From IMG/VR virus record IMGVR_UViG_3300032224_001146, positions 1 to 64,000 of that record: a stretch of 64,000 nucleotides of DNA; one strand, given 5' to 3'. A program made the position numbers and the translations under genes. Each line of letters begins with the position of its first letter. Positions within the stretch are counted from its first letter, which is position 1. Source of the stretch: a virus. The notes beneath the pieces were generated by a model. That model did not search any database. It was not told where the DNA came from and was given only the letters and a program-made list of their open reading frames with translations. Positions 1-64,000 of this stretch are shown in pieces.

Positions 1-6
1 ATAATT

Positions 7-288
7 TTATTCCTCATAGTATTCGTCATCTTGACACCATGCTTCTAAGTGGTGACTTTCAATAATTGCCCATGCAGGAGCATAAGTTTCACCACGCCAA
101 CTTACGCCTTCAGGTAATTCAATTTTGCGTTCTTGACTATCTTCCCAGTATGCATCAATAGCATCAATACATGGTTGCACCATTGAAAGTGGAACGGGTG
201 GATAATGATTAGAACGCAATTGTATTGCAATTGAACTTTCTAAATCTAAATTCATTGTAGCAAGATCAGTGGAGAGATTATTACCCAT
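7..288 (-). CDS. Small phage protein, unknown function (93 aa)
   Basis: This is an acidic, soluble 93-residue protein that I do not recognise functionally. It has no signal peptide, membrane segment or Cys cluster. The middle carries a Trp/Glu-rich stretch (AIDAYWEDSQER, then GVSWRGETYAPAW) that looks like a compact folded domain, and it ends in an acidic DDEYYEE tail. The ATG lies 2 bases after the stop of the upstream gene at 291-476, so it is the last gene in this window of the unit transcribed from the promoter near 1260. The unit probably continues past the left end. Coding status rests on operon packing and on protein-like composition. Confidence 0.7.
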   Translation of the reverse strand: MGNNLSTDLATMNLDLESSIAIQLRSNHYPPVPLSMVQPCIDAIDAYWEDSQERKIELPEGVSWRGETYAPAWAIIESHHLEAWCQDDEYYEE

Positions 289-290
289 TA

Positions 291-476
291 TTATTTACCT
301 ACCTTTGTGTTGTAATTAATTGCGTCATAGAATCGGGTGACATCGAAGTTAGAATTATCTTTGCCAAACATTACTGCAAACTCTCTCGCTAAGTATCCAT
401 ACACTGCGGGGTGAGTTTTATCCTGCACACTAGCAAGAATTTCAGCGGTTGAAATATAATCTTTACGGCTCATCAT
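291..476 (-). CDS. MSRKDY-family small phage protein (61 aa)
   Basis: A 61-residue protein beginning MMSRKDYISTAEILASV, with a C-terminal FAVMFGKDNSNFD segment. The same architecture, an N-terminal M(S/T)RKDY(I/V)xTAEIL and a C-terminal FAxMFxxDNxxFDxxxF, recurs in the gene at 2438-2617, so the two are diverged paralogs. Similar short (M)xRKDY proteins occur in many actinobacteriophages, always without assigned function (from memory). The ATG overlaps the TGA of the 473-688 gene (ATGA), indicating translational coupling. It may be a helical regulator or host-takeover protein, but nothing in the sequence proves this. Confidence 0.75.
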   Translation of the reverse strand: MMSRKDYISTAEILASVQDKTHPAVYGYLAREFAVMFGKDNSNFDVTRFYDAINYNTKVGK

Positions 477-688
477 TTTTCTACAACCTTTCTTCCTTCA
501 CGATAAAATATTTTGGTATAGCATTTACCTGACGGCGTGTAGAGATTAACAGTAGAATATTTATCTGCGAATCCCCAGTCAATAAACTTTGCAAACTCTT
601 TATGAGCCTGCAATTCATCTGAGTATTGGAAAGAATAATCAGGGGTTTTATTCTCATCATAGGTTACAGTAATTTTATAGTTAGTCAT
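473..688 (-). CDS. Small phage protein, unknown function (71 aa)
   Basis: A 71-residue basic, aromatic-rich protein of unknown function. The pattern YKITVTYDENKTPDYSFQYSD near the start and VNLYTPSGKCYTKIFYREG near the end suggests a small beta-rich fold around a central helix (ELQAHKEFAKFIDWGFA). There is no membrane segment. It overlaps the upstream gene by 8 bases and the downstream gene by 4 (ATGA), consistent with one coupled operon. Its other possible reading, a random frame, is unlikely given the tight packing on both sides. Confidence 0.7.
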   Translation of the reverse strand: MTNYKITVTYDENKTPDYSFQYSDELQAHKEFAKFIDWGFADKYSTVNLYTPSGKCYTKIFYREGRKVVEK

Positions 689-905
689 TATCTACACCTA
701 CCCACATTGTTGCCCAAAAATCTGAACCCCAAGTAGAAATTTTTTCAGGGTTGTAAGTAGGGCGAACCTTTATTTTATAGCAGAAAGAATTATCTTCATC
801 TAACTGAGAATAACGCTCTGCGTATTGGATAATTCCATCACGATTTTTTCTAGCGAGGGAACGGCTACGATAGTATTTGCCTTCTAAGGCTTGTGAGATT
901 AGCAT
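681..905 (-). CDS. Small phage protein, unknown function (74 aa)
   Basis: A 74-residue protein, basic at the N-terminus (KYYRSRSLARKNRDG) and rich in Trp near the C-terminus (WGSDFWATMWVGVDND). I do not recognise its family. The start codon overlaps the preceding stop as TAATG (position 905), the coupling signal used throughout this block. It is the first gene downstream of a promoter-like element at 942-964 that lies inside the 40-residue gene above it, so it may be made from two transcripts. Confidence 0.7.
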   Translation of the reverse strand: MLISQALEGKYYRSRSLARKNRDGIIQYAERYSQLDEDNSFCYKIKVRPTYNPEKISTWGSDFWATMWVGVDND

Positions 906-1027
906 TATTTGCTACCTTCTTTCTTTGTTGTGTTATTGGACATTGTAGCAGATAGGACTGACATCGCCTTTTCTGCATTAGCCTTGCGTGTCGCAAGGAC
1001 TAGGGCTTTATACTCATCTAATTTCAT
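905..1027 (-). CDS. Short helical phage protein (40 aa)
   Basis: A 40-residue ORF, MKLDEYKALVLATRKANAEKAM and so on, basic and probably mostly helical, ending in a Lys-rich tail. The start is chosen because GAAAGGTC, a reasonable Shine-Dalgarno sequence, lies just upstream, and because the stop overlaps the next start as TAATG. Function is unknown. Its coding sequence also contains a complete copy of the early promoter element (942-964) and a 7-bp inverted repeat with a 3-base loop (982-998). The DNA may therefore be regulatory as well as, or instead of, coding. Confidence 0.55.
   Translation of the reverse strand: MKLDEYKALVLATRKANAEKAMSVLSATMSNNTTKKEGSK
942..964 (-). promoter_or_regulatory. 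Internal early-type promoter
   Basis: On the minus strand an ATGTCAG block (958-964) is followed, at exactly the spacing seen in the four leader promoters of this block, by TACAAT (942-947) preceded by TGC, giving an extended -10. It would drive the gene at 681-905. It lacks the CRP-like palindrome of the other promoters but has CCTTGCG-TGT-CGCAAGG (982-998) upstream. Confidence 0.5.
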
Positions 1028-1042
1028 TATTAGACCTTTCTA

Positions 1043-1198
1043 CTAGAGGCAATTTATGCAATTGCAAGATTTAGAACGGATAAGGTAACGGAATAACTCT
1101 AAGCGAGTTTCCTTATCTAATCCATAAGAGGATTTTACTCCGCCGTTATGGAAATCATGAACGATAGTAGAGAATAGAGTTTCATTTAGTGTAGTCAT
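1043..1198 (-). CDS. Small phage protein with C-terminal CxC motif (51 aa)
   Basis: A 51-residue protein starting MTTLNETLFSTIVHDFHNGG and ending KSCNCINCL, a Cys-rich tail (CxCxxC) that could bind a metal. Function is unknown. It is the first gene after the promoter at 1251-1273. Its start follows GAAAGGTGG, a strong Shine-Dalgarno sequence, and the 5' leader carries a 7-bp triloop hairpin. Too short for standard gene callers, but its position as leader gene of an operon with a clear ribosome binding site supports it. Confidence 0.65.
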   Translation of the reverse strand: MTTLNETLFSTIVHDFHNGGVKSSYGLDKETRLELFRYLIRSKSCNCINCL

Positions 1199-1218
1199 TT
1201 GAGACCACCTTTCTTTTT

Positions 1219-1235
1219 AGCGAGAGTTTCTCGCT
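1219..1235 (-). promoter_or_regulatory. 5' leader hairpin of the operon ending at position 7
   Basis: A perfect 7-bp inverted repeat with a 3-base loop, AGCGAGA / TCTCGCT, lies near the expected 5' end of the mRNA, between the -10 box and the Shine-Dalgarno sequence. The same architecture with unrelated stem sequences occurs at 2182-2198 and 3595-3611. A role in mRNA stability or start-site exposure is inference. Confidence 0.6.
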
Positions 1236-1250
1236 TTCTTTATACCTGAA

Positions 1251-1273
1251 ATTATAGCAGGGGGGTCTGACAT
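1251..1273 (-). promoter_or_regulatory. Early promoter A
   Basis: Minus-strand TATAAT (1251-1256), preceded by TGC to give an extended -10, with ATGTCAG (1267-1273) at the outer end of a 17-base spacer. The ATGTCAG block and its spacing are shared with the promoters at 2215, 3318 and 3625. No consensus -35 is present, which suggests activation by a protein reading the conserved block or the palindrome 38 bp upstream. Confidence 0.75.
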
Positions 1274-1311
1274 CTACTGACCAGTAATGCCTCAAATCGG
1301 ACATTTTGTAT

Positions 1312-1327
1312 TGTGATTAAAATCACA
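1312..1327. promoter_or_regulatory. CRP/FNR-like palindromic operator A
   Basis: TGTGA-N6-TCACA, a perfect match to the classical CRP-type half-site arrangement, centred about 55 bp upstream of the -10 of promoter A. 38 bases separate it from the ATGTCAG block. Three related copies occur upstream of the other early promoters. Confidence 0.7.
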
Positions 1328-1377
1328 CGACCAATTCACGCTCAAAAATCCCATGTGTTTAACATCACACCCTTAAG

Positions 1378-1436
1378 CGACACGCCCGAGCCCGCTTCTT
1401 TTGCGGGCCAGCTTGATTTTGTCAAGCCGACACGCC
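1378..1436 (-). terminator. Paired-hairpin 3' element flanked by CGACACGCC
   Basis: Directly after the stop codon at 1438 the minus strand reads GGCGTGTCG, a 6-bp hairpin (1411-1416 with 1422-1427), a 6-bp GC-rich hairpin (1390-1395 with 1403-1408), then GGCGTGTCG again. No U-run follows, so it is not a textbook intrinsic terminator. A similar element follows the operon that ends at 2380. Its position fits transcription termination or 3'-end protection. Confidence 0.5.
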
Positions 1437-1437
1437 G

Positions 1438-1602
1438 TTACATTCCTAAAATATATTCCATCGGATCTTCATCGGCGGGAATGCAAGAACAGGTTTCAAC
1501 ATCAAAATTATTATCATTACCAAAGAAAATAAATCCTGCACCATTGCATTCATCACATTCAATTCCAATAACATTTTTTAATTCATCTAAAATGTTTCCC
1601 AT
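1438..1602 (-). CDS. Small Cys-cluster (zinc-finger-like) protein (54 aa)
   Basis: A 54-residue acidic protein with CDECNGAGF at residues ~16-24 and CSC near residue 40. The CxxCxGxG-like element resembles the zinc knuckles of DnaJ-type proteins, so metal binding is likely. Partner and role are unknown. The start codon is preceded by AGGAGA within the end of the upstream gene, a good ribosome binding site. It is the last gene of the unit driven by promoter B and is followed at once by the paired-hairpin element. It was found by reading the minus strand, being below the usual length cutoff. Confidence 0.7.
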   Translation of the reverse strand: MGNILDELKNVIGIECDECNGAGFIFFGNDNNFDVETCSCIPADEDPMEYILGM

Positions 1603-1605
1603 TTT

Positions 1606-1806
1606 TTATTCTCCTGTCTTTACTGCTAAATAGCGGTAAGTATTTTTTCCAAAATTGCGTGGAGAGATTTCCACTAGATAAGTATCTGATTCAGAATACC
1701 AGACATCATTATTTTTTTCGGCTGAAATAATTTCACCCGTTACAGAACCAGAATAATAAGTTTTTCCCACTAGGAGACTTTCTACTGTATAAGTATTAGC
1801 CGACAT
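1606..1806 (-). CDS. Small beta-rich phage protein (66 aa)
   Basis: A 66-residue protein of unknown function. The sequence VGKTYYSGSVTGEIISAE followed by WYSESDTYLVEI and NTYRYLAVKTG reads as a small SH3-like or other all-beta domain, but I cannot name the family. It is coupled to the upstream gene by TAATG at 1806 and lies 3 bases before the next gene. No membrane or secretion signal is seen. Confidence 0.7.
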   Translation of the reverse strand: MSANTYTVESLLVGKTYYSGSVTGEIISAEKNNDVWYSESDTYLVEISPRNFGKNTYRYLAVKTGE

Positions 1807-1949
1807 TAGTTAGCCTCCTTAGTAGTAAATAAAGCACCTTCTTGAAATAAACCAATTTCAAGGTCTAGCATTTCATTTGGAGTGGCTTCGGATAAATCTA
1901 CCCAACCAGCACCATTTTCATTCATTCTAAAAATTTCAATGTAACCCAT
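1806..1949 (-). CDS. Small acidic phage protein (47 aa)
   Basis: A 47-residue ORF, MGYIEIFRMNENGAGWVDL onwards, acidic and probably globular, function unknown. Its stop overlaps the next start as TAATG and its start lies 5 bases after the stop of the 1955-2164 gene, so it sits in a fully packed four-gene operon. The ribosome binding site upstream is weak (GGGAGT-like, in the end of the preceding gene), consistent with translation by coupling. Confidence 0.65.
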   Translation of the reverse strand: MGYIEIFRMNENGAGWVDLSEATPNEMLDLEIGLFQEGALFTTKEAN

Positions 1950-1954
1950 TATGA

Positions 1955-2164
1955 TTACTCCCAACTTCTAGTAGTAGCAATTACTACACGCTTACTAGGC
2001 ACATAGTTTTCTAATTCAACTAAATTAGTTTCAAGGATAATTCCACCTTTAGCAACTAAGTAGTCAAGATGCGAATTAGCATCTAATTCTGTGTTACAGA
2101 GAACACCTAAGCAAGTTCCGAATTCTTTTTCGGAGTATTGAACTTTATACGATAATTTGAACAT
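1955..2164 (-). CDS. Small phage protein, unknown function (69 aa)
   Basis: First gene of the promoter B operon. The 69-residue product starts MFKLSYKVQYSEKEFG and has an alternating beta pattern followed by a helix (TELDANSHLDYLVAKGG) and a final strand (RVVIATTRSWE), a small alpha/beta fold reminiscent of ferredoxin-like mini-domains. The family is not recognised. AGAAAGGAACTTAA just upstream supplies a ribosome binding site, and a 7-bp triloop hairpin precedes it in the leader. Confidence 0.75.
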   Translation of the reverse strand: MFKLSYKVQYSEKEFGTCLGVLCNTELDANSHLDYLVAKGGIILETNLVELENYVPSKRVVIATTRSWE

Positions 2165-2181
2165 TTAAGTTCCTTTCTAGT

Positions 2182-2198
2182 TTGAGAACCTTTCTCAA
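2182..2198 (-). promoter_or_regulatory. 5' leader hairpin of the promoter B operon
   Basis: TTGAGAA-N3-TTCTCAA, a perfect 7-bp stem with a 3-base loop near the predicted 5' end of the transcript. Its stem sequence differs from those at 1219 and 3595, but geometry and position are the same. Confidence 0.6.
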
Positions 2199-2214
2199 CT
2201 TTCTTTATACTAGA

Positions 2215-2237
2215 AGTATAACAGAGACCACTGACAT
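2215..2237 (-). promoter_or_regulatory. Early promoter B
   Basis: Minus-strand TATACT (2215-2220) preceded by TGT (extended -10), with the ATGTCAG block at 2231-2237 closing the 17-base spacer. It drives the four genes from 2164 down to 1438. Confidence 0.75.
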
Positions 2238-2274
2238 TTTGACCCGTTTTTCGGGCGTGTCGGAAATCTTTTTT

Positions 2275-2290
2275 TGTGATTTACGCCACA
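2275..2290. promoter_or_regulatory. CRP/FNR-like operator B
   Basis: TGTGATTTACGCCACA, matching TGTGA-N6-TCACA except for one base in the right half-site. It is 37 bases from the ATGTCAG block of promoter B and identical to the copy at 3675-3690. Confidence 0.65.
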
Positions 2291-2329
2291 TCCAGGGAAT
2301 TAGATAAATTCGGACATAAGAGACAAATC

Positions 2330-2377
2330 GCCCGCAAAAGATACGGGCAGCATCGCCTTTTGTCAAGGCGACACGCC
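2330..2377 (-). terminator. Paired-hairpin 3' element, second copy
   Basis: Downstream of the last ORF of the promoter C operon the minus strand reads GGCGTGTCG (2369-2377), a hairpin (2354-2359 with 2365-2370) and a GC-rich hairpin (2330-2334 with 2344-2348). The first 20 bases are clearly related to those at 1417-1436, including CTTGACAAAA. It is likely a 3'-end element; no U-run is present. Confidence 0.5.
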
Positions 2378-2379
2378 GT

Positions 2380-2451
2380 TTATTCTAAAATATCTTTTAA
2401 AAGCTTTTCGATGTCTTCTAAAATTTCTTCTAGATCTTTATCGGTCCCCAT
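2380..2451 (-). CDS. Possible 23-residue helical microprotein
   Basis: A tiny ORF, MGTDKDLEEILEDIEKLLKD plus three residues, that overlaps the end of the 2438-2617 gene by 14 bases and ends where the paired-hairpin element begins. The heptad-like Leu/Ile spacing predicts an amphipathic acidic helix. GAGAGGCC upstream could serve as ribosome binding site. It is too short to be certain and could be untranslated 3' sequence. Confidence 0.3.
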   Translation of the reverse strand: MGTDKDLEEILEDIEKLLKDILE

Positions 2452-2617
2452 TTAGGCAGGCCTCTCTAAACTTTTCGAAATCAAATCTTTCGTTATCTGC
2501 AGAGAACATGCTAGCAAATTCATCCACGAGGTCTTCAAATAAAAATTCGTCAGCTATGAGGTCCCTATACGAAGAAAGAATCTCAGCGGTGTTAACGTAG
2601 TCTTTACGTGTCATCAT
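2438..2617 (-). CDS. MTRKDY-family small phage protein (59 aa)
   Basis: A 59-residue protein, MMTRKDYVNTAEILSSY at the N-terminus and FASMFSADNERFDFEKF near the C-terminus. It is a paralog of the protein at 291-476, with the same conserved ends and a different middle. The second half resembles a short helical domain. It starts by TAATG overlap with the upstream membrane peptide gene. Function is unknown; recurrence in two separately controlled operons of one phage suggests related but non-identical targets or timing. Confidence 0.7.
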   Translation of the reverse strand: MMTRKDYVNTAEILSSYRDLIADEFLFEDLVDEFASMFSADNERFDFEKFREACLNGDR

Positions 2618-2727
2618 TAGTTAAGTCCGCCATTCTTTAGGTCTTTTATCATGAGCACTACTAGTGGGACGGTTACCCCTACTAGGGCCAATTGTACTAG
2701 GCTAGTTAGTATACGGTTAACAGTCAT
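2617..2727 (-). CDS. Single-span membrane microprotein (36 aa)
   Basis: A 36-residue product whose central part (LTSLVQLALVGVTVPLVVLMI, residues ~7-27) is a clear transmembrane helix, followed by a short basic tail (KDLKNGG). It is too small for a classical holin but could be a membrane-disturbing or superinfection-exclusion peptide. It is coupled on both sides by TAATG. The translation is unambiguous but expression is inferred only from operon position. Confidence 0.6.
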   Translation of the reverse strand: MTVNRILTSLVQLALVGVTVPLVVLMIKDLKNGGLN

Positions 2728-2819
2728 TATTCACACTCTCCACAATAACACTTGCCCAATTCTTTATTATTGCATTCCTCTTTAGTTAGGGAAGGCTCCC
2801 ATTTATTCATTGTATCCAT
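2727..2819 (-). CDS. Cys-rich microprotein (30 aa)
   Basis: A 30-residue ORF ending GKCYCGECE, with an earlier Cys (EECNNKE), so four Cys residues in half the chain could form a metal site. It is coupled to the downstream membrane peptide by TAATG and starts at 2819, one base before the stop of the upstream gene. Function is unknown. Similar short Cys-rich proteins recur in this window (1043, 1438, 4453). Confidence 0.5.
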   Translation of the reverse strand: MDTMNKWEPSLTKEECNNKELGKCYCGECE

Positions 2820-2972
2820 TTACTTACGCTTCTTTCTCTTGCGTAGTACTAATACGGCTACTACTAGGGCGGTTACGATAAATGTACGCCATGGTAGATA
2901 GACATCTCCCATGTATGAGGTAAAGTCCATGCCCCAATTAGTAAACTGTATGTGTAATAGATTAAGTTCCAT
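2820..2972 (-). CDS. Single-span membrane protein with basic tail (50 aa)
   Basis: A 50-residue product with an N-terminal amphipathic part, a transmembrane helix (WRTFIVTALVVAVLVL, residues ~28-43) and a very basic C-terminus (RKRKKRK). One membrane span followed by a positively charged tail is seen in phage accessory holins and in inner-membrane effector peptides, but its place in an early-type operon argues against a simple lysis role. It lies between the 2993-3202 gene and the Cys-rich microprotein. Confidence 0.6.
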   Translation of the reverse strand: MELNLLHIQFTNWGMDFTSYMGDVYLPWRTFIVTALVVAVLVLRKRKKRK

Positions 2973-2992
2973 TTTATTTATTTCCTATTCTT

Positions 2993-3202
2993 TTAGTTGT
3001 TAAACATTGCTAGTAGTTCATCCACTTGCTTATCGCTTAAGTGGTCTATTTGTATTGCGTTAGCAAAACCGAAGATGTCCTCTTCTGTAGGGTCTACCTC
3101 TACCTCTTCATCTAGGTAGATGTATGCGTCAGCGATGTCTGACTGTATAGTCTCCCACTTATTAGCAGGGCGGTTATTGAAAGAGTTGTATGTGTATGAC
3201 AT
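2993..3202 (-). CDS. Acidic small phage protein (69 aa)
   Basis: The first gene of the promoter C operon encodes a 69-residue, strongly acidic protein with a helical C-terminal half (EEDIFGFANAIQIDHLSDKQVDELLAMF, given here as two segments about residues 40-67). The final part resembles a helix-turn-helix-sized bundle without DNA-binding charge. Function is unknown; acidic early phage proteins are often inhibitors of nucleic-acid-binding host proteins, which is only a possibility here. AAAAGGAAATTAATTCA precedes the ATG. Confidence 0.7.
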   Translation of the reverse strand: MSYTYNSFNNRPANKWETIQSDIADAYIYLDEEVEVDPTEEDIFGFANAIQIDHLSDKQVDELLAMFNN

Positions 3203-3236
3203 TGAATTAATTTCCTTTTCTTTTAGTTAATTGTTG

Positions 3237-3289
3237 AGAGTTTTATTTGCTAGGCTCACCTTTCGGATTATTTGCTAGGCTCAAACTCT
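3237..3289 (-). promoter_or_regulatory. Long structured 5' leader with a 14-base direct repeat
   Basis: The leader of the promoter C transcript contains two copies of the 14-mer ATTTGCTAGGCTCA (3245-3258 and 3270-3283, plus-strand reading), bracketed by a 7-bp inverted repeat (AGAGTTT at 3237-3243, AAACTCT at 3283-3289). It replaces the compact triloop hairpin of the other three leaders. The repeat could be a binding site for a regulatory protein or RNA. Confidence 0.5.
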
Positions 3290-3317
3290 TTTATTCTTAT
3301 TTAATTGTTATAGTAGA

Positions 3318-3340
3318 ATACTACCATAGGGGTCTGACAT
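3318..3340 (-). promoter_or_regulatory. Early promoter C
   Basis: Minus-strand TAGTAT (3318-3323) preceded by TGG, with the ATGTCAG block at 3334-3340 and the same 17-base spacer as the other early promoters. Just upstream is a GC-rich dyad (CCCCCTAAAATGGGGG on the minus strand). It drives the genes from 3202 down to 2380. Confidence 0.7.
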
Positions 3341-3367
3341 TTACCCCCATTTTAGGGGGTGTGTTTA

Positions 3368-3383
3368 TGTGATTTATCTCACA
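3368..3383. promoter_or_regulatory. CRP/FNR-like operator C
   Basis: TGTGATTTATCTCACA, a perfect TGTGA-N6-TCACA site, 27 bases from the ATGTCAG block of promoter C. It overlaps the last codons and the stop of the 3374-3577 gene. Confidence 0.7.
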
Positions 3384-3577
3384 CGATTAGCGAAGACCCA
3401 CTTACTCTCATTAGGAGAGAGGTAGCGGTGAGAGACAAGACCCTCTGAGGCTACCATAGCAACATACGCCATACGGCTAATGTAGTTACCATTAGCAAGG
3501 CGGAACACATTATTATCCTTAGTGTTAGAGGATGACATAGAGTGATTTGGCTCTACTACTACTGTTAGTGAATTCAT
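3374..3577 (-). CDS. Small phage protein, unknown function (67 aa)
   Basis: A 67-residue protein, the only gene between promoters D and C and so a single-gene unit nearest the strand switch. The segment NVFRLANGNYISRMAYVAMVASEGLVSHRYLSPNES has the look of a small domain with a basic surface (isolated Arg and His residues), compatible with nucleic-acid binding but not diagnostic. AAAGAAAGGAATTCACA upstream supplies the ribosome binding site. As the first gene of the block it would be a reasonable candidate for an early regulator; this is inference from position. Confidence 0.7.
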   Translation of the reverse strand: MNSLTVVVEPNHSMSSSNTKDNNVFRLANGNYISRMAYVAMVASEGLVSHRYLSPNESKWVFANRVR

Positions 3578-3594
3578 TGTGAATTCCTTTCTTT

Positions 3595-3611
3595 ATTGAC
3601 ACCTTGTCAAT
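3595..3611 (-). promoter_or_regulatory. 5' leader hairpin of the 3374-3577 gene
   Basis: ATTGACA-N3-TGTCAAT, a perfect 7-bp stem with a 3-base loop between the -10 of promoter D and the ribosome binding site. It is the third example of this leader design. Confidence 0.6.
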
Positions 3612-3624
3612 TTCTTATAGTGTA

Positions 3625-3647
3625 ACTATAACACACCCCACTGACAT
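3625..3647 (-). promoter_or_regulatory. Early promoter D
   Basis: Minus-strand TATAGT (3625-3630) preceded by TGT, with ATGTCAG at 3641-3647. Here the base run before the block (TTGAAA) could also act as a -35. The dyad TTTCAACTTGAAA lies directly upstream. Confidence 0.75.
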
Positions 3648-3674
3648 TTTCAAGTTGAAACACGGCGTGTCGCA

Positions 3675-3690
3675 TGTGATTTACGCCACA
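3675..3690. promoter_or_regulatory. CRP/FNR-like operator D
   Basis: TGTGATTTACGCCACA, identical to operator B. It is 27 bases from the ATGTCAG block, as in unit C. Confidence 0.65.
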
Positions 3691-3714
3691 TTTATTTATG
3701 GTCGCACTATCTAT

Positions 3715-3735
3715 TTATCCACAGCCTGTGGATAT
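3715..3735. other. Inverted DnaA-box-like palindrome at the strand switch
   Basis: TTATCCACA (3715-3723), an exact match to the DnaA-box consensus, is followed after three bases by TGTGGATAT, its near-perfect inverse. Together they form a 19-bp perfect palindrome with a single central base (3716-3734). It lies between the minus-strand early block and the first plus-strand gene, beside A/T-rich DNA (3745-3820). That is a natural place for a replication origin or a replication/transcription switch, although no replication genes are visible here. Confidence 0.5.
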
Positions 3736-3822
3736 CTCGTATCATGCATCATAAAAATATATTAACATTTTGTGAAATCTGAATTCCTAGTCAACCAGAA
3801 CATAATATGATATTATATACAC

Positions 3823-3933
3823 ATGCCATCACACAGAATAGTAAAATGCGAAGTATGTGGGCGGGAACTAGAAGTAAGATCTGGTTTTGCTCATAAGACA
3901 CTATACAATCATATGAAAGAACATAAGTTATAA
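3823..3933 (+). CDS. C2H2-like zinc-finger microprotein (36 aa)
   Basis: A 36-residue ORF, MPSHRIVKCEVCGRELEVRS onwards, ending YNHMKEHKL. The CxxC (CEVC) and HxxxH (HMKEH) pairs are spaced like a single C2H2 zinc finger and the chain is basic, so nucleic-acid binding is plausible. TATTAT (3811-3816) lies six bases before the ATG with no Shine-Dalgarno sequence, suggesting a leaderless mRNA. It heads a three-gene plus-strand cluster. Too short for routine gene calling but the motif is persuasive. Confidence 0.6.
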   Translation: MPSHRIVKCEVCGRELEVRSGFAHKTLYNHMKEHKL

Positions 3934-3940
3934 TTAAGCT

Positions 3941-4018
3941 ATGAATCTATTACAAGCTGCAATCATCTTTGGTCCTATGATCATATTAACTATTATATGG
4001 TGGGACGATATTAAGTGA
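3941..4018 (+). CDS. Single-span membrane microprotein (25 aa)
   Basis: A 25-residue peptide, MNLLQAAIIFGPMILLTIIW followed by WDDIK, which is essentially one transmembrane helix. It begins 8 bases after the zinc-finger gene and its TGA overlaps the GTG start of the next gene (GTGA), a strong sign of translational coupling. Function is unknown. Confidence 0.5.
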   Translation: MNLLQAAIIFGPMIILTIIWWDDIK

Positions 4019-4308
4019 TTAATGACAAATTCATTACTGAATTTGCTACAGCATTAAAATCAGCTAAATATGAACACAAGAGCTATTACCTATCTGATGA
4101 GAACCTTGCTGAAGCAATGCTAGAGCACACTGTAAAATTGCTAGAAGGCTATCTGAGACGTTGTGAGAATGTCTCTGAGGGTAACTGTACAATCTGGTGG
4201 AAACATGAAGAATGCTTGACCCTACAGGGTATTCTTTTTGATATGACAGGAAATGAAAAGTATATGCGGGGATCCATGCATCAAGAAAGAATGTGGATAA
4301 GAAGATAA
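4015..4308 (+). CDS. Small helical phage protein (97 aa)
   Basis: A 97-residue protein starting at GTG 4015, coupled to the preceding microprotein by GTGA. It is mainly helical (FITEFATALKSAKYEHKSYY, then LAEAMLEHTVKLLEGYLRRC) with Cys/Trp residues in the second half (CTIWWKHEECLTLQG) and a basic end (MWIRR). I do not recognise a family. The opposite-strand frame over the same DNA looks like a shadow. A strong hairpin terminator lies 37 bases downstream. Confidence 0.7.
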   Translation: MINDKFITEFATALKSAKYEHKSYYLSDENLAEAMLEHTVKLLEGYLRRCENVSEGNCTIWWKHEECLTLQGILFDMTGNEKYMRGSMHQERMWIRR

Positions 4309-4310
4309 TA

Positions 4311-4328
4311 ATTCTAGTCAACTAGAAT
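4311..4328. repeat. 18-bp palindrome containing TAGTCAACTA
   Basis: ATTCTAGT-CA-ACTAGAAT directly after the stop codon at 4308. Parts of the same sequence recur at 3787-3796 (TAGTCAACCAG), 4444-4455 (TTCTAGTCAACT) and 6471-6480 (CAGTCAACTA). On the minus strand each contains TTGACT, and at 4447-4452 this forms a promoter -35. Confidence 0.5.
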
Positions 4329-4337
4329 ATTTGTGTA

Positions 4338-4417
4338 AATAAACGAAAATCCCTTCGGAGGCGGATCCTAGGGGATTTTCTAATGTAAGGGAGAATGGTG
4401 GTTCTCAACCATACACT
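4338..4417 (-). ncRNA. Candidate small RNA (about 80 nt)
   Basis: A minus-strand promoter (TTGACT at 4447-4452, 17-base spacer, TATTCT at 4424-4429) faces the terminator at 4345-4380, with no ORF of useful length between them. The predicted transcript of about 80 nt contains a small internal hairpin (GAGAA...TTCTC, 4392-4406) and the terminator stem. No RNA family is recognised. It could instead be the read-through of an unseen gene on this strand. Confidence 0.4.
4345..4380. terminator. Bidirectional intrinsic terminator
   Basis: GAAAATCCC (4345-4353) pairs with GGGATTTTC (4372-4380) around an 18-base loop. The arms end in A/T runs, so U-rich tails form in both directions. It can end the plus-strand cluster 3823-4308 and a minus-strand transcript starting near 4417. 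Confidence 0.75.
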
Positions 4418-4423
4418 ACTATA

Positions 4424-4452
4424 AGAATAACATAAGTGTAATTTCTAGTCAA
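4424..4452 (-). promoter_or_regulatory. Sigma70-type promoter for the candidate small RNA
   Basis: TTGACT-N17-TATTCT with TGT in front of the -10. It lies immediately downstream of the 4453-4542 ORF, so it can only serve sequence between 4420 and the terminator. Confidence 0.55.
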
Positions 4453-4542
4453 CTATATTACTGGATTGGCTTCAATAAAATCTACACCATCATCAATACT
4501 AGCTGTATGTTCTTTAGAACAATTTCCACACTCTTTGCACAT
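4453..4542 (-). CDS. Cys-cluster microprotein (29 aa)
   Basis: A 29-residue ORF, MCKECGNCSKEHTASIDDGV onwards, with a CxxCGxC cluster at the N-terminus that could bind zinc or iron. It starts one base before the stop codon of the upstream gene (4543-4719). It is the last gene of a minus-strand operon that also encodes two longer Cys-cluster proteins. Function is unknown. Confidence 0.45.
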   Translation of the reverse strand: MCKECGNCSKEHTASIDDGVDFIEANPVI

Positions 4543-4719
4543 TTACCATTTACCTATAGGACATGATTCATTAAGACTAGTTGCTTTAACTGGTGCATAA
4601 CATCCACACTTATTGCAATATAAATTAGTTAGATCTAAAAATGGGCAGGCAGAACAAAGCTTCACTCTTGTAGCATATAGATCTTTATGAGCTTGATTTA
4701 CAAATACTGGTTGATCCAT
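4543..4719 (-). CDS. Four-Cys CPxxKW-type metal-binding protein (58 aa)
   Basis: Contains CSACPFLDLTNLYCNKCGCY and ends CPIGKW, the pattern CxxCP-N8-CxxCGC-N12-CPxxKW that is also found at 17151-17420 and, degenerate, at 4719-4928. Short proteins with this signature are common in tailed phages and resemble the DUF6171 type (from memory); metal binding is likely, the role unknown. I choose the ATG at 4719 because it overlaps the upstream stop as TAATG. A longer version from 4740 is possible (65 residues). Confidence 0.7.
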   Translation of the reverse strand: MDQPVFVNQAHKDLYATRVKLCSACPFLDLTNLYCNKCGCYAPVKATSLNESCPIGKW

Positions 4720-4928
4720 TAAAAATTCCCAATAGGACAATCAAAAGCGGGATCAGAGTAATAACTCTTTGAGTGTATATCTACCATAGTACACTTTAAC
4801 TCAGTATGATCAAACTCTACACAAGATGTACAGATCTCTTGTCTAAATTCAGCAAGTAGATTTCTTTGTAGCTTTGGCTCTAAAGGGGGTAATTCATTAG
4901 GGTTTAATATTGTCATCTTCTGGTGCAT
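4719..4928 (-). CDS. Degenerate CPxxxx-type Cys protein (69 aa)
   Basis: A 69-residue relative of the neighbouring 4543-4719 protein. It keeps ICTSCVEFDHTELKC and the final CPIGNF, but the central CxxCGC pair is reduced to one Cys, so the metal site may be incomplete. It overlaps the upstream gene by 32 bases. The start is uncertain: AGGA lies very close to the ATG at 4928, and an internal ATG at 4916 is possible. Confidence 0.6.
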   Translation of the reverse strand: MHQKMTILNPNELPPLEPKLQRNLLAEFRQEICTSCVEFDHTELKCTMVDIHSKSYYSDPAFDCPIGNF

Positions 4929-5118
4929 TTCCTGCTAATGATGGATTAGGTCCTAAAATTTGTCCCGCCGCATGCATGTTGACCACATTCTGCACAAGCT
5001 CAGCATTTTCTGTAATGCCTGTTGCAATGATGGTCAAGATATCATAAATGCGGGCTAGTTGGATATATGTAGCCATGGCTACGTTATCTTCAATGTTGTT
5101 ATTTACTTCTTCTGACAT
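4897..5118 (-). CDS. Small helical phage protein (73 aa)
   Basis: The protein starts MSEEVNNNIEDNVAMATYIQ and is largely helical, with a hydrophobic central helix (LARIYDILTIIATGITENAEL) and a Pro/Asn-rich acidic tail. I choose the ATG at 5118 because GAGGCG lies just upstream; the upstream in-frame ATG at 5160 has no ribosome binding site. The composition resembles small phage oligomerising proteins, but no family is recognised. It is the first gene of the operon running down to 4453. Confidence 0.65.
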   Translation of the reverse strand: MSEEVNNNIEDNVAMATYIQLARIYDILTIIATGITENAELVQNVVNMHAAGQILGPNPSLAGNAPEDDNIKP

Positions 5119-5194
5119 TTCTCGCCTCTTCATAATATTTACGTAAATGTCCCCGCACATGTTTATGTGAGGACAAATGCTTTCTGATCTTCTT

Positions 5195-5223
5195 ATTATA
5201 GCAAATGGATTGATTAATGGAAA
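5195..5223 (-). promoter_or_regulatory. Promoter of the 4453-5118 operon
   Basis: Minus-strand TATAAT (5195-5200) preceded by TGC gives a strong extended -10. The -35 position holds only TTTCCA. It is about 75 bases upstream of the first start codon. Confidence 0.55.
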
Positions 5224-5248
5224 GTGCTTCTACGCCGCCGAGCACTTT
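5221..5248. terminator. Hairpin with T-run, possible terminator or attenuator
   Basis: AAAGTGCT (5221-5228) pairs with AGCACTTT (5241-5248), followed on the plus strand by more Ts. The T-run favours plus-strand termination, yet the only long genes here are on the minus strand, where the hairpin lies in the leader of transcripts from 5355. It may act as an attenuator. Confidence 0.45.
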
Positions 5249-5275
5249 TTTTCGCACTAATTTAGGCCCATATAA

Positions 5276-5326
5276 TTATTGTGAAATAAATGTTTCGTGT
5301 ATATAAAATGTGGTGGCAGTAATCAT
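5276..5326 (-). CDS. Possible 16-residue leader peptide
   Basis: MITATTFYIHETFISQ, preceded by AAAAGGAG at a usable distance, lies in the 5' leader between the promoter at 5355 and the hairpin at 5221-5248. The layout (promoter, short ORF, hairpin, genes) resembles a translational attenuator, but an ORF this short can occur by chance. Confidence 0.25.
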   Translation of the reverse strand: MITATTFYIHETFISQ

Positions 5327-5354
5327 GTTAGCTGGCTCCTTTTCCGTCTGTTAT

Positions 5355-5360
5355 TATTAT
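5355..5360 (-). promoter_or_regulatory. GG-TATAAT promoter -10
   Basis: Minus-strand TATAAT directly preceded by GG, at the very end of the 5370-5630 gene and within an imperfect inverted repeat (CCGTAAGG...CCTACGG). The -35 is weak. It would give a long leader for the 4453-5118 operon. Confidence 0.4.
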
Positions 5361-5369
5361 ACCGTAGGA

Positions 5370-5630
5370 TTATGCCTTACGGGGAGTTTTTTGAGCAAGA
5401 TCTAAAACCTGAGCTACAAATTCTGGTGTATCTACGTACATATTTAAAATTTTCCACTCATGACATCTAGCAACATTTAAGCCCCTTGGCTTAATGTCAG
5501 GGCAACCCTGATAAATTTGACCAGTCTCTTGATCAATCAGTAACCATTTTTGTGGAGCTTTAGTTTTTACTGCTAATGCAATTGTTTCTTCAAGTTCTTC
5601 AACTTCTCGCCCGTCAATTAACTTTCTCAT
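5370..5630 (-). CDS. Small phage protein, unknown function (86 aa)
   Basis: An 86-residue protein with a helical N-terminus (MRKLIDGREVEELEETIALA), a beta-like middle (WLLIDQETGQIYQG) and a helical end. The WLLID-E-TGQ-YQG motif looks like a small folded domain; I cannot name it. It overlaps the upstream zinc-ribbon gene by 4 bases (ATGA-type coupling), suggesting the two are made together. No membrane or secretion signal. Confidence 0.7.
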   Translation of the reverse strand: MRKLIDGREVEELEETIALAVKTKAPQKWLLIDQETGQIYQGCPDIKPRGLNVARCHEWKILNMYVDTPEFVAQVLDLAQKTPRKA

Positions 5631-5824
5631 GCCATCCCATGTTTCTCAAGATACTTTACCAGTTTATCGTAAAGTTCTAAACCTACAAAATTTTTGTATC
5701 CACAATCTAAGCAATATAAATATAGCTCATCGTCTAAAGTTAAATTAGGCATTAACATTACCTGATCCATTGGACAAATCAGCGGGGGAACTTTTGATTC
5801 CCCCGCCAACTCTTGATAAGCCAC
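5627..5824 (-). CDS. Zinc-ribbon-like small protein (65 aa)
   Basis: A 65-residue protein with two Cys pairs about 21 residues apart: CPMD near residue 17 and CLDCG near residue 38. This is the spacing of a rubredoxin-like zinc ribbon, followed by a helical tail (LELYDKLVKYLEKHG). Similar ribbons occur in phage proteins that contact nucleic acids or transcription machinery, which remains a guess here. It lies 27 bases downstream of the lysozyme-like gene. Confidence 0.7.
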   Translation of the reverse strand: MAYQELAGESKVPPLICPMDQVMLMPNLTLDDELYLYCLDCGYKNFVGLELYDKLVKYLEKHGMA

Positions 5825-5851
5825 GATTACTTGTGTTTTAATTTACTGTCC

Positions 5852-6406
5852 CTATGCTTTCTGCATTGTTAAACACTTTGTGGGAAACTCCTCTAGGAAT
5901 TTCTTATATCTTACAGTTCCATAACTTGACCAAGAACTCCAGTCCTTGCCCCCGTTACTCATTCTATAAACGACATCTGCGTTTAAAATGGGGTTGAATA
6001 ATTTTGAATCGGAAGTGAGATTATATTTATCTCTTCTTTCCACTCCAAGATAACCAAGCATATTTACTTGGAAGATCCCATATGAGTGATCCCCTGTTCG
6101 TTTGTTTCCATTAAAAGCAAGCGGTCTTCCGTTAGACTCTGTCTTAGACACAGCCCACGCCTTTCTTAGAGCAAGATTGTTAAATCCAGCAATGCTTAAA
6201 ACTTCTACAAGTTGACAGTCACTTAATTCAGTTGCCTTACTATAAGTTTCTATCTTTTGTGCCATAAGAGCCGCAGCGTTTGGCTGGACAATTAAGGCAT
6301 TTGCAGGAACGGTTGTGTGTGTTACAAAAATAGCTGCTACCGCAAACATTACGAATATGGTAGAATTACTAAGTAACTCATAAAAACGTTTCATACTTTT
6401 CTCCAT
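5852..6406 (-). CDS. Secreted lysozyme/transglycosylase-like muralytic protein
   Basis: A 184-residue protein with an N-terminal membrane/signal segment (TIFVMFAVAAIFVT, residues ~15-28) ending in an AxA-type site (PANA, residues ~33-36). It is followed by a lysozyme-like domain: KTESNG carries the likely catalytic Glu, GDHSYGIFQVNMLG is the typical SLT/lysozyme core motif, and NGGKDWSSW follows. This arrangement resembles actinobacteriophage lytic transglycosylases. I start it at 6406 because AAAGGAGG is correctly spaced there; the longer frame to 6448 has no ribosome binding site. It probably cleaves cell-wall glycan after export, as endolysin or cell-wall modifier. Confidence 0.8.
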   Translation of the reverse strand: MEKSMKRFYELLSNSTIFVMFAVAAIFVTHTTVPANALIVQPNAAALMAQKIETYSKATELSDCQLVEVLSIAGFNNLALRKAWAVSKTESNGRPLAFNGNKRTGDHSYGIFQVNMLGYLGVERRDKYNLTSDSKLFNPILNADVVYRMSNGGKDWSSWSSYGTVRYKKFLEEFPTKCLTMQKA

Positions 6407-6439
6407 TGGCAAAACCTCCTTTAGAGACAGTGAATATAA

Positions 6440-6468
6440 TCTTAACATTGATAGAACAACCCTGTCAA
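6440..6468 (-). promoter_or_regulatory. Promoter for the lysozyme-like gene
   Basis: Minus-strand TTGACA (6463-6468), 17-base spacer and TTAAGA (6440-6445). A second TTGACT (6472-6477), part of the TAGTCAAC repeat, lies just upstream. The intergenic stretch 6407-6490 also serves the divergent gene at 6491, for which TATAAT on the plus strand (6433-6438) is a candidate -10. Confidence 0.45.
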
Positions 6469-6490
6469 GTCAGTCAACTAGAAAGTAATC

Positions 6491-7483
6491 ATGAATATTT
6501 CTTATTACACAGTAAAAGCGGGATTAAATCCTGCTGTTGGCTTCGGATATGCAGGTCAAAATATAGTTAGATCATTACAAGAATTGGGACATAATGTAAC
6601 TTATGCAAACCCTAAAGCTGACATTCAACTAAATTTTACACAACCAGATAATTTTAAGTTTCATAAAGGTCAATATCAAATTGGTTATACTCCATGGGAA
6701 TCAACTCATATTGCAAAAGATTGGGTTGAAAAATTTAATGCATGTGATGAAGTTTGGGCAACTTCTAAATGGACTGCGGATGTTTTTGAAAATGCAGGTA
6801 TTGACAAAAAAGTTAAAATATACATGCATGGAATTGAAGACATTTGGAAACCAAAAAAAAGAATCCAAAGGGATGTTATTAGATTTTTACATGTTGGAGA
6901 ACCTTCACCAAGAAAAGGTGGACAACAAGTTGTAGATACTTTTATTAAGTTATTTGGAAATAATCTAGATTATCATTTAACTATCAAGTGCCATCTTAAT
7001 AATACTATTAGAGTATATAATAAATATAATATATTATCTTTACCTAATATATATAATAATATATCAATTATAACAGATGAATATGAACCTTGTCAACTGG
7101 TAAATCTTTTTCACTCTCATGATATACTTTTGTATCCAAGTTGGGGAGAAGGTTTTGGTTTTATCCCGCTTCAAGGTTTAGCAACTGGCATGCCAGTAAT
7201 TTCAACTTATGATTGGGCCCCATACAAACAATTCCTTGGACCATTAAAGTTAAAGTCTAAACTTTCTAGTGAGACTTTACCAAAATCACTTGGTCACACT
7301 TATGTTGGAGAAATGTACAAACCAGATCAAGAACATCTTGAGTCTCTTATGTATGACGCAGTTATAAATTTTAAAATGTATTCTGATTTTTATTTTGCTC
7401 AGTCAACTAGAATACATGAACAATATAACTGGTTACAGTTGACTAAGAATGCTTTTGCAGATTTAGAAAAAAAATTTTCTTAG
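6491..7483 (+). CDS. GT4-like glycosyltransferase
   Basis: A 330-residue GT-B-fold glycosyltransferase of the family 4 type, which transfers a sugar from a nucleotide donor. The N-terminal domain starts MNISYYTVKAGLNPAVGFGY; the C-terminal nucleotide-binding domain has LHVGEPSPRKGGQQVV (residues ~134-149) and the donor-site block SWGEGFGFIPLQGLATGMPV (~218-237). The usual second Glu of the E-x7-E motif is Gln (EGFGFIPLQ), which may affect activity. The acceptor is unknown: phage glycosyltransferases modify host surface polymers, phage DNA or virion proteins. No DNA-base-modifying partner gene is visible. The ribosome binding site is weak. Confidence 0.8.
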   Translation: MNISYYTVKAGLNPAVGFGYAGQNIVRSLQELGHNVTYANPKADIQLNFTQPDNFKFHKGQYQIGYTPWESTHIAKDWVEKFNACDEVWATSKWTADVFENAGIDKKVKIYMHGIEDIWKPKKRIQRDVIRFLHVGEPSPRKGGQQVVDTFIKLFGNNLDYHLTIKCHLNNTIRVYNKYNILSLPNIYNNISIITDEYEPCQLVNLFHSHDILLYPSWGEGFGFIPLQGLATGMPVISTYDWAPYKQFLGPLKLKSKLSSETLPKSLGHTYVGEMYKPDQEHLESLMYDAVINFKMYSDFYFAQSTRIHEQYNWLQLTKNAFADLEKKFS

Positions 7484-7486
7484 ACC

Positions 7487-7515
7487 TTGCCTCTATAAAA
7501 AGTTTTAGGTATACT
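7487..7515 (+). promoter_or_regulatory. Late-type promoter of the ribonucleotide reductase gene
   Basis: TTGCCT (7487-7492), 17-base spacer ending GG, TATACT (7510-7515). It begins right after the glycosyltransferase stop and is about 50 bases upstream of the reductase start. Confidence 0.7.
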
Positions 7516-7567
7516 TAGACTTCAACTAAAAATAATATTAACCTGTATGGTGGAAGAGAGTTTATAA

Positions 7568-9502
7568 ATGTCACAAACAATTGCTAACCCTTATGAGAAC
7601 TTTATTGCTCTGTCTCGTTATGCGAGATGGCTGCAAGAAGAAAATCGTCGTGAGACATGGGGAGAAACGGTTGATAGATATTTTGCTTTCATGCTTGATC
7701 ACTTAAAGGAAAATAATTTATACACACCAGACCCAAAGCTTGTTGAAGAGTTAAGATCTGCAGTATTTAACAGAAGCGTTATGCCATCAATGCGTTCTGT
7801 AATGACTGCAGGTGCAGCTCTTGACAGAGACCATGTAGCAGGATATAACTGTTCATTCGTTCCAGTTGATTCACCAAGATCATTTGACGAAACTATGTAT
7901 ATCCTTATGTGTGGTACAGGTGTTGGATTCTCTGTTGAATATAAGTATGTTAATAAACTTCCTTCCGTCCCAGAGTCACTTGAAAAGTCTGACACAGTTA
8001 TTGTTGTAGAAGATTCAAAGCAAGGTTGGGCAAAAGCATACCGTGAACTTCTAGCATTGCTTTGGACAGGACACATTCCAGCAATTGATGTTTCAAAAGT
8101 TCGCCCATCAGGTGCACGTCTTAAGACAATGGGTGGACGTTCATCAGGACCACAACCACTTGTAAATCTTTTTGATTTTACAGTTGCAAAGTTTAAAAAC
8201 GCAACTGGTCGTCAACTAAAACCAATTGAAGCACATGACATTATGTGCAAGATTGGTGAAGTAGTAGTTGTTGGTGGAGTTCGTCGTTCTGCTATGATTT
8301 CACTTTCAAACATTAACGACCTAGAAATGGCACAAGCAAAATCTGGTAACTGGTGGGAAAACAATACACAACGTGCACTTTCAAATAACTCTGTTGCTTA
8401 TTCTCGCAAACCAGCAATGGAACAATTTATTGCAGAATGGAAATCTTTATATGATTCAAAATCAGGCGAACGTGGAATTTACAATGTGGCAGCAGCCCAA
8501 AAGCAAGCAGCCAAGTATGGTCTTCGTGATTCAGAAGTTCATTACGGAACAAATCCTTGCTCGGAAATCATTCTCCGTCCTTATCAGTTTTGTAATCTTT
8601 CAGAAGTCGTATTACGTGAAAAAGATACAGTTGAAGATGTTGCCAATAAAGTACGTTTGGCAACAATTCTTGGAACATGGCAATCTACGCTAACTGACTT
8701 TAAGTATCTTCGTAAAATTTGGAAAGACAACACAGAAGAAGAACGCCTGCTTGGAGTTTCTTTGACTGGACAGTTTGGACACAAGTTTTTTTCAGGCAAG
8801 CAGGGTCTTGCAAAGTTAGAAGAAGCATTAAATGGCCTTCGTGAATATGCAAGAGATGTTAATACTAAAGAAGCTGGGAAAATTGGGATTCCCGTTTCTG
8901 CCGCAATTACTTGCGTAAAGCCTTCAGGCACTGTATCTCAATTGGTCGGGGTATCTTCAGGAATGCATCCATGGCATTCACAATATTACACACGTACAGT
9001 ACGTGGGGACAAGAAAGATCCACTTTCAACATTCCTTAAAGAAGTTGGAATTCCAGTGGAAGATGATGTCATGAAGCCAGATGACACATATGTATTTTCA
9101 TTTCCAGTAAAGGCACCAGAAGGTGCAATCCTTAGAAATGATTTAACTGCTTTAGAGCATCTTGAAACATGGTTGGTTTATCAACGTGCTTGGTGTGAAC
9201 ACAAGCCATCAATTACAGTTTCTGTAAAAGAAGATGAGTGGATGGAAGTAGGAGCTTGGGTATACAAGCACTTTGATGAAGTATCAGGAATATCTTTCCT
9301 TCCTCATTCAGATCACACATACAAGCAAGCTCCATATCAGGAGACAACAAAAGAAGAATATATGGCACTTGTAGAAAAGATGCCTAAGACTATTCGCTGG
9401 GAAGATCTTTCTTTCTATGAGACAGAAGATGGAACTAGCGGAACACAAACACTCGCCTGTACTTCTGACGGGAATTGTGAGATTGTAGATATTTCTGCCT
9501 AG
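7568..9502 (+). CDS. nrdJ: Adenosylcobalamin-dependent ribonucleoside-triphosphate reductase (class II)
   Basis: Monomeric class II ribonucleotide reductase, which reduces ribonucleotides to 2'-deoxyribonucleotides using a thiyl radical generated from coenzyme B12. At 644 residues it is shorter than the Lactobacillus enzyme (~740). Visible elements: NCSFVPVDSPRSFDETMYIL with MCGTGVGFS (residues ~96-122), the radical-site loop NPCSEI (~331-336) followed by FCNLSEV, and a C-terminal redox Cys pair (LACTSDGNCEIV). It supplies dNTPs for phage DNA synthesis independent of oxygen. It implies that the host makes or imports B12. It lies alone between a late-type promoter and the holin-like gene. Confidence 0.93.
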   Translation: MSQTIANPYENFIALSRYARWLQEENRRETWGETVDRYFAFMLDHLKENNLYTPDPKLVEELRSAVFNRSVMPSMRSVMTAGAALDRDHVAGYNCSFVPVDSPRSFDETMYILMCGTGVGFSVEYKYVNKLPSVPESLEKSDTVIVVEDSKQGWAKAYRELLALLWTGHIPAIDVSKVRPSGARLKTMGGRSSGPQPLVNLFDFTVAKFKNATGRQLKPIEAHDIMCKIGEVVVVGGVRRSAMISLSNINDLEMAQAKSGNWWENNTQRALSNNSVAYSRKPAMEQFIAEWKSLYDSKSGERGIYNVAAAQKQAAKYGLRDSEVHYGTNPCSEIILRPYQFCNLSEVVLREKDTVEDVANKVRLATILGTWQSTLTDFKYLRKIWKDNTEEERLLGVSLTGQFGHKFFSGKQGLAKLEEALNGLREYARDVNTKEAGKIGIPVSAAITCVKPSGTVSQLVGVSSGMHPWHSQYYTRTVRGDKKDPLSTFLKEVGIPVEDDVMKPDDTYVFSFPVKAPEGAILRNDLTALEHLETWLVYQRAWCEHKPSITVSVKEDEWMEVGAWVYKHFDEVSGISFLPHSDHTYKQAPYQETTKEEYMALVEKMPKTIRWEDLSFYETEDGTSGTQTLACTSDGNCEIVDISA

Positions 9503-9511
9503 TGGTAGAAT
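9483..9511 (+). promoter_or_regulatory. Promoter of the holin-like gene
   Basis: TTGTAG (9483-9488), 17-base spacer ending GG, TAGAAT (9506-9511). It overlaps the end of the reductase gene. The predicted transcript begins at the triloop hairpin GGGAC-AGA-GTCCC (9519-9531), just before AAAGGAG. Confidence 0.55.
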
Positions 9512-9545
9512 ATTGTTAGGGACAGAGTCCCAAAAGGAGAAATAA

Positions 9546-9731
9546 ATGAACAAGCAATTACAAGCAGCACTAGCATCTTATGCTAGAACAGCAGTATCAG
9601 CAGTACTAGCCATGTACTTGGCTGGAAATACAGACACAAAGGCTTTGGCAAGTGCAGCAATTGCATCTGTAGCTGGACCTTTGTTACGTGCATTAAATCC
9701 AAAAGACAGTGCATTTGGTATTACAAAGTAA
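9546..9731 (+). CDS. Holin-like small membrane protein (61 aa)
   Basis: A 61-residue protein with one or two helices rich in Ala, Val and Leu (YARTAVSAVLAMYLAG, residues ~12-27, and ASAAIASVAGPLLRAL, ~35-50), consistent with a small membrane protein such as a holin. Similar short proteins ending LNPxDxAFG occur in actinobacteriophage lysis or structural regions (from memory). It has its own promoter, a strong AAAGGAG ribosome binding site and a terminator downstream, so it is separately controlled. If it is the holin, its partner is probably the lysozyme-like protein at 5852-6406. Confidence 0.55.
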   Translation: MNKQLQAALASYARTAVSAVLAMYLAGNTDTKALASAAIASVAGPLLRALNPKDSAFGITK

Positions 9732-9748
9732 CTAAATACTTTAGAACG

Positions 9749-9780
9749 GCCTCTATGATAAAATGAGCATAGAGGCTTTT
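9749..9780 (+). terminator. Intrinsic terminator
   Basis: GCCTCTATG (9749-9757) and CATAGAGGC (9768-9776) form a perfect 9-bp stem around a 10-base loop, followed by TTTT. It ends the holin-like transcript before the fibre genes. Confidence 0.85.
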
Positions 9781-9802
9781 CTATTTATATAAGGTGGTAA
9801 TT

Positions 9803-10153
9803 GTGGCTGCAACCAAAAATTTTGATGTTGATCAAAACGCTACTTTTTCATTTCGTATAGAATATAAAGATTCTTTAGATAATCCAATTAATTTAACTGG
9901 ATCAACTGCTAAAATGCAGGTTAGAGATTTAAAGGGTGGAAAGCAATTAGTTGCTACTCTCTCAACACCACATTCAAGCGGAATTGATATTGATGGACCA
10001 AATGGTGTTGTTAATGTTACAATTCCCGCCGCTTCTACAAATAAATTTATTTATCCAAAATCAGCTTATGATCTTGTGATTACAGATACAAATGGAAACA
10101 AGATTAGATTGCTTGAAGGATTTTTAACTCTTAATAGATCGGTAACAATTTAA
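9803..10153 (+). CDS. Baseplate/fibre-associated beta-sandwich protein (116 aa)
   Basis: A 116-residue all-beta protein, MAATKNFDVDQNATFSFRIE onwards, with the pattern TAKMQVRDLKGGKQLVATLS and a C-terminal IRLLEGFLTLNRSVT. It resembles the N-terminal domain of upper-baseplate proteins (BppU-like) that precede fibre genes in phages. I start it at GTG 9803, correctly spaced from AGGTGG; the longer frame from 9794 overlaps that site. Its stop overlaps the next start (TAATG), so it probably attaches or caps the fibre made from the following genes. Confidence 0.65.
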   Translation: MAATKNFDVDQNATFSFRIEYKDSLDNPINLTGSTAKMQVRDLKGGKQLVATLSTPHSSGIDIDGPNGVVNVTIPAASTNKFIYPKSAYDLVITDTNGNKIRLLEGFLTLNRSVTI

Positions 10154-10596
10154 TGGCAGAAAAAGTAGTTGTTCATGAAACCGTAAACCAAGTAGTAGTT
10201 GGTGCCAATGGGCCACAAGGTCCAAGAGGTCGCACTATTCTTAATGGTCATGGAGTTCCAGCAGCAGGCCTTGGGTTAGCAGGAGATTTTTATTACGACA
10301 AAGATACAACCAGATTTTATGGTCCCAAAGATGTAGATAGCACATGGGCTGGTGTTACCAGTTATTTACTATATACAGAAACGGCATTAAGATACCCTTG
10401 GGAGCTTTCTCAAGTTACTGGCCCAGTAAATGGAGTATATTCTTTAAAGATAGAACACAACTTACATTTTCAGCCAAATGTTACTGTTAAATCTAGTACA
10501 GGTGACGTATTAGAGACGGGAATAGACTATAATAGTATTGATGTCTTGACATTGACAATGTCACAGGCATTTTCTGGGACAGCTTACCTGTCTTAA
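10153..10596 (+). CDS. Short tail-fibre protein with collagen-like tract (147 aa)
   Basis: A 147-residue virion protein. After a beta N-terminus (KVVVHETVNQVVVGANG) there is a short collagen-like stretch (GPQGPRG), then a segment GDFYYDKDTTRFYGPK typical of fibre connector repeats, and a C-terminal beta domain (SLKIEHNLHFQPNVTVKSST). Such small proteins extend or cap tail fibres. It is coupled to the preceding gene by TAATG and followed 15 bases later by a large fibre gene. Confidence 0.65.
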   Translation: MAEKVVVHETVNQVVVGANGPQGPRGRTILNGHGVPAAGLGLAGDFYYDKDTTRFYGPKDVDSTWAGVTSYLLYTETALRYPWELSQVTGPVNGVYSLKIEHNLHFQPNVTVKSSTGDVLETGIDYNSIDVLTLTMSQAFSGTAYLS

Positions 10597-10611
10597 AAGG
10601 AGATAACACAG

Positions 10612-12339
10612 ATGGCAAGAAAATTTTTAGTTAGTTTAGACTTAAACAAGAATGAGTTATTGAATGCAAGAGTTCAAAACCTTCCTACAGTATCTAAGCC
10701 AGCAAGTCCTGTAACAGGTCAGATTTACTATGACACTACAGACAATTTCCTTTATTTCTGGAACGGTTCAACTTGGCTAAGAGCCTCTGGTGACTTCGGT
10801 GCCGCAGGACAAACAACAGCATTAAAATTTGGTAATACAAAATCTGATGGAATTTCTACATCAGTAGCAAGAGCAGATCACACACACTCAATCCCAGACA
10901 TTTTGGGAACATCTTCTTATGTTGGTGTTGCAAAAGATGCCACAACTGGCAATGCAACAATCTCTCTTGTTGATTCTGGCGTAACAGTTGGATCATACGG
11001 TTCAACAACAAAGATCCCAACATTTACAGTAGATGCAAAAGGTCGTTTAACTGCCGCAGGTGAAGCAAATGTTGCAACAGTCCTCAGCATTGCAGGAGAA
11101 ACTGGTACAGATACAGTAAATCTTCTTACAGACACACTAACTGTAACTGGTGATTCAGCAATTGATACAGCAGTAACAAATAATACAATTACAATTACTG
11201 CAAAAGATGCCACATCATCTCAAAAGGGTGTTGCCTCATTTGATTCAACAGACTTTACTGTAACAAGTGCAGCAGTAACATTAAATGCTGAGCGTGTACA
11301 AGATATTGTTGGCGGTTTGGTACAAAGCGGAACTGGAATTACAGCAACATACAATGATGCTGGAAATACAGAATCAATTAATATTACAAACACTGGTGTA
11401 ACAGCTGGTACATATGGTTCTGCAACAAAGACCTCAACAGTAACAGTAAATGCACAAGGACAATTAACTTCTGCAACACATCAAGATATTTCAATTCCAT
11501 CAACACAAGTAAATGACTTCCAGGAAGCCGTTGAAGATGTTGTTGGAGCAATGGTTTCAACTCCAAATACAGAAAATGGCATCGTAGTAACTTATGATGA
11601 TACAGCTGGCAAATTAAACTTTGATGTCAATGATCCAACAATTACACTTTCAGGAGATGTAACTGGTTCTGCAACAATGACAAACCTTGGTAACGTAACA
11701 ATTACCACAACAGTACAGCCAAATTCCGTAGCACTTGGAACAGATACTACTGGAGATTATGTAGCTGGAATTCAAGGTACTACAAATCAAGTTGTTGTTA
11801 CAAATTCAGGCGGAGAAGGATCAACAGTCACAGTAGGTCTACCAGACAATGTTGAGCTTGTTGGAAACCTAAGAGTTGGCGGGAATCTTAATGTTGTAGG
11901 AACAGTTAATTCTGTAAATACAACTCAAGTAAATATTGTTGATAACAAGATTAATCTTAATACCGATTTTACTGGAACTCCTACAACAGATGCTGGAATT
12001 CGTGTAGAGCGTGGAACATCTGCAGACGTAGAAGTTCTATGGAATGAAACAAATGATAACTGGACACTTACAAATGATGGCACAAACTATTATGCTATTG
12101 CAAGAAAGTTTGCAGCAGATTTATCTGCTAGTTCAAATGTAGTTGTTTCAGGAGCAGGAACAGTATTTGTAGTAACACATAATTTAAATACAAGAGATGT
12201 TCAAATTCAAGTTTACGAAGCAGCAGCAGAATGGAATAACGTTGAAGTTGATACAGAAAGAACAACTGTTAATACAACAACAATTAGATTTGGTACAGCA
12301 CCAGCAGCTGGAGCATATAGAGTCGTTATAACTGGCTAA
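10612..12339 (+). CDS. Tail fibre protein (575 aa)
   Basis: A 575-residue fibre rich in Thr, Val, Gly and Asn. It begins MARKFLVSLDLNKNELLNAR and carries the connector motif GQIYYDTTDNFLYFWNGSTW (residues ~38-57), then long beta-repeats such as TATYNDAGNTESINITNTGV and TVTYDDTAGKLNFDVND-like elements. The C-terminal part has a NLRVGGNLNVVGTVNSV stretch typical of cyanophage and actinophage fibre shafts. It likely forms a trimeric fibre. The same connector motif recurs at 12352 and 17447, so these proteins share modules. Confidence 0.8.
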   Translation: MARKFLVSLDLNKNELLNARVQNLPTVSKPASPVTGQIYYDTTDNFLYFWNGSTWLRASGDFGAAGQTTALKFGNTKSDGISTSVARADHTHSIPDILGTSSYVGVAKDATTGNATISLVDSGVTVGSYGSTTKIPTFTVDAKGRLTAAGEANVATVLSIAGETGTDTVNLLTDTLTVTGDSAIDTAVTNNTITITAKDATSSQKGVASFDSTDFTVTSAAVTLNAERVQDIVGGLVQSGTGITATYNDAGNTESINITNTGVTAGTYGSATKTSTVTVNAQGQLTSATHQDISIPSTQVNDFQEAVEDVVGAMVSTPNTENGIVVTYDDTAGKLNFDVNDPTITLSGDVTGSATMTNLGNVTITTTVQPNSVALGTDTTGDYVAGIQGTTNQVVVTNSGGEGSTVTVGLPDNVELVGNLRVGGNLNVVGTVNSVNTTQVNIVDNKINLNTDFTGTPTTDAGIRVERGTSADVEVLWNETNDNWTLTNDGTNYYAIARKFAADLSASSNVVVSGAGTVFVVTHNLNTRDVQIQVYEAAAEWNNVEVDTERTTVNTTTIRFGTAPAAGAYRVVITG

Positions 12340-12351
12340 GGGAGATAGTAA

Positions 12352-12603
12352 GTGTCTGTAAAAAGATTAGTACCCTTAAATACAGTTGAATTAGCTAATA
12401 ACCCTGCAACAGGCCGCCGTGGTGATATCTATTACAATACCACAAGCAATGAATTAAGAGTTTACACTGGAACCGAATGGGTTGCAGTAGGTGGTGCACA
12501 AATTGGTGTACTAGAGCACATTCACACATATGATGGACCAATTGCTTCTGTTGGATCGTTTAATGTTTCATCAACAAATACAATTGACGGAGGACTTGCA
12601 TAA
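12352..12603 (+). CDS. Small fibre-associated protein (83 aa)
   Basis: An 83-residue protein starting at GTG 12352 after GGGAGA. It contains PATGRRGDIYYNTTSNELRV and YTGTEWVAVGG, the connector module also present near the start of the 10612 fibre, followed by a short tail ending DGGLA. It may be a fibre linker or the detached N-terminus of a fibre. It overlaps the next gene's ATG at 12603 (TAATG). Confidence 0.65.
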   Translation: MSVKRLVPLNTVELANNPATGRRGDIYYNTTSNELRVYTGTEWVAVGGAQIGVLEHIHTYDGPIASVGSFNVSSTNTIDGGLA

Positions 12604-14168
12604 TGGATATGACAATCCAAATTCGCAGAGGAACTTCAGTTCAATGGGCAGCTTCTACAAGAATTTTAAAAGAAGGCGAAATTGCTTTAGATACTACATT
12701 AAATAAAATTAAAGTTGGAAATGGGTCAGCAAATTGGTCATCACTTCCGTTTATAAATATATTACCATCAGAGTTAAAAGAGTTATCTCAAGATTATATT
12801 AACGATGCAATTGTTTCTGGAACACATTCTCATATTACAATCACATACGATGACGCTAATAATAAATTTAGTTTTGCAACAAATCCAGAAGTTGTTTTAT
12901 CATCTGGACTTAGTAATACATTAGGAGATTATTTAACTACATCTGCATTTAATGCACAGTTAGATTCTGCTGGTGGAACACCAACTTTAGATCAAGATTC
13001 CTATATTCGAGATGTAGAAGTTTCTCCAAGAATAGCAAGAACTGATTCTCAAACATTTACTGGAACAGTAATACTTCCTTCAACAACATCAATTGGAAAT
13101 GTTTCTTCAACTGAAATTGGATATGTTGACGGAGTAACATCAGCAATTCAAACACAATTAAATTCAAAAGCACCACTTGCTTCACCAACATTAACTGGAA
13201 CAACAAATGTAGATAACCTTACAATTGGAGGAACGTTAACATTTAATGGTACAGCAACAACAATTAATTCTACAAACCTTTCTATTGCCGATCCACTTAT
13301 TTATATGGGAACAAGTAACTCTGCAAATGCAGTAGATCTTGGAATTGTTACACACTTTAATAATGGAACATATCAACACTCTGGTTTGGTTAGAGATCAT
13401 AATGATAACAAATGGAAGTTGTTTAGCGGCATAACAGATGAACCAACAACAACAATGAATTTTGCTCAAGCAGTTTATGATACATTAAAAATTGGTGGAT
13501 TAGAAATAACTGAAACTGCAACTGGAATTACAAAAACAATGGTTGGGTTAAGCAATGTTGATAATACAAGTGATGCTAATAAACCAATATCAACAACAAC
13601 AGCATCAGCTTTAGCATTAAAAGCCCCACTTGATTCTCCAACTTTTACTGGAACTGTTATTTTGCCAACAGAAACTATATCAAATGCTGATATACACTGG
13701 GAACATTATGATACAGAATCTAATTTACCATCTGCAACATTAAAACATGGAATGTTTGCTCACGTACATGGAACAGGAGCAGCATATTATGCACACTCTG
13801 GAGCATGGTATAAATTAGCAAAACAAACAGATGTAGATTTAAAATCAAATAATTTAAACTCATATTTAACAGTTTCTGGTACATCAAAAACAATATTAAC
13901 TTCAGACCTTTATAATATTATTGAATTTACAAATGGCTCATCTATTTCAGTTGTAATACCAAATGATCCAACTGATTCTAGTTTTCCAATTGGATCTTCT
14001 TTAGAAATTAGACAAATGGGAGCAGGACAAATAACTATTTCTGCAACATCCCCTGCCACTGTAGTTTCAGCAGACAATCAATTTAAATCCAGAGTTCAAT
14101 ATTCAGCAATTAATATTGAAAAAAGAGCAAGCAATTCTTGGATATTAACTGGAGATACAACTGCATAA
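12603..14168 (+). CDS. Tail fibre with Mtd-like N-terminal domain (521 aa)
   Basis: A 521-residue fibre. Residues ~4-50 (IQIRRGTSVQWAAS, then LKEGEIALDTTLNKIKVGNG, then WSSLPFI) match the N-terminal domain of major tropism determinant-type fibre proteins. It continues with a HSHITITYDDANNKFSF / PEVVLSSGL / LGDYLTTSAF module that is shared with the 17447 fibre, repeated LASPTLTGT / LDSPTFTGTV units, and a C-terminal domain ending ASNSWILTGDTTA. It is probably a receptor-facing fibre. No reverse transcriptase or template repeat is visible, so it is not part of a diversity-generating element in this window. Confidence 0.8.
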   Translation: MDMTIQIRRGTSVQWAASTRILKEGEIALDTTLNKIKVGNGSANWSSLPFINILPSELKELSQDYINDAIVSGTHSHITITYDDANNKFSFATNPEVVLSSGLSNTLGDYLTTSAFNAQLDSAGGTPTLDQDSYIRDVEVSPRIARTDSQTFTGTVILPSTTSIGNVSSTEIGYVDGVTSAIQTQLNSKAPLASPTLTGTTNVDNLTIGGTLTFNGTATTINSTNLSIADPLIYMGTSNSANAVDLGIVTHFNNGTYQHSGLVRDHNDNKWKLFSGITDEPTTTMNFAQAVYDTLKIGGLEITETATGITKTMVGLSNVDNTSDANKPISTTTASALALKAPLDSPTFTGTVILPTETISNADIHWEHYDTESNLPSATLKHGMFAHVHGTGAAYYAHSGAWYKLAKQTDVDLKSNNLNSYLTVSGTSKTILTSDLYNIIEFTNGSSISVVIPNDPTDSSFPIGSSLEIRQMGAGQITISATSPATVVSADNQFKSRVQYSAINIEKRASNSWILTGDTTA

Positions 14169-15316
14169 TGGCAAAGAACAGAGTCAAGAATGTAATTGCT
14201 TCAAGATTAAAAGCTTTACTTTCTATAACAGAGACATTTAATAGATCAGATACTTCTTTATTAACTACAGCTGGATCAACTTCTGCAAAATGGGATTCGG
14301 TCAGAGGTTCCTGGGGAATTTCTTCTAATAAAGCTTCTTCATCAACTTCCGCATCTTCTTATCCAATTTCAACTTTAACATTTTCAAAAGAAGATGTTAC
14401 TATTTCTGTTGATGGAATTACTCCAGGAGTAGGAACAGCTTTTTGGGTAACCGATTCAGGCAATTGGTGGGGCACATATGTTGATGGAACACAATCCTGT
14501 CAAACTTGTGCTTCTGGAGGAAACTGTGCTTCTTATTATTCTTGTTGCCAAGGAACAATGAATTCAAGTAATCCATATAATTATGCATGTTGTACTGGTA
14601 ACTATAATCAAGGATATACTGATTCTGGAACAAATCCAGCTACATGCCCAGGAGGATTTGCTTATGACGCTTGTCCATGCGGAACATACAATCAAGGTTA
14701 TACAGCGGGATATTACGTTTGGTATACATGTGGTGGTTCAGGAAACGCTGCTCCAGCTTCTTCATGCGGATTGACATTTGCCCAAGCACAATCATGCGGC
14801 GGATGCAAAAGAAATAGTCAACCTTATTATAATCAAGGAAATTGTACCTGTTCTGGTTCATCATATTGTGTTGGTGGGTATGTTGCAGGAACTCCTTATA
14901 GTCAATGGGTAGCTGGAACCTGCAATCAAAATGGTACATGTACAGCTTGGAATACTTCAAATTGTAATTCTAATTATGCAGCAAACTGTTGTGGGGCATA
15001 TAATGCAACAACTTATTATGATTGCAATTGTGTAACAAATAATAGTATTAAATTAATTAAATCTATTGCTGGTACAATTTCAACAGTTGCAACATTTGCT
15101 TTAAGCTCAACAGTTGCAGGATTTAAAACAATTTTAAACGGTAGCACAGTTACAGTGCAAGCTTATTCTGGATCTGGATATACATCTCAAATAGGATCAG
15201 ATCAATTTTCAACAGTTTCTGGATATTCAAAAACTAAAAAACATGGTATACTAAAAGCTCCAACAACATATGCGGCATCACAAGGATCGGCAATAGACGA
15301 ATTTAAGGTTGTATAA
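14168..15316 (+). CDS. Lectin-like tail protein with a Cys-rich insertion (382 aa)
   Basis: The start at 14168 overlaps the upstream stop (TAATG); an earlier in-frame ATG lies inside the fibre gene. Residues ~30-105 (ETFNRSDTSLLTTAGSTSAKW onward, shortened here) look like a concanavalin-like beta-sandwich. A ~170-residue insertion (~110-280) with 24 Cys follows, rich in Tyr, Asn and Gly, with repeated YNQGYT and CC/CxC pairs, and then the sandwich resumes (SIKLIKSIAGTISTVATFAL). Many disulfides would make an extremely stable surface adhesin. I know of no named family for the insert. It is probably a host-recognition or attachment protein. Confidence 0.65.
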   Translation: MAKNRVKNVIASRLKALLSITETFNRSDTSLLTTAGSTSAKWDSVRGSWGISSNKASSSTSASSYPISTLTFSKEDVTISVDGITPGVGTAFWVTDSGNWWGTYVDGTQSCQTCASGGNCASYYSCCQGTMNSSNPYNYACCTGNYNQGYTDSGTNPATCPGGFAYDACPCGTYNQGYTAGYYVWYTCGGSGNAAPASSCGLTFAQAQSCGGCKRNSQPYYNQGNCTCSGSSYCVGGYVAGTPYSQWVAGTCNQNGTCTAWNTSNCNSNYAANCCGAYNATTYYDCNCVTNNSIKLIKSIAGTISTVATFALSSTVAGFKTILNGSTVTVQAYSGSGYTSQIGSDQFSTVSGYSKTKKHGILKAPTTYAASQGSAIDEFKVV

Positions 15317-15636
15317 TGTCTCATAAATACAAGCATATTAAAAAAGAATACAGAAAGCAAAGAAGAAAACAATTCTATGCCAAAATTAACTTTTACAAAA
15401 AATGGCAATATAAAAAGTTTATATCTAAAAATATTCATCCAGATGTATCTTCTATAACAAATCATATAGCGTTTGTAATTGATGGAGAAGTTGTAGAAAT
15501 TATTCATTGCCAACCAAAAATGGCTGCCATTTTAATGAGTAATCCAGATATAGTTGAAATTCCAAAAGATAAAAAACCAGCACTTGGAGACAGATACGAA
15601 AACGGTCTGTTTATTTCAATAGAAAATAAAAAGTAA
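15316..15636 (+). CDS. Small basic phage protein (106 aa)
   Basis: A 106-residue protein with a highly basic N-terminus (residues 3-30, many Lys, Arg and Tyr) and a C-terminal domain with HIAFVIDGEVVEIIHCQPKM and LGDRYENGLFISIE. The C-terminal pattern resembles small proteins found beside fibre genes in cyanophages; function is unknown. It is coupled to the lectin-like gene by TAATG and to the next gene the same way, so it may assist fibre assembly. Confidence 0.6.
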   Translation: MSHKYKHIKKEYRKQRRKQFYAKINFYKKWQYKKFISKNIHPDVSSITNHIAFVIDGEVVEIIHCQPKMAAILMSNPDIVEIPKDKKPALGDRYENGLFISIENKK

Positions 15637-16397
15637 TGAAAGTTCTTCAATTTTTAAGAAAAAGGGGATTCCAGTACAATTTAGAGTACCCAAAACCATC
15701 TTCTGAGTTTATTCCAGAATGGTTTAGAAAAGCCGAATCTTTTATTGAGATTGAAACTGGACTAATTGCCAATATTGATCAACAAGGAATTTCTGGAGGA
15801 TTGAAATCATGTATGCCATTTTTAGATGCTCTTAGTTCTGGGTATATGATGGTTTCTGTAGCAAACATAAGAATTACTAAAAATGAAAATGATGTTGTTG
15901 AGTGGGAATATGTAGAAAAAGATAAAAATGGAGAATGGCAAGTTACAGATATTGATTGGACTCAAATTGCTGAAAGACATGGAGATATTGGACATACAAT
16001 TCCAAGACCTTATGGGTTTGCAAATAACCATCTTGTTTGGACAAATCATTGGGGAATGAAACTTCCTAAAGGTTGGAGTGTTTTAGCAACACATCCATTA
16101 AATAGAACAGATTTGCCATATTATACTTTAAGCGGAATCGTAGATAGCGATAGGTTTGCTCCAAACGGCAACCTTCCCTTTTTTATTAAAGATGGTTGGC
16201 TTGGCGTTATAGAAAGAGGAGCTCCCCTAGTTCAACTAATTCCAATTAAAAGATCTACCTGGGTTTCAAAAGTTGGCCATTTAAATGAGATGGATCATTT
16301 TTTTGGACACGAAGCAAGAAATATTGCATACGGATATTACAGAAAAAATATGTGGGTTCCTAAAAAATATAAAAGAGGTAAAGATGAAGTGGAATAA
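15636..16397 (+). CDS. Phage protein resembling DUF6065, paralog 1 (253 aa)
   Basis: A 253-residue soluble protein. Shared landmarks with the next gene: PEWFRKAES near the N-terminus, a C.P.LDALSSGYMMVSV block (residues ~59-75), PKGWSVLATHPLNRTDLPYY (~146-165) followed by LSGIVDSDRF, and LVQLIPIKRSTW near the end. This layout fits a phage family I associate with DUF6065, whose biochemical function is unknown; the family name is from memory. It may be an oxygenase-like or structural beta-barrel, which cannot be decided here. Confidence 0.6.
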   Translation: MKVLQFLRKRGFQYNLEYPKPSSEFIPEWFRKAESFIEIETGLIANIDQQGISGGLKSCMPFLDALSSGYMMVSVANIRITKNENDVVEWEYVEKDKNGEWQVTDIDWTQIAERHGDIGHTIPRPYGFANNHLVWTNHWGMKLPKGWSVLATHPLNRTDLPYYTLSGIVDSDRFAPNGNLPFFIKDGWLGVIERGAPLVQLIPIKRSTWVSKVGHLNEMDHFFGHEARNIAYGYYRKNMWVPKKYKRGKDEVE

Positions 16398-17151
16398 AAA
16401 GTCTCCAAAAGACACTTCGTCCAACGGGAACATTGATTTTGTATTAGTTGATTCTGATAAAGATGGAAGTTTTTTAGAGGTTAAAAAAGCAATAGATGTA
16501 ATGCCAGAGTGGTATAAAAATTTACCAGGCACAGCAGTACTAAGAGAAAACGACAAAAGAAAAGATTTGACAGCAAAAAGATGTATTCCAATATTAGATG
16601 CATTTAATTCAGGTTATGTTCTTGTAACAACAGAAGACTATATTTTTGGAAAAAATGATAATCAATATACTTTTACTGGAAGTAGAAATGTTGCAACAAA
16701 AGCAATAGGCATGCATCCGTGGACTCAGCTCGGAGACATTACTCTTTCTCCTGAATTTATTGAATACGCTTTTAAATGGGGAAACCCATATTTAATTAAA
16801 ACTCCTCCTGGGTATAGTTGCATGTTTACGCACCCATTAAATTATTTTGATCTCCCATTTCACAGCATGTCTGGAGTTGTTGATACAGATAATTATATTA
16901 TGCCAGTTTTATTTCCATTTATGATGAAAAATAATTTTGATGGATTAATCCCAAAAGGAACTCCAGTAATTCAAATAATTCCTTTTAAACGTGAAGATTG
17001 GAAAAGCAACATTTACGATAAAGTTTCTCCAGTATTTACAGTAAAGAAAGAAGATGCTAGAATTGATTATGAATCTGAAAGATATTTAAATGGAGAAGCA
17101 GCAGGCGGAATGTACAAAAGAGATTATAGAAAGAAAAAGAGGTATATTTAA
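16384..17151 (+). CDS. Phage protein resembling DUF6065, paralog 2 (255 aa)
   Basis: A 255-residue paralog of the preceding protein, sharing PEWYKNLPG, CIPILDAFNSGYVLV, PPGYSCMFTHPLNYFDLPFH, SGVVDTDNYIMP and VIQIIPFKREDW. The two genes are a tandem duplication followed by strong divergence. I choose the ATG at 16384, preceded by GAGGTAAAG and overlapping the previous gene by 14 bases; the longer frame from 16285 runs deep into that gene. Function is unknown. Confidence 0.65.
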   Translation: MKWNKKSPKDTSSNGNIDFVLVDSDKDGSFLEVKKAIDVMPEWYKNLPGTAVLRENDKRKDLTAKRCIPILDAFNSGYVLVTTEDYIFGKNDNQYTFTGSRNVATKAIGMHPWTQLGDITLSPEFIEYAFKWGNPYLIKTPPGYSCMFTHPLNYFDLPFHSMSGVVDTDNYIMPVLFPFMMKNNFDGLIPKGTPVIQIIPFKREDWKSNIYDKVSPVFTVKKEDARIDYESERYLNGEAAGGMYKRDYRKKKRYI

Positions 17152-17420
17152 TGTCTGATGTTCCAAATAGATCAGCAAGACCATGGGATCTTTTTAATAA
17201 AAAGATTGAAAGGGTTACAGAGATAATTGCAGAAGAAAGGCTTAACATTTGCAAAGCTTGCCCAGAATACATAAAATCCACACATCAATGCAAGAAATGT
17301 GGTTGCATAATGAATTTAAAGGTAAAACTAGCTAATGCTAACTGTCCAATAAAAAAATGGGATTCAGTTGATCCTCAACAAGAGATAGAAAAGTACACAG
17401 ACGAACAATTAGGCCTTTAG
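17151..17420 (+). CDS. Four-Cys CPxxKW-type metal-binding protein (89 aa)
   Basis: An 89-residue protein with ICKACPEYIKSTHQCKKCGC in the middle and CPIKKW after it, the same Cys signature as 4543-4719 (DUF6171-like, from memory). It probably binds zinc. An N-terminal part (ARPWDLFNKKIERVTEIIAE) adds a helix. It is coupled to the previous gene by TAATG, so in this phage the Cys protein travels with the paralog pair. It is the last gene before a promoter. Confidence 0.7.
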   Translation: MSDVPNRSARPWDLFNKKIERVTEIIAEERLNICKACPEYIKSTHQCKKCGCIMNLKVKLANANCPIKKWDSVDPQQEIEKYTDEQLGL

Positions 17421-17439
17421 TCCTCCAAAGAGGTATAAT
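17411..17439 (+). promoter_or_regulatory. Late-type promoter, leaderless configuration
   Basis: AGGCCT (17411-17416), 17-base spacer ending GG, TATAAT (17434-17439). Only 7 bases separate the -10 from the ATG at 17447, and there is no Shine-Dalgarno sequence at a usable distance. Confidence 0.65.
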
Positions 17440-17446
17440 ATAAGAT

Positions 17447-19606
17447 ATGACTACCCTGTACCCAACTGACTTAGACACCTTTGTAAACCCGCAATCAACT
17501 GATTCGGTTCAAGTTGTATCTCACTCAGAACAGCATTCCAAGGCAAATGATGCCATAAAAGCCCTACAAAGAAAAGTTGGAAAAACTGGGTCAACTGACG
17601 TAACTTCTGTTGAAAATAGGCTGACCACATTAAAATCATTTGTAGACAATATTACAACTGCTTCAGTTGCTGAAAATATTTCTAGTCTTTATTTTACTGA
17701 AGAACGTGCTCAAGATGCAGCGGCAAAAGCTTTAGTTGATGGATCTCACTCTCATATAACGGTTACATATGACGATGCAACAAATAAGATTAATTTATCA
17801 GTAGCTCCAGAAGTTGTACTATCAACTGGACTTACAACAACTCTTGGAGATTATTTAACTGTTTCAACATTTGAAGCTTTTAAAGATGTTCCATTTGGAA
17901 CCCCAACACTTGACGCAAATGGGTTATTAAGAGATTCAGAAATTCCGTCTTCAATTACAAGAGATGTAGAGCTTGCAGCTGGAGTATTAGAGGCAAAATC
18001 TTATACAGACCAAGAGGTTGCAGGTGCCGTCTCAGGTGCAGCTTTAGATGCTCAATCAAAAGCTGATCAAGCACTTTCTGCAGCTGGATTTTATACAGAT
18101 CAAAAAATTTCAGGTTTGGTAAATGGAGCCCCAGCAGTATTAGATACTTTAAAAGAGTTATCAGACGCACTTGGAGCAGATAAAAATTTTGCTACAACAA
18201 TGTCAACAAGTTTGGCTGGAAAATCAGCAGTAGGTCATACTCACGTATCTACAAATATCACAGATTTTATAGAGGCAGCACAAGATGCTTCAGCAATTCT
18301 TTTTAATCATACAAGCCATAATAATGTTACAGCAACTTATGATGATGCTAATAATAAAATTGTTTTAACCGTTAGCCCACAACTTACTCAAGAACAAGTT
18401 CAAGATTATATTGCTCCATTGTTTACACATGGCAATAATAAAAATATGAACTTGATGTATGACGACGAAGCTAATCAACTTATTTTAGAAGCCATTACAG
18501 AGCCTTCTAAGGCTGTTATGTCAGATACTCCACCATCTAATCCCGCACACGGTGCTTTTTGGTTAGATACAGATGAGTTTAGAAGCGGTGTTAGAGCACT
18601 TAAGATTTACAATAAGTATCCAGCTGCTTATAAAGGAGACTATAATAACGGCGGGTATTATGCATTAAACGATGTTATTTCTATTCCAGTTGGTAGTCCA
18701 TATGGAACTGCTGGAGATTTTTATATTAGAACAGGAAACCCTGGTAATCCTGGATATCCTCCAACAGTTCTTGGAAACTGGACACTATATTCATTTACTC
18801 CAAATTGGGAGTATGCTTCAACTGCTTTAAGTCTAACTACAGAAAATGTTTGGACAACTAAAAATACTTTTAATCAAGGTATTATTATGGGCATGGATGT
18901 TGCTCCAAGCAATCCAGTTGAAGGACAAATTTATTACAACCTTGCAGCAGAAAAACTTAGAGTATTTGATGGTTTAGTTTGGAAAGATGTTTCAGGTGGT
19001 GCAGGCGGAGGCGGAGGATTGCCAAGCATTTCTACAGATGGAACTGCAACACCAGCAACCCTTTTCTTTGGAATGATTGCTCCACCAAATGCTGCGGCTC
19101 TTGAAGGAGACATTTGGTTTGACGTAGATGATCTTGGAATGCCATATGGACAATTCTTTACTGGAACAACTGCACCAGATCCAGCACAATATGAATTTTG
19201 GGTAGATCCTAATTTAGCTCCAGGGGAATTAATTTATTCTGCTACAGAGCCTCAGACTCCAAGTTATACTGGTGAACTTTGGATTGATACTGATGATTTA
19301 GATGGACAATTGGTACAAATTGGAACAACTGCCCCAAATCCCGCAAATGCACAACTTTGGGTGGACACACAAGATTTAGATACTCCAACATATTATTCTA
19401 ATTTATATTTTCCAACTTATAATAGTGTAACTGAATTTCCATATGCTGTTTCAAAACCAGGCATGATTGCAGTAGACTCAAGTACAAATGTTGTATATGT
19501 TTCAATTAATGGTGGGTGGGTTCCACAGCCATTAAACAGTAAAGTTTCAGAAGTTGAGGTTGTTTCTCGTAAAAATGAAGCTTTAACATGGATGGGCTTT
19601 TTATAA
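17447..19606 (+). CDS. Large tail fibre protein (719 aa)
   Basis: A 719-residue fibre with HSEQHSKANDAIKALQRKVG near the N-terminus, a HSHITVTYDDATNKINLSV / PEVVLSTGL / LGDYLTVSTF module shared with the 12603 fibre, a coiled-coil part, then several repeats of the type PSNPVEGQIYYNLAAEKLRV and FFGMIAPPNAAALEGDIWFD, each a connector ending in a Trp. It ends TWMGFL. It likely forms a long trimeric side or central fibre. It is served by its own leaderless-type promoter and followed by another promoter. Confidence 0.8.
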   Translation: MTTLYPTDLDTFVNPQSTDSVQVVSHSEQHSKANDAIKALQRKVGKTGSTDVTSVENRLTTLKSFVDNITTASVAENISSLYFTEERAQDAAAKALVDGSHSHITVTYDDATNKINLSVAPEVVLSTGLTTTLGDYLTVSTFEAFKDVPFGTPTLDANGLLRDSEIPSSITRDVELAAGVLEAKSYTDQEVAGAVSGAALDAQSKADQALSAAGFYTDQKISGLVNGAPAVLDTLKELSDALGADKNFATTMSTSLAGKSAVGHTHVSTNITDFIEAAQDASAILFNHTSHNNVTATYDDANNKIVLTVSPQLTQEQVQDYIAPLFTHGNNKNMNLMYDDEANQLILEAITEPSKAVMSDTPPSNPAHGAFWLDTDEFRSGVRALKIYNKYPAAYKGDYNNGGYYALNDVISIPVGSPYGTAGDFYIRTGNPGNPGYPPTVLGNWTLYSFTPNWEYASTALSLTTENVWTTKNTFNQGIIMGMDVAPSNPVEGQIYYNLAAEKLRVFDGLVWKDVSGGAGGGGGLPSISTDGTATPATLFFGMIAPPNAAALEGDIWFDVDDLGMPYGQFFTGTTAPDPAQYEFWVDPNLAPGELIYSATEPQTPSYTGELWIDTDDLDGQLVQIGTTAPNPANAQLWVDTQDLDTPTYYSNLYFPTYNSVTEFPYAVSKPGMIAVDSSTNVVYVSINGGWVPQPLNSKVSEVEVVSRKNEALTWMGFL

Positions 19607-19621
19607 AAACTTTGGTATACT
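19593..19621 (+). promoter_or_regulatory. Late-type promoter of the collagen-like gene
   Basis: TGGGCT (19593-19598), 17-base spacer ending GG, TATACT (19616-19621). It overlaps the end of the 17447 fibre gene and precedes AAAGGAG. Confidence 0.6.
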
Positions 19622-19641
19622 TTGTAAAGGAGTAATATACT

Positions 19642-20271
19642 ATGTCACTTAAAAGATGGGATGGCTCTTCATGGGTCGTCGTAGCAGGATCTAGACCAGG
19701 ACCTCAAGGTCCTCAAGGTGCTACTGGTCCAGCTGGAACAAATGCAACAATTTCTGTTGGCACAGTAGACACAACAAGTTCTGGAACAAATGCAACAATA
19801 ACAAATTCTGGAACAGCAACTGCAGCAATTTTAAATTTTCAAATTCCTAGAGGTGCAACTGGACAACAAGGTACACAAGGAATTCAAGGTGTAGCTGGAG
19901 TAAGAGGTTCACTTAATTACACTGGAACAAATGCACCAACATCAACAAGTCCTGCAAAAGCTGGATTACTTGGCAACGATACATATCTAGCAACTTCAAC
20001 TGGCAACTGGTATGTATATGATGCATCAGGTGCTGGAACATGGTCATTACAAGGAAACATTAAGGGCCCAACTGGAGCAACTGGAGCAAAGGGTGACACT
20101 GGAGCAACTGGTCCATCAGGAAGCGTTTTAGCAAATGAACTGTATGCAAAAACGGCGGCATGGGAAGTAGACGTACTATGCAATTTGGGTATATACTATC
20201 CAAAGTACACTACAACATTAACACAAACACAATTAAACAGTAGATTTGCAGCTAGCAGTTTCTTATTTTAA
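19642..20271 (+). CDS. Collagen-like tail fibre protein (209 aa)
   Basis: A 209-residue protein with three collagen-like (Gly-X-Y) tracts: GPQGPQGATGPAG near residue 25, GATGQQGTQGIQGVAG near 73 and GPTGATGAKGDTGATGPSG near 140. Between them are beta-repeat segments (TISVGTVDTTSSGTNATITN) and a connector (LGNDTYLATSTGNWYVYDA). Trimeric collagen-like shafts are typical of phage fibres. It has a promoter and strong ribosome binding site of its own and lies 12 bases before a very large structural gene. Confidence 0.8.
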   Translation: MSLKRWDGSSWVVVAGSRPGPQGPQGATGPAGTNATISVGTVDTTSSGTNATITNSGTATAAILNFQIPRGATGQQGTQGIQGVAGVRGSLNYTGTNAPTSTSPAKAGLLGNDTYLATSTGNWYVYDASGAGTWSLQGNIKGPTGATGAKGDTGATGPSGSVLANELYAKTAAWEVDVLCNLGIYYPKYTTTLTQTQLNSRFAASSFLF

Positions 20272-20283
20272 GGGAGTAAATAC

Positions 20284-23200
20284 ATGGCAAGAAGACAAAT
20301 AGAAGAGACATATTATACATTTACACCAAGCACTAATACTCTCTATATTCCTAGAGTAATCAAGCAAGAACGCTTGATGCTTATTACTAACGTCACACAG
20401 GGCGTAGTAATTTATAACTTCTCAGACCCAAATATCGGTGCAATTTCTGTAACACAAAATAATTCAAGTGTTAATAAGCCAGGAACAACAATTGTTCTTG
20501 AATATAATTGTTCCTCAATGCTTTCAACAGACAAACTTGCCATTGTCTATGATGAAGTAAATGATACAGTTACATTTGAACCAGCTCTTTTAGATGCTGT
20601 TCAAAAGCTTCGTGTTGCACCACCACAATCCCTCATGGATACAGACTTTGAATATGGTGTTCAGCCATCAAAATGGGAAGCATTAGTAACATGCGATAAT
20701 TATCCAACATTTTTCTCTAGAACTACAGGCGGAAATTCATATGACCTTATCTCAATTTCAGCAGATGGAGTTTCTCCAAGATCTACAGTTACCGTAGTTA
20801 CAGCTTCAGCACACGGACTAGCAACTGGAGATGTTGTATCAGTTCAAGAAACAACTTCAAGCGTAACAGATGGAACCTTTCCAGTATTAGTAGTTGATTC
20901 AACATCATTTACATATACTGCTCGTGGAGTTGTATCAGGAACACTTAAAGATGGAAACATGACTGGTATTTATGGTGGAGGAATTTATGATAATGCACAT
21001 ATCATGGGCGGACTTACAGGTGGATTTGGCGGATGGAGTGCAATTTCAGATCAAGCAACACCTTCTGTAATTACAGTTCAAACACCAAGACCTCATGGTC
21101 TTCTTCCAGGAACACCAATTCTTATTGGTGATTTAACTTCTCCAATTGGTGGAAATCAATTTATCACAAACGTTTCTCAACCAAATCAATTTAAATTTAC
21201 AGTAGCATCTGGCTCACAGGTTTTGAATCCAATTTCAACAACTAACATTGGATTATACACACGTCCAGAAGGTTATGTTGATCACCGCCCATTTGATGGT
21301 GGAGTTATTTTAACAACAGCAAACAACGTTTGTGGTGTTCAAACAGTTCGTCAAACACGTCGTTATTTCCGCTACCAATCAGGTAAATCAATTCAATTCT
21401 CAACTGGTGCAAAACTTACACCAACTTATGACATTGATAATATTTATGCTAACAACAATGCAGTTGGTGTCGTAGATGTATTCGTAACAACAAGGCAGGA
21501 TCATGGTCTACAACCAGGTGCAAAGATTAGAGTTGAAAATGCAACAGTAACAGGTTCTTATAACCCATGGAATAATACATTTACAGTTTCAGAAACAACT
21601 GGAACAAATACATTTAAATTCCAAATGACATTACCACAAGTAATTCCTTCAACAGATCAATTCCCAGGTGGAACAGACCTTAAGATTACAGTTACAAAGT
21701 GGAAGGGTGCAGCAACTCGTTGCGGATTGTTTGATGATCAAAATGGATTTTTCTTTGAATATGATGGAGATCAATACCATGTTGTTCGTAGATATACAAA
21801 GAAAGAATTATTTGGCCGCTTAAATCTAACACAATATTCTAACTATGTTCAAGGAACAAATACAAGATTTAGAAAACAGCTTGTAGTTGGAGACCAGATT
21901 GCAATTAGAGGTGCTCATTATAGAGTTATTCAAATTAATAATGATACAGAACTTTATATTTCTCCTGCTTATAAAGCACAGACAGTAACATCTGCTAGAT
22001 ATTTAAAGACAGAGCAAGTGAAAGTTCCTCAATCACAATGGAACATTGATAAGATGGATGGAACAGGACCTTCGGGTTATGTAATTGATCCAGGTCGCAT
22101 GCAGATGGTTTATATTGACTATACATGGTATGGTGCAGGATTCATCCGTTTTGGATTTAGAGCAACTGATGGAAATATTTTCTATTGCCACAAGATGCCT
22201 AATAACAATGCTAATACAGAAGCATATATGCGTTCTGGTAACCTTCCAGCTCGTTATGAAGCAGTCAATGAGCCAACAAAGTTTGCTCGTTTAGTAGCAG
22301 GCGGAACAGCAATTAGTGGTGCAAATCTTAACCCAACAGAAATTGCAATGTATGTTGATAACGTTGATTTTTGGCCAACAGATGGCTATTTAATGATTAA
22401 GGATGATCAGAATACTGAAATTCTTTCTTATTCATCAATTGGTGCATACAATGCAGTTGCAGGCGGATACTTAATTAATATTGCACGTAGACAACCAATG
22501 TCAATCAATTATTCAGGTTCAATGGTTAATTTAACTGGAACATCAACATCTGTTGTTTTCACACCAGATGCTACAATTCCAGGAGGAGCAGGAACTACAC
22601 AAGTTTCAGTACAACCAATTTCACAGCAATGTGCACCAGTTATTTCACACTGGGGATCTTCGGTTATTATGGACGGAAGATTTGATGATGATAAGTCATA
22701 CATCTTTACCGCTGGTATGCAGAGATTCTTGCAAATTTCAGGATCTGGTACATTTACTGCAAAGATTGCATCTCGTTCAGCAACAGGTGGTGTAGCAACT
22801 CTTACAACATCTACAGTACATACAATTCAGCCAGGATACAACGTTTCTATCTCTGGTGTTAACACAACAGCAACAGTAACAGCAGCAGCAATTACCACAA
22901 ATAATACTGCAACACTTACAACTTCTGGTGCTCACAACCTGATTGCAGGACAAACAATTTCAGTAACTGGTGTTATTGCTGCAGGAAATACAATATTTAA
23001 TGGAACATATGTAATTGCAACTGTTCCAACATCAAATCAAATTACATATACAAGAGTATGGCCTCAAAACGTTTCTTATACTGGACTTTCGGGAACAATA
23101 ACAGAATCTCAAACATTTAACGGAACATTTTCTGTAACAGCTGTAACATCAAATACAATTACATATAATATTTCAAACTCAACAACATTTGCAACATTGA

Positions 23201-23781
23201 TTGTGTCTGGTACAGCAACACAATCCTTTGGTACATCTTCACAAGCTAGACCATTGGTATCAATTAGAATTGCCCCTTCAGTAGACAATGGTCTTGGAAG
23301 AAATTATGGAATTCGTGAAATTGTTAACCACATGCAGCTTAACCTTTCATCAATTGGTATTTTGTCCTCTGGACAGTTCCTTGTACAAGGATTTTTGAAC
23401 CCAGCTTCAATGGCTGGTGTATCAATTCCAGGAGATTGGGAAACTACAAGAATTCCAGGTGGTTCTCTTGCACAAGTAATTTATCATGATGGTTCTGGAG
23501 TTCCAGGAACAACAATTACTAACCCAACAAATACAATTACGGGAGGTGACCAGGTGTTTGCGTTCTATACTGAAAACTCTGGTGGTGATAACCTTTCTGT
23601 TACAAACTTTGATCTTTCAAAAGTAAGAGATCTTGGAACATCAATTCTTTCTGGAAATGGAAATACTTCAGCTCCAGGATATCCAAATGGTCCAGATATT
23701 CTTACAATCGTAGCAACAAACCTTGGTGCTACAACTGGTAACATTACAACACGTCTGTCTTGGACAGAAGCTCAAGCTTAA
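20284..23781 (+). CDS. Large virion structural protein (1165 aa)
   Basis: A 1165-residue protein with an N-terminus (MARRQIEETYYTFTPSTNTL, then IPRVIKQERLMLITNVTQG) of the kind found on large structural proteins of cyanophages. A DTDFEYGVQPSKWEALV segment (residues ~118-134) follows, and many Ser/Thr/Gly-rich Ig-like or beta-helix repeats with recurring HGLATGDVVSV / HGLLPGTPILI type motifs. It is most likely a baseplate or tail-fibre network component. The exact role, receptor binding or scaffold, is not decided by the sequence. Confidence 0.75.
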   Translation: MARRQIEETYYTFTPSTNTLYIPRVIKQERLMLITNVTQGVVIYNFSDPNIGAISVTQNNSSVNKPGTTIVLEYNCSSMLSTDKLAIVYDEVNDTVTFEPALLDAVQKLRVAPPQSLMDTDFEYGVQPSKWEALVTCDNYPTFFSRTTGGNSYDLISISADGVSPRSTVTVVTASAHGLATGDVVSVQETTSSVTDGTFPVLVVDSTSFTYTARGVVSGTLKDGNMTGIYGGGIYDNAHIMGGLTGGFGGWSAISDQATPSVITVQTPRPHGLLPGTPILIGDLTSPIGGNQFITNVSQPNQFKFTVASGSQVLNPISTTNIGLYTRPEGYVDHRPFDGGVILTTANNVCGVQTVRQTRRYFRYQSGKSIQFSTGAKLTPTYDIDNIYANNNAVGVVDVFVTTRQDHGLQPGAKIRVENATVTGSYNPWNNTFTVSETTGTNTFKFQMTLPQVIPSTDQFPGGTDLKITVTKWKGAATRCGLFDDQNGFFFEYDGDQYHVVRRYTKKELFGRLNLTQYSNYVQGTNTRFRKQLVVGDQIAIRGAHYRVIQINNDTELYISPAYKAQTVTSARYLKTEQVKVPQSQWNIDKMDGTGPSGYVIDPGRMQMVYIDYTWYGAGFIRFGFRATDGNIFYCHKMPNNNANTEAYMRSGNLPARYEAVNEPTKFARLVAGGTAISGANLNPTEIAMYVDNVDFWPTDGYLMIKDDQNTEILSYSSIGAYNAVAGGYLINIARRQPMSINYSGSMVNLTGTSTSVVFTPDATIPGGAGTTQVSVQPISQQCAPVISHWGSSVIMDGRFDDDKSYIFTAGMQRFLQISGSGTFTAKIASRSATGGVATLTTSTVHTIQPGYNVSISGVNTTATVTAAAITTNNTATLTTSGAHNLIAGQTISVTGVIAAGNTIFNGTYVIATVPTSNQITYTRVWPQNVSYTGLSGTITESQTFNGTFSVTAVTSNTITYNISNSTTFATLIVSGTATQSFGTSSQARPLVSIRIAPSVDNGLGRNYGIREIVNHMQLNLSSIGILSSGQFLVQGFLNPASMAGVSIPGDWETTRIPGGSLAQVIYHDGSGVPGTTITNPTNTITGGDQVFAFYTENSGGDNLSVTNFDLSKVRDLGTSILSGNGNTSAPGYPNGPDILTIVATNLGATTGNITTRLSWTEAQA

Positions 23782-23793
23782 TAGGGGGAATAG

Positions 23794-24462
23794 ATGCCAA
23801 GTTTCAGTACTTTATCTAATCAGATAACAGTATTTAAAAATAAGGTTGATGCATTAACAGCATCAGGTAGCCTTACAGCTAATGACCTACTCCTTCTTGC
23901 AGAAGCACTAACTGTTATTGGAACAGCATTAGGTGTACAAGATATTGTAGCAGCAACAGCTGATGCAGTTACTCAAGTACAAGCAGCTGGAACATCAACA
24001 ATTGCAACAGTAAATGCAACTGCAAATGGAACTGCTGTATCAAATCTTCAATCTTCATATAATACATTACAATCATCTTATACAAATCTATCTCCTCGTG
24101 TTACATCACTTGAAACAACAAGCACTTCTCAAGCATCAGCAATTGCCACAGCATCAGCATTGGCATCCCTCGGTGGATGGAATGCTTGGCAGCTTGTAAC
24201 AGCAAATAAAACATTAGTAAATGCTGATAGAGTATTTGTGGTTCCAGCAGCTAACTTGGTAATTACACTTCCAGTAACTCCATCAATTGGACAAGCAGTA
24301 AGAATTGTTGATGCTGCAGGAACAGCAGGAACAACAAACTTTACAATTGCAAGAAATGGTTCTAATATTATGGGTGTAGGTCAAGATATGACTGTAAATA
24401 CAAACTCTGCTAGACTACACTTGGTTTATGTTGATTCAACAAGAGGATGGAGATTAGTATAG
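23794..24462 (+). CDS. Fibre-associated protein with helical N-terminus (222 aa)
   Basis: A 222-residue protein with a helical N-terminal half (MPSFSTLSNQITVFKNKVDA, then LLLLAEALTVIGTALGVQDI), a coiled-coil repeat region (NLQSSYNTLQSSYTNL) and a C-terminal beta domain (VLVNADRV-like and LVITLPVTPSIGQAVRIVDA). The N-terminus is clearly paralogous to the 30247-30579 protein (MPSYDSLSSQITTFKTKVDA). It probably forms a trimeric stalk that joins a small adhesin domain to the tail. Its stop overlaps the next start (TAGTG). Confidence 0.7.
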   Translation: MPSFSTLSNQITVFKNKVDALTASGSLTANDLLLLAEALTVIGTALGVQDIVAATADAVTQVQAAGTSTIATVNATANGTAVSNLQSSYNTLQSSYTNLSPRVTSLETTSTSQASAIATASALASLGGWNAWQLVTANKTLVNADRVFVVPAANLVITLPVTPSIGQAVRIVDAAGTAGTTNFTIARNGSNIMGVGQDMTVNTNSARLHLVYVDSTRGWRLV

Positions 24463-24854
24463 TGGCACTTTATAGCGATGTTGTTAACTCAACAATGAAT
24501 TTTACTAATATCACCACAACAGGAGCCACAATCTCTGGATATAAAACAGGACGAATTGATCTGGGAACAACAAGCGGTACAGTAAACCTAGATTTATCTC
24601 TTTCAAATGATTTTACATGTACACTAAATGGAAATACAACATTTAATATTACAAACACTCCATCAACTGGAGTTGTGGGATTTTCACTACAGCTTAATGG
24701 TGGAGGATCTTATACAGTAACATTTACAAATGCCAAGTATCCAGCAGCTACAGCACCAGCTTTAACTGCAGGTGGAATTGATGTTATTACATTTATTACA
24801 TACGATAATGGAACTTCTTGGAGAGGCACAGTAGCGATGAAGGACTCAAGATAA
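24462..24854 (+). CDS. Small beta-rich adhesin-like protein (130 aa)
   Basis: I start it at GTG 24462, overlapping the previous stop (TAGTG); an ATG at 24447 lies inside the previous gene. The 130-residue protein is beta-rich with TTFNITNTPSTGVVGFSLQL, GGGSYTVTFTNAKYP and FITYDNGTSWRGTVAM. The same pattern occurs in the 32259-32696 protein, its paralog. It probably acts as a fibre tip or cap domain together with the adjacent genes. Confidence 0.7.
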   Translation: MALYSDVVNSTMNFTNITTTGATISGYKTGRIDLGTTSGTVNLDLSLSNDFTCTLNGNTTFNITNTPSTGVVGFSLQLNGGGSYTVTFTNAKYPAATAPALTAGGIDVITFITYDNGTSWRGTVAMKDSR

Positions 24855-25354
24855 TGTATGCACAAGTTATAGATGAAGAAATCGTTCAAGTTATTGATGA
24901 GCAATCATTAAGAGAGTTATATCCATCAACACATTTTCCATCACCAATCCTTCAGTCACATCTAGAAGGTTTTGATGATTGGTATGTCGTTCAAGATGAT
25001 CCAACAGTTCCAGAATTTGATAAGGCAACAAAAAAACTTTTGTTTACCCGTGAATGGAATGCGGGAGCAGTTGTTGGATCTTATAAAGTTTTAAATTTAA
25101 CAAATGATGAAAAAAAAGCGGCACAAGATGCTCAATGGGTAACTGTTAAGTATAATAGAAATAACATGCTTAAAGCTACAGATTATCTTATGCTTACAGA
25201 TGTTTATAAGAACTTTAATGCATCTGAAAAAACACAAATTGCAGATTTTAGACAAGCACTTAGAGATATTACAGAACAAGCAGATCCATTTAATATTGAG
25301 TATCCAACATTAGGAATTTCATCGGTTACATTACCAGACTTATTGAGGTCTTAA
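24854..25354 (+). CDS. Tail fibre assembly chaperone-like protein (166 aa)
   Basis: A 166-residue protein starting at 24854 (TAATG overlap; the longer frame from 24818 runs into the previous gene). The N-terminal part has MYAQVIDEEIVQVIDEQSLR; the C-terminal part has RNNMLKATDYLMLTDVYKNF followed by DFRQALRDITEQ, which matches the conserved C-terminus of phage tail fibre assembly chaperones (Phage_tail_APC type, from memory). These fold and attach fibre tips. It directly follows an adhesin-like gene, the usual arrangement. Confidence 0.75.
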   Translation: MYAQVIDEEIVQVIDEQSLRELYPSTHFPSPILQSHLEGFDDWYVVQDDPTVPEFDKATKKLLFTREWNAGAVVGSYKVLNLTNDEKKAAQDAQWVTVKYNRNNMLKATDYLMLTDVYKNFNASEKTQIADFRQALRDITEQADPFNIEYPTLGISSVTLPDLLRS

Positions 25355-26272
25355 ATGCCATTTCCACCAAATAGATATATGGCTTCTCCTCAAGCAAAAA
25401 CATTTTTGCTTAGAGAAATTATTACTACAGGCTATCTTTTATCTGGATATCAAAATTCAAGTGTATGGCGTAACGTAAATAGAATGCAACATTCTACAGA
25501 TACATCAACAAATCTTGGAGATTTACTTCCTTCAGGTGGAGCTTATTGCGGTGGAATTTGTGGATCAACATATGCATACCTTTTAAGAACTATGTCTTCT
25601 TTTTGTCCAACTAGCAATGGTGTTTCACAATTACAGATGGTTACAGAAACAGGATCTACAGGACCTACAATGCCATATACAGTTGCACAAACAGGACAAG
25701 GATGCCAGCAAGAAAAATTAAAGGCATGGGTTGTTCCAAATGGAAACAATGCCCTTATGCGTTTTGATTTTACAACTCAAGCATGGCTTTCATCAGTTGG
25801 ATTATCTTATGTTGGTTATGGCGGCGGAGGAAACTCTTCATTCTTTACAGAAACAAAGGGTTGGACATATGAAGATGGAAACGCTTCTATGAAAATGACA
25901 TTTGCAACAGAGACTCAGTCTTCTGCATCTCCAGCTGGAGCACACGATCAACAGCATGGTCAATCTTCAAAGCTTACATATGTATATGCAGGTAATGAAG
26001 GATCATATAATGGTGGTTATAACCTTCGCAGATGGAATGTTACAACAGAAACAAATGCTGGAAATATTACAAAGCCTTGTGGAAATACTGGAGAAGAAAA
26101 TTTTGATATGGGTCAAGATCATGGTTATATGATGGGCTCATATGATGGAGCACAGAACAATAGATCTTATAGATTAAATTACACCACAGATAGTGGTTTT
26201 GAGGGCGGAGCAACAATGCAGCCCAAGGGCGTAGGTGGCAGAAGTTCTGGCATCGCAGCGTGGAGAGCATAG
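25355..26272 (+). CDS. Tail-associated protein, unknown family (305 aa)
   Basis: A 305-residue, Gly/Ser/Tyr-rich protein, MPFPPNRYMASPQAKTFLLR onwards, with GGAYCGGICGSTYAYLLRTM, ending GGATMQPKGVGGRSSG and IAAWRA. Repeated Trp-Thr/Tyr motifs (KGWTYEDGNAS, RRWNVTTETNAG) suggest a beta-propeller or lectin-like fold of about five repeats. No catalytic residues are recognised. It starts one base after the preceding stop, so it belongs to the fibre set and is probably an exposed virion protein. Confidence 0.6.
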   Translation: MPFPPNRYMASPQAKTFLLREIITTGYLLSGYQNSSVWRNVNRMQHSTDTSTNLGDLLPSGGAYCGGICGSTYAYLLRTMSSFCPTSNGVSQLQMVTETGSTGPTMPYTVAQTGQGCQQEKLKAWVVPNGNNALMRFDFTTQAWLSSVGLSYVGYGGGGNSSFFTETKGWTYEDGNASMKMTFATETQSSASPAGAHDQQHGQSSKLTYVYAGNEGSYNGGYNLRRWNVTTETNAGNITKPCGNTGEENFDMGQDHGYMMGSYDGAQNNRSYRLNYTTDSGFEGGATMQPKGVGGRSSGIAAWRA

Positions 26273-26284
26273 ATAGGAAAATAA

Positions 26285-27019
26285 ATGCGTTACATCAATG
26301 ACATTGAGTCTGATGTTTCCAATTATACAAAAGAACAAAAAGACATTCTTTTGTATTCCGTAAATAGAAACTGGGGAACCCCAGTATTTAAAATGGATAA
26401 TTTTATTGGAAATGCACAATACTCACCATTTGGTAAGCTAAGACAATTCATGCTGGAACTAAAAACCAGAGAAGATATGATCCTTAAAATGGAGCATGAA
26501 ATTGAAAAAACAAAACTTCAAATTGAATTGATTGAAGAATATAAGCAACAGGTATCTTCTCCAGCACAATTAAAGCTACATGATTTGGATATTAAAGAAA
26601 AATATAGAGAGCTGGATAATGTTAAAAATATTTTAACTATGTCTTATGAAGAACGTGACAAGTTTATGATGCTTATTACCAGATTTAATGAATCTGAAGA
26701 AGGTATGTTGCCAGATGGTAGAAGAGTCATTGATATTATTGGTAATTATGAAGAGGAAGAACGACTAGAAGCAGAACTTTGGATTACCCGCCTGGGACAA
26801 CAAGCAGCAAATGATCTTTTATTCTATGGTCATGTTGGCGTTGGAAATATGGAAGCAATTGGCCAGTTGCCAGAAAAAGATCAGATGAAAGCAATTGAAT
26901 GTGCGGTAGAAAAAACAATTACTACTGGACATAAATTAGAAATTGCACATAAGGTTGTTTCAGAAAAATTAGCTTTAGAAGCTACAGATTCTTCAGACTG
27001 GGAAGAACTAGAAGTATAA
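26285..27019 (+). CDS. Coiled-coil phage protein (244 aa)
   Basis: A 244-residue soluble protein with a long charged helix (residues ~55-125: LKTREDMILKMEHEIEKTKL, then LQIELIEEYKQQVSS), a middle domain (YEERDKFMMLITRFNESEE) and an acidic helical end. Family unknown; it is not fibre-like in composition. It opens the embedded cassette of non-fibre genes (26285-30143) and has a good ribosome binding site (TAGGAAAATAA). Its stop overlaps the next start (TAATG). Confidence 0.65.
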   Translation: MRYINDIESDVSNYTKEQKDILLYSVNRNWGTPVFKMDNFIGNAQYSPFGKLRQFMLELKTREDMILKMEHEIEKTKLQIELIEEYKQQVSSPAQLKLHDLDIKEKYRELDNVKNILTMSYEERDKFMMLITRFNESEEGMLPDGRRVIDIIGNYEEEERLEAELWITRLGQQAANDLLFYGHVGVGNMEAIGQLPEKDQMKAIECAVEKTITTGHKLEIAHKVVSEKLALEATDSSDWEELEV

Positions 27020-27579
27020 TGATTTATATAATTTATGATATTGAAAGCATAGGAAATCATCAAGGTTATATTGAAGAAATTGGTGGTTACTTGGGTCTTA
27101 GATTTGGTAGGTTTGACGAATCGCTTTTGCCATATATAAAAATGATTGATTGCCTAGTTGTTCCAGAAAAAGTTGCAATGGCATATAAATTTGCGGGAAA
27201 ACTAAAAGGAAGCATAAGCGTAAGAATAGGAACTACTCAGTACGATCAACTTGGAGAAGATGTCCTAGAAGTATATAAAGATAAATTTAAATATTATTTT
27301 ACAGAAGAAGACAAAGTAAATGCAGTACTTTGTGATAAAGCAGTTATGCATCACATGTTAAATAAATATTATTATAATAAAATATCTATATCTTTAACTA
27401 CTCTTAAAATATTTAGAGATGAAAACTGGCAATCAGAACATGTTCTTATTGAAAAGAAAAAACAAATAATGGGGGAAATAGATGCTTGCCAAACTATGGA
27501 AGATACGGTAAACTTATTACACAACCGTTTTGGCATCCAAAAAGATTATCTTTCTGGAGATTTTAAACTAGATTTGTAG
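27019..27579 (+). CDS. Phage protein, unknown function (186 aa)
   Basis: A 186-residue alpha/beta protein starting MIYIIYDIESIGNHQGYIEE with an acidic N-terminal half and a C-terminal helical half (KKKQIMGEIDACQTMEDTVN). The early YDIES is reminiscent of acidic metal sites of exonuclease-type folds (DxE), but no further exonuclease motif is visible, so I do not call it one. It lies between the coiled-coil gene and the U32/methyltransferase fusion, with 5 bases before the latter. Confidence 0.55.
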   Translation: MIYIIYDIESIGNHQGYIEEIGGYLGLRFGRFDESLLPYIKMIDCLVVPEKVAMAYKFAGKLKGSISVRIGTTQYDQLGEDVLEVYKDKFKYYFTEEDKVNAVLCDKAVMHHMLNKYYYNKISISLTTLKIFRDENWQSEHVLIEKKKQIMGEIDACQTMEDTVNLLHNRFGIQKDYLSGDFKLDL

Positions 27580-27583
27580 GATA

Positions 27584-29227
27584 ATGTTTAGCGTTCCTCT
27601 TAACCCAAAGTTAAAAGAAAATCAATTAAACGAATTTATAGTATTCTTAAAAGAATACAAATCGTTTATTTATGATTTTTATTTTACCTGCAGAGTTGAA
27701 CCATTTACTCAAGATGCCATGGGAGATGTTTTTCAAGGCGGAAAAGAAGATCACGAGTACCTTGTCTCCCTTGCCCTTTATATTCAAAATGAAACTGGAG
27801 TAACTGCTTCAGCAGTATTTAATAATATTGAGGTAAGACCATCGCAGCAGAACCTTGATTTATTTATAGAGTCTTTTAGGCCAGTATATGAATCTGGAAT
27901 TAGATCAGCAACAATTCCCCACACACACTGGATGGCAACAGGACAAATCAAAAAAGCTTTTCCAGAGTTATTTGTAAAAAATACTATCCTTCGAAATGTA
28001 TCAGAACCAAGAGATATAGAAAAATTGGCAAAAGCTGGATTTGATTATATTAACCTTGACCGTGATCTTATGAGGGATCATGAAAAACTAAAAAGATTTA
28101 AAAAGGCTAAACAACAATTTGGAGTAAAGCTATCTTTGCTAGCAAATGAAAGTTGTTATGGCGGATGTATTATGATGGATGAACATTATCAGTTTAATAA
28201 TACCCGCACAGATGGGCCTCAATATTTTAATGATCCAATAAGCCGTGTATCTTGCCCAAAATGGGACCATGAGGATTTTGCGGTATCATTGAAAACAGCT
28301 AATTTTCCGCCCTGGCGTGAAGATTGGCAGGAGTTTATTGATGACCTTGGGATTGATGTTATTAAAATGCATGGGAGGGAGTCCCATACAAGGCTTAAAG
28401 AAACTATGGATATAATCAGGAGGTATGCCAATAATGAAGAAATTCTATTTGACAGCTTTAATGATTTTATTGAAGAAACTAATATGGTTGATAAGCCGAT
28501 TACCATCTGGCGTAATAAGATCAAGAATTGTAAATTTGATTGCTGGGATTGTGGCTATTGCGACAAAATAATGGCTGCTAAATATGGCAACCATATTAAT
28601 CCAAAAGTTGCTATGGTTGCACAAGAGTTGGTTAATTCTGTAAATGCACCAATTGAAATTAATATTCCTGGGTTAACATCAACTAGAGTTCAATCTTTAA
28701 TTAATGGATTAGCAAAAAATTCATCTAAATATTTAGAAATTGGTTCTTATCAAGGTGCTACAGCAGCTAGTGCTTTATTGGGAAATAATCTATCAGCGTA
28801 CTTTGTAGATACGTGGCAGGAAGCCCCACAAGCAGTTAGAGATGGTTGGGAGACACCAATCACTAATACACTAGAAGAATTTAAAAATAATATTAAGCCT
28901 TACACGGGTAATAATAAAATATTTATATCTAACTCTGATATGTTTAAAGTTAATGTTTCTAAGATTTCAGACGTTGATCTTTTCTTTTATGATGGCCCTC
29001 ATGATTTTGAGTCCACAAAAAATGCGGTCAAGTATTACTCACCTTCATTTGCTAATCAATCTATTTTAATATTTGATGATGCAAATTGGACGGAAGTTGT
29101 GCAGGGTGCCCATAAGGGAATAGTTGAATCTGGATTAACAATATTGTATAGTAAGAAGATATTAAATAGCTTAGAATCCGACACCGACTGGTGGAATGGA
29201 CTTTATATAGTAGTTGTGGAAAAGTAA
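27584..29227 (+). CDS. Fusion of a peptidase-U32-like barrel with a SAM methyltransferase (547 aa)
   Basis: A 547-residue two-domain protein. The N-terminal ~345 residues read as a TIM-barrel of the U32 type (the RlhA/UbiU group): ILRNVSEPRDIEKLAKAGFD, LLANESCYGGCIMMDEHYQF (~190) and VSCPKW (~222), then CKFDCWDCGYCDK (~315), giving Cys residues for an Fe-S cluster. The C-terminal ~170 residues are a class I methyltransferase (Methyltransf_24 type): YLEIGSYQGATAASALLGNN, VDTW and DLFFYDGPHDFES with FDDANW. In known relatives U32-type proteins hydroxylate RNA or quinones. Coupling to a methyltransferase suggests sequential modification of one substrate (inference). Confidence 0.7.
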   Translation: MFSVPLNPKLKENQLNEFIVFLKEYKSFIYDFYFTCRVEPFTQDAMGDVFQGGKEDHEYLVSLALYIQNETGVTASAVFNNIEVRPSQQNLDLFIESFRPVYESGIRSATIPHTHWMATGQIKKAFPELFVKNTILRNVSEPRDIEKLAKAGFDYINLDRDLMRDHEKLKRFKKAKQQFGVKLSLLANESCYGGCIMMDEHYQFNNTRTDGPQYFNDPISRVSCPKWDHEDFAVSLKTANFPPWREDWQEFIDDLGIDVIKMHGRESHTRLKETMDIIRRYANNEEILFDSFNDFIEETNMVDKPITIWRNKIKNCKFDCWDCGYCDKIMAAKYGNHINPKVAMVAQELVNSVNAPIEINIPGLTSTRVQSLINGLAKNSSKYLEIGSYQGATAASALLGNNLSAYFVDTWQEAPQAVRDGWETPITNTLEEFKNNIKPYTGNNKIFISNSDMFKVNVSKISDVDLFFYDGPHDFESTKNAVKYYSPSFANQSILIFDDANWTEVVQGAHKGIVESGLTILYSKKILNSLESDTDWWNGLYIVVVEK

Positions 29228-29228
29228 T

Positions 29229-30143
29229 ATGCCAAGTTTATCTATTTTATTTCAAGAATGGTACTACATTCTTATGTTGGGAACCGTGCTGGTTCTTTCA
29301 TATTATGCTAAAAAATATGATGTGTTTCAACCTTTGTATTTATCAATTTCAAGAATATTTAAATCTAAAAGAGCGGTCATTGCAATAACTTCAGCAATTG
29401 CTGGGGTACTTCCAATTAATGGTCGTGTAGTTATTTCAGCGGGAGTTTTAAATACTGTAGCACCGCAAGATAAAGAAAAACGCAAGAAATATGCCGTAAT
29501 TGATTATTTGGCTACTCATCATTTTTATTTTTGGTCCCCATTAGAGCAAACGGTAATTATTCCAATGGCTGCACTTCATATTAGTTATTGGACATTCCTA
29601 GGACGTACCTGGGCTATTTTGGCTACAGCAATTACATGTGCCCTTTGGTATATTTTTGGAGTACTTAAAGAAGAAGACGTTGAAATAAATTTTAGGTCAG
29701 AACGCAAAAAGCACAATATGGATCCAGCAAAAGAATTTAGAAGCGGATTAAAAACAATGTTGTTTGTCACAGGCCTATTAATGATGGGTAATTTTGTTGG
29801 ATATCATCATGAGGCATTTCAACGTATGTTTGATAATGCTCAAAAAACTAGCTTGCTTATAGTGGTTTTAATAGCCTCATTTGCCATCAGTTGGCTTTTG
29901 GGAAGTAGCGAAAAGTTTTCAGGACTTATTGGAATATCTTCAGCAGCATTTGGCCTTCAATATCTTCCAATTCTTTTTGCAGTAAATTGGGCTGGATACT
30001 TTTTGTCCCCAATGCACAAATGTATGCTTCTGGGAAGACAGATTTTTGGGGCCTCATTCAAAGATTACTACAGGGTCTTGGTGGGAGTCGTATCAATGGT
30101 TATTTTGGTGGGTATAGTCCATACATATACTACAGGGCTTTAG
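29229..30143 (+). CDS. Polytopic permease-like membrane protein (304 aa)
   Basis: A 304-residue membrane protein, start at 29229, just after the previous stop (29227). It has about eight hydrophobic segments (for example GTVLVLSYYA, VIAITSAIAGVL, ILATAITCALWYIFGV, SLLIVVLIASFAISWLLG). The GVLPINGRVVISAGVLNTV segment near residue 60 resembles the LLPxxGxxxxSAP motif of the DUF401/ion-transporter-like membrane proteins (from memory). It is an unexpected gene inside a fibre region. Transport of a metabolite or ion is inference; an anti-superinfection role is also possible. Confidence 0.6.
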   Translation: MPSLSILFQEWYYILMLGTVLVLSYYAKKYDVFQPLYLSISRIFKSKRAVIAITSAIAGVLPINGRVVISAGVLNTVAPQDKEKRKKYAVIDYLATHHFYFWSPLEQTVIIPMAALHISYWTFLGRTWAILATAITCALWYIFGVLKEEDVEINFRSERKKHNMDPAKEFRSGLKTMLFVTGLLMMGNFVGYHHEAFQRMFDNAQKTSLLIVVLIASFAISWLLGSSEKFSGLIGISSAAFGLQYLPILFAVNWAGYFLSPMHKCMLLGRQIFGASFKDYYRVLVGVVSMVILVGIVHTYTTGL

Positions 30144-30144
30144 T

Positions 30145-30173
30145 AGGCTTCTTAAGACTTACTAAGGTATAAT
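30145..30173 (+). promoter_or_regulatory. Late-type promoter
   Basis: AGGCTT (30145-30150), 17-base spacer ending GG, TATAAT (30168-30173). A second extended -10, TGC-TATAAT (30219-30227), lies about 50 bases downstream and just before the AGGAGA ribosome binding site of the next gene. Confidence 0.6.
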
Positions 30174-30246
30174 AAGAAGTATTGTAGGCTGGCGGGAACC
30201 TAAACAATAATTGGATTATGCTATAATTTAGTACAGGAGAAATATT

Positions 30247-30579
30247 ATGCCAAGTTATGACAGTTTATCAAGTCAAATCACTACCTTCAAGACTAAGGTA
30301 GATGCTCTTAGCAGCAGCACCCTCTCTGCTCAAGACCTAGTGTTTCTTGCAAAAGCAATTGAAGCAATGGGAAATCTTTTAGGGGTAAATGATATTGTAG
30401 CTGCTACTTCATCTAGCATCAATTCAATTCAATCTTCTGGATCAGGTCAGGTAACTTCAGTGCAAACAGCTGGTGCAACACAAATTGCAGCAGTAAATAC
30501 AGCTGGAACACAGAACATTGCTAGCCTTGCATCACAGATCAGCAACTACACTTTATACACAAATATGGGAGTAATTTAA
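30247..30579 (+). CDS. Short fibre-stalk protein (110 aa)
   Basis: A 110-residue protein whose first 60 residues (MPSYDSLSSQITTFKTKVDA, then LVFLAKAIEAMGNLLGVNDI) align with the N-terminus of the 23794-24462 protein; it lacks that protein's C-terminal beta domain. The rest is a Gln/Thr-rich helical tail (SGQVTSVQTAGATQIAAVNT). It is likely a trimeric linker to which a separate tip protein binds. It has two promoters upstream and a strong ribosome binding site. Confidence 0.65.
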   Translation: MPSYDSLSSQITTFKTKVDALSSSTLSAQDLVFLAKAIEAMGNLLGVNDIVAATSSSINSIQSSGSGQVTSVQTAGATQIAAVNTAGTQNIASLASQISNYTLYTNMGVI

Positions 30580-30580
30580 T

Positions 30581-30898
30581 ATGGCAACAGTAAGCTTACC
30601 AGCACGTTTTGCTGCAGGAACAGCAACAACATCAGAAACAACAATTCTAACAGTTCCTGGCGGAGAGACAGATGTAGTTACTTCTGTTACCTTCGATAAT
30701 ATCACAGACGCAGCCAACCAAGTAACATTGAAGATGGCTGGAATTAACTTCTGCAAAAATCTTGATCTCGCACCAAGATCTTTGACAGTTCTAGACTTTA
30801 AGCAAGTATTAAATACAGCAGAGACAATTACAGTTACAGCATCAGTTAACTCTGGTGTTACATACTTTATCTCTGGCGTAAAGATCACAAACGTATAA
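30581..30898 (+). CDS. Small beta-sandwich virion protein (105 aa)
   Basis: A 105-residue all-beta protein with AFGT-free, Thr-rich strands: PARFAAGTATTSETTILTVP at the start, ending VNSGVTYFISGVKITNV. It is a paralog of the 34848-35210 protein (same PxRF start and NGLNFILSGVEI-like end). It starts 1 base after the preceding stop. A role as cap or tip component of a short fibre is likely but inferred from context. Confidence 0.65.
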   Translation: MATVSLPARFAAGTATTSETTILTVPGGETDVVTSVTFDNITDAANQVTLKMAGINFCKNLDLAPRSLTVLDFKQVLNTAETITVTASVNSGVTYFISGVKITNV

Positions 30899-30922
30899 TT
30901 AGAAATTAGAGGAGTTTAAACA

Positions 30923-31900
30923 ATGGCTGTAGCAAATTCAACTACACAAATTTTAGTGCCAGGTCTTGATAAATCAGTTCAAGATAACTTAAATGCAGCA
31001 TTAAATTCAAATACAACACTTGCTGGTGTACTTGCAGCAGCAGGAAACATTGCAATTAAAGTAGTCAAGCCTGTTACAGTCAAATTAGATTCTACTCAAT
31101 ATTGGACACGACCAGCAAATACAGTTTCGGCTATTGATGCTATTGTTGTTGGTGCTGGAGGTTCTGGCGGTTGTGGACACTCATCACATTATTCTGGCGG
31201 TGGCGGAGGTGGCGGTCAGGTAATTAGAAGAAATTTAGATATTTCTTCTGTTGCAGTAGGACAATCAATCCTTGTTACAATTGGTTCAGGAGGAGCTGCA
31301 GTTTCTGGTTCAAGTAATACAAATGGTAACAATGGTGGAAATACAACATTAACTTATGGTGCAACAACTATTACTGCTTACGGCGGTGGCGGTGGCGGAG
31401 CTTACGGTAACCATGCACCACAATCACCAGGTGGATCAACTGGCGGTGGAGGTTCAAGAACTCACCACGGTGCAGGCGGTGGCGGTGGCGGAGCTGGCGG
31501 TGCAGGCGGACAAGGCTGGGGACAAAATCAAGAACACTCTTGGAGAATGAGAGCAGGACATGCTTCACATACTCCTGCAACAGATGAAGGTTCATCAATG
31601 GGTGGAATGGGAATGGGTGGAGATTCATCTGGTTCACAATCTACAACTGGTGGACAAGGTGGAAGAGGACTTTACGGACTTGGCGGAGGTGGCGGTGGCG
31701 GAGGCCGTCATGCAATGGGTGGAGGTTCTAACGGTGGTGGAGCAGGTGGAGCAGGAAATGGTTCTCCTTATGGTTCAGCAGGACAACCTGGAATTGATGG
31801 TTCAGGTGGCGGAGGCGGAGGTGCTACAGATGGTAGCACTGGAGGTAAGGGCGGCAATGGAACTGTCGTTCTAACATATTGGTTAAAGGAGAGTGCATAA
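30923..31900 (+). CDS. Glycine-rich tail adhesin 1 (325 aa)
   Basis: A 325-residue protein whose N-terminus (MAVANSTTQILVPGLDKSVQ) leads into a segment YWTRPANTVSAIDAIVVGAG and then a Gly-rich region with long GGGGGG runs, histidines and aromatic residues (residues ~85-310). This composition matches the polyglycine-sandwich adhesin tips of T-even-type gp38 proteins, which bind receptors through loops between Gly-helices. It ends VVLTYWLKESA, a conserved end shared with 32710. The following gene is chaperone-like. Host-range determination is the expected role. Confidence 0.8.
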   Translation: MAVANSTTQILVPGLDKSVQDNLNAALNSNTTLAGVLAAAGNIAIKVVKPVTVKLDSTQYWTRPANTVSAIDAIVVGAGGSGGCGHSSHYSGGGGGGGQVIRRNLDISSVAVGQSILVTIGSGGAAVSGSSNTNGNNGGNTTLTYGATTITAYGGGGGGAYGNHAPQSPGGSTGGGGSRTHHGAGGGGGGAGGAGGQGWGQNQEHSWRMRAGHASHTPATDEGSSMGGMGMGGDSSGSQSTTGGQGGRGLYGLGGGGGGGGRHAMGGGSNGGGAGGAGNGSPYGSAGQPGIDGSGGGGGGATDGSTGGKGGNGTVVLTYWLKESA

Positions 31901-32259
31901 TGTCGTACAGATCATTGGCTTTGGTTAATTCGGATAACATTGTTGAAAATGTATTGGTAATGCCTAGCGATGAAGCAGAATATAATGAATTGCTTCCTAA
32001 GTTAGAAAAAGATTTAGCACCACTTAAATTAATTGAGTGCACAGATTGGGAAGACCCAACTGGATTGCATTCACATGTTGGAGTTGGCTTTACATGGGAT
32101 GGATCAAAGTTTATTGGTATTCCAAAAGGTGTAGACACAATTACAGAAGAAGATTTAAAAAGAGCAGAAGAAATGCTTAAGAGAGATCAAGAGCTAGCTG
32201 CAGAAAGACTTGCACAAGGGTTAGATGCACCAGCAGTTGCACCAGGAGGAACAAACTAA
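31900..32259 (+). CDS. Adhesin-linked chaperone-like protein 1 (119 aa)
   Basis: A 119-residue protein, start at 31900 (TAATG overlap). The N-terminus MSYRSLALVNSDNIVENVLV is of the type seen in tail fibre assembly proteins; GFTWDGSKFIGIPKG is the typical central motif of small phage proteins that sit next to adhesins. The C-terminus is a charged helix (EEDLKRAEEMLKRDQELAAE). It probably assists folding or attachment of the Gly-rich adhesin encoded just upstream. Confidence 0.65.
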   Translation: MSYRSLALVNSDNIVENVLVMPSDEAEYNELLPKLEKDLAPLKLIECTDWEDPTGLHSHVGVGFTWDGSKFIGIPKGVDTITEEDLKRAEEMLKRDQELAAERLAQGLDAPAVAPGGTN

Positions 32260-32696
32260 TGCCAATTACATCCATACCACAAACAGTATCTCCAGCACTC
32301 TGGACATACACATATCTTCAAGCACCAATTAATGGTCAAGGATATACATATTTTAATATTCCTTCAGCAGTTGAAGCAAAAGGAAATATTGCTGCAAATG
32401 GTACAGCAACATGCGATATTTCAACTTACAACGTTTTTGCAATGACGGTTCTTGGAAATGCAACAATCGCATTTTCAAATATTCCTTCAACAGCTAAAGC
32501 AGCATTTTGGCAAGTTGAAATTAAGTCTGGTGGATCATATACAGTTACATGGCCATCAGCAGTTAAGTGGGATGGTGGTGGAGCTTCTAACGTAGCACCA
32601 CTTCTTTCTACAAATACAACAGTATTAAATTTTTACACTCGTGATGGCGGAACCACTATTTATGGTGCATACGCATTCGCAGACTTGAACGTATAG
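32259..32696 (+). CDS. Small beta-rich virion protein (145 aa)
   Basis: A 145-residue protein with QTVSPALWTYTYLQAPINGQ at the start, then TCDISTYNVFAMTVLGNATI and GGSYTVTWPSAVKWDGGG. It is a paralog of the 24462-24854 protein (shared NTTFNI/IPSTxxxxFxxxxxxGGSYTVT pattern). It is coupled to the preceding gene by TAATG. It is likely a fibre domain or cap between the two glycine-rich adhesins. Confidence 0.65.
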   Translation: MPITSIPQTVSPALWTYTYLQAPINGQGYTYFNIPSAVEAKGNIAANGTATCDISTYNVFAMTVLGNATIAFSNIPSTAKAAFWQVEIKSGGSYTVTWPSAVKWDGGGASNVAPLLSTNTTVLNFYTRDGGTTIYGAYAFADLNV

Positions 32697-32709
32697 GGAG
32701 AAACATTAA

Positions 32710-33702
32710 ATGGCAGTTAGCACAACTACAACACAATACGTACTACCAGGATTAGATACAACAATGCAAAATAACATGCAAGTTGCATTGAATTCTAATG
32801 CAACGTTGGCATCTGTTCTTGCAACAACAGGTGGTGTATCTGGAAAGGTGCTAAAGCCTATAACAGTAAAATACAATACTTCTTCTACTTGGACACGCCC
32901 AGCTAATACAATGTCTTCAATTGAAGTTATTCTTGTAGGTGGCGGAGGCGGTGGAGGTGGATGTCATTCATCTGGTCACGCAGGCGGTGGCGGAGGAGGC
33001 GGACAGGTAATTCGTCGTTTTATTGATATTTCTTCAGTTCCAGTTGGTCAATCAATTACAGTTAATATTGGAAATGGTGGAACAAACGTTTCTGGAAATA
33101 CAAATACAAATGGTGGAGACGGCGGAACTTCATCACTTGTTTATAACGCTGCAACATTAGTACAGGCTGGCGGAGGCGGTGGCGGTGGAGCTTATGGACA
33201 ACCTGGTCGTCAAGGTGTTGGTGGATCTTCTGGTGGCGGTGGAGGACAATCTTCACACTCAGGTGCTGGCGGTGGCGGAGGAGCAGGCGGAGCTGGAGAT
33301 CATGCTCGTTGCATGATGATTCACCACTCATGGTATACATATGGTGGACAAGGAACACACAATGTTTCAGGATTAAATGGCGGAGAAGGTGCATCAATGG
33401 GTGGTTCTGGAGAATATAAAGGTTCTTCATCAGATCAAAATTGCTGCGGTGGAAATGGCGGATCAGGTCTTTGGGGCTTCGGCGGTGGCGGAGGCGGTGG
33501 CGGAGACTGGGGAGTTGGTGTAGGTTCCAATGGTGGAGGTTCTGGTGGATCTAGAGTTTCATATTCAGTTTATGGAAGCTCAGGTTCAGCTGGAATTGAT
33601 GGTACTGGCGGAGGCGGCGGAGGCTGCGAAGAGGGTGCAACATCTGGAGTTGGTGGCAAGGGAACCTGTTTAATTACTTACTTCTTAAAAGAGTCGGTGT
33701 AA
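32710..33702 (+). CDS. Glycine-rich tail adhesin 2 (330 aa)
   Basis: A 330-residue paralog of the 30923-31900 adhesin: same N-terminus (TTQYVLPGLDTTMQNNMQVA), same TWTRPANTMSSIEVILVGGG entry to the Gly-rich region and same end (LITYFLKESV). The loops between the glycine runs differ (for example DHARCMMIHHSWYTYGGQG and SSDQNCCGGNGG), as expected for adhesins with different receptor specificities. It is followed by another chaperone-like gene. Confidence 0.8.
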   Translation: MAVSTTTTQYVLPGLDTTMQNNMQVALNSNATLASVLATTGGVSGKVLKPITVKYNTSSTWTRPANTMSSIEVILVGGGGGGGGCHSSGHAGGGGGGGQVIRRFIDISSVPVGQSITVNIGNGGTNVSGNTNTNGGDGGTSSLVYNAATLVQAGGGGGGGAYGQPGRQGVGGSSGGGGGQSSHSGAGGGGGAGGAGDHARCMMIHHSWYTYGGQGTHNVSGLNGGEGASMGGSGEYKGSSSDQNCCGGNGGSGLWGFGGGGGGGGDWGVGVGSNGGGSGGSRVSYSVYGSSGSAGIDGTGGGGGGCEEGATSGVGGKGTCLITYFLKESV

Positions 33703-33703
33703 T

Positions 33704-34111
33704 ATGTACGCCGTAATAGAAGGCAATAATATTGTCGCATACGGCACAGTAGAACAAATTTTAAACGTTTCTATTGGTGAAGCTGGAATTACTAAAGATT
33801 TTGTCAAAAATAATAATCTTGTAGAAGTAATTACAAGAATTGAATGCGATTCAGATATAGAAAAATGTGTATCTGTTGATCCGTATATCAAAGATAAGAA
33901 AGTTTATTCAGTAAAAAAAGAAAAACTTTCTAAGGAAGAAATTAAAACAAACGTAGAAGCTCACGTAGACTTTGAACTTCTTTCAATGGAAGGCAGAAAA
34001 GACAAGGCTGCAAAAGATTATATTAAGGCCTTGCAGACTATTAAAGCTCAGGCAGAAACTTTCTCAAAGATTGATTGGCCAACCAAGCCAATGGAGGATA
34101 AAACAGAATAA
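33704..34111 (+). CDS. Adhesin-linked chaperone-like protein 2 (135 aa)
   Basis: A 135-residue protein with MYAVIEGNNIVAYGTVEQIL at the N-terminus and ALQTIKAQAETFSKIDWPTK at the C-terminus. It shares the layout of tail fibre assembly proteins (a small N-terminal beta domain plus a C-terminal helix ending in a P/W motif). It follows the second glycine-rich adhesin by one base and precedes a lectin-like gene by overlap (TAATG). Confidence 0.6.
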   Translation: MYAVIEGNNIVAYGTVEQILNVSIGEAGITKDFVKNNNLVEVITRIECDSDIEKCVSVDPYIKDKKVYSVKKEKLSKEEIKTNVEAHVDFELLSMEGRKDKAAKDYIKALQTIKAQAETFSKIDWPTKPMEDKTE

Positions 34112-34839
34112 TGTTAGGTAACCAGCGTTCAATTTTTAGAAGAAACCGTTTTACTCAAAAAGGTTTACAACTTTGGATAGATGCAGCTCTTCCAGGAACA
34201 ATTACAAAAGACGGTTCAAATAAAGTTTCTGTGTGGAAAGATAAAACAATTAATGCTAGAAATTTTACACAAGCAACTACAGCTCAGCAACCAACATTTC
34301 TTCCAACAGGTATTAATGGTTTAGGTGCAGTTTATTTTGACGGTGCAGCATTTAATATGCCGTTTTCAGATCAAACTCTTGCTTATATTTCAGGTTCATC
34401 ATTTACTATTGCTTATGTTGCTACAAAAACAGCAGGAACTTCAAATCAATATGTAATTGGCGGACAAGGAACAGGAACAAGAAATAACCTTATCCTTGGA
34501 TATGTATCTGCTAATACCTATAAATTTGGTCTTGCAAATGATGATATGAATGCTATTGTTAACGTAGTTAACGCAGGTGTTCCAGAACTTTATTTGGTTA
34601 CATTTGACGGAACAAACTTTGAAAGAAGAACTCGCAGAAATGCAGCAGATGAAGCACTTGGTGCAGCAAATGGATCACTTAGCGGAATGACTGGACAAGC
34701 ACTTGGAAAGTATCTTTCAGCTTATGGAAACTTTGCCCTAGGGGAACTTTTAATTTACAACAGAGTATTATCAGCATCTGAAATTTCAGGTGTAGAGCGT
34801 GACCTCATGTCTAAGTGGTCAATTGCATACGGTAGCTAG
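34111..34839 (+). CDS. ConA/LamG-like tail lectin protein (242 aa)
   Basis: A 242-residue protein beginning with a short basic stretch, then GLQLWIDAALPGTITKDGSN and VSVWKDKTINARNFTQAT, characteristic of concanavalin-like (LamG) domains of phage tail proteins. A GELLIYNRVLSASEISGVER motif near the end is the classical last strand and helix of that fold. It is probably a carbohydrate-binding part of the tail. It lies between an assembly-like gene and a small beta-sandwich protein. Confidence 0.8.
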   Translation: MLGNQRSIFRRNRFTQKGLQLWIDAALPGTITKDGSNKVSVWKDKTINARNFTQATTAQQPTFLPTGINGLGAVYFDGAAFNMPFSDQTLAYISGSSFTIAYVATKTAGTSNQYVIGGQGTGTRNNLILGYVSANTYKFGLANDDMNAIVNVVNAGVPELYLVTFDGTNFERRTRRNAADEALGAANGSLSGMTGQALGKYLSAYGNFALGELLIYNRVLSASEISGVERDLMSKWSIAYGS

Positions 34840-34847
34840 GAGAAGCA

Positions 34848-35210
34848 GTGACTGTAACAACAGCAACAACTTATTTACCATCACGTTTTGGTAACCCTAC
34901 AACTTTAACAACAACACCAATTAACGTGTATACGTTTGACCAAGTTTCTATTTTGAAGCAGTTGCTAGTTGCAAATATTTTTAATGGTTTATTAACATTC
35001 TCACTCTATCTTGTCCCATCAGGAGAAGTTCTTCGTGAAAAATACAAGATTTTTGGTGATGTTCAGGTAGATGCAAATACAGTATTGACAATTGACTTAA
35101 CACAAGTTACGTATCCAGGTGAAACTATTTATGCTTCAGCTAACGTTGCAAATGGATTAAACTTTATTCTATCAGGAGTGGAAATCTACAACCCACCAGT
35201 AGTTGAATAG
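34848..35210 (+). CDS. Small beta-sandwich virion protein, paralog (120 aa)
   Basis: A 120-residue protein starting at GTG 34848 after AGGAGAAGCA. It is a paralog of the 30581-30898 protein (PSRFGNPTTLTTTPINVYTF and ANGLNFILSGVEIYN). It probably forms the cap or tip of a short fibre in the same manner. Confidence 0.65.
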   Translation: MTVTTATTYLPSRFGNPTTLTTTPINVYTFDQVSILKQLLVANIFNGLLTFSLYLVPSGEVLREKYKIFGDVQVDANTVLTIDLTQVTYPGETIYASANVANGLNFILSGVEIYNPPVVE

Positions 35211-35225
35211 GAATAGGAATGCCAT

Positions 35226-37514
35226 ATGGCTTACAAACAGTATGGAAATGTTCTTAATACCTTAAATATTAAACAAAAAAATATATTTAACTGGAATTTA
35301 AATTATTATGATAAATATGGAAGAATTAATTTTAACTCACAAAGCTCTCACACATATATTACAAGATCTTTATCTGTAGCAACTTCATCTGGAACTTTGC
35401 AGGGATATCTTCCATCCATAAAAAATATTGATTATAATACAGCATCCACAATTTTAAGAAATTCTGGTTTTACACCTTCGCCAACATATATTTATACAAA
35501 CAATACTGCATTTCAAACATATAATGCATTAGGTGGTTATGTTACGACACAGTCACCAGCACCTTCAGCATCTTCTGGACAACTTGTGCAATTTGGTAGT
35601 TCCATTCAAATGGATGTAATTTTATACACATCTGTTCCAATTGTAACTACAACTGTTCCAAATGCTCCATTATGGTCTAACGCAACATCTGGAGATTCTT
35701 CAGTCACTCTAACATTTGTGGCACCAGCAAACGGTGGTTCAGCTATAACTAGATATGAATATTCAATTACAAATGGTGCTACATGGATTTCTGTAGGATT
35801 GCCAACAAATAGTACATTTACTGTTTCAGGACTTGTAAATAATGTTGCATATACTTTTTATATTAGAGCAGTAAACTCAATTGGCAATTCAGCATCAAGT
35901 GCTGGTGTAACTAAATCTCCAACTGCAGGTTCTATTGGTGGAACTGTAACAACTCCAGGTGCTCCTACATTTACAACATCATTCGTTACAAATACATCAT
36001 TTAGAATCACACTCACAGCTCCATCAAATAATGGTGGTGCTGAAATTACAAGATATCAACATTCATTAGATAACGGTTTGACATGGACAAATGATTTTAC
36101 AAATACTGGACCAATTACAGTTTCTGCACTTAACCCAGGACAAACATATCAAGTTTCTTTACGTGCAGTAAACTCAGCTGGTAGTGGTGCGGCAGCAGCA
36201 ACACAATCCTTGACTACAACACAAATCGTTCCAGATCTAGTAGGACTTGCACTTAATACAGCAAAAACAGTTATTACGTCTTCTGGATATGTTTTTGGAA
36301 CTGGAACAGAAAGTGCATCTAATAACCAATATTATTTAGATTATTCTGGTGGACTTGTAAGTGCACAATCTCCAACAGCAGGAGGGTCTTTATCTGGTGG
36401 AGGAACCATTAGACTTGACTACACAGTTTATTTGGCTGCACCTTCATATGGAACAATTCCAAATGTAATTGGACTTAATTATTCTGAAGCTATTACAAGA
36501 ATTCAGCAAGCAGGTTATTCAAATATTACACAAGTTACAACATCTGATATTAACAAAACTTATGGGCAAATTTATGCACAAAACCCAGCAGCAGGAACAG
36601 CATCATTGGTTAACCAGGTAGTTACAATAACCTATTCAAACTATACTGGATCATTAGCCATTCCAACAAATACAGTTGCTCCAAGTGTTACTGGAGATAA
36701 TCTATATGTTGGAGCTAAATTTAATGTTGTTCCAGGAACTTGGACAGATAGTCCAACATCATATAATTATCAATGGGTTGATTCAAATGGAAACAATTTT
36801 ATCAATGCTACGTCATCAAGTTACATCGCTAATTCAACTGCAATTTCTAGATCAATTGGAATAAAGTTAGCAGCAACAAATGCAGCTGGTACATCTTCGT
36901 ATGTAACTTCTTCAAACTTTTTAGGACCAATTAAAATTCTTCAAAAGCCAACAGATATTCAGTACGCAGCAACAAACCCAAGATCAGCTACATCAATATC
37001 AGTTACTTGGTCTGGAGGAGATTCTCCATTTTACTTTGTTGGTATATATAAACCAGGGACATCATCTTACGTATCAACCAAAATTGTAACAACTCAATCA
37101 ACAACATTTACTGGTTTAACTGCAGCAAATAATTATTATATTCAGATATTTGGAAACAATAATAATGAATATACAGCTGATTCATATACAAGTGCAGTTT
37201 TATCAACAACATTTTCTGCACAGCCTTTTATTCCAGTTTTAAATACAGCAGCTAAATCTGGAAATAATATTAATTTTACTGCAACTCGTGGAGCAAATAA
37301 TGCAAAAGTTAGAGTTCAATTAGAAAATACAGGCGGCGGATTAGTTGCTGGTACAACCTACCAAGATTTTGGTTTAGATTTAACACAATCATCAATATCA
37401 AGTTCATTTAATATTAATGGTATTTCTTCTGGATCTTATAAGATAGTTGCATATGGATACAATGAAGATTATGGAATATCTGCATCTGGCTCTTCCTTGG
37501 ATATTACGATATAA
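35226..37514 (+). CDS. Tail protein with PASTA and fibronectin III domains (762 aa)
   Basis: A 762-residue virion protein. PASTA-like units are visible at ~60-140 (LPSIKNIDYNTASTILRNSG), ~338-405 (VPDLVGLALNTAKTVITSSG, AQSPTAGGSLSGGG) and ~415-480 (IPNVIGLNYSEAITRIQQAG, AQNPAAGTA). Fibronectin III-like domains lie between (APANGGSAITRYEYSI, then APSNNGGAEITRYQHSL) and further Ig-like domains follow. PASTA domains bind uncrosslinked peptidoglycan, so this protein may contact the cell wall of a Gram-positive host. Confidence 0.75.
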   Translation: MAYKQYGNVLNTLNIKQKNIFNWNLNYYDKYGRINFNSQSSHTYITRSLSVATSSGTLQGYLPSIKNIDYNTASTILRNSGFTPSPTYIYTNNTAFQTYNALGGYVTTQSPAPSASSGQLVQFGSSIQMDVILYTSVPIVTTTVPNAPLWSNATSGDSSVTLTFVAPANGGSAITRYEYSITNGATWISVGLPTNSTFTVSGLVNNVAYTFYIRAVNSIGNSASSAGVTKSPTAGSIGGTVTTPGAPTFTTSFVTNTSFRITLTAPSNNGGAEITRYQHSLDNGLTWTNDFTNTGPITVSALNPGQTYQVSLRAVNSAGSGAAAATQSLTTTQIVPDLVGLALNTAKTVITSSGYVFGTGTESASNNQYYLDYSGGLVSAQSPTAGGSLSGGGTIRLDYTVYLAAPSYGTIPNVIGLNYSEAITRIQQAGYSNITQVTTSDINKTYGQIYAQNPAAGTASLVNQVVTITYSNYTGSLAIPTNTVAPSVTGDNLYVGAKFNVVPGTWTDSPTSYNYQWVDSNGNNFINATSSSYIANSTAISRSIGIKLAATNAAGTSSYVTSSNFLGPIKILQKPTDIQYAATNPRSATSISVTWSGGDSPFYFVGIYKPGTSSYVSTKIVTTQSTTFTGLTAANNYYIQIFGNNNNEYTADSYTSAVLSTTFSAQPFIPVLNTAAKSGNNINFTATRGANNAKVRVQLENTGGGLVAGTTYQDFGLDLTQSSISSSFNINGISSGSYKIVAYGYNEDYGISASGSSLDITI

Positions 37515-37523
37515 TGGAGAGAT

Positions 37524-39272
37524 ATGTCCTATTATCTTGATGTAATAAAAGACAATCCCATGGTATTTTTGCCATTGGATGAATCTACATTTACATCTGC
37601 AAATGATATATCAGGCTGTGGAAATCATGGAACATATAATGGATCATTTTCAAATAAAATTATGCCATTAATTTATGGTGGATCTAATTCAACCAGGATT
37701 GCATCAGATGCATATATTCAATATTCAATAGCAAAAGACTATGCTGCAAATACAAGTTTAGGCGGGCTTGCAGTAAAACAATATACAGACAATGATTTTT
37801 CTTTAGAAGTCTGGTTTAAGCCAAACATAACCTCATCAACATTAACCCCAATTCTTGCTGACTCAACAAATCAAATAGGAATATTTTATCAACAAGGAAT
37901 AATTTTATTTAAACTACAGTCCGAGTCTTTGTCCTATAAACTTTCTTTTTCTAAAAAAACTATGCATATTGTAGCTAAGTATTCTGTTAATTCAATGGAA
38001 CTGTATATTGATGGAATGCTGGTTAAATCAAAACCCCTTGTAGGATTTAAACTTACAAATACTTCTGTTTTATTTAAGTCTGGACCAGCAACTGGAACAG
38101 ACACATTCTTAATTGATGCTCCAGCAATATATAGATATGGATTAAATAAAAATAAAATTAAACTTCATTATAGCTCTGGGTTAAAACACATTAATCCAAT
38201 TCAAGTTGTTGCACCAGATAAAGGTGTGCTTGTTCCATTAACTGGACAAACTCTTTCACCAATTTTTAAATATGAATATGATTCAGAAAAAAAATGGAAA
38301 TCAATTGTAAATGAAACCGTATACTATGATTCTTCAAACAACTTTATTTCTTTCCCACAAACAGTAGAGTCTCAAACAGCAACATTTACAGGCTACGATA
38401 TTATAACTATTCCTAATTCAATTGATGTATCTTCTTCAAAAGTTGAATGGCGGGGAGACAATGGCATATCAGTATTTACAAGTACCGATGGCACAAACTA
38501 TCAACAATGTGTTAATGGATCATTTATTCCTCAATTTAATAAAGAACAATCAATTACAATATCTCCATTGTATATAAAGATTGTCATGACAAGCACAAAT
38601 ACATCTATAGATCTTCCTAGACTTTCTTCATTAAATTTTTATTTCTATTCAAATAAAAAGCTTTACGCACAGAATTTTGGATACTATGCAGATTCAAATA
38701 AAGAATATGACATATCTTTATTTAATTACCCAGTTCTTTTAAGGCATCCAAATGTAGGAATTAAAACGGTAGGAACTGGCGGGTTTGATATTGCAGTAGA
38801 TCAAGAAATCAAATCAATAGAGTTTATGTTTACTCCATCAACCCTAGACAACAATATTCTATTTTATTCTCCAACAACTGGATCATACCCAGAGACTAAG
38901 TTTGGCTGGAATGGGACGGGAACGTTAAAGACAAATATATCCAAGGTATACCTAAATGGTCAGGATGTAACATCTGCTAACTTTAAAAATCAATTAGTAG
39001 CTGGAGAACCACATTACATAACCCTAGTCTTCTCCTCTGTTATTAAGTCAGTCTTTCAATTTAACTACTTATCTTCATCTAATTATGGACCATCATGCAA
39101 CTACCATAATATAGGACTATATTTAACAGAATTAGTTGCATCCAAGGTCTTAGAACACTACAATCTTTATGTCGGAAGACCATCTACTATTGCTCAAAAT
39201 TCTTCATTTACCTTGACAGAATCCTCAGTTAAGTACTATAATAATGAATGGATAGTTGTATCTAACAACTAA
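37524..39272 (+). CDS. LamG/ConA-like tail protein (582 aa)
   Basis: A 582-residue protein, MSYYLDVIKDNPMVFLPLDE onwards. The N-terminal part contains a LamG-like domain (DNDFSLEVWFKPNI, then MHIVAKYSVNSMELYIDGML) with the final IDAPAIYRYGLNKNKIKLHY. A second lectin-like or Ig-type part follows from residue ~250, and the C-terminal region (~390-540) again looks like a ConA-like domain (IKSIEFMFTPSTLDNNILFY). It probably binds surface glycans. It is the last fibre-region gene before the head genes. Confidence 0.75.
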   Translation: MSYYLDVIKDNPMVFLPLDESTFTSANDISGCGNHGTYNGSFSNKIMPLIYGGSNSTRIASDAYIQYSIAKDYAANTSLGGLAVKQYTDNDFSLEVWFKPNITSSTLTPILADSTNQIGIFYQQGIILFKLQSESLSYKLSFSKKTMHIVAKYSVNSMELYIDGMLVKSKPLVGFKLTNTSVLFKSGPATGTDTFLIDAPAIYRYGLNKNKIKLHYSSGLKHINPIQVVAPDKGVLVPLTGQTLSPIFKYEYDSEKKWKSIVNETVYYDSSNNFISFPQTVESQTATFTGYDIITIPNSIDVSSSKVEWRGDNGISVFTSTDGTNYQQCVNGSFIPQFNKEQSITISPLYIKIVMTSTNTSIDLPRLSSLNFYFYSNKKLYAQNFGYYADSNKEYDISLFNYPVLLRHPNVGIKTVGTGGFDIAVDQEIKSIEFMFTPSTLDNNILFYSPTTGSYPETKFGWNGTGTLKTNISKVYLNGQDVTSANFKNQLVAGEPHYITLVFSSVIKSVFQFNYLSSSNYGPSCNYHNIGLYLTELVASKVLEHYNLYVGRPSTIAQNSSFTLTESSVKYYNNEWIVVSNN

Positions 39273-39297
39273 CTTTGTCATCTAGGCTGACAAAATG

Positions 39298-39326
39298 TGG
39301 CCTTATGTGCCTAGAAATGGTAAAAT
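39298..39326 (+). promoter_or_regulatory. Late-type promoter before the head genes, leaderless configuration
   Basis: TGGCCT (39298-39303), 17-base spacer ending GG, TAAAAT (39321-39326). The ATG at 39333 is only 6 bases away. An inverted repeat TCTAGGC (39281-39287) / GCCTAGA (39309-39315) overlaps the promoter and could be an operator or weak terminator. Confidence 0.65.
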
Positions 39327-39332
39327 AAAACA

Positions 39333-39668
39333 ATGGATATTAAAAGAACCAACTCCCAGTTTATTGAAGAAACAACCCTAGGGCTATATGTTTGGGAAAT
39401 GCCAGACGGACGCTGGGTGGGAGATGATGATGGTAACTTTATGACTATCCAAGCTTTTAAAGGTGATAAAGTAAAAATGGATATGCTTGCAAGAGCAGTT
39501 CGTGGATACGGCATTGATGAGGGTCAGCCTACATTTTTGTCGGGACGAAGAAAAGTTACAGACGAAGAATTTGAAGAACAGCAGACAAGATTAAAGTGGG
39601 GCCTAGTACCAGATAAATATGATATGGGTGTCTATAAAGAAGATAAGGCGAAGGGTTTGATTGTATGA
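39333..39668 (+). CDS. Small phage protein upstream of the portal (111 aa)
   Basis: A 111-residue acidic protein with LGLYVWEMPDGRWVGDDDGN and RGYGIDEGQPTFLSGRRKVT. Homologous small proteins directly precede the portal in several actinobacteriophages (from memory), function unknown. It overlaps the portal start (ATGA), so the two are made together. It may be a decoration, packaging or head-assembly accessory. Confidence 0.65.
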   Translation: MDIKRTNSQFIEETTLGLYVWEMPDGRWVGDDDGNFMTIQAFKGDKVKMDMLARAVRGYGIDEGQPTFLSGRRKVTDEEFEEQQTRLKWGLVPDKYDMGVYKEDKAKGLIV

Positions 39669-41260
39669 CAAAAGTTGTTTATGAAGAGGATAGCGAGATC
39701 ATTGATAATGATGTTCGTGTAAGCACATATGCTGACATGGTTAGATTTAGCAAAGCTCAAGAACAAACAACAACAGATGCCTTTGCAGTTGATGCAGAAG
39801 AGCTAAAGAAATTCTCAGGCATGTCTCCAGCATTTAGAAGAAAGCTTGGAAGAGAATTATCAAAAGCTTTTGTAGGACAAGATGGATCACAAACACAACA
39901 AAGCCTTCTTGCTCAGGCGATCACTGGATATGCACTATTAGATGTAATTGAGCCAACATACAATATGGAATATCTCTCAAGACTTTATGAAATTTCAACA
40001 TATAACTATTCTGCTTGTAATGCTAAGACATCAAATATTGTTGGCCTTGGACATTCATTTATGGAAACAAGAAAAACTAACGACGCAATTGATGGAATTA
40101 CAGATGAAAAGCAATTAGATCGTGCTCGTAGAAAATTAACAAAATTAAAACAAGACTTAGATGATTGGTTGGAATCTTGCAATGATGAAGATACTTTTAC
40201 AGAGACTCTTATTAAAGTATGGACAGACTATGAAGCTACTGGTAACGGGTACCTCGAAGTCGGTAGAACGGTTCGTGGAGACATCGGATACTTAGGACAT
40301 ATCCCATCAAAGACAATGCGTGTACGCCGCCTTAGAGACGGTTTTATACAGCTTCTTTATGGCAAGATTGTATACTTTAGAAATTATGGAGATCAAGAAA
40401 CTCCTAATCCAGTACTGGGTGGAAATGACAGACCAAACGAAATTATCCATCTTAAGAAGTACACACCAGTAAATCAGTATTATGGTGTCCCAGATATTAT
40501 TGCAGCACAAAATGCTTTGGCTGGAAATGAATTTGCGGCTAAATATAACTTAGATTATTTTGAAAATAAGGCGGTCCCAAGATATATTATTACAGCAAAG
40601 GGAGCAAAGCTTTCTCCAGAGTCAGAGCGTAAATTGCTTGAATTTTTCCAGGTTGGATTAAAGGGTAAGAACCATCGTTCACTTTATATTCCACTTCCAG
40701 CAGATACCCCAGAGTCTAAGGTTGAATTTAAGATGGAGCCTATTGAGGCAGGGGTTCAGGAAGGCTCATTTGATAAATATCGCAAATCAAATAGAGATGA
40801 AATCCTCCTTGCTCACCGTGTCCCAATTAATAAAATTGGAACTCCAGAAGGTGTAAACCTAGCAGTTGCTCGTGATGCGGATAAGACATTTAAAGAGCAG
40901 GTTTGCCGTCCATCACAGATGAGATTAGAAAAGAAACTAAATAGAATTATTGAAGAAAAGACAGATGCCCTAGTTATTAAGTTTAATGAATTGAGCTTAA
41001 CAGATGAAGATACTCAGTCTAAAATTGATGAAAGATACTTGCGTATGCAGGTTATTGTTCCTAATGAAGTTCGTATTCGCAAGGGTATGATTCCTATTGA
41101 AGGTGGAGACAAAGTAGTTCAACTTAAGCCAGATCAAGCAGCCGAACAAACTGCACAAGCTGGAAATACAAGACAAAGAACCCAACAAAGAGATGCTAAT
41201 TCCCCAGACAAATCTGGAGAAGGTAGAAATGCTCAGGGTGACGGAAGACAAACTCCGTAA
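39665..41260 (+). CDS. Portal protein, PBSX type (531 aa)
   Basis: A 531-residue portal protein, the dodecameric channel at the packaging vertex. Motifs: a long N-terminal region with MEYLSRLYEISTYNYSACNA and NIVGLGHSF (residues ~100-135), the central TDYEATGNGYLEVGRTVRGD (~190-209) and VYFRNYG, the PNEIIHLKKYTPVNQYYGVP (~256-275) and the AHRVPINKIGTPEGVNLAVA block (~380-399), all typical of PBSX/HK97-type portals. The C-terminus is Gln/Arg-rich. Terminase is not encoded nearby. Confidence 0.9.
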   Translation: MTKVVYEEDSEIIDNDVRVSTYADMVRFSKAQEQTTTDAFAVDAEELKKFSGMSPAFRRKLGRELSKAFVGQDGSQTQQSLLAQAITGYALLDVIEPTYNMEYLSRLYEISTYNYSACNAKTSNIVGLGHSFMETRKTNDAIDGITDEKQLDRARRKLTKLKQDLDDWLESCNDEDTFTETLIKVWTDYEATGNGYLEVGRTVRGDIGYLGHIPSKTMRVRRLRDGFIQLLYGKIVYFRNYGDQETPNPVLGGNDRPNEIIHLKKYTPVNQYYGVPDIIAAQNALAGNEFAAKYNLDYFENKAVPRYIITAKGAKLSPESERKLLEFFQVGLKGKNHRSLYIPLPADTPESKVEFKMEPIEAGVQEGSFDKYRKSNRDEILLAHRVPINKIGTPEGVNLAVARDADKTFKEQVCRPSQMRLEKKLNRIIEEKTDALVIKFNELSLTDEDTQSKIDERYLRMQVIVPNEVRIRKGMIPIEGGDKVVQLKPDQAAEQTAQAGNTRQRTQQRDANSPDKSGEGRNAQGDGRQTP

Positions 41261-41278
41261 TTTTTAGTCAATTGATAT

Positions 41279-41307
41279 TTGCCTTTTTAAGCACACGTTG
41301 ATAAACT
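41279..41307 (+). promoter_or_regulatory. Late-type promoter of the capsid maturation gene
   Basis: TTGCCT (41279-41284), 17-base spacer, TAAACT (41302-41307). The ATG at 41317 is 9 bases from the -10 and has no Shine-Dalgarno sequence. A partial TAGTCAAttga copy lies just upstream. Confidence 0.55.
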
Positions 41308-41316
41308 TTATACAGT

Positions 41317-42639
41317 ATGAATATTGAAAAAGCACATTGGTCAAGTAATGGTAACCGCCTGTCAATTGCGGTCCCATTTTCAAAGGTCAATAAAGAGAAT
41401 AGAACAGTCTCAGGCTTTGCTACATTAAACAATGTAGACCAGACTGGAGATGTTGTCACGGCTGAAGCAAGCCTAAAGGCATTTGATAATTTCCGTGGAA
41501 ACATTCGTGAAATGCATCAATCAATTGCGGTAGGCAAGATGCTTTCATTTAAGTCAGAGACATTCTTTGATCCAATCTCAAAATCATTTTATGATGGAGT
41601 TTGGGTAAGTGCATATATTTCTAAAGGTGCACAAGACACTTGGGAAAAAGTTCTTGACGGCACTCTTTCAGGTTTTTCAATTGGCGGAAGAATTAATGAT
41701 GTTGATAATGAAGTTAATAAGTCAAGTGGTGAAACAGTAAGATTCATCAAGGACTACGATCTTATTGAATTGTCACTTGTTGATTCACCAGCAAATGAAC
41801 TTTGCAATGTTCTTTCAATTGAAAAAGTAAACGGATCACTTGTTTACAAAGGATTAGCTGCAGAGACTTTAGCAGCAAATGTTTTTTTCTGCCAAGCAGA
41901 TAACATTGTAGTTTCTGAAATGTCAGCAACTCGCAACTGTTCTGTTTGCGGAACAAATATGGAAATCATTGGTTGGGTGGAAAACAATGATATTAATAAG
42001 GCGGATACAGTTAGATATGTTTATGAAAAATATATCAATAAGTTTTCTAGTTCTGCACAAGAACCAGAAAGTAACACCGAAGTAAAGGGAGGTACAATCG
42101 TGTCAGAAGCAACAGTAGAAGACACCACTGTCGAAGCTCCTGCAACAGAAGCACCAGTTACTGAAGAAGTAGCTGCACCAGCAGAAGATGCAGCACCAGC
42201 AGAAGCAGTTGTAGAAGAAGCAGCACCAGCTGCAGAAGCAGATGCCGCCAATACCGAAGATGCACCAGCAGCAGATGCAGTAGCTGAGGAATCAGAAATT
42301 GCAAAGGCAATGGGAGATCTTAAGGGCTTCTTGTCAGATACACTTAGTAAGGCAGCAGAGACAAACGCAGCACAGGTTGCAGAAGTTAAGTCAACTGTAG
42401 AGTCCTTTATCAAAGGTGTAGAGACAAAAGTTTCAGAATTGGCAGAACAGTACAACACACTCAGCGAAACCGTTAAAGGAATCACTGAAGGAATTGGCTC
42501 AGTTGAAAAGCGAGTCAACGCAGTTGAAACAGATACTGCAGTAAAGAAGTCTGCTGACCTTGGCGGGTCAACAGAGTTTGTAAAGAAATCAAAATGGTCA
42601 GGAGCTTTCCTCGGTTCCGTGAACGATATTTTAAACTAA
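41317..42639 (+). CDS. Capsid maturation protease fused to scaffold (440 aa)
   Basis: A 440-residue protein. The N-terminal ~190 residues resemble XkdF-type prohead proteases: VSGFATLNNVDQTGDVVTAE, a REMHQSIAVG segment with the likely His, GTLSGFSIGG with the likely catalytic Ser (~140), and LIELSLVDSPANELC. Then a CQADN...CSVC metal-like knuckle, a Glu/Ala/Pro-rich linker and a coiled-coil scaffold (residues ~330-420). The protease processes the head after assembly. An internal GTG at 42100 with its own ribosome binding site can make the scaffold alone. Confidence 0.8.
   Translation: MNIEKAHWSSNGNRLSIAVPFSKVNKENRTVSGFATLNNVDQTGDVVTAEASLKAFDNFRGNIREMHQSIAVGKMLSFKSETFFDPISKSFYDGVWVSAYISKGAQDTWEKVLDGTLSGFSIGGRINDVDNEVNKSSGETVRFIKDYDLIELSLVDSPANELCNVLSIEKVNGSLVYKGLAAETLAANVFFCQADNIVVSEMSATRNCSVCGTNMEIIGWVENNDINKADTVRYVYEKYINKFSSSAQEPESNTEVKGGTIVSEATVEDTTVEAPATEAPVTEEVAAPAEDAAPAEAVVEEAAPAAEADAANTEDAPAADAVAEESEIAKAMGDLKGFLSDTLSKAAETNAAQVAEVKSTVESFIKGVETKVSELAEQYNTLSETVKGITEGIGSVEKRVNAVETDTAVKKSADLGGSTEFVKKSKWSGAFLGSVNDILN
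42100..42639 (+). CDS. Nested in-frame scaffold start within the protease gene (179 aa)
   Basis: Within the protease-scaffold gene, GGGAGG (42087-42092) lies 7 bases before GTG 42100, in frame, giving a 179-residue product that begins MSEATVEDTTVEAPATEAPV and contains only the acidic linker and the C-terminal coiled-coil scaffold. This is the arrangement of lambda C/Nu3, in which a separate scaffold is made in excess from the same frame. Translation from this start is inferred. Confidence 0.65.
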   Translation: MSEATVEDTTVEAPATEAPVTEEVAAPAEDAAPAEAVVEEAAPAAEADAANTEDAPAADAVAEESEIAKAMGDLKGFLSDTLSKAAETNAAQVAEVKSTVESFIKGVETKVSELAEQYNTLSETVKGITEGIGSVEKRVNAVETDTAVKKSADLGGSTEFVKKSKWSGAFLGSVNDILN

Positions 42640-42659
42640 AAAAGGCAGGTGAAAAAAAT

Positions 42660-43709
42660 ATGAGTAACGAATTATTAGAAAAGGCAGTAGCAGCTAATAC
42701 AACAGCAACTACTAGCATGAACGGCCAGAGCCTTTCAGGTTCAGGTATCCACGTCGGAGCTACCCAAACAGGTGGTCTCCTAAATCCAGAGCAGTCAGCA
42801 CGATTCCTCGACTACGTATTTGATGCTACCGTTATCGGTAAGGTCGCACGTACAGTAAGAATGAAGGCAGATACAACTGAGATTGATCGCATCGGAGTTG
42901 GCGAGAAGCTAATGAAGGTTGCGTCAGAAGCAGAAGACACAGGTTCAAACGCTGGTGTCACATTCTCAAAGATCAACTTGACAACTAAGAAGCTTCGTCT
43001 TGACTGGGAACTCTCAACAGAGTCTCTAGAAGACAACATCGAAGGTCCAGATCTAGAAGATCACATTGCACGTCTAATGGCAACACAAGCTGGAAATGAC
43101 ATTGAAGATGTAGTCCTTAATGGAGATACATCACTTTCATCAGATAACCTATACAAGGCATTTGATGGTGTTGTTAAGAAGGCTAAGGCTAACGGACACG
43201 TAGTTGATGCAGCAGGAGCAGCAGTTTCTCGTGCAGTATTTAACTCAGCACTTAAGGCACTTCCACGTAAGTACAAGCAACGTCGTACAGACCTTCGCTT
43301 CCTTTCAGGATCAAACCTTATCCAGGACTTCCTATATAGCCAGTCTATCTCAACCAACTTTGCAAACCCACAAGATATCGCATCAAGCGTTATTCGTGGT
43401 GAAGTTGCACCACTTGGTGGACCAGCAGGTTATGTAGCACCATACGCATTTGGTATTCCAATTGTTGAAGTTCCACTACTTAATGAAATCCAAGCTGGAG
43501 ATTATTCAGGACACACAGGTTCACATGGTGACATCCACCTTTCATTCCCAAATAACGTTGTTATTGGAATTAAGCGTGATGTAACTGTATACCGTTTCTT
43601 CTGGCCACGTAAGGACTCAGTTGAGTACACACTTTACACAAGAGTTGGCGTTCAAATTGAACAAGCTGATGCTTGGGTAGTTGTAAAGAACGTTAAGGTA
43701 GCTTCCTAA
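42660..43709 (+). CDS. Major capsid protein, HK97 fold (349 aa)
   Basis: A 349-residue capsid protein. The start is the ATG at 42660, preceded by GGCAGGTGA; the longer frame from 42594 overlaps the protease. Signs of HK97-fold coat proteins: MNGQSLSGSGIHVGATQTGG N-arm, RFLDYVFDATVIGKVARTVR (~50-69), SKINLTTKKLRLDWELSTES with TESLEDNIEG (~115-145), VLNGDTS, the P-domain LPRKYKQRRTDLRFLSG, and IPIVEVPLLNEI with C-terminal VYRFFWPRKDSVEYTLYTRV. It assembles the icosahedral shell; protease and scaffold are just upstream. Confidence 0.85.
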   Translation: MSNELLEKAVAANTTATTSMNGQSLSGSGIHVGATQTGGLLNPEQSARFLDYVFDATVIGKVARTVRMKADTTEIDRIGVGEKLMKVASEAEDTGSNAGVTFSKINLTTKKLRLDWELSTESLEDNIEGPDLEDHIARLMATQAGNDIEDVVLNGDTSLSSDNLYKAFDGVVKKAKANGHVVDAAGAAVSRAVFNSALKALPRKYKQRRTDLRFLSGSNLIQDFLYSQSISTNFANPQDIASSVIRGEVAPLGGPAGYVAPYAFGIPIVEVPLLNEIQAGDYSGHTGSHGDIHLSFPNNVVIGIKRDVTVYRFFWPRKDSVEYTLYTRVGVQIEQADAWVVVKNVKVAS

Positions 43710-43727
43710 TTTAGGAAATATACTATT

Positions 43728-43763
43728 GTAAAGGCCCTCAAATTAATTTTTGAGGGTCTTTAC
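43728..43763. terminator. Strong terminator after the capsid gene
   Basis: A 15-bp stem (43728-43742 with 43749-43763, one G-U pair) around a 6-base loop, followed by CTTTTAA. It limits read-through from the capsid gene, and its right arm overlaps the -35 of the next promoter. Confidence 0.85.
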
Positions 43764-43787
43764 CTTTTAAGCTCATAATGCTATAAT
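43759..43787 (+). promoter_or_regulatory. Promoter for the connector genes
   Basis: TTTACC (43759-43764), 17-base spacer, TATAAT (43782-43787) with TGC in front (extended -10). It restarts transcription just after the capsid terminator. Confidence 0.65.
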
Positions 43788-43809
43788 TGAACAGAACAAA
43801 GGAGATTAT

Positions 43810-44217
43810 ATGTCATTTTCAACAATGAAAATTGCAGAACTCAAGCAAATCGCAGAAGACTTCGCAGTTGACCTACCTAATTCAAAAAGCAAAGCAGAAA
43901 TTATCGCAGCCTTCGCAGAAGAAGGCGTAACATGGGATATTTACCAAAAAACATTAAAGAATCTAGAAGAAGATTCAATTGAGTCAGACGAAGCTGTAGA
44001 GATCCTACCTAAGTTTGATCCAAAGGCGGCAACACCAGAAGATACAACTCTAGTTAGAATGACCAGAGCAAACTTCAGATATGATATTCTTGGATTTACC
44101 TTTACAAAGGAACATCCATTTGTAGCAATGCCATCAGAAAAAGCAGAAGAACTTTTCAGAATTGAAGAGGGATTCCGTATGGCTACAGCTACTGAAGTAA
44201 AAGATTTTTACAACTAA
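43810..44217 (+). CDS. Head-associated protein with LEM/SAP-like N-terminus (135 aa)
   Basis: A 135-residue protein beginning with a small helical domain (MKIAELKQIAEDFAVDLPNS, then KSKAEIIAAFAEEGVTW) of the HeH/LEM/SAP type, found in phage head proteins. The C-terminal half has PKFDPKAATPEDTTLVRMTR and a final basic segment. It follows AAAGGAG and lies directly after the capsid terminator and promoter. It may be a head-completion or decoration protein. Confidence 0.65.
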   Translation: MSFSTMKIAELKQIAEDFAVDLPNSKSKAEIIAAFAEEGVTWDIYQKTLKNLEEDSIESDEAVEILPKFDPKAATPEDTTLVRMTRANFRYDILGFTFTKEHPFVAMPSEKAEELFRIEEGFRMATATEVKDFYN

Positions 44218-44230
44218 AAGGAAAAATTAA

Positions 44231-45223
44231 ATGGCAGAGTTATATGTAAATAGTAATGGAGTTTTGCGTCAAAAAATTTACTGGGCTGGAAAGCCTGTGG
44301 ATACTGACAATAACGTATCTGTTGCTGTTTACGATGTAACTGAAGACCCAGCCATTATTCCAGCACTTTCTCCAACAACATTGTTGGGAACATATACAGC
44401 ATCTAATTTAGAAACAGATAATGGAAACTACGAACTAGTTCTTCCATTCAATCTAACTTCTAGAAATAGAAAATTAAAGTTAATTTGGTCTTATGCTGTA
44501 AATGGAGAGGCTGGACAACAAACAACATTTGCTGATGTTGTAACTCCTTATGTTAATATTTCAGAAGCAATTGATGCTTTAAATTTTGGAGTTGATCCTT
44601 CAGATCCAGAATATAAGTCTTATGAAGAGCTTATGCGAGCAGAAGCATATGCAAGAAAGCTTATTGAAAATTATACATTTGATCAATTCTATCTTTATGA
44701 TGATGTACAAATTGTTTATGGGGCTGGAGATGACTCCATTGCCACCCTTTATAAGGTAAATCAAATTCATGAACTTTATGCAAATGATATTTTATTATTA
44801 GATAATCCAAACAATGTTAATAATATAGGGTATGATATTGTTCCAGCTTCAACTGGTTATGGAATTAAGATTGATAGAGGTTCATCTATTGTAAGAGATA
44901 ATACTGTGTATCTTGCCAATGGAATGGTTTCTCCTACAGTATATGATATGGGATTCCAAGGTTTCTTTCAAAAAGGTGTGGCTTACAGAATACAAGGAAG
45001 ATTTGGTTGGGATTATATTCCAGACGAAGTCAGCCTTGCAGCAATTGAATTAATGAAAGACTTTTTTAACAAAGATACTCAATGGAAGCACAAATACGTA
45101 AAGAATATTCAGACATTTGACTGGAATTTTGAGTATGACCCACAAGTTTATAGTGGAACAGGAAACTTTTATGCTGACAGCGTTCTTTCAAATTATGTTG
45201 TCAAGCAAATGTTGGTGATCTAA
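44231..45223 (+). CDS. Head-tail connector protein (330 aa)
   Basis: A 330-residue protein. The N-terminal ~110 residues have an Ig-like beta pattern (LRQKIYWAGKPVDTDNNVSV). The C-terminal part (~110-330) is mostly helical followed by strands: SYEELMRAEAYARKLIENYT, FDQFYLYDDVQIVYGAG and AAIELMKDFFNKDTQWKHKY, compatible with the gp6/adaptor class of HK97-like connectors that extend the portal. It sits first among the connector genes, coupled to the next by TAATG. Confidence 0.6.
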   Translation: MAELYVNSNGVLRQKIYWAGKPVDTDNNVSVAVYDVTEDPAIIPALSPTTLLGTYTASNLETDNGNYELVLPFNLTSRNRKLKLIWSYAVNGEAGQQTTFADVVTPYVNISEAIDALNFGVDPSDPEYKSYEELMRAEAYARKLIENYTFDQFYLYDDVQIVYGAGDDSIATLYKVNQIHELYANDILLLDNPNNVNNIGYDIVPASTGYGIKIDRGSSIVRDNTVYLANGMVSPTVYDMGFQGFFQKGVAYRIQGRFGWDYIPDEVSLAAIELMKDFFNKDTQWKHKYVKNIQTFDWNFEYDPQVYSGTGNFYADSVLSNYVVKQMLVI

Positions 45224-45651
45224 TGTTAACAGATTTGGTAGGAACAATCCTGTCAATGAAAGTTGACATCTATGTACAGCAAGATTCTCAAGATTCAGAT
45301 ACTGGTGCATTAAAAAAGAATTGGGTTTTAGACAGAACTGTTCAGTGTTTTGCAAAAGGAAATATTTCAAATTCTTCTACAGGGCGTGGTTCTGACAGAC
45401 AAAAATATGGCACACGTTATAGAGATGTAGAATCAATTTCAGTAAGAGTGGGAGAATTTATTTCTCACAGAGAAAAGCTTGTAAATATTAGAAGTCAAAA
45501 AGATGAGACACTTTGGTTTGAATTAAATTATCCAACTAGCACACCAACTGTTTTTGAAGTTGTTGGCAATACACCAATTATGGATCCATTTGGTTCAGTA
45601 CTTGGATACAATTTAATGTGTGCAAGATCGGAAAACCAAACAATTGATTAA
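45223..45651 (+). CDS. Head closure/stopper-like protein (142 aa)
   Basis: A 142-residue beta-rich protein, MLTDLVGTILSMKVDIYVQQ onwards, with SISVRVGEFISHREKLVNIR and TPTVFEVVGNTPIMDPFGSV. Size, beta content and position between the adaptor and the next connector fit the head-tail stopper class (gp16-like). It overlaps the next gene by 32 bases if that one starts at 45620. Confidence 0.6.
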   Translation: MLTDLVGTILSMKVDIYVQQDSQDSDTGALKKNWVLDRTVQCFAKGNISNSSTGRGSDRQKYGTRYRDVESISVRVGEFISHREKLVNIRSQKDETLWFELNYPTSTPTVFEVVGNTPIMDPFGSVLGYNLMCARSENQTID

Positions 45652-46435
45652 TAGCATTGCATCCCTAGATACAGCCTCACGAGGCTTAGAACGCCTTATG
45701 GTGGGCTCTAAGCAAAAGGGTGTCATAGATGATGGCGGGACAGTTCAAAAAATTTCTGCTGGCCTTTATTACCAAGCAAGAGTAATGGGTGCAATGGTTA
45801 CAGAAGAATGTATTGCTACTGGTTACACAAATAAAATATTTAATAAGATTAAATTTGATCTAGAAGAATTTATAGATATGCAAGCTAGATCAAGACCAAA
45901 GGCATTTCATCACGTATATGAGTGGGGTCAAACTGGTAAAAACACAGCAAGACTTTTTGATATTCATAGATCTGGCCAGTCAGGTTTTGATTTTGTTTTA
46001 GGATATGATTTTAAATTATCAAACACACCAGTTCCAGCAAAAGGAAAAAGTCCAAAAACTTATTTCTTTAAAAACAAAGCCTTTGTAATGGAAAATGGTC
46101 AACAAGTTACAGTAAGACCAAAAAATCCAGATACAAGCTTAACATTTAATATGGGCGGACAATACATAACTTTGGAACCTGGCAAGGCAGTAAAAATAAA
46201 TAATCCAGGCGGCAAAGAAGTAAAGTTATCTTTTGCTGGAGCATATACTAGATTTATGAATGGTCCTGTTGAAAATTCAATTGCAATGTCTGGAGCAAAA
46301 GATTCATTTAATTTAGTTGTTTCAAGATCAATGAAGTTGCCAGGAATTGTAAAAGCTAAGTCTTATTCTTATAATCCAGCATCTATTAAAAATGCAGCTC
46401 ATGCTGCTGTTCAATTGAATGGGAGAAACATGTGA
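45620..46435 (+). CDS. Neck/tail-connector protein (271 aa)
   Basis: A 271-residue protein with an N-terminal helix (SLDTASRGLERLMVGSKQKG), a helical core (NKIKFDLEEFIDMQARSRPK) and a beta-rich C-terminal half (GGQYITLEPGKAVKINNPGG). This fits a HK97gp10-like tail-connector with an extra domain. The start is uncertain: GTG at 45620 or TTG at 45644, both with weak ribosome binding sites. Confidence 0.55.
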   Translation: MQDRKTKQLINSIASLDTASRGLERLMVGSKQKGVIDDGGTVQKISAGLYYQARVMGAMVTEECIATGYTNKIFNKIKFDLEEFIDMQARSRPKAFHHVYEWGQTGKNTARLFDIHRSGQSGFDFVLGYDFKLSNTPVPAKGKSPKTYFFKNKAFVMENGQQVTVRPKNPDTSLTFNMGGQYITLEPGKAVKINNPGGKEVKLSFAGAYTRFMNGPVENSIAMSGAKDSFNLVVSRSMKLPGIVKAKSYSYNPASIKNAAHAAVQLNGRNM

Positions 46436-46944
46436 CTGCAAATTATAAAATAGACTCAGCAAATGAGATACGTAAGTTTTTATGGCATGAATTAACAATG
46501 AAGGGCTTGTTTAAAGAAACAGACTATTTTTCTGACAATGTAAATGAAACAATCATTCCTATCTTGCCAGTACAGCAAGTCCCAGAAATGAATCAATTCT
46601 TAAATGGTAAAAAACATATTATCTATGATAAAACCAGTATGAGTTATGAATCTAATTGGCTGGTCTGTACAGAGAAAATGCAGTTTACCCTGTATGCTAT
46701 TGATGTGGCAGAAATCAATGAAATGAGAAACTTTTTAATTGACCTTTTTAGAAGGTCTGATGAGTCAGCTAGAGATATTAATAATTTTATGGATAAAGAT
46801 AGCAAGCTTCGTTTTCATACTATTTATATGTCTGACATATCCCCCATTGCCCCATCTGAAGAAATACAAGGGTTCTTGGCTGCGGATGTAATATTAGACA
46901 TTAAATACTCAAGAGATGTAGATAGATCAGGAAGATTTGCTTAG
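46432..46944 (+). CDS. Tail completion/terminator-like protein (170 aa)
   Basis: A 170-residue protein, start at GTG 46432 in GTGA overlap with the previous stop and with GGGAG just upstream. It has an alpha/beta pattern with IPILPVQQVPEMNQFLNGKK and FTLYAIDVAEINEMRNFLID followed by a C-terminal beta hairpin, as in tail terminator proteins. It is the last gene before the tail tube promoter, the usual position of the tail-completion gene. Confidence 0.55.
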   Translation: MTANYKIDSANEIRKFLWHELTMKGLFKETDYFSDNVNETIIPILPVQQVPEMNQFLNGKKHIIYDKTSMSYESNWLVCTEKMQFTLYAIDVAEINEMRNFLIDLFRRSDESARDINNFMDKDSKLRFHTIYMSDISPIAPSEEIQGFLAADVILDIKYSRDVDRSGRFA

Positions 46945-46947
46945 TCC

Positions 46948-46976
46948 TTGCTTTATGAACTAATCAACTGTAAAAT
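46948..46976 (+). promoter_or_regulatory. Promoter of the tail tube gene
   Basis: TTGCTT (46948-46953), 17-base spacer, TAAAAT (46971-46976), then a ~70-base leader and AGGAGGTGG in front of the ATG at 47046. A strong separate promoter is expected for such a highly made protein. Confidence 0.7.
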
Positions 46977-47045
46977 TGGAGTTGAGGAAAGAGCCTAGCC
47001 AGCAGCCACTAAGAAAGTAACAGTTATTCCAGGAGGTGGAAATAA

Positions 47046-47687
47046 ATGGCATTTGAAGCAAAAAATATTATTGTCGGAGCAGCACCGCTGTTCTTGTCAA
47101 AGAAGGATTCAACAGAATCTACATACGCAACAGTGCTTCCAGAAGGATCAAACGTAACAGCTAATACATCAATTTATGACGCTGATACTCGTGAGCTTAA
47201 GGGAAACCTTGCAACAGCTTACGCAAACGTTGGATACACAAACAACGGTCTTCAAATTACTTACAACCCAACATACGGTTCAGTAACAGTAGATCAGCTT
47301 CTTGATACAGCAAAGCTGTTCAAGGAGTCAATGGAAGTTATGTTAGCAACTGAAATTACAGAAGCAACACTTGAGAACATTCTAAAGGTATTCGGACAGG
47401 GAGCTTCAACTCTCTCAGGCGATGCACTTGGTATGGAAGCAGGAGCTCTTGGACAAGAGCCTACAGAGCGTCAGCTAATTGCTGTCGGTCTTGCACCACG
47501 TTCAGCAGCTAACAAAAAGCGTGAAAGAGTTTATTATGGCCGTCGTGTACTTTCAGTACAACAGTCACAATTCACACTTGCACGTAACAATGCAACAGTA
47601 TTCCCAGTAACCTTCCGTCTTCTCCCAGATGCAGCATATGCAGGAGCAGAATACGGTAAGATTATTGACCGTCTAATCGAAGCATAA
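47046..47687 (+). CDS. Major tail tube protein (213 aa)
   Basis: A 213-residue beta-rich protein, MAFEAKNIIVGAAPLFLSKK onwards, with a repeated hydrophobic beta pattern (YANVGYTNNGLQITYNPTYG) and FPVTFRLLPDAAYAGAEYGK near the end. Size, position before the chaperone pair and tape measure, own strong promoter and ribosome binding site and terminator downstream all fit the tail tube protein that polymerises on the tape measure. The family is not proven by a single motif. Confidence 0.8.
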   Translation: MAFEAKNIIVGAAPLFLSKKDSTESTYATVLPEGSNVTANTSIYDADTRELKGNLATAYANVGYTNNGLQITYNPTYGSVTVDQLLDTAKLFKESMEVMLATEITEATLENILKVFGQGASTLSGDALGMEAGALGQEPTERQLIAVGLAPRSAANKKRERVYYGRRVLSVQQSQFTLARNNATVFPVTFRLLPDAAYAGAEYGKIIDRLIEA

Positions 47688-47720
47688 TTTACAATTTAAT
47701 AACAACTTAATATAGACAGT

Positions 47721-47741
47721 GGCCCCCAAACTCTGGGGGTC
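47721..47741 (+). terminator. Terminator after the tail tube gene
   Basis: GGCCCCCA (47721-47728) pairs with TGGGGGTC (47734-47741). The tail is only weakly T-rich (TCTGCATTTGG), so termination may be partial. Confidence 0.6.
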
Positions 47742-47748
47742 TCTGCAT

Positions 47749-47777
47749 TTGGTTTATCAATACACTTTTGATATAAT
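47749..47777 (+). promoter_or_regulatory. Promoter of the tail chaperone gene
   Basis: TTGGTT (47749-47754), 17-base spacer, TATAAT (47772-47777). The GGGGA ribosome binding site and TTG start at 47803 follow. Confidence 0.6.
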
Positions 47778-47802
47778 TAAAATAATCAGAACGGGGAATA
47801 AA

Positions 47803-48135
47803 TTGGCTACTACAGTCTATGACGTAGAAGAAATTGAATTACAAAACGGAAACAAGGTAAAGCTTAAGCCTTTATCAATTAAAGAACTTAGAAAGTTCAT
47901 GGTTGTCATTGCTAAGACAGGACAAGTATCAACAGAAGATGATACATTAAATATTTTGATTGAAGCTTGTGCAGTAGCATTAGAAAAGCAACTTCCTGAG
48001 CTTGTTGCAGATAGAGATGCATTTGAAGATGCACTTGATGTGCCTACAATCAACAGAATCCTAGAAATTTGTGGCGGGATTAATATGTCAGACCCAAACC
48101 AACTAGCGGCAACAGTTCTAGCTGGTCAGAACTAG
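47803..48135 (+). CDS. Tail assembly chaperone, unshifted product G (110 aa)
   Basis: A 110-residue protein starting MATTVYDVEEIELQNGNKVK at TTG 47803, preceded by GGGGA 7 bases upstream. The longer frame from 47719 reads through the terminator and is rejected. It contains LKPLSIKELRKFMVVIAKTG and CAVALEKQLPELVADRDAFE, the helical layout of lambda-gpG-type chaperones. It lies directly before the tape measure gene and contains the frameshift site. Confidence 0.8.
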   Translation: MATTVYDVEEIELQNGNKVKLKPLSIKELRKFMVVIAKTGQVSTEDDTLNILIEACAVALEKQLPELVADRDAFEDALDVPTINRILEICGGINMSDPNQLAATVLAGQN

Positions 48136-48467
48136 ATTTAGCCGCTTTAGAAGGACAGGCTTTTCTTTTAGGACATTGGAGGAACTTCGATGAACTTGAA
48201 GAAAACCTATCAATGCCAGAGCTTATACAAGTACTGAAAAGTATTAGTAAAAGAGAAGATGACAACAGAAAATTCCAAGCTTCATTGCAAGGAGTTGATC
48301 TAGGGGAGGAAGAAGTTGCCGATAGTAAAACCTCATCTTTCGAAGAGATTCGAATGAGAGCGTTAGGAATTAATGGATTACCAAATGATATCATTGGTCT
48401 TCAAGGCAACGCAGCTTCCGCAAAAGGTTTTGGAATAAATGAAGGTTTAGGTTATTCCGAAGAATAA
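47803..48467 (+). CDS. Tail assembly chaperone G-T, -1 frameshift product (221 aa)
   Basis: Joining 47803-48099 to 48099-48467 in the -1 frame gives a 221-residue fusion. The second frame is open from 48084 to its stop and reads SWSELDLAALEGQAFLLGHW, then RNFDELEENLSMPELIQVLK and a Gly/Ala-rich end ASAKGFGINEGLGYSEE. The ATG at 48213 in that frame is not the natural start, since the typical LDLAALEGQAF stretch lies upstream of it. G-T wraps the tape measure during tail assembly. Confidence 0.8.
48093..48099 (+). other. -1 ribosomal frameshift slippery site CCCAAAC
   Basis: C-CCA-AAC in the frame of the G gene, a canonical X-XXY-YYZ heptamer. Slipping one base back turns CCA-AAC into CCC-AAA and leads into the T frame before the TAG at 48133. 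Confidence 0.8.
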
Positions 48468-48470
48468 AAA

Positions 48471-51400
48471 ATGACAGAAAACATTAATACTCAGATCACC
48501 GCTAGTGCTGACTTCTCAAGTTTGATTGGTCAGATACATCAAGCGGTATCTCAACTTACATTATTACAGCAAAAGATTGGTGCATCCAATGTTGCTCTGA
48601 GTCAACAGATCGCTGCTAGTAATAATGCTTTTGCAAATACGCTTAAAAATAGCAATCAATTCAGCACACACTTTGTAACTCTCGCAAGTGATACTGAAAA
48701 GTTTGGAAAAGCTTTAGATAGCGGAAAATTAAAACTTAGAGATTACTACAACTCTTGGCAGCAATATCATCGCCAAGGTGCTAGCTTAATTAAAGATTTA
48801 GCTAAGCAGCAAGCAGCCATGCAAAATGCAATCATTCAACCAATGGGCAGAAATGGCCAAGGGCAAATGCAATTCAATGTTCACGTTCCAACGGGAATTG
48901 ACGAGCTTGCAAATAAAACAAGAATTGCAAAACAAGAAATGTCTATCCTTAATAAGGTTATGTCTGACGGGGCCACACAATTAATTAACTGGGGTAAGAA
49001 TACTCAGTGGGCAGGCCGCCAATTAACAGTAGGTTTAACAGTTCCAATGGCAGCATTTGGACAAGCTGCCGCACAATCATTTTTGCAGGTTGATGCAGAA
49101 CTTGTAAGACTTACAAAGGTTTATGGCGGACTTGCACAAACTTCACAAGCAGAACTTGGAAAAGTAAGATCTGACACAATTAAAACAGCTAAAGAACTTT
49201 CTGGTGCTTATGGAGTAAACTTTAAAGAGACTATTGCTCTAGCTGCAGATATTGCCGCAACTGGTAAGCAAGGCAATGAGCTTATGGGTTCATTAAAAGA
49301 AACAACAAGACTTTCTGTACTTGGTGAAGTAAGCAGACAAGATGCAATGAAAGCCACACTCGCTATTCAAAATGCATTCAAGCAAAATACAACAGAGCTT
49401 GGTCAATCAATTGATTTCCTTAACGCAGTTGAAAACCAAACTTCAACAACGCTACAAGATCTTGTAAATGCAATTCCTAAAGCTGGACCAGTTGTAAAAG
49501 GTCTAGGCGGAGATGTAAAAGATCTTGCATTGATGATGGTTGCAATGAAAGAAGGAGGAGTTGATGCTGCTTCTGCTGCAAATGGATTAAAGTCAGCACT
49601 TGGTTCTTTAATTAATCCAACAAAAAATGCAAAAACTTTATTTAGAGGTTTTGGAATTGACCTTCAAGGTATTGTAAATAATAATGCTGGACATGTAACA
49701 GAAACAATTTTAGCATTGCAAAATGCATTAGATAAACTAAATCCATTACAAAAACAACAAGCATTAGAAACTTTGTTTGGTAAATATCAGTTTGCAAGAA
49801 TGGGTGCGTTATTTGATAATCTTGGTAAAAAAGGCTCTCAGACATTACAGGTATTAGATTTAATGAAAGCAAGCACACAGGAGCTTGCAGGTGTAGCTAG
49901 TCGAGAATTAGCACAGCAAACAGAATCAGCTTCTGGTAAATACAAGAGAGCACTTGAATCTTTAAAAGCAGATCTAGCAACAGTTGGATCAGGATTTCTT
50001 GGAGTTTCTGCAAATCTTCTTAAAATTGCTGATGGAATTTTAAAAGCATTTAATGCACTTCCTGGCCCAGTAAAGAAATTTGTAACACTGTTGGCTGGAC
50101 TTACAGCAGTAGCAGGACCAATCATTATGCTTACTGGTGTATTCTCAAACTTCCTTGGCTATGTGATGAAAGGTTTTGCTGGTATCAGAGCATTCTTTAG
50201 TCATGCAGATAAATTTAAATTATTAACTCCAGAAATTGTTGCTGCAGATGAAGCAGCAATGATTATGGAAAAAACATTCTATTCAGATGCTGAAGCAGCA
50301 ATGGTATTAAAAAATGCTTTAACAGCACTTAAACTTGAGATGCGTCAAATTGCTGAAATGGCATCATCAAATACAATTACAGCAAAACCGCTTGTTCAAA
50401 ATATTAGTAATGCTACACATGGCGGAACAGTTCCAATTAATGGCTTAGACTTTGCTCATTATAATCCACAAGCAAGGTTATCTGAAGAAGATAGACTTAA
50501 GCAAACATTCCATACATCAATACCATTAGATCCAACAACTAATAAAAAAATTGGTGAAAATCCACAAATGATGGTTATGCCAGGAACTGGAATTCCAAAA
50601 GTTCAAGGACTTACCATGATTAATGGTGCAACAACTGGAGTAAATGCGGTTGAAGCAGCAAAGTGGAATACAATGATGACAACTATGGCTATGAGAACAA
50701 AAACTCAAATGGCTGAGGTAGAGAGAGTACTTGATACAACTGGTCAATTGCCAGCAGAATTTATGGCTGATTTTAATTTAATTTTACCTAAGATGCAAAA
50801 TATTGCAGCTACAGCTGCACAATCTTCTGCTCGTGTTGCACGTTCTGCAGAAGCTGGAATTTTAACAGTTGAAGAATCACAAAGAGCATTGCAGGCAATT
50901 AACGCAAAGATGATTGAAAGAATGAATGCACTTTCAATTGCATCTGGTGTTCCAATTGAAAGAATGACAATGGTTCCAGGAACAAACACACAGGTTGCTA
51001 CTGGAACAGCAGCAATGAAAAATCAAGATTACAACATGAGAAGTGTTACAAGAACTGGTGCTGGAAGAGTTGGCGGACTTACATCTAAGATTTCAAATGC
51101 ACTTAAGGTAGGCGTAAGAAGAATTAAGCTACAAGATGGAGCAGTTGGTATTGGTGGTATTCAAAAATATGCAGGTGGAGTTATTGGTGCAGGACTTACA
51201 TTAGGTCTTAAAGCAGCAAGAGCATTAAGTTTAGTTGGAGCAAGAGCAGGACAAAAAGCTTATAAATTTAAATCAGCATTTGGTGTATTTGGAAAAACAC
51301 TTCCAGGCCAAACTGCAGACTCAATTAACTTGCTTCTTAGAACTGGAAAAATGCCAGTTGGAGATTATGTAAGATCATTAATGTTAGCAGGAAGAGGAAG

Positions 51401-54400
51401 AGTTGCAGGCGGAACAGACTCATTTATTTCTGCATTAAAGCATAATGGAATTATTAGTGAATTAGATGAAGCATATTTACTTAATGATTTGTCTGACGCA
51501 TATCTTTCAAGAATTTCTAGACAAAAATTTATTGGTGATGCTAATAACCCGTATGCAGATGTATCAAATAAATTAATTGGACAAACTTTTGCTAATAGAC
51601 CAGAAATTTTAAATTTATGGAAACAGTTCTCAAGACAAGCTCCAGCAAGAACAAGTATTGGAAGAAGAAGTACAAACTGGAAAAATATTGTTCTTGATCA
51701 CAATGGTCAAAAAATTACTATTTCTGGAAAAGAATTTAAGGGATCAAAACAAGACAATAGCATATTCCTCCATGCAACTAATCAATCTGGATATGATAGA
51801 AAGATTGGTAGATATGCTGGTGGCATTACAAGACTTCCAGGTTACGGCGGCGGAGATGTAATACCAGCAATGCTTGAGCCAGGAGAATCAGTTGTAACAA
51901 AACAAGCTACATCAAAATATGCACCAGTTCTTCAAGCAATGAATCAAGGAACATTACCAGGATTTAAAATTGGTGTTGTTGGTGTTGGTAAAGCTGTTGC
52001 AGCAATGGGAATTGCTGAAGGAGGCAGAAGAATTGGAGAAAATATTGGCGGACCAATAGGATCTACTATTTCATTTGCATCACAATTATTTGGATATGGT
52101 GCAGGACTTTCAATGTTTTCTAGAGAGGGTGCTAAAGCTGGAAGAGTTGCTGGAATGTTTTCTAGTATCACAGCTAAGTTTCCTGGGCTATTTGCTAAAA
52201 CAGTATTTGGTTTAAGTAGATTTAACGTAGCCCTTGCAGTTGGAATACCAGCCTTAACTTACGGAATTAATAAATATAAAGAATATCAAGAAAATCAAAG
52301 ATTAACAGCTTTAGGTTATGGATTAACAGCAGATGCTGCTAAAAAAGCTGGACTTAGATATACAGATTTTAATGGCAAGATGAAAGATGCTATTGCTAAT
52401 GCACAGCTGATGAAAGAAAAAAATCATTTAATTTACGAATCAATGACTCAATCTAATACTCCACTTAAAATTACAATTGAAGAATATAAGAAGCTAAAAG
52501 AAACAGTTTCAAAAACAATGCCAGACTACATAAAGCTTGTAAATATTACAAACTCAAAAGATGTAGGATCACTTGCTGTTCAATTAAAAGCACAATTCAT
52601 AAGTGCTGGAAAATCTGCAGAAGATGCAACCAAGATGGTTTATGCTTTAATTGCTGCATCAAATAAATCTGCAATGGCTGGGAAAGCAATAGGATCTCAA
52701 GACTTTGCTGGAGTTACAGATGCACAAACAGCTTCTGTTCAAACAGTAAAAACATTTGCAACTTCTACTAAACTTTCAAATGGTAAAGCTCAAACACAGG
52801 CATTTATGACTGCATTGCAAGGTATTGATGCTGCAATACTAGACATTGAAGCAAATGCTAAGAAGATGGGCAAGCCAGTAGATGCCGCAGCCGTACAGTT
52901 TGAAGCAATCAATAAGGGTGCTGGAAAAAGTGTAACTCTTACTAAATCAATGATTGATAACCTTAAAAATGAAAACCCAGAGCTTGCAAAAATTCTTAAT
53001 ACATCAGACAATATTCAATCAGCATGGGCAAAGTATAAGCTCCTTATTGGTGGATCAACCGCAGACCTTGTAACCTTAACTGGACAAGCAGCAATTGCAT
53101 TACAAACAATGGATGCAGCAATTGAAAAATCTGTTGTATCAGGTTTAGGTGCATCTGGCGGGATGTTGGAAAAAACAAATGCTAGATTAAAAACTCTTTA
53201 TGATGATAAAGCTAAATATGAAAAGCAAGCTGCAGGGCAATCTGCAAAAGCACAAATTGATTCTAAAGCTCAATTAAAATCACTTAATGATCAAATTGAT
53301 AAAATCAATAAAAAGGCAGAAGCAGAAAAGAAAGCACTTGAAGATAAAGCAGCAGCTGAAGACATTGTTCTTCAAATTCAACAAAAAAGATTGGAATATC
53401 AAAATGCAATTGCTACAGGCAATATGCAAGCAGCTGCTCAAGCACAACTTGAGGTAGACAGATTACAAAAACAACAACAACTTACAGCTGGCGTAAATGC
53501 AATTGAAGAAAAAAGGCAAAAAGATGTTGCACCACTACAAGCCCAGATAGATGCATTAAATGCAGCACAAGATAAATTAGCTAACTCAGCAACCCTTGCT
53601 TCAGATGCTCTTAATAAAACAAATAAAGAAATTGCAGATTTAGAAACCAAAGCATCTTTGGTAACAGCAGCATTTACAAGATTAGAAAAAGGTCTTAATG
53701 AGCAAGGCGATGCATATAAAAAGACACAAACCTACAAAGACGATATTGCAGCATTGGCTAAAGCAATTGCAGACGGAAAGTTTGCAACACCTGGAATCTC
53801 AGATACAAAGACTGTATATAGTGGAGCTTATCCAACAACTGTAAAAAAGACTCCAGCAGAAATGGCAGAAGAATATTTAAATTCTGCACGTAAGGGTCTT
53901 GAAGCTGGAATATCTGCAAATACAGTTTACTTGAATGCAAAAGCTGTTTTGGATGCAGATAAAAAAGCATCTGGAACTCAATATACAACTTCAGAATTAT
54001 TTAAAAAGCAGTCCTATACTCTTACTGGAGAAGGACAAGATGCAATGTATGACAAAGGCGGAACAATTAAACAACAGGTCAGAACATCTTTGCTTTCACA
54101 AAATGATGGAAAGAATTTTAAGATTGGTGATAGATTTACAGTCAATGGACATACATATGGAGTTAAAAAAGGTTCACTATTTAATAATACATATGGAATG
54201 CAAATTGTTGAAATTGATATGGCAAATAAAGCAGATGGAGGAATCATCCGTGGACCAGGAACTGGAACATCAGACTCTATTCCAACAATGCTTTCAAATG
54301 GCGAATATGTAATTAAGGCAAGCTCAGTAAAATCAATTGGTGTACCAGCACTTGATAACTTAAATAAAATGGCATCAGGCGGACTTGTTGCTAGATATGA

Positions 54401-54593
54401 TATGCCAAGAATGACAACTGGCGGAAGATTAAAAATGGGTACGGGAGGTCTTGCTCAATCTGGCGGATCAGAGTATAATATTAATGTAACACTTAATGGA
54501 TCTAATTTAACACCAGATGATGTAGCCAACGCAATTGAAAGAAAGATGCGTCAGCTAAATGCTATGAACGGAACACAAAGGACATTTAATTGA
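48471..54593 (+). CDS. Tail tape measure protein (2040 aa)
   Basis: A 2040-residue protein, the longest in the window. N-terminal coiled coil, then the tape-measure core (~150-560): WGKNTQWAGRQLTVGLTVPM, TRLSVLGEVSRQDAMKATLA and KGLGGDVKDLALMMVAMKEG. Hydrophobic segments at ~545-580 (FVTLLAGLTAVAGPIIMLTG) and ~1180-1270, Ala-rich coiled coils at ~1570-1740, and two late YGGGDVIPAMLEPGESVVTK / SDSIPTMLSNGEYVIKASSV modules. It sets the tail length; by usual scaling this suggests a very long tail (~300 nm). The C-terminal modules often contact the membrane or wall. Confidence 0.92.
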   Translation: MTENINTQITASADFSSLIGQIHQAVSQLTLLQQKIGASNVALSQQIAASNNAFANTLKNSNQFSTHFVTLASDTEKFGKALDSGKLKLRDYYNSWQQYHRQGASLIKDLAKQQAAMQNAIIQPMGRNGQGQMQFNVHVPTGIDELANKTRIAKQEMSILNKVMSDGATQLINWGKNTQWAGRQLTVGLTVPMAAFGQAAAQSFLQVDAELVRLTKVYGGLAQTSQAELGKVRSDTIKTAKELSGAYGVNFKETIALAADIAATGKQGNELMGSLKETTRLSVLGEVSRQDAMKATLAIQNAFKQNTTELGQSIDFLNAVENQTSTTLQDLVNAIPKAGPVVKGLGGDVKDLALMMVAMKEGGVDAASAANGLKSALGSLINPTKNAKTLFRGFGIDLQGIVNNNAGHVTETILALQNALDKLNPLQKQQALETLFGKYQFARMGALFDNLGKKGSQTLQVLDLMKASTQELAGVASRELAQQTESASGKYKRALESLKADLATVGSGFLGVSANLLKIADGILKAFNALPGPVKKFVTLLAGLTAVAGPIIMLTGVFSNFLGYVMKGFAGIRAFFSHADKFKLLTPEIVAADEAAMIMEKTFYSDAEAAMVLKNALTALKLEMRQIAEMASSNTITAKPLVQNISNATHGGTVPINGLDFAHYNPQARLSEEDRLKQTFHTSIPLDPTTNKKIGENPQMMVMPGTGIPKVQGLTMINGATTGVNAVEAAKWNTMMTTMAMRTKTQMAEVERVLDTTGQLPAEFMADFNLILPKMQNIAATAAQSSARVARSAEAGILTVEESQRALQAINAKMIERMNALSIASGVPIERMTMVPGTNTQVATGTAAMKNQDYNMRSVTRTGAGRVGGLTSKISNALKVGVRRIKLQDGAVGIGGIQKYAGGVIGAGLTLGLKAARALSLVGARAGQKAYKFKSAFGVFGKTLPGQTADSINLLLRTGKMPVGDYVRSLMLAGRGRVAGGTDSFISALKHNGIISELDEAYLLNDLSDAYLSRISRQKFIGDANNPYADVSNKLIGQTFANRPEILNLWKQFSRQAPARTSIGRRSTNWKNIVLDHNGQKITISGKEFKGSKQDNSIFLHATNQSGYDRKIGRYAGGITRLPGYGGGDVIPAMLEPGESVVTKQATSKYAPVLQAMNQGTLPGFKIGVVGVGKAVAAMGIAEGGRRIGENIGGPIGSTISFASQLFGYGAGLSMFSREGAKAGRVAGMFSSITAKFPGLFAKTVFGLSRFNVALAVGIPALTYGINKYKEYQENQRLTALGYGLTADAAKKAGLRYTDFNGKMKDAIANAQLMKEKNHLIYESMTQSNTPLKITIEEYKKLKETVSKTMPDYIKLVNITNSKDVGSLAVQLKAQFISAGKSAEDATKMVYALIAASNKSAMAGKAIGSQDFAGVTDAQTASVQTVKTFATSTKLSNGKAQTQAFMTALQGIDAAILDIEANAKKMGKPVDAAAVQFEAINKGAGKSVTLTKSMIDNLKNENPELAKILNTSDNIQSAWAKYKLLIGGSTADLVTLTGQAAIALQTMDAAIEKSVVSGLGASGGMLEKTNARLKTLYDDKAKYEKQAAGQSAKAQIDSKAQLKSLNDQIDKINKKAEAEKKALEDKAAAEDIVLQIQQKRLEYQNAIATGNMQAAAQAQLEVDRLQKQQQLTAGVNAIEEKRQKDVAPLQAQIDALNAAQDKLANSATLASDALNKTNKEIADLETKASLVTAAFTRLEKGLNEQGDAYKKTQTYKDDIAALAKAIADGKFATPGISDTKTVYSGAYPTTVKKTPAEMAEEYLNSARKGLEAGISANTVYLNAKAVLDADKKASGTQYTTSELFKKQSYTLTGEGQDAMYDKGGTIKQQVRTSLLSQNDGKNFKIGDRFTVNGHTYGVKKGSLFNNTYGMQIVEIDMANKADGGIIRGPGTGTSDSIPTMLSNGEYVIKASSVKSIGVPALDNLNKMASGGLVARYDMPRMTTGGRLKMGTGGLAQSGGSEYNINVTLNGSNLTPDDVANAIERKMRQLNAMNGTQRTFN

Positions 54594-55051
54594 GCACAGT
54601 ATATTTACCAGTAGGTTCTGCACTCTTTGTTGATACATCAACAACGGATACACCAACATGGCAAAAATTAACTGAGCATAATAGATCTCCAATTTCATTA
54701 GATATTACAAGAATTGAACAAAATTTAAGAACATCAAATGGCACATTGAGAAAGCTTTTTATCGCAGATAAAAAAACATTCAATACTTCTTGGAGCATGC
54801 TACCAGCACTATCTACAATGACTGTAGACGGTGGATGGGGTGCAAGAGAGATGAGAGATTTTTACCTTGGATCTAAAGGCAAAAATTCATTTAAAATAAA
54901 ACTATCATATAACGGAGTAACCACAGAAGATAATATAGTCGTATCTTTCCAGAGTGCCAACTTTTCAATTATTAAAAGAAACGTTAAGGCAAAATCAACT
55001 GATACACCCCAAGAGTTTTGGGATGTTACTATATCGCTGGAAGAAGTATAA
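54590..55051 (+). CDS. Minor tail protein (153 aa)
   Basis: A 153-residue protein starting at TTG 54590, overlapping the tape measure stop (TTGA). The pattern TWQKLTEHNRSPISLDITRI, then MREMRDFYLG-like basic stretch, then FKIKLSYNGVTTEDNIVVSF and FWDVTISLEEV fits a small beta-rich tail-tip protein, in the position of a distal tail (Dit) protein. It ends overlapping the next gene (TAATG). Confidence 0.6.
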   Translation: MSTVYLPVGSALFVDTSTTDTPTWQKLTEHNRSPISLDITRIEQNLRTSNGTLRKLFIADKKTFNTSWSMLPALSTMTVDGGWGAREMRDFYLGSKGKNSFKIKLSYNGVTTEDNIVVSFQSANFSIIKRNVKAKSTDTPQEFWDVTISLEEV

Positions 55052-57021
55052 TGATTGTTGTTCCACAAACCGCCAAAGATTTAATATCTAAAAGCACTAC
55101 ACTCAACATGGGTGTTGGGGCTACAATTGATATTAATGTTAATTCAATGGTTGATTTTACAGACTCATCAATTACTGGAAATGATTATACAACAATTGGT
55201 GGAAGACAACCATTTAAAAAACTATTTCCTTTAGATACTATAATTAAACCATTAAGACCAGTTTCCGCTGGAGTTAAATACGGAATTTTTGGTGATATTG
55301 CAAATCAAAGTTATGGTGATCCATCAACAGTTACATTTAAGCCTTCAGGTCAAACAGCTACAACTAAATATCGAACATATTACGCTGGAACAGACACCTA
55401 CTATAAGTATTGGGTAAGCCCTAAAAATGTTAATGCAGTCATAAACATTACATACCCTAAAACAGTTTATGCTAATAAAGTTGTAGTAACTTTTGAAATT
55501 AGCCATGCAATGCCATCAGCATGGACTGTAGCAATTGGCGACTCAACAATATCTGGCACTTCAGCAGATATTAAAAACTTTAACTCTATAAACTATGATG
55601 CAGGAAGTCTTACACTATATTACAATGGAACGTCATGGTCTAAGAATTCTAATGATTTAAATTTAAATTCTTATAAGAGCTTTACAACAACTTCCTTGAC
55701 AGCAACTAATCCAGGCGGTTATATTGGTGTTATTGAATTTGCACCACATTGGGTTAGGGATCTTACAGATTATGTAGTTGATTTTGATATTAGAAAAGAA
55801 TCTTCATCTAGTACAGAAGCTTTAGTTCCAGTTGGAAATATTACTGCCAACTCACTTAATATGTCATTAAATAAATATGATTCAGCAGCAATGTTTTTTC
55901 AGTCTTATAATAAGTCAAGCACAATAGATTTAACAAAAATGTATTTGTATAAGCAAGCACAAATTAATGTTTACCTAAAGTTATATGATTCAAATGCAGC
56001 AGACGCAGATTCAAAAACAGATTCAAAAGGAAAGTACTATAAGATTAATCAGGGTACATTTTATTTAGATAGCTGGGACATAACAGAATTTGGTGATCTA
56101 ACTTTATTTGGACTAGACTCTGCAAAGATACTTCAGGACACATTGGCACCAGACATAATGTGTGAATCATTTTCTTCTATAGCAATTATTAGAAGGCTAT
56201 TAGATTCTGTCGGATACACAAACTATAACTTTAATTATAATACTTCAGATAGCTCAATCATATCTCCAAAATATTGGTGGTCTGACAGTACTACAACAGT
56301 GTGGGATAACCTTCAATCTCTTTGCCGTGACGCACAAATGAGTGCTGTAGTTGACGAAAATAATGTTATGCAGATTTACACAAGAGATTATATATATGAT
56401 AATGCAAGAACTACACAGCACACATTTAGAAATGCAACATCTGGAACAGATTTAGCAAATATAGTTTCATTAACCAAAAAAGATTTGCCATCAGCAAATC
56501 AAGTTAAAGTAATTTATTATACAGTTGTTTCATCAGCTTATGATCAAAATAGTGCACCACTATGGACATCAGGAGATTCTTATTTAGCAGCAGCTGCTTT
56601 AGCATCGGACCTACTTACTTCAACTTTACCAACTTCAAATACAAAAGTTTATATGAAGTTAAATCCAATCACAGTAAATGATTTGTCTTCAGAACAAGTT
56701 GTATATAGTTTTAATGGTCATTTTTTAATTGGATCTGAAATTATTGAATATGATGCTATAGAATATCAGTATGTGGATATTGATAGTGCACAAGATGTAA
56801 CTGTTGATATTACTGGTGAGTCAGACCTTTTAAAGAACAAAGGAAAAGCAAGAATTATAAGTAATGCTGGAAATGATTCTTATAAGTCTACCTTTATCCC
56901 AACAGGAAGATACAGAATTAAAACCAGAGGTGCCTTTGGCACAAAAATAGCAGATCATTTTGTTGATGCTAAAAATGCAGCATTAGGCTGGAATGGATAT
57001 CAAGGGGTGATTTGGAAATAA
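55051..57021 (+). CDS. Tail tip/baseplate hub protein (656 aa)
   Basis: A 656-residue protein starting at 55051 (TAATG). The N-terminal ~250 residues look like a beta-sandwich (VNAVINITYPKTVYANKVVV, WTVAIGDSTISG) as in carbohydrate-binding modules. From ~255 the tail-hub type region starts (VPVGNITANSLNMSLNKYDS, then TFYLDSWDITEFGDLTLFGL and LLDSVGYTNYNFNYN). It probably forms the tail tip ring that carries the fibres. Confidence 0.65.
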   Translation: MIVVPQTAKDLISKSTTLNMGVGATIDINVNSMVDFTDSSITGNDYTTIGGRQPFKKLFPLDTIIKPLRPVSAGVKYGIFGDIANQSYGDPSTVTFKPSGQTATTKYRTYYAGTDTYYKYWVSPKNVNAVINITYPKTVYANKVVVTFEISHAMPSAWTVAIGDSTISGTSADIKNFNSINYDAGSLTLYYNGTSWSKNSNDLNLNSYKSFTTTSLTATNPGGYIGVIEFAPHWVRDLTDYVVDFDIRKESSSSTEALVPVGNITANSLNMSLNKYDSAAMFFQSYNKSSTIDLTKMYLYKQAQINVYLKLYDSNAADADSKTDSKGKYYKINQGTFYLDSWDITEFGDLTLFGLDSAKILQDTLAPDIMCESFSSIAIIRRLLDSVGYTNYNFNYNTSDSSIISPKYWWSDSTTTVWDNLQSLCRDAQMSAVVDENNVMQIYTRDYIYDNARTTQHTFRNATSGTDLANIVSLTKKDLPSANQVKVIYYTVVSSAYDQNSAPLWTSGDSYLAAAALASDLLTSTLPTSNTKVYMKLNPITVNDLSSEQVVYSFNGHFLIGSEIIEYDAIEYQYVDIDSAQDVTVDITGESDLLKNKGKARIISNAGNDSYKSTFIPTGRYRIKTRGAFGTKIADHFVDAKNAALGWNGYQGVIWK

Positions 57022-58406
57022 TGGCACTTCAATACGACGTATACGGATATCAAGCAACACAGGCAAGCGTTGCATCTCCTGCAAATACATCAACTGGCAC
57101 ATATGATGGTGCAGAAAAAGTTTCATATACAGTTGGAAAAGAATTCAATGTTTCAAAATCTTTACTTACTATAAATACAGATTCAAATGACACAACAAAT
57201 TCAATAATTGTTAAAGGTTCTGGCATTGATACTTCTGGAGAATACTTTGCTTTTGGAACAACTATGTTTTTTAAAGCAACGTTAAACGATACAAAACAAT
57301 CAGGTGGCTGTGGATTTTTTTTAAATGCTTCTTCAAATGGGGCAACTGGATATTACGTTTCTGTTGCTACAACATCTACTGCTGCAGCTCAAGGTGGAAA
57401 CTCATTTAACTTTTATAAAATTATTAATGGTAAAAAGTATGTGCTGCAGGACTCTCAATCTGTTAGCGATGCAGCAAAATTAAGGGGTATATACAACGGA
57501 TCCTCATATAAGATAGATATTTTTGTGGACTATGGATCAACTAGTACCACACTTATTGCATATGTAAATGGATTTAAGATAACTGCAACTGATGCAACAA
57601 AAACAATTGGTGGAGTTTCTGTAGATAGACTTTCAAAAACAGCAGTCATAGCACTATATGCAAATCTTGGAACGGCAGCATTTGATTATGCTTATGCAAT
57701 GCCTATTACAAAATCACAATATGACTCAGCATCACTTTATAATATTTACAAAGATAATTTTATTAAGGCTGGAATTGATATGGCTTACGGAGATTTGTTT
57801 GTTACTGGATTACAACAAACTGATTCAACCACAGCCACAAAATACATAGATGAGTTTGGCCCAGTTGCCAGAGAAATTAGAAATATTAAAACTAGATACG
57901 ATTCATCTCCAGCAATTCCAAAATACGTAACTACTGGTTTAAATCAGGCTGTCTCATTACTTGGACAAAAACTTGGGGTGTTTACTGGAGAAGCTTATGT
58001 TTTAAATAACACAGGCACCTATGTACCATTAAGCGACGGTGCAATGACATCTTTTGCTATTATTGGTCCAACAATTAGCAAGAGTAGCCCAATTGAATAT
58101 ATGGATACAGAAATTGATAAGTATTCTCCACAAGAGCCAGTCACATTTGACTCTCAATGGATTCAAAGAGAATCAGATGCCAAGAACCTGTCTGACTGGA
58201 TTAAAAAGCAATGGAAAAATAAACAAAGGGTAATAGATATAAACGTGTTTGGAAACCCATTAGTATCTGTAGCAGATATTATTGTTGTTGATTATCCTTA
58301 TAATGATTTAACAAATACTCAAAAGTTTGTTGTAACAAATGTAACTCAAGCATGGAAGGATGGGTTAACTACCACTATTACGGCTAGATCTATATATAGC
58401 CAATAA
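57021..58406 (+). CDS. Tail tip protein with lectin-like middle domain (461 aa)
   Basis: A 461-residue protein, start at 57021 (TAATG overlap; a longer frame from 57012 lies in the previous gene). It has a beta N-terminus, a ConA-like region (FFKATLNDTKQSGGCGFFLN, SSYKIDIFVDYGSTSTTLIA) and a C-terminal part resembling the end of tail hub proteins (VTFDSQWIQRESDAKNLSDW, KQWKNKQRVIDINVFGNPLV, FVVTNVTQAWKDGLTTTITA). The C-terminal block suggests that this gene and the one before were split from one hub gene. Confidence 0.6.
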   Translation: MALQYDVYGYQATQASVASPANTSTGTYDGAEKVSYTVGKEFNVSKSLLTINTDSNDTTNSIIVKGSGIDTSGEYFAFGTTMFFKATLNDTKQSGGCGFFLNASSNGATGYYVSVATTSTAAAQGGNSFNFYKIINGKKYVLQDSQSVSDAAKLRGIYNGSSYKIDIFVDYGSTSTTLIAYVNGFKITATDATKTIGGVSVDRLSKTAVIALYANLGTAAFDYAYAMPITKSQYDSASLYNIYKDNFIKAGIDMAYGDLFVTGLQQTDSTTATKYIDEFGPVAREIRNIKTRYDSSPAIPKYVTTGLNQAVSLLGQKLGVFTGEAYVLNNTGTYVPLSDGAMTSFAIIGPTISKSSPIEYMDTEIDKYSPQEPVTFDSQWIQRESDAKNLSDWIKKQWKNKQRVIDINVFGNPLVSVADIIVVDYPYNDLTNTQKFVVTNVTQAWKDGLTTTITARSIYSQ

Positions 58407-58410
58407 ATGG

Positions 58411-58416
58411 TATAAT
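58411..58416 (+). promoter_or_regulatory. GG-TATAAT -10, leaderless configuration
   Basis: TATAAT directly preceded by GG and followed 6 bases later by the ATG at 58423, with no Shine-Dalgarno sequence. The -35 region has no good match. Confidence 0.5.
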
Positions 58417-58422
58417 AAAATT

Positions 58423-58875
58423 ATGACCAAGCCAACTAAAGTTTCCAGTAATCAAGTTGCTAAAAATTCCCCAATATTTTTAGTTGCTGGCTCACCAGAG
58501 CTTGTTGATTTAGATCCATCTTTTGTTAGAATTGTTGGTGGAGATTTAGCAAGTAAATATGCACAAGCTTATTTGCATGGCGGAGATTTTGGTGGATCAT
58601 CTGGAGACCCAGACAATCCAACTAAGCCAGAAGATCCTAATAATCCAAATGGTCCAAAGGATCCCTCTTGGGTTGACAAGCCAAAAGCTGATGAAGGCGA
58701 TGCAAGTTATACTATAGGTCTTAGAGGGTTAGCACCAGATCTTTCTGATATTCAAATTTTAAAACAGGAAGTTGATTTTAGTGTTGTCCCACCTAAAGTA
58801 AATATTACATTTAGAGTGCATAATTCTACTGGAAGGCAAGTGATTGGATTGAATGCGTTGGTTCCTAAACAATGA
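58423..58875 (+). CDS. Tail protein with Pro/Asp/Asn-rich linker (150 aa)
   Basis: A 150-residue protein with an N-terminal helix-strand part (LVAGSPELVDLDPSFVRIVG), a flexible linker rich in Pro, Asp, Asn and Gly (residues ~58-95) and a C-terminal beta segment (VVPPKVNITFRVHNSTGRQV). It probably joins the tail tip to a fibre. The linker is a low-complexity type seen in tail attachment proteins. Its stop overlaps the next start (ATGA). Confidence 0.6.
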   Translation: MTKPTKVSSNQVAKNSPIFLVAGSPELVDLDPSFVRIVGGDLASKYAQAYLHGGDFGGSSGDPDNPTKPEDPNNPNGPKDPSWVDKPKADEGDASYTIGLRGLAPDLSDIQILKQEVDFSVVPPKVNITFRVHNSTGRQVIGLNALVPKQ

Positions 58876-59747
58876 TTACTAAATTTGGAAAAAGATTTTT
58901 AACCTCTTATCTTGCAGGAGGATCAGCATTCCCAGCTCAAGAGATGGCATTTGGAATAGATTCAACAGCAGTAAATGCAAGTGGGAATGATACAAGACTT
59001 GGTTTTGAATTTTATCGTTTCCCAGTCTCACTTGCTACAATTGATATTCAAACAGATAGCAATGGAGATAGCACATATGCAGTTGTATACAAAACAACTG
59101 TCCCGCAAGATGTTGCTGGAATAATTAAAGAGGTTGGTTTATATCCATCAAGTAAGCAATCTTTAAATGCTACAGATAGCAAATTTATTACAGATTTTGA
59201 AAACAACATGTTATGGTTTGATGCAGATTTATACAACCCACAATTAGTAACAACACCTACTCCTAGAGTTGGTGCCACCATGTTTAAAGTACAGTCCGTA
59301 TCAAATTCATCAAAAGAATTTATTTCAAAGGTTGACACCTTTAACCTTGCTGGATATAGTGCAAATGACACAATTACATTAGCTTATAATCAGGAAGACA
59401 ACAATCTATCTTCTATTAAAATAAAGTTTTATAGTTCGGATACAGATTATTTGTATACTACTTTTAACAATTTTTCTTCAACAGGAGAAGCAATTAAAAA
59501 AGCAGCTTTATCAACATTAGCAATTAGTGGCAATCCAGATTCAACATCAATTATTAAAGTTGGAGTAGAGGTAGCAGCTAAATCTTCTGGTAATACTGTT
59601 GTGTATTTAGATGGGCTAAGAATTAATGACGAGGACACCTTTGATCCTAAATATGGAATCATTGCTAGATCAGTATTAAGTTCACCGCTTACAAAACTTG
59701 CTGGAAGACCTGTTGATATAGAGTTTAGATTGGCATTGAACTTTTAA
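58872..59747 (+). CDS. Tail tip/fibre base protein (291 aa)
   Basis: A 291-residue protein starting MITKFGKRFLTSYLAGGSAF (ATGA overlap with the previous stop). It has a beta pattern with AQEMAFGIDSTAVNASGNDT, YAVVYKTTVPQDVAGIIKEV and VGLYPSSKQ, an architecture seen in proteins that form the base of tail fibres in actinobacteriophages (from memory). A lectin-like C-terminal half follows (TLAYNQEDNNLSSIKIKFYS). Confidence 0.65.
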   Translation: MITKFGKRFLTSYLAGGSAFPAQEMAFGIDSTAVNASGNDTRLGFEFYRFPVSLATIDIQTDSNGDSTYAVVYKTTVPQDVAGIIKEVGLYPSSKQSLNATDSKFITDFENNMLWFDADLYNPQLVTTPTPRVGATMFKVQSVSNSSKEFISKVDTFNLAGYSANDTITLAYNQEDNNLSSIKIKFYSSDTDYLYTTFNNFSSTGEAIKKAALSTLAISGNPDSTSIIKVGVEVAAKSSGNTVVYLDGLRINDEDTFDPKYGIIARSVLSSPLTKLAGRPVDIEFRLALNF

Positions 59748-62149
59748 TGGCAAACTTAAACATTCCTGCTGATTTAACTTTTACTGGTTTTCCAGATCCA
59801 TCAGATAAAAATTATTTTGATGTTACAGTAAAAGGTTTAAACCCAGATACACATTATGGAATTCAATTTCAATGGTTGTTTGCAGATGGCACAAAAAGCG
59901 ATTGGTCTGCAACAAGGGATGTTCTTTCAAGTTTAATTACAACACCAGGACAGCCAGACCTTGGAGTTAATGATGTTGTTGGTGGACCTGGATATATTAA
60001 GGTTACATGGTCTGGAACGGCTGGTGGATCAACAGCAACAGATGTTGCAAGAGTAGATGTTTATATTAGCGGAGCACCATTTGATGGAACAAAGCCAGCC
60101 GATTCATTTGTAGCTTCAGGAACAAAAACAATTACTGCCCCAGCAGGTACATATATAGTAAAGCTTAAAGCATTGCGTTCTGACGGTACTACATCATCTT
60201 TATTTAGCGTAACAAGAACAATTACAGTTCAGGGAATTGGTCAAGTTGTAGAAACACCCACACTTCCAACAGGACTTTCAGTTACATCAATTCCATTTGG
60301 AACACAGGTTTCATGGGATGGTACATACGTATCTTCAACATTTAAAGGTTTTCAATCTATTGTAATTAATGCTTCAACAACAAATGTTGGTGCTTCAGTT
60401 ACAACAGAACCAGGAATACCAGTAGCACAGCTATCTGTAAATAATGCAAAGAATAGTGCAAACATACCTTTGGGTGCTAATGTCGGATATGCTTTTGACA
60501 CATTCTATTATTACATTGCAACTAATACAGATGGAACCGTGTATAAAGAAAATGGCGTTGCCACATGGACAAGAATTAATTCTGTTGGAGTCAGACCAAC
60601 AAAAGCAAATAAAATAGATCTTGAAAATGGTGTAATATCTATTGAAAATCTTGTCGCTGGAAATGGTGCATTTACAACATATCTTAAAGCTGGTGCAGAT
60701 ACTGGTGCAAGAGTTACACTTAGTGGTTTAACAACAACTACAAATGGTGTTCTTCCAGGATTAACAATTTACAAATCTGATGGTACAACTCCAGCAATGA
60801 GAGCAGACTTTTCTGGCAATCTTTCTTTTAGTGGGGACATAAGTGGTGCAACAGGTACACTTACTAATGCTTTAAATGTTGGAACAGCAGTTAATGGAAA
60901 ATATCCATTTAGTGTTTCTGGTAGCGGAATATTAAATTCCACTGCTGGATCAATAGGTGGCTTTACAATTGATGCTACTTCATTGCAAGCAAACAATAAT
61001 ACTTTTCAGTTAGACAGTACAAACGGAAGACTTGCTGTTGGTCCTATTAGTGGATCACATATTGAAATTGATGGTACAAGTGGAATTCTTCACAAGTCTA
61101 GCTCATCTGCATCTGGCAATTTTCAATTAACTTCTTCTGGACACCTTACACTTGGATCAAGTTCTGGATCAGGAAATTATTTAGAATGGGATGGAACTAA
61201 TTTAAATATTCGTGGCGGACTTACAATCACAAGTGGTGCAACTTATGATGATATTCAGTATTCAAAAAATAATGTTGGCGGTATAGTTACACTTACAGAC
61301 AGCCTTGCAACTGGTACGGGGTTTAATAATGGAACTGGAAAAAGCTTAACAGATCTTGTTGATTTTTACAAATCTTTAGATAGATTATTTACTGGAGATT
61401 ATACAAAAGTTGATGGTGGAAAAATTAGTACTGGAATTATTCAGTCTACAGGTTATGTTACTATAAACCAAACCAACGTTCCAGCAACAACTATTAATTT
61501 AAATAGTGGAGAATTTTCTATAGGTGCTGGTGCATTGACATTTAATTCAAATACTAAAGAAGCAGTTCTTACACTTAATGCTACACATGATCAACCATTT
61601 CAAATTAAAGCAGTAGCAGGGACTTCATTGAGTGCTACTAGCTCAACATATAACTGGGATGGAACTACTGACTCTTTAGGAGGTACAGATGCTGATACAA
61701 CTATTCGCAGTGTTGATACTTCTTCAGTTTCTTTAAGTGCCACAGAAACAATTGGTATAATTCAAAAAAATACATCTGGTTCAACTGGTCCAAGACTATT
61801 AATGTCTACTGGATCTGGAGGGTTTACAGAAATTGGTGCTTATGGGTCAACTTTTAACTCTTCAATTATTTTTAATAACGGTCACATTATATTTAAATCA
61901 AACCTTTCTAGCCCCTATGTCATGCAAGGTCTTGGGTCTACCACTCACCCAAGTTATAGTTATGCAGATATTCCTACTACGTTAAATATTAATGCACAAG
62001 GAACTCTTAGCAGAGGAAGAGCTTTTTTCCGTTCTGGAAATACAGAAACAAACATCCTTACGGGAAGATATTCAGCAAATAACAATCAGCCCGTTGGTTA
62101 TTCTTGGATAGGTGTATCTGGGGATATTATTTTTAGTACAGCGGATTAA
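59747..62149 (+). CDS. Central tail fibre/host-specificity protein (800 aa)
   Basis: An 800-residue protein. Three fibronectin III-like domains at the N-terminus (HYGIQFQWLFADGTKSDWSA; IKVTWSGTAGGSTATDVARV; LSVTSIPFGTQVSWDGTYVS), then a shaft (KIDLENGVISIENLVAGNGA; GGFTIDATSLQANNNTFQLD) and a C-terminal knob-like region with LNINAQGTLSRGRAFF. The fibronectin-plus-shaft layout is typical of J-like central fibre proteins. It is a candidate for the main receptor contact. Confidence 0.75.
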   Translation: MANLNIPADLTFTGFPDPSDKNYFDVTVKGLNPDTHYGIQFQWLFADGTKSDWSATRDVLSSLITTPGQPDLGVNDVVGGPGYIKVTWSGTAGGSTATDVARVDVYISGAPFDGTKPADSFVASGTKTITAPAGTYIVKLKALRSDGTTSSLFSVTRTITVQGIGQVVETPTLPTGLSVTSIPFGTQVSWDGTYVSSTFKGFQSIVINASTTNVGASVTTEPGIPVAQLSVNNAKNSANIPLGANVGYAFDTFYYYIATNTDGTVYKENGVATWTRINSVGVRPTKANKIDLENGVISIENLVAGNGAFTTYLKAGADTGARVTLSGLTTTTNGVLPGLTIYKSDGTTPAMRADFSGNLSFSGDISGATGTLTNALNVGTAVNGKYPFSVSGSGILNSTAGSIGGFTIDATSLQANNNTFQLDSTNGRLAVGPISGSHIEIDGTSGILHKSSSSASGNFQLTSSGHLTLGSSSGSGNYLEWDGTNLNIRGGLTITSGATYDDIQYSKNNVGGIVTLTDSLATGTGFNNGTGKSLTDLVDFYKSLDRLFTGDYTKVDGGKISTGIIQSTGYVTINQTNVPATTINLNSGEFSIGAGALTFNSNTKEAVLTLNATHDQPFQIKAVAGTSLSATSSTYNWDGTTDSLGGTDADTTIRSVDTSSVSLSATETIGIIQKNTSGSTGPRLLMSTGSGGFTEIGAYGSTFNSSIIFNNGHIIFKSNLSSPYVMQGLGSTTHPSYSYADIPTTLNINAQGTLSRGRAFFRSGNTETNILTGRYSANNNQPVGYSWIGVSGDIIFSTAD

Positions 62150-62152
62150 AAT

Positions 62153-64000
62153 ATGGCAGGAAAATCATACATAAAAGTAGGCTCTTCTTGGTCTAAGATA
62201 AAAAGAATGTATGTTAAAACTGGTCCAGTTTGGACATCAGTTAGAAAAGCATATATTAAAACTGGAAACGTTTGGAACAAGATGTTTGACTCTTCTAGTA
62301 GAATTCCATATACAACAGAAACTCCTACAATTAGACATGACGCATATACTGGAACTGTTGTTTCAGGTGCAGTAATTCAATATCCAGATCCAACTGGAGA
62401 ATCAGTAATTGGAATTAAATTGTGGGGAAGAGAAAATCCTTCTTCTTGGGGCAATGGTCCATTTACTCAAACAAAATATCAATGGTATGCTGCTGATAAT
62501 AAACAAGGAACAAATGCATATGTAATTAAAGATAGCTCAGATACGTATTATGTAGGGTCTTCAGAAAACAATGATCAGTATGATGGAAATTATTTATTCT
62601 TTAGAGCTTTATATACAAATGCTTATGGAACTGGAGTAGCCAATAGCTTGCCAGTATATGTTCACAAAAATGAACCATATAAAATAACTGGAGTAAATGG
62701 CGGGACAACTGGAATTTCTTCAACAGCAACAGAAGTTGGAACCCCGATACAGTTTGATTTTTATTGGAACAATGCATACACACGTTCTATAGATAGATAT
62801 TATTCAACTATAGAATGGTATAGAGGCTCACCACTATCAGATAAAAGCAATCGTGTTCAAGTTCATACAATGTATCAAGCAAATTGGATAGTTGATAACA
62901 CAACAGAATTTTCTGGAAATGACACCTATACTCCATCACCCTCCGACCTTGGATATACAATTTATGTAGTTATGACTGGCAATAATACATATACTATGGA
63001 CCCAATACAAACTGCATTATATACGGCTCCAATTGTAAGTACATATTACACAGCAACTGTAGTTAGTTCTAAGCCAGTAATTAATTCACCAGTAACAATT
63101 ACAAAAGTTGATGGATATCAAACAATTAATTATCAACTTAAAGCTAATACTCAAACTTATACACCTTCAGCAAGTACTGTTTATTGGGGCTGGCAGTGGG
63201 CTTCTTCTGCAACAGCATCAGATTCATCATGGAGAGCATTACAAACAAGATCTTATTTTCCAATATATGGAGGGTATCAAACTACAAATTATTATGGTTC
63301 AGAACCAAATCAAGGTGTAGATCATTATTTATATATTCCATTAACTGTATATGATGGGTCAACTGATGTTAGCACAATTGGAAAGTATTTCAGGTTTTAT
63401 TCAATTGGAAGTGCAAACGGTGCACAATCAATTACAAATAACTCAGCTGTACTTGGACCAATATACAACTATCCAACAACACCTGGAAACCCATCAATTT
63501 CTTTTTATGCTGCTTACAATTCTTCTCAAGCTTACATTAGGGCATTTTGGAATCCATCAACTTATTCTTTAGACTATACGCTTCAATATAAATCTGGAGG
63601 CACATGGTATGATGCATTAACAGTCACAGATGCTCCCCAATATGTTTCTACAGATGGAATTTTGGTTCCTACTGGAACTTTGATATTTAGAGTTAGAGCA
63701 AGAAATGCAGAAAACATATATCAGTATTCTTCAGAAATTACATTTAATGTTCCTGCCTCATACTCATTTTCTTTTGGAAATTATTTATATCCAAATACAA
63801 ATGGGCAAATTGGTTTAGATAGTGGCACAACATCAACAACTCCAAGCGGTGGAAGATTAATTGCAGTATACCCATTAGATATGGCAGAAACCACAACTGG
63901 ATATTATTCTGATGGTAGATATTATTATATTCAATTTTCTGGATATCAATATCAAAATGTTGGAGTTTCAACCTATGCATTAAGATATCAAGTTAAATTT
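62153..64000 (+). CDS. Tail fibre/tip protein, truncated by the window end (616+ aa)
   Basis: An ORF that stays open for 616 codons to the end of the window. The N-terminus has three tandem copies of a ~13-residue unit (YIKVGSSWSKIKR, MYVKTGPVWTSVRK, AYIKTGNVWNKMF), a repeat common at the start of phage tail proteins. The rest is Tyr/Thr/Ser-rich with Ig-like or fibronectin-like beta domains (YWGWQWASSATASDSSWRAL; AYIRAFWNPSTYSLDYTLQY). It is probably another fibre. The C-terminus is not seen. Confidence 0.75.
   Translation, partial: MAGKSYIKVGSSWSKIKRMYVKTGPVWTSVRKAYIKTGNVWNKMFDSSSRIPYTTETPTIRHDAYTGTVVSGAVIQYPDPTGESVIGIKLWGRENPSSWGNGPFTQTKYQWYAADNKQGTNAYVIKDSSDTYYVGSSENNDQYDGNYLFFRALYTNAYGTGVANSLPVYVHKNEPYKITGVNGGTTGISSTATEVGTPIQFDFYWNNAYTRSIDRYYSTIEWYRGSPLSDKSNRVQVHTMYQANWIVDNTTEFSGNDTYTPSPSDLGYTIYVVMTGNNTYTMDPIQTALYTAPIVSTYYTATVVSSKPVINSPVTITKVDGYQTINYQLKANTQTYTPSASTVYWGWQWASSATASDSSWRALQTRSYFPIYGGYQTTNYYGSEPNQGVDHYLYIPLTVYDGSTDVSTIGKYFRFYSIGSANGAQSITNNSAVLGPIYNYPTTPGNPSISFYAAYNSSQAYIRAFWNPSTYSLDYTLQYKSGGTWYDALTVTDAPQYVSTDGILVPTGTLIFRVRARNAENIYQYSSEITFNVPASYSFSFGNYLYPNTNGQIGLDSGTTSTTPSGGRLIAVYPLDMAETTTGYYSDGRYYYIQFSGYQYQNVGVSTYALRYQVKF

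Follow-up and report, generated by a model that had tools for sequence, protein, structure and literature searches.

The virus record is 87,193 bases long and the window analysed here covers its left 64 kb; the minus strand of the window carries small leftward ORFs whose promoters share a recurring design, in which a CRP/GlxR-type palindrome lies upstream of a TGTCAG-N10-TANNNT core. At the first of these promoters (P1), the palindrome, which reads TGTGATTTTAATCACA on the promoter strand, occupies 1312–1327(-), 39 bases upstream of TGTCAG; the core promoter (TGTCAG-N10-TATAAT; 1251–1272(-)) comprises TGTCAG at 1267–1272 and the -10 box at 1251–1256, with a predicted start at ~1244, relative to which the palindrome is centred at about -75.5. 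A palindrome with one mismatch (1354–1369(-); TGTGATGTTAAACACA when read on the promoter strand) lies 81 bases upstream of the same TGTCAG and in phase, and this single instance is possibly a second site for P1. The P2 palindrome (TGTGGCGTAAATCACA; 2275–2290(-)) is separated by a gap of 38 from its core (TGTCAG-N10-TATACT; 2215–2236(-); predicted start ~2208), while at P3 the palindrome (TGTGAGATAAATCACA; 3368–3383(-)) and the core (TGTCAG-N10-TAGTAT; 3318–3339(-); predicted start ~3311) are 28 bases apart. The same gap of 28, counted to TGTCAG, is found at P4, where the palindrome TGTGGCGTAAATCACA at 3675–3690(-) precedes a core promoter at 3625–3653(-) that consists of a -35 element TTGAAA (3648–3653), TGTCAG (3641–3646) and the -10 box TATAGT (3625–3630), with a predicted start at ~3618. 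The P3 palindrome overlaps the 3′ end of an ORF at 3374–3577(-).

A double hairpin (1372–1442(-); -29.1 kcal/mol, z -2.8) separates the P1 CRP site from the leftward unit that precedes it and is probably a terminator or an insulator, and a second double hairpin of the same design lies upstream of the P2 CRP site (2318–2380(-); -28.9 kcal/mol, z -4.4). Searching the left 6.5 kb against Rfam returned no known RNA element.

The four palindromes were exact matches at the positions given by an earlier note on this DNA, and no exact palindrome was found outside these four sites in the whole 87,193-base contig. The distances of 38, 37, 27, and 27 bases to CTGACAT/ATGTCAG that it reported were likewise recovered (chance 0.00), corresponding to 39, 38, 28, and 28 when measured to TGTCAG. 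Its statement that every early promoter carries a site holds for four of five TGTCAG promoters, because a fifth core within the P1 unit (P0; TGTCAG-N10-TACAAT; 942–963(-)) has no palindrome. Counting strand-matches of TGTGA-N6-YCACA in the 64 kb revealed six, compared with 0.21 ± 0.56 in shuffled sequences, none of which reached six.

We then turned to relatives, using 80 IMG/VR loci that were fetched via ribonucleotide reductase (RNR), and thus chosen without the promoter pattern, and two scans of IMG/VR for the pattern itself (palindrome and core) that yielded at least 119 and at least 120 stretches; together, the RNR loci and the scans provided at least 557 distinct promoters. Among the 80 RNR loci there were 78 distinct TGTGA-N6-TCACA sequences versus 0–4 for any other spacer length, and the site logo in relatives was TGTGA-(T/G)NTANM-TCACA. 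The shuffle counts, the gaps in the window and this specificity for N6 rule out a chance motif. The earlier note had named a random distribution of the motif in other genomes of the group as evidence against its reading; instead, the sites of relatives lie almost exclusively upstream of promoters, with one palindrome downstream among 169 promoters of the RNR loci, where about 18 of 121 palindromes were not followed by a TGTCRG promoter. In 84 of 103 boxes downstream of palindromes in relatives, TANNNT began exactly 10 bases after TGTCRG, so that what stays constant at the core of these promoters is TGTCAG with its set distance to the -10. Eleven relatives of 98–116 kb together with G000 had 5–20 TGTCAG promoters and at least 2–8 exact palindromes per genome, those listed falling within the TGTCAG-promoter block, and a reversed control pattern of the palindrome was absent from 12 of these 12 genomes. 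Since this block is ~10 kb long in the 98–116-kb relatives, probably just one of its ends falls within the window.

The distances between palindrome and TGTCAG are strongly constrained. Among the matches listed (557 distinct promoters), the gaps peaked sharply at 18, 28, 38, 48–49, 59, and 70 with a period of ~10.35 bp, and over 138 sequence clusters of these matches the Rayleigh R was 0.71 at 10.25–10.4 against a null maximum of 0.31. An in-phase site was present in 470 of the 557 promoters among the matches listed, the chance expectation being one third of gaps, and the main peaks recurred in the RNR loci, which were free of selection for the promoter pattern. The spacing classes of the window thus extend in relatives to a comb of at least six distances in one helical phase; what had been described as two helical phases is two distances one turn apart, which share a single phase. 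Common descent alone is an unlikely source of the phasing, because orthologous, nearly identical cores have gaps of 38 and 48, 28 and 38, or 37 and 18 in different phages, and because the strictest clustering (37 units among the matches listed) retained the signal (R 0.63 vs. a null maximum of 0.53). A minor class with gaps of 33–34, half a turn out of phase, accounted for 8 of 138 clusters among the matches listed; some of these promoters have a second, in-phase site at 59, one family has 33 alone, and one orthologous family shows both 33 and 37.

The best reading, and one that the sequences support, is that a CRP-family protein would occupy these sites upstream of promoters from one face of the helix. 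FNR sites have the form TTGAT-N4-ATCAA. Of the earlier label CRP/FNR-like, the CRP part is retained, given the CRP half-sites and the strict N6, whereas an FNR-type site was rejected since the half-site is wrong and the logo is TGTGA/TCACA. The logo fits the GlxR consensus, TGTGA-N6-TCACA (PMC7999487), with the strict N6 of actinobacterial CRP/GlxR regulons, and the CRP motif of Mycobacterium tuberculosis is similar to that of E. coli CRP (PMC4117774). Consistent with the earlier suggestion that the window lacks a gene for the regulator, no CRP HTH or cNMP domain was found in the incomplete contig of this virus and no CRP HTH scored above cut-off in 20 relatives; with no CRP-family gene in either, the regulator is probably the host's, and we infer that the binder would be a cAMP-responsive CRP/GlxR-type protein.

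Several features bear on the kind of host. The terminase is 63.6% identical to that of Streptomyces phage Gilson (Stanwilliamsviridae), the RNR (66%) is closest to those of Streptomyces phages, and at the left end the small leftward genes, the glycosyltransferase and the RNR follow one another as in Gilson, in keeping with a Stanwilliamsviridae-like actinophage. WhiB, which has been described as restricted to actinobacteria and suggested as a mark of actinophages (PMC10202952), was found in 15 of 20 relatives (15 of 21 records) and is absent from the incomplete contig itself. Taken together, the terminase and RNR affinities, the gene order and WhiB suggest an actinobacterial host, likely among freshwater Actinomycetota. 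The GC content is 36.5%, and an RNR search of genome contigs for the host gave five matches, none of them actinobacterial (metagenome-assembled genomes labelled cyanobacterium, Maricaulis, Rhodobiaceae, Euryarchaeota, and Nomurabacteria).

Based on the upstream placement, the single helical face and the many distances, we propose that host CRP/GlxR binds the palindromes and activates the head promoters in a class-I-like fashion, which we regard as likely. In this mechanism a host CRP/GlxR dimer would bind the palindrome upstream of a SigA-type promoter that has a weak -35, TGTCAG at about -28 to -23 and often a TG before the TANNNT -10, and the bound dimer would assist host RNA polymerase at the head promoters of leftward gene units in the class I manner, its distance being free among six or more values provided that it stays on the same side of the helix. 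The effect would be activation rather than repression, the gene units would be early ones, and the input would be cAMP or the metabolic state of the host. A ~10.5-bp periodicity of class I activation has been measured in E. coli (PMC6301791, PMC10882989). Here too the CRP-type palindrome lies upstream of the promoter and clear of the -35, on one helical face in ~10.5-bp steps with the minor exceptions at 33–34. The -10 boxes were poorer in promoters with a site (4.77 vs. 5.12 matches; p = 8e-4), as predicted.

Several observations fit this proposal poorly, among them the out-of-phase class at 33–34 and the palindromes of RNR loci that no TGTCRG promoter follows. If transcription is taken to start 7 bases beyond the -10, the sites are centred at about -54.5, -64.5, -74.5, -85, -95.5, and -106.5, which puts the main phase ~3 bp away from the optimum for class I sites in E. 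coli, -61.5/-71.5/-82.5, and in E. coli a site at -64.5 gives 5.8-fold activation versus 763-fold at -61.5 (PMC6301791). Since CRP sites of M. tuberculosis include -55.5, -62.5, -95.5, and -106.5 (PMC4117774), actinobacterial geometry may differ, or a TGTCAG factor may set the phase. Another concerns the -35: a prediction that site-bearing promoters lack this element failed, as TTG was commoner in promoters with a site (41% vs. 18%), contrary to what activator dependence would most simply lead one to expect. As a loose control, the same palindrome preceding a perfect TTGACA-N17-TATAAT was found in only 28 stretches of IMG/VR, with gaps near 7–10, 16–19, and 26–29, the E. coli-like phase, and six at 22 or 32, relatedness being uncorrected in this count.

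Host CRP/GlxR might instead bind the same sites but repress or delay the promoters, or act both ways, so that the genes would come on when cAMP falls, and proteins of the GlxR type do work in both directions. Although the pir, dam, and recE promoters of coliphage T1 are repressed by host cAMP-CRP (PMC6737242), we consider this unlikely here, because the site centres lie at or beyond about -54 in phase with the promoter, palindromes are nearly absent downstream of promoters, and in M. tuberculosis activation is associated with CRP sites that lie upstream, repression with sites near the start (PMC4117774).

That the palindromes are mainly architectural, cooperating with a TGTCAG-bound factor and phased to it with no polymerase contact, appears quite improbable, even though it would accommodate the ~3 bp offset from the E. 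coli class I phase. Every one of these promoters has TGTCAG at a fixed distance to the -10 (N10 in the 84 of 103 boxes above), which makes phasing to such a factor indistinguishable from phasing to polymerase; however, TGTCAG also occurs without palindromes, at P0 in the window and at many other promoters. It is equally improbable, in our estimate, that TGTGA-N6-TCACA is bound by a phage-encoded regulator outside the CRP family, perhaps one carried in the virion: these genomes are rich in small genes without assigned function, and in the 11 relatives and G000 the palindromes listed are confined to the early-type block, but both the half-sites and the N6 spacer match CRP/GlxR, immediate-early promoters require a factor that pre-exists in the host, and we know of no such phage factor. 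Actinobacteria have several CRP-family members, yet a regulator of the FNR/CRP-paralogue kind other than cAMP-binding CRP, for example a redox-sensing one, is very unlikely, as the conserved GTGA half-site is CRP's and not that of the FNR form.

Under the preferred reading of activation by host CRP/GlxR, the presence of such sites at most promoters of the block, nearly always on one face, suggests that phage expression is tied to host metabolism. It is usually thought that phages begin infection from strong promoters that need no additional factor. Here, across a large set of uncultivated actinophages, most head promoters of one block seem to depend on or respond to a global regulator of the host, and if this is true, infection is linked to host nutrition. 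Class I activation by CRP and the action of host CRP on phage promoters, in the form of repression in T1 (PMC6737242), are already known. What would be new is that a large actinophage group uses host CRP-type sites systematically, and in phase, at most head promoters of one block; in the open-licence papers searched, phage promoters with phased CRP sites were not described, T1 being the nearest case. More tentatively, and with some doubt, widespread actinophages may have wired most of their early regulon to host cAMP-CRP/GlxR such that infection tracks the carbon and energy state, with promoters that would join a CRP site, a TGTCAG spacer element, and a -10 into a new composite type, and with a CRP-polymerase geometry that departs from the E. 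coli one by ~3 bp. In addition, these hundreds of natural promoters, with at least six spacings, offer a ready resource for studying CRP-polymerase geometry in actinobacteria, one that is directly testable with GlxR or mycobacterial CRP.

Among known systems, Gilson resembles this phage in the terminase and the left-end gene order described above, but the phased TGTGA-N6-TCACA/TGTCAG architecture is absent from it, and we therefore rejected the architecture as a general feature of the wider family. T4 middle promoters combine a phage-specific element at about -30, the Mot box, with a good -10, which is a similar combination of element and -10 that differs in sequence and position. In the E. 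coli class I promoters such as lac and malT, too, a weak SigA/sigma70-type promoter is preceded by TGTGA-N6-TCACA, at several distances one turn apart; unlike these, the present promoters have centres ~3 bp off, a conserved TGTCAG in the spacer region and at least six distances, and they occur in a phage. The sites also resemble those of actinobacterial regulons, both in the GlxR consensus (PMC7999487) and in lying upstream of starts from -55.5 to -106.5 as for M. tuberculosis CRP (PMC4117774), but the GlxR regulon of Corynebacterium and the CRP regulon of M. tuberculosis comprise chromosomal genes, whereas here the sites are those of a phage and the protein would be the host's. The closest parallel within phages is T1, whose promoters are directly regulated by host cAMP-CRP (PMC6737242); in T1, CRP represses in the lysogen, whereas here the sites lie upstream, in phase, at most head promoters of the block.

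The constant part of the promoters across the group is TGTC(A/G)G, at a fixed N10 spacing from the -10 element, and it is found both in promoters that carry a putative CRP site and in those that do not. In the window, the element lies on the minus strand at 958-963, 1267-1272, 2231-2236, 3334-3339 and 3641-3646. It occupies -28 to -23, a position for which we know of no described promoter element. A related box, TGTCCG, is present at 1298-1304 of the window and repeatedly in relatives, with TGTCAG 23 or 32-33 bases downstream of it; there it often lies immediately 3' of the palindrome.

Among the relatives' loci fetched by their RNR gene, about 18 of the 121 palindromes lack a TGTCRG promoter downstream (e.g., L042:3148, L049:5172 and L066:1023), and many of these instead sit directly upstream of the hairpin element described next. 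In the window, double hairpins with the GGCGTGTCG and GCTTGACAA motifs and without a U-run (minus strand, 1372-1442 and 2318-2380) are placed ahead of the putative CRP sites of promoters P1 and P2; many relatives share this element. Separately, a contig with an 80%-identical RNR (L087) lies within a MAG labelled uncultured cyanobacterium, and is probably a misbinned phage.

Since the promoter block of relatives (see also the end of G000, the genome compared alongside 11 relatives) extends over about 10 kb with up to about 17 TGTCAG promoters, as compared with five in the window (1-3700), the contig probably begins within this block and is missing some of the genome.

Elsewhere in IMG/VR, 28 stretches (L280-L306) carry the palindrome together with a perfect TTGACA-N17-TATAAT, and the spacings resemble those of E. 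coli; these are other phages or elements that may use CRP. In relatives, palindrome-to-TGTCAG gaps of 33-34 and 45-46 bases form minor classes, out of phase by half a turn, with palindrome centres at -69.5/-70.5 and -81.5/-82.5, respectively, from the predicted start. The phase of E. coli class I promoters is near that of these minor classes.

Follow-up and report, generated by a model that had tools for sequence, protein, structure and literature searches.

What is the function of the perfect palindrome that lies between a minus-strand ORF (3374-3577) and a plus-strand ORF (3823-3933), next to AT-rich DNA, in the 64,000-nucleotide stretch of viral DNA analyzed here (hereafter, the window)? 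The original prediction interpreted it as two inverted DnaA-box-like sites and proposed a replication origin, a control site that senses DnaA, or a means of titrating the DnaA of the host. Comparison with related phages suggests that it is probably an operator for the host DnaA, most plausibly a repressing one, which occupies a fixed 32-bp slot with exchangeable contents and would tie the expression of the leftward genes to the DnaA or replication state of the host.

Table 1. Features of the leftward control region and its surroundings (window coordinates)
Feature	Position	Strand	Description
Perfect 19-bp palindrome	3716..3734		9-bp arms TATCCACAG / CTGTGGATA flanking a single C
Inverted pair of candidate DnaA boxes	palindrome, 3716..3734		3-bp spacer, 12-bp pitch; orthologous pair in L315, L318/L331 and L329
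Candidate DnaA box 1	3715..3723	+	TTATCCACA, exact consensus
Candidate DnaA box 2	3727..3735	-	ATATCCACA; differs from TTATCCACA at position 1 only; the close relative L329 has TTTTCCACA
Putative operator slot, 32 bp	3709..3740	-	length fixed, contents swapped among relatives
Conserved AT-rich element AAAATGTTAATATATTTTTATGATGCATGAT	3741..3771	-	-10-like hexamers facing the leftward block; presumed promoter
Conserved box ATAGTGCGACCATA	3697..3710	-	borders the slot; ATAGTGCGCCCATA in relatives
CRP/GlxR-like site TGTGGCGTAAATCACA	3675..3690	-	precedes the promoter motif by 27 bp
Predicted promoter ATGTCAGTGGGGTGTGTTATAGT	3625..3647	-	fits the RecA-NDp/PafBC consensus tTGTCRgtg-N8-TannnT
Five predicted leftward-block promoters	964-942, 1273-1251, 2237-2215, 3340-3318, 3647-3625	-	WTGTCAG-N10-TANNNT
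Conserved 67-aa protein	3374..3577	-	first leftward gene; 57 relatives in IMG/VR
Divergent 36-aa zinc-finger/ribbon-like ORF	3823..3933	+	possibly leaderless, extended -10 at 3811-3816

The phage and its likely host

The phage encodes a DnaE-type polymerase, a DnaB-like helicase, a primase, a RuvC-like resolvase, a terminase and a portal protein. Because the DNA polymerase and the portal protein are closest to those of Streptomyces phages (55-60% identity), we infer that the host is an actinobacterium; the relatives of the window phage are probably freshwater phages. No DNA match was found in named phages, and Rfam and tRNA scans yielded nothing. The conserved 67-aa protein encoded by the first leftward gene had no match in Pfam, PHROGs or NCBIfam, its structure model is weak (pLDDT 67), and cellular genomes yielded no member of its family. 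A lysozyme-like protein (Pfam SLT_3) is encoded on the minus strand at 5852-6448, adjoining the main strand switch.

An inverted pair of DnaA-like boxes at the strand switch

The 19-bp perfect palindrome beside A/T-rich DNA at the strand switch is real; read from the window, positions 3715-3735 comprise TTATCCACA-GCC-TGTGGATAT, with the two boxes separated by a GCC spacer that the original prediction omitted. The entire 87,193-base virus record contains no other copy of the palindrome, which is one of only five perfect inverted repeats detected there whose arms measure 9 bp or more and whose loop does not exceed 5. Exact TTATCCACA occurs twice in the record compared to 1.5 expected occurrences, that is, without enrichment, so that the argument from the rarity of exact DnaA-box matches is weak support by itself. 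The significance is carried, instead, by the inverted pair, with 0.0 expected in Markov simulations of the record; the chance of encountering any such inverted DnaA pair is 7.5e-6 per random 32-bp stretch. Given this value and the retention of the pair in three other phage elements, where the substitutions stay within the DnaA consensus, a functionless chance resemblance, with which the chance-level frequency of single boxes would agree, appears extremely improbable.

Across IMG/VR, the same 18 specified bases are present in the convergent orientation at at least 119 loci, in the everted orientation at 10, and at none in the control in which the 18 bases were read backwards; the convergent pair is thus favored over the everted one in viruses at large. 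No DnaA was found in 50 virus records that carry the palindrome and, as far as tested, the palindrome-bearing viruses do not represent bacterial origins misclassified as viral. One unrelated viral contig contains a large array of DnaA-like boxes (TTATCCACAGG, TTATGCACAGG) along with three copies of the palindrome (L046:6760-7200).

A fixed-length slot with exchangeable contents

A first scan of the upstream regions of the relatives found no copy of the palindrome, that is, the palindrome as such is not conserved, and therefore, we compared the contents of the corresponding slot. The order of elements upstream of the first leftward gene is an AT-rich block (AAAATGTTAATATATTTTTATTTGTATGAT), TATGAT, a slot of 31-33 bp and ATAGTGCGCCCATA; in many relatives, the latter is followed by a CRP/GlxR-like site and then by a promoter. 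Of the 44 distinct copies retrieved, 33 have a slot of 32 bp, 8 have one of 31 bp and 3 have one of 33 bp. For copies whose slot measures 32 bp, the mean identity is about 83% in the flanks versus 54% in the slot; for the window and its relative L175, the respective values are 90% and 34%. The combination of similar flanks, a divergent slot and a fixed length indicates that relatives swap what the slot contains but preserve its geometry.

Of the distinct copies, 32 contain a TGTCCG motif in the slot, 6 a LexA-type box, 4 an inverted DnaA pair and 2 other sequences, where the counts refer to distinct sequences that share ancestry rather than to independent events and come from a comparison in which some virus records may be incomplete. 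The LexA-type box (CGAAC-N4-GTTCG in 6 distinct elements) fits the Streptomyces LexA consensus, tCGAAC-N4-GNNCGa (PMC9380542). The four DnaA pairs belong to the window, L315, L318 (duplicated by L331) and L329, with the window and L329 being closely related. The element is usually found once per record, and the gene located 3' of it varies, with small ORFs outside the 67-aa family in L329 and L318. A TGTCCGnTTTGTCC pair occupies the slot in most relatives (L128, L140, L158 and others) and recurs near other promoters.

DnaA or an unrelated dimeric repressor

The perfect symmetry of the site in the window phage and the adjoining promoter would also be compatible with an operator for some unrelated dimeric repressor of phage or host origin, and the LexA-type content of the slot is a palindromic dimer site as well. 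However, in all three other pair elements, the symmetry is broken, with the left arm TTTTCCACA or TTTTGCACA opposite TTATCCACA, so that the feature kept is the two TTWTNCACA boxes rather than the palindrome. This is the DnaA-box consensus, with position 5 tolerated by DnaA (PMC5835720), and the arms of the slot pairs in the three relatives all conform to it, differing at positions 3 and 5. Box 1 of the window phage is an exact match, and box 2 has one mismatch, with the consensus present in the relatives; the variation is accordingly confined to positions tolerated by DnaA (W at 3, N at 5), the exception being position 1 of box 2 in the window. That both arms keep the consensus despite the lost symmetry favors DnaA over a palindrome-specific repressor, and given also that the same boxes are found in phased tandem layouts in other modules of related phages, we consider an unrelated repressor unlikely.

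Several observations count against the DnaA reading, namely, the mismatch in box 2, the restriction of slot pairs to 4 distinct elements, two of which are close relatives, the lack of any excess of DnaA boxes in the record as a whole, and the lack, in other promoter modules of the window record, of boxes that are present there in the relatives. Taken together, the comparisons support the interpretation of the palindrome as an inverted pair of candidate boxes for the DnaA of the host, located in a promoter-associated operator slot; the predicted DnaA-sensing control site is supported by this location and by the retention of the consensus in arms that no longer form a palindrome in the relatives.

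Promoter motifs and CRP/GlxR-like sites

Among the five predicted promoters of the leftward block, those at 3647-3625 and 2237-2215 fit WTGTCRGTG-N8-TANNNT, with A replacing the weakly conserved first t of the consensus, and the other three fit only the relaxed pattern WTGTCAG-N10-TANNNT. The consensus in question, tTGTCRgtg-N8-TannnT, is that of the LexA-independent DNA-damage promoters of mycobacteria (PMC5656591), and the RecA-NDp-type consensus promoter is used by PafBC (PMC6789036). In the relatives, 549 distinct promoter motifs have the exact PafBC-type spacing compared to 2-76 at other spacings.

The window contains one exact match to the GlxR consensus TGTGANNTANNTCACA (PMC4254451) at 3368-3383 and two sites with G at position 5 (2275 and 3675), with 0.03 expected. 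The CRP-like sites are mostly located 27, 37 or 47 bp upstream of a promoter motif, that is, in steps of one helical turn, and 199 of the 774 promoter motifs have a CRP-like site, or a composite site as described below, upstream, compared to one with such a site downstream. In the wider virus set, CRP-like sites are scarce near the palindrome (3 of 86, versus 1.9% at random places), which indicates that the link with CRP is specific to the phage group of the window. Another motif, TAGTCAAC, is present in 7 copies compared to 2 expected (3788, 4315, 4446, 7438 and 14815 in the window; 81350 and 86905 in the record), several of them near gene starts, and might represent a second class of promoters or operators.

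DnaA boxes elsewhere in the phage group

In the relatives of the window phage, DnaA boxes in helical phase, frequently joined to CRP/GlxR-like sites, are located upstream of promoters with the PafBC/RecA-NDp consensus. Exact boxes number 1-12 per related record, often in pairs, with spacings that cluster at 11-12, 21-24, 41-42 and 53 bp; in two sets of spacings, the helical phasing at 10.6 bp reaches R of 0.81 and 0.66, compared to null maxima of 0.27 and 0.24. Nearly all variation among 27 second boxes, aligned for one such arrangement, is at position 5 (G 12, A 9, T 4, C 2). L136, L141 and L149 carry the 3-bp-spaced inverted pair at places other than the slot, in the form TTATACACA-CCC-TGTGGATAA.

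The composite TTATCCACATGANNTANNTCACA, which unites a DnaA box with a CRP/GlxR-like site, was identified at no fewer than 120 viral loci and is often doubled, with the copies 41-42 bp apart (for example, L129:9238 and L140:9144). A module of the window at approximately 1310-1370 contains two CRP-like sites 42 bp apart without a DnaA box, which implies that the DnaA and CRP-like parts can be separated. A search of 84,980 cellular genomes found the composite in 2 stretches, which gave no lead to the host; they are on two MAG contigs from unrelated phyla and perhaps represent mis-binned phage DNA. Neither DnaA domain IV (Bac_DnaA_C) nor the Crp-type HTH (HTH_Crp_2) was detected in 20 phage records, including that of the window phage, some of which may be incomplete, so that the binding proteins would be those of the host.

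Origin-like stretches, in which DnaA boxes are combined with AT-rich DNA and CTCCACT repeats, are present in three relatives, at L301:1270-1405 (five boxes at 21-bp steps), L303:694-756 and L305:644-739.

Does the window palindrome itself mark a DnaA-dependent replication origin, where DnaA would open the AT-rich block and load the DnaB-like helicase of the phage? The conserved AT-rich block that adjoins the pair, the location at a strand switch, the typical occurrence of one element per record, and the phage-encoded DnaB-like helicase, primase and DnaE-type polymerase are all compatible with this possibility. However, 40 of the 44 elements lack a DnaA pair in the slot; there is no box cluster, only the single pair, with the next exact box at a distance of 570 bp; more origin-like arrays of 3-6 boxes exist elsewhere in some relatives, beside AT-rich DNA and CTCCACT repeats; and the site itself has the layout of a promoter with an operator. 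The minimum of the cumulative GC skew, the check suggested in the original prediction, is not at the palindrome but at 6510, close to the main strand switch, although the skew follows, and is confounded by, gene orientation. An origin at this site therefore appears rather improbable.

Titration is less plausible still. A decoy that sequesters DnaA and blocks the initiation of host replication could exploit a box of the high-affinity type, with the sites multiplied by the phage copy number, but two exact boxes per 87-kb genome are few for such a role, and the site has a set place in a promoter-associated slot, which non-DnaA motifs fill in the relatives. We regard this possibility as very unlikely.

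A putative host-DnaA operator

Returning to the operator for the host DnaA, the protein would bind the inverted pair in the slot, downstream of the AT-rich, -10-like element. The slot starts right after the -10-like hexamer, so that a bound protein would cover approximately the first 30 bases past any transcription start there. DnaA could then repress the upstream promoter until it is depleted or engaged elsewhere, in which case the leftward gene block would follow the DnaA or replication state of the host. Given that the same slot can hold a LexA-type box and that LexA acts as a repressor (PMC9380542), a repressor site is the simplest interpretation of the slot; repression of transcription from the upstream promoter is the most likely effect of DnaA at the slot, and activation is possible. 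From the motifs, we infer the binding of host DnaA, CRP and PafBC, the promoter role of the AT-rich element and the transcription starts.

A broader scenario, in which our confidence falls slightly short of even, is that a large group of phages, probably infecting freshwater Actinobacteria, shares a modular early-gene control region composed of sites for host regulators: PafBC-type promoters, phased CRP/GlxR-like sites, fused DnaA boxes and a fixed 32-bp socket whose occupant is exchanged among a DnaA pair, a LexA-type box and other operators, such that relatives would sense different host states through one architecture. If this is the case, these phages would read the replication initiator, the DNA-damage response and a cAMP-type regulator of the host directly at their promoters and would evolve by swapping one operator within a fixed socket, which would provide a testable model of host-state sensing along with a rich natural set of DnaA-box arrangements.

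Relationship to known regulatory systems

The use of host regulators by phage promoters is already known for CtrA, Spo0A and LexA (PMC9437464). With regard to such co-option, the site described here is located in a promoter region predicted from motifs and is conserved in related phages, and no copy of the regulator was detected in the 20 phage records searched. In the open-access literature, we encountered no description of actinophage DnaA boxes or phage PafBC promoters, nor of DnaA or PafBC sites used by phages in the slot and promoter fashion seen here.

The closest parallel is with the CtrA-controlled promoters of phages of Alphaproteobacteria ('lytic deferment', PMC9437464), where sites for a global, cell-cycle regulator of the host are likewise present in phage promoter regions and expression follows the state of the host; the same study cites the Spo0A sites of phi29 and LexA-controlled phages, and the DnaA motifs tested in the Alphaproteobacteria phages showed a distribution without asymmetry. 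The phages analyzed here differ in the predicted DnaA sites, the exchangeable slot of fixed length and the additional CRP/GlxR-like and PafBC-type elements.

In bacteria, DnaA regulates promoters through TTWTNCACA boxes located nearby, as in the autoregulation of dnaA (PMC5835720) and in the case of uvrB, where LexA and DnaA sites are found at one promoter (PMC6015884), which resembles the slot contents. In contrast, the site described here belongs to a phage, consists of an inverted pair with a 3-bp spacer within a slot, and is predicted from the sequence. The DNA-damage promoters of Actinobacteria that depend on PafBC (RecA-NDp, or P1; PMC5656591, PMC6789036) share the tTGTCRgtg-N8-TannnT architecture with the promoter downstream of the palindrome, but in the present case, this architecture is found in phage genomes and is apparently coupled to CRP-like, DnaA or LexA-type sites. 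Finally, the GlxR/CRP operators of Corynebacterium glutamicum (PMC4254451) are similar sites of the TGTGANNTANNTCACA type upstream of promoters, whereas those reported here belong to phage genomes, are separated from the promoter motif by 27, 37 and 47 bp, and often overlap a DnaA box.
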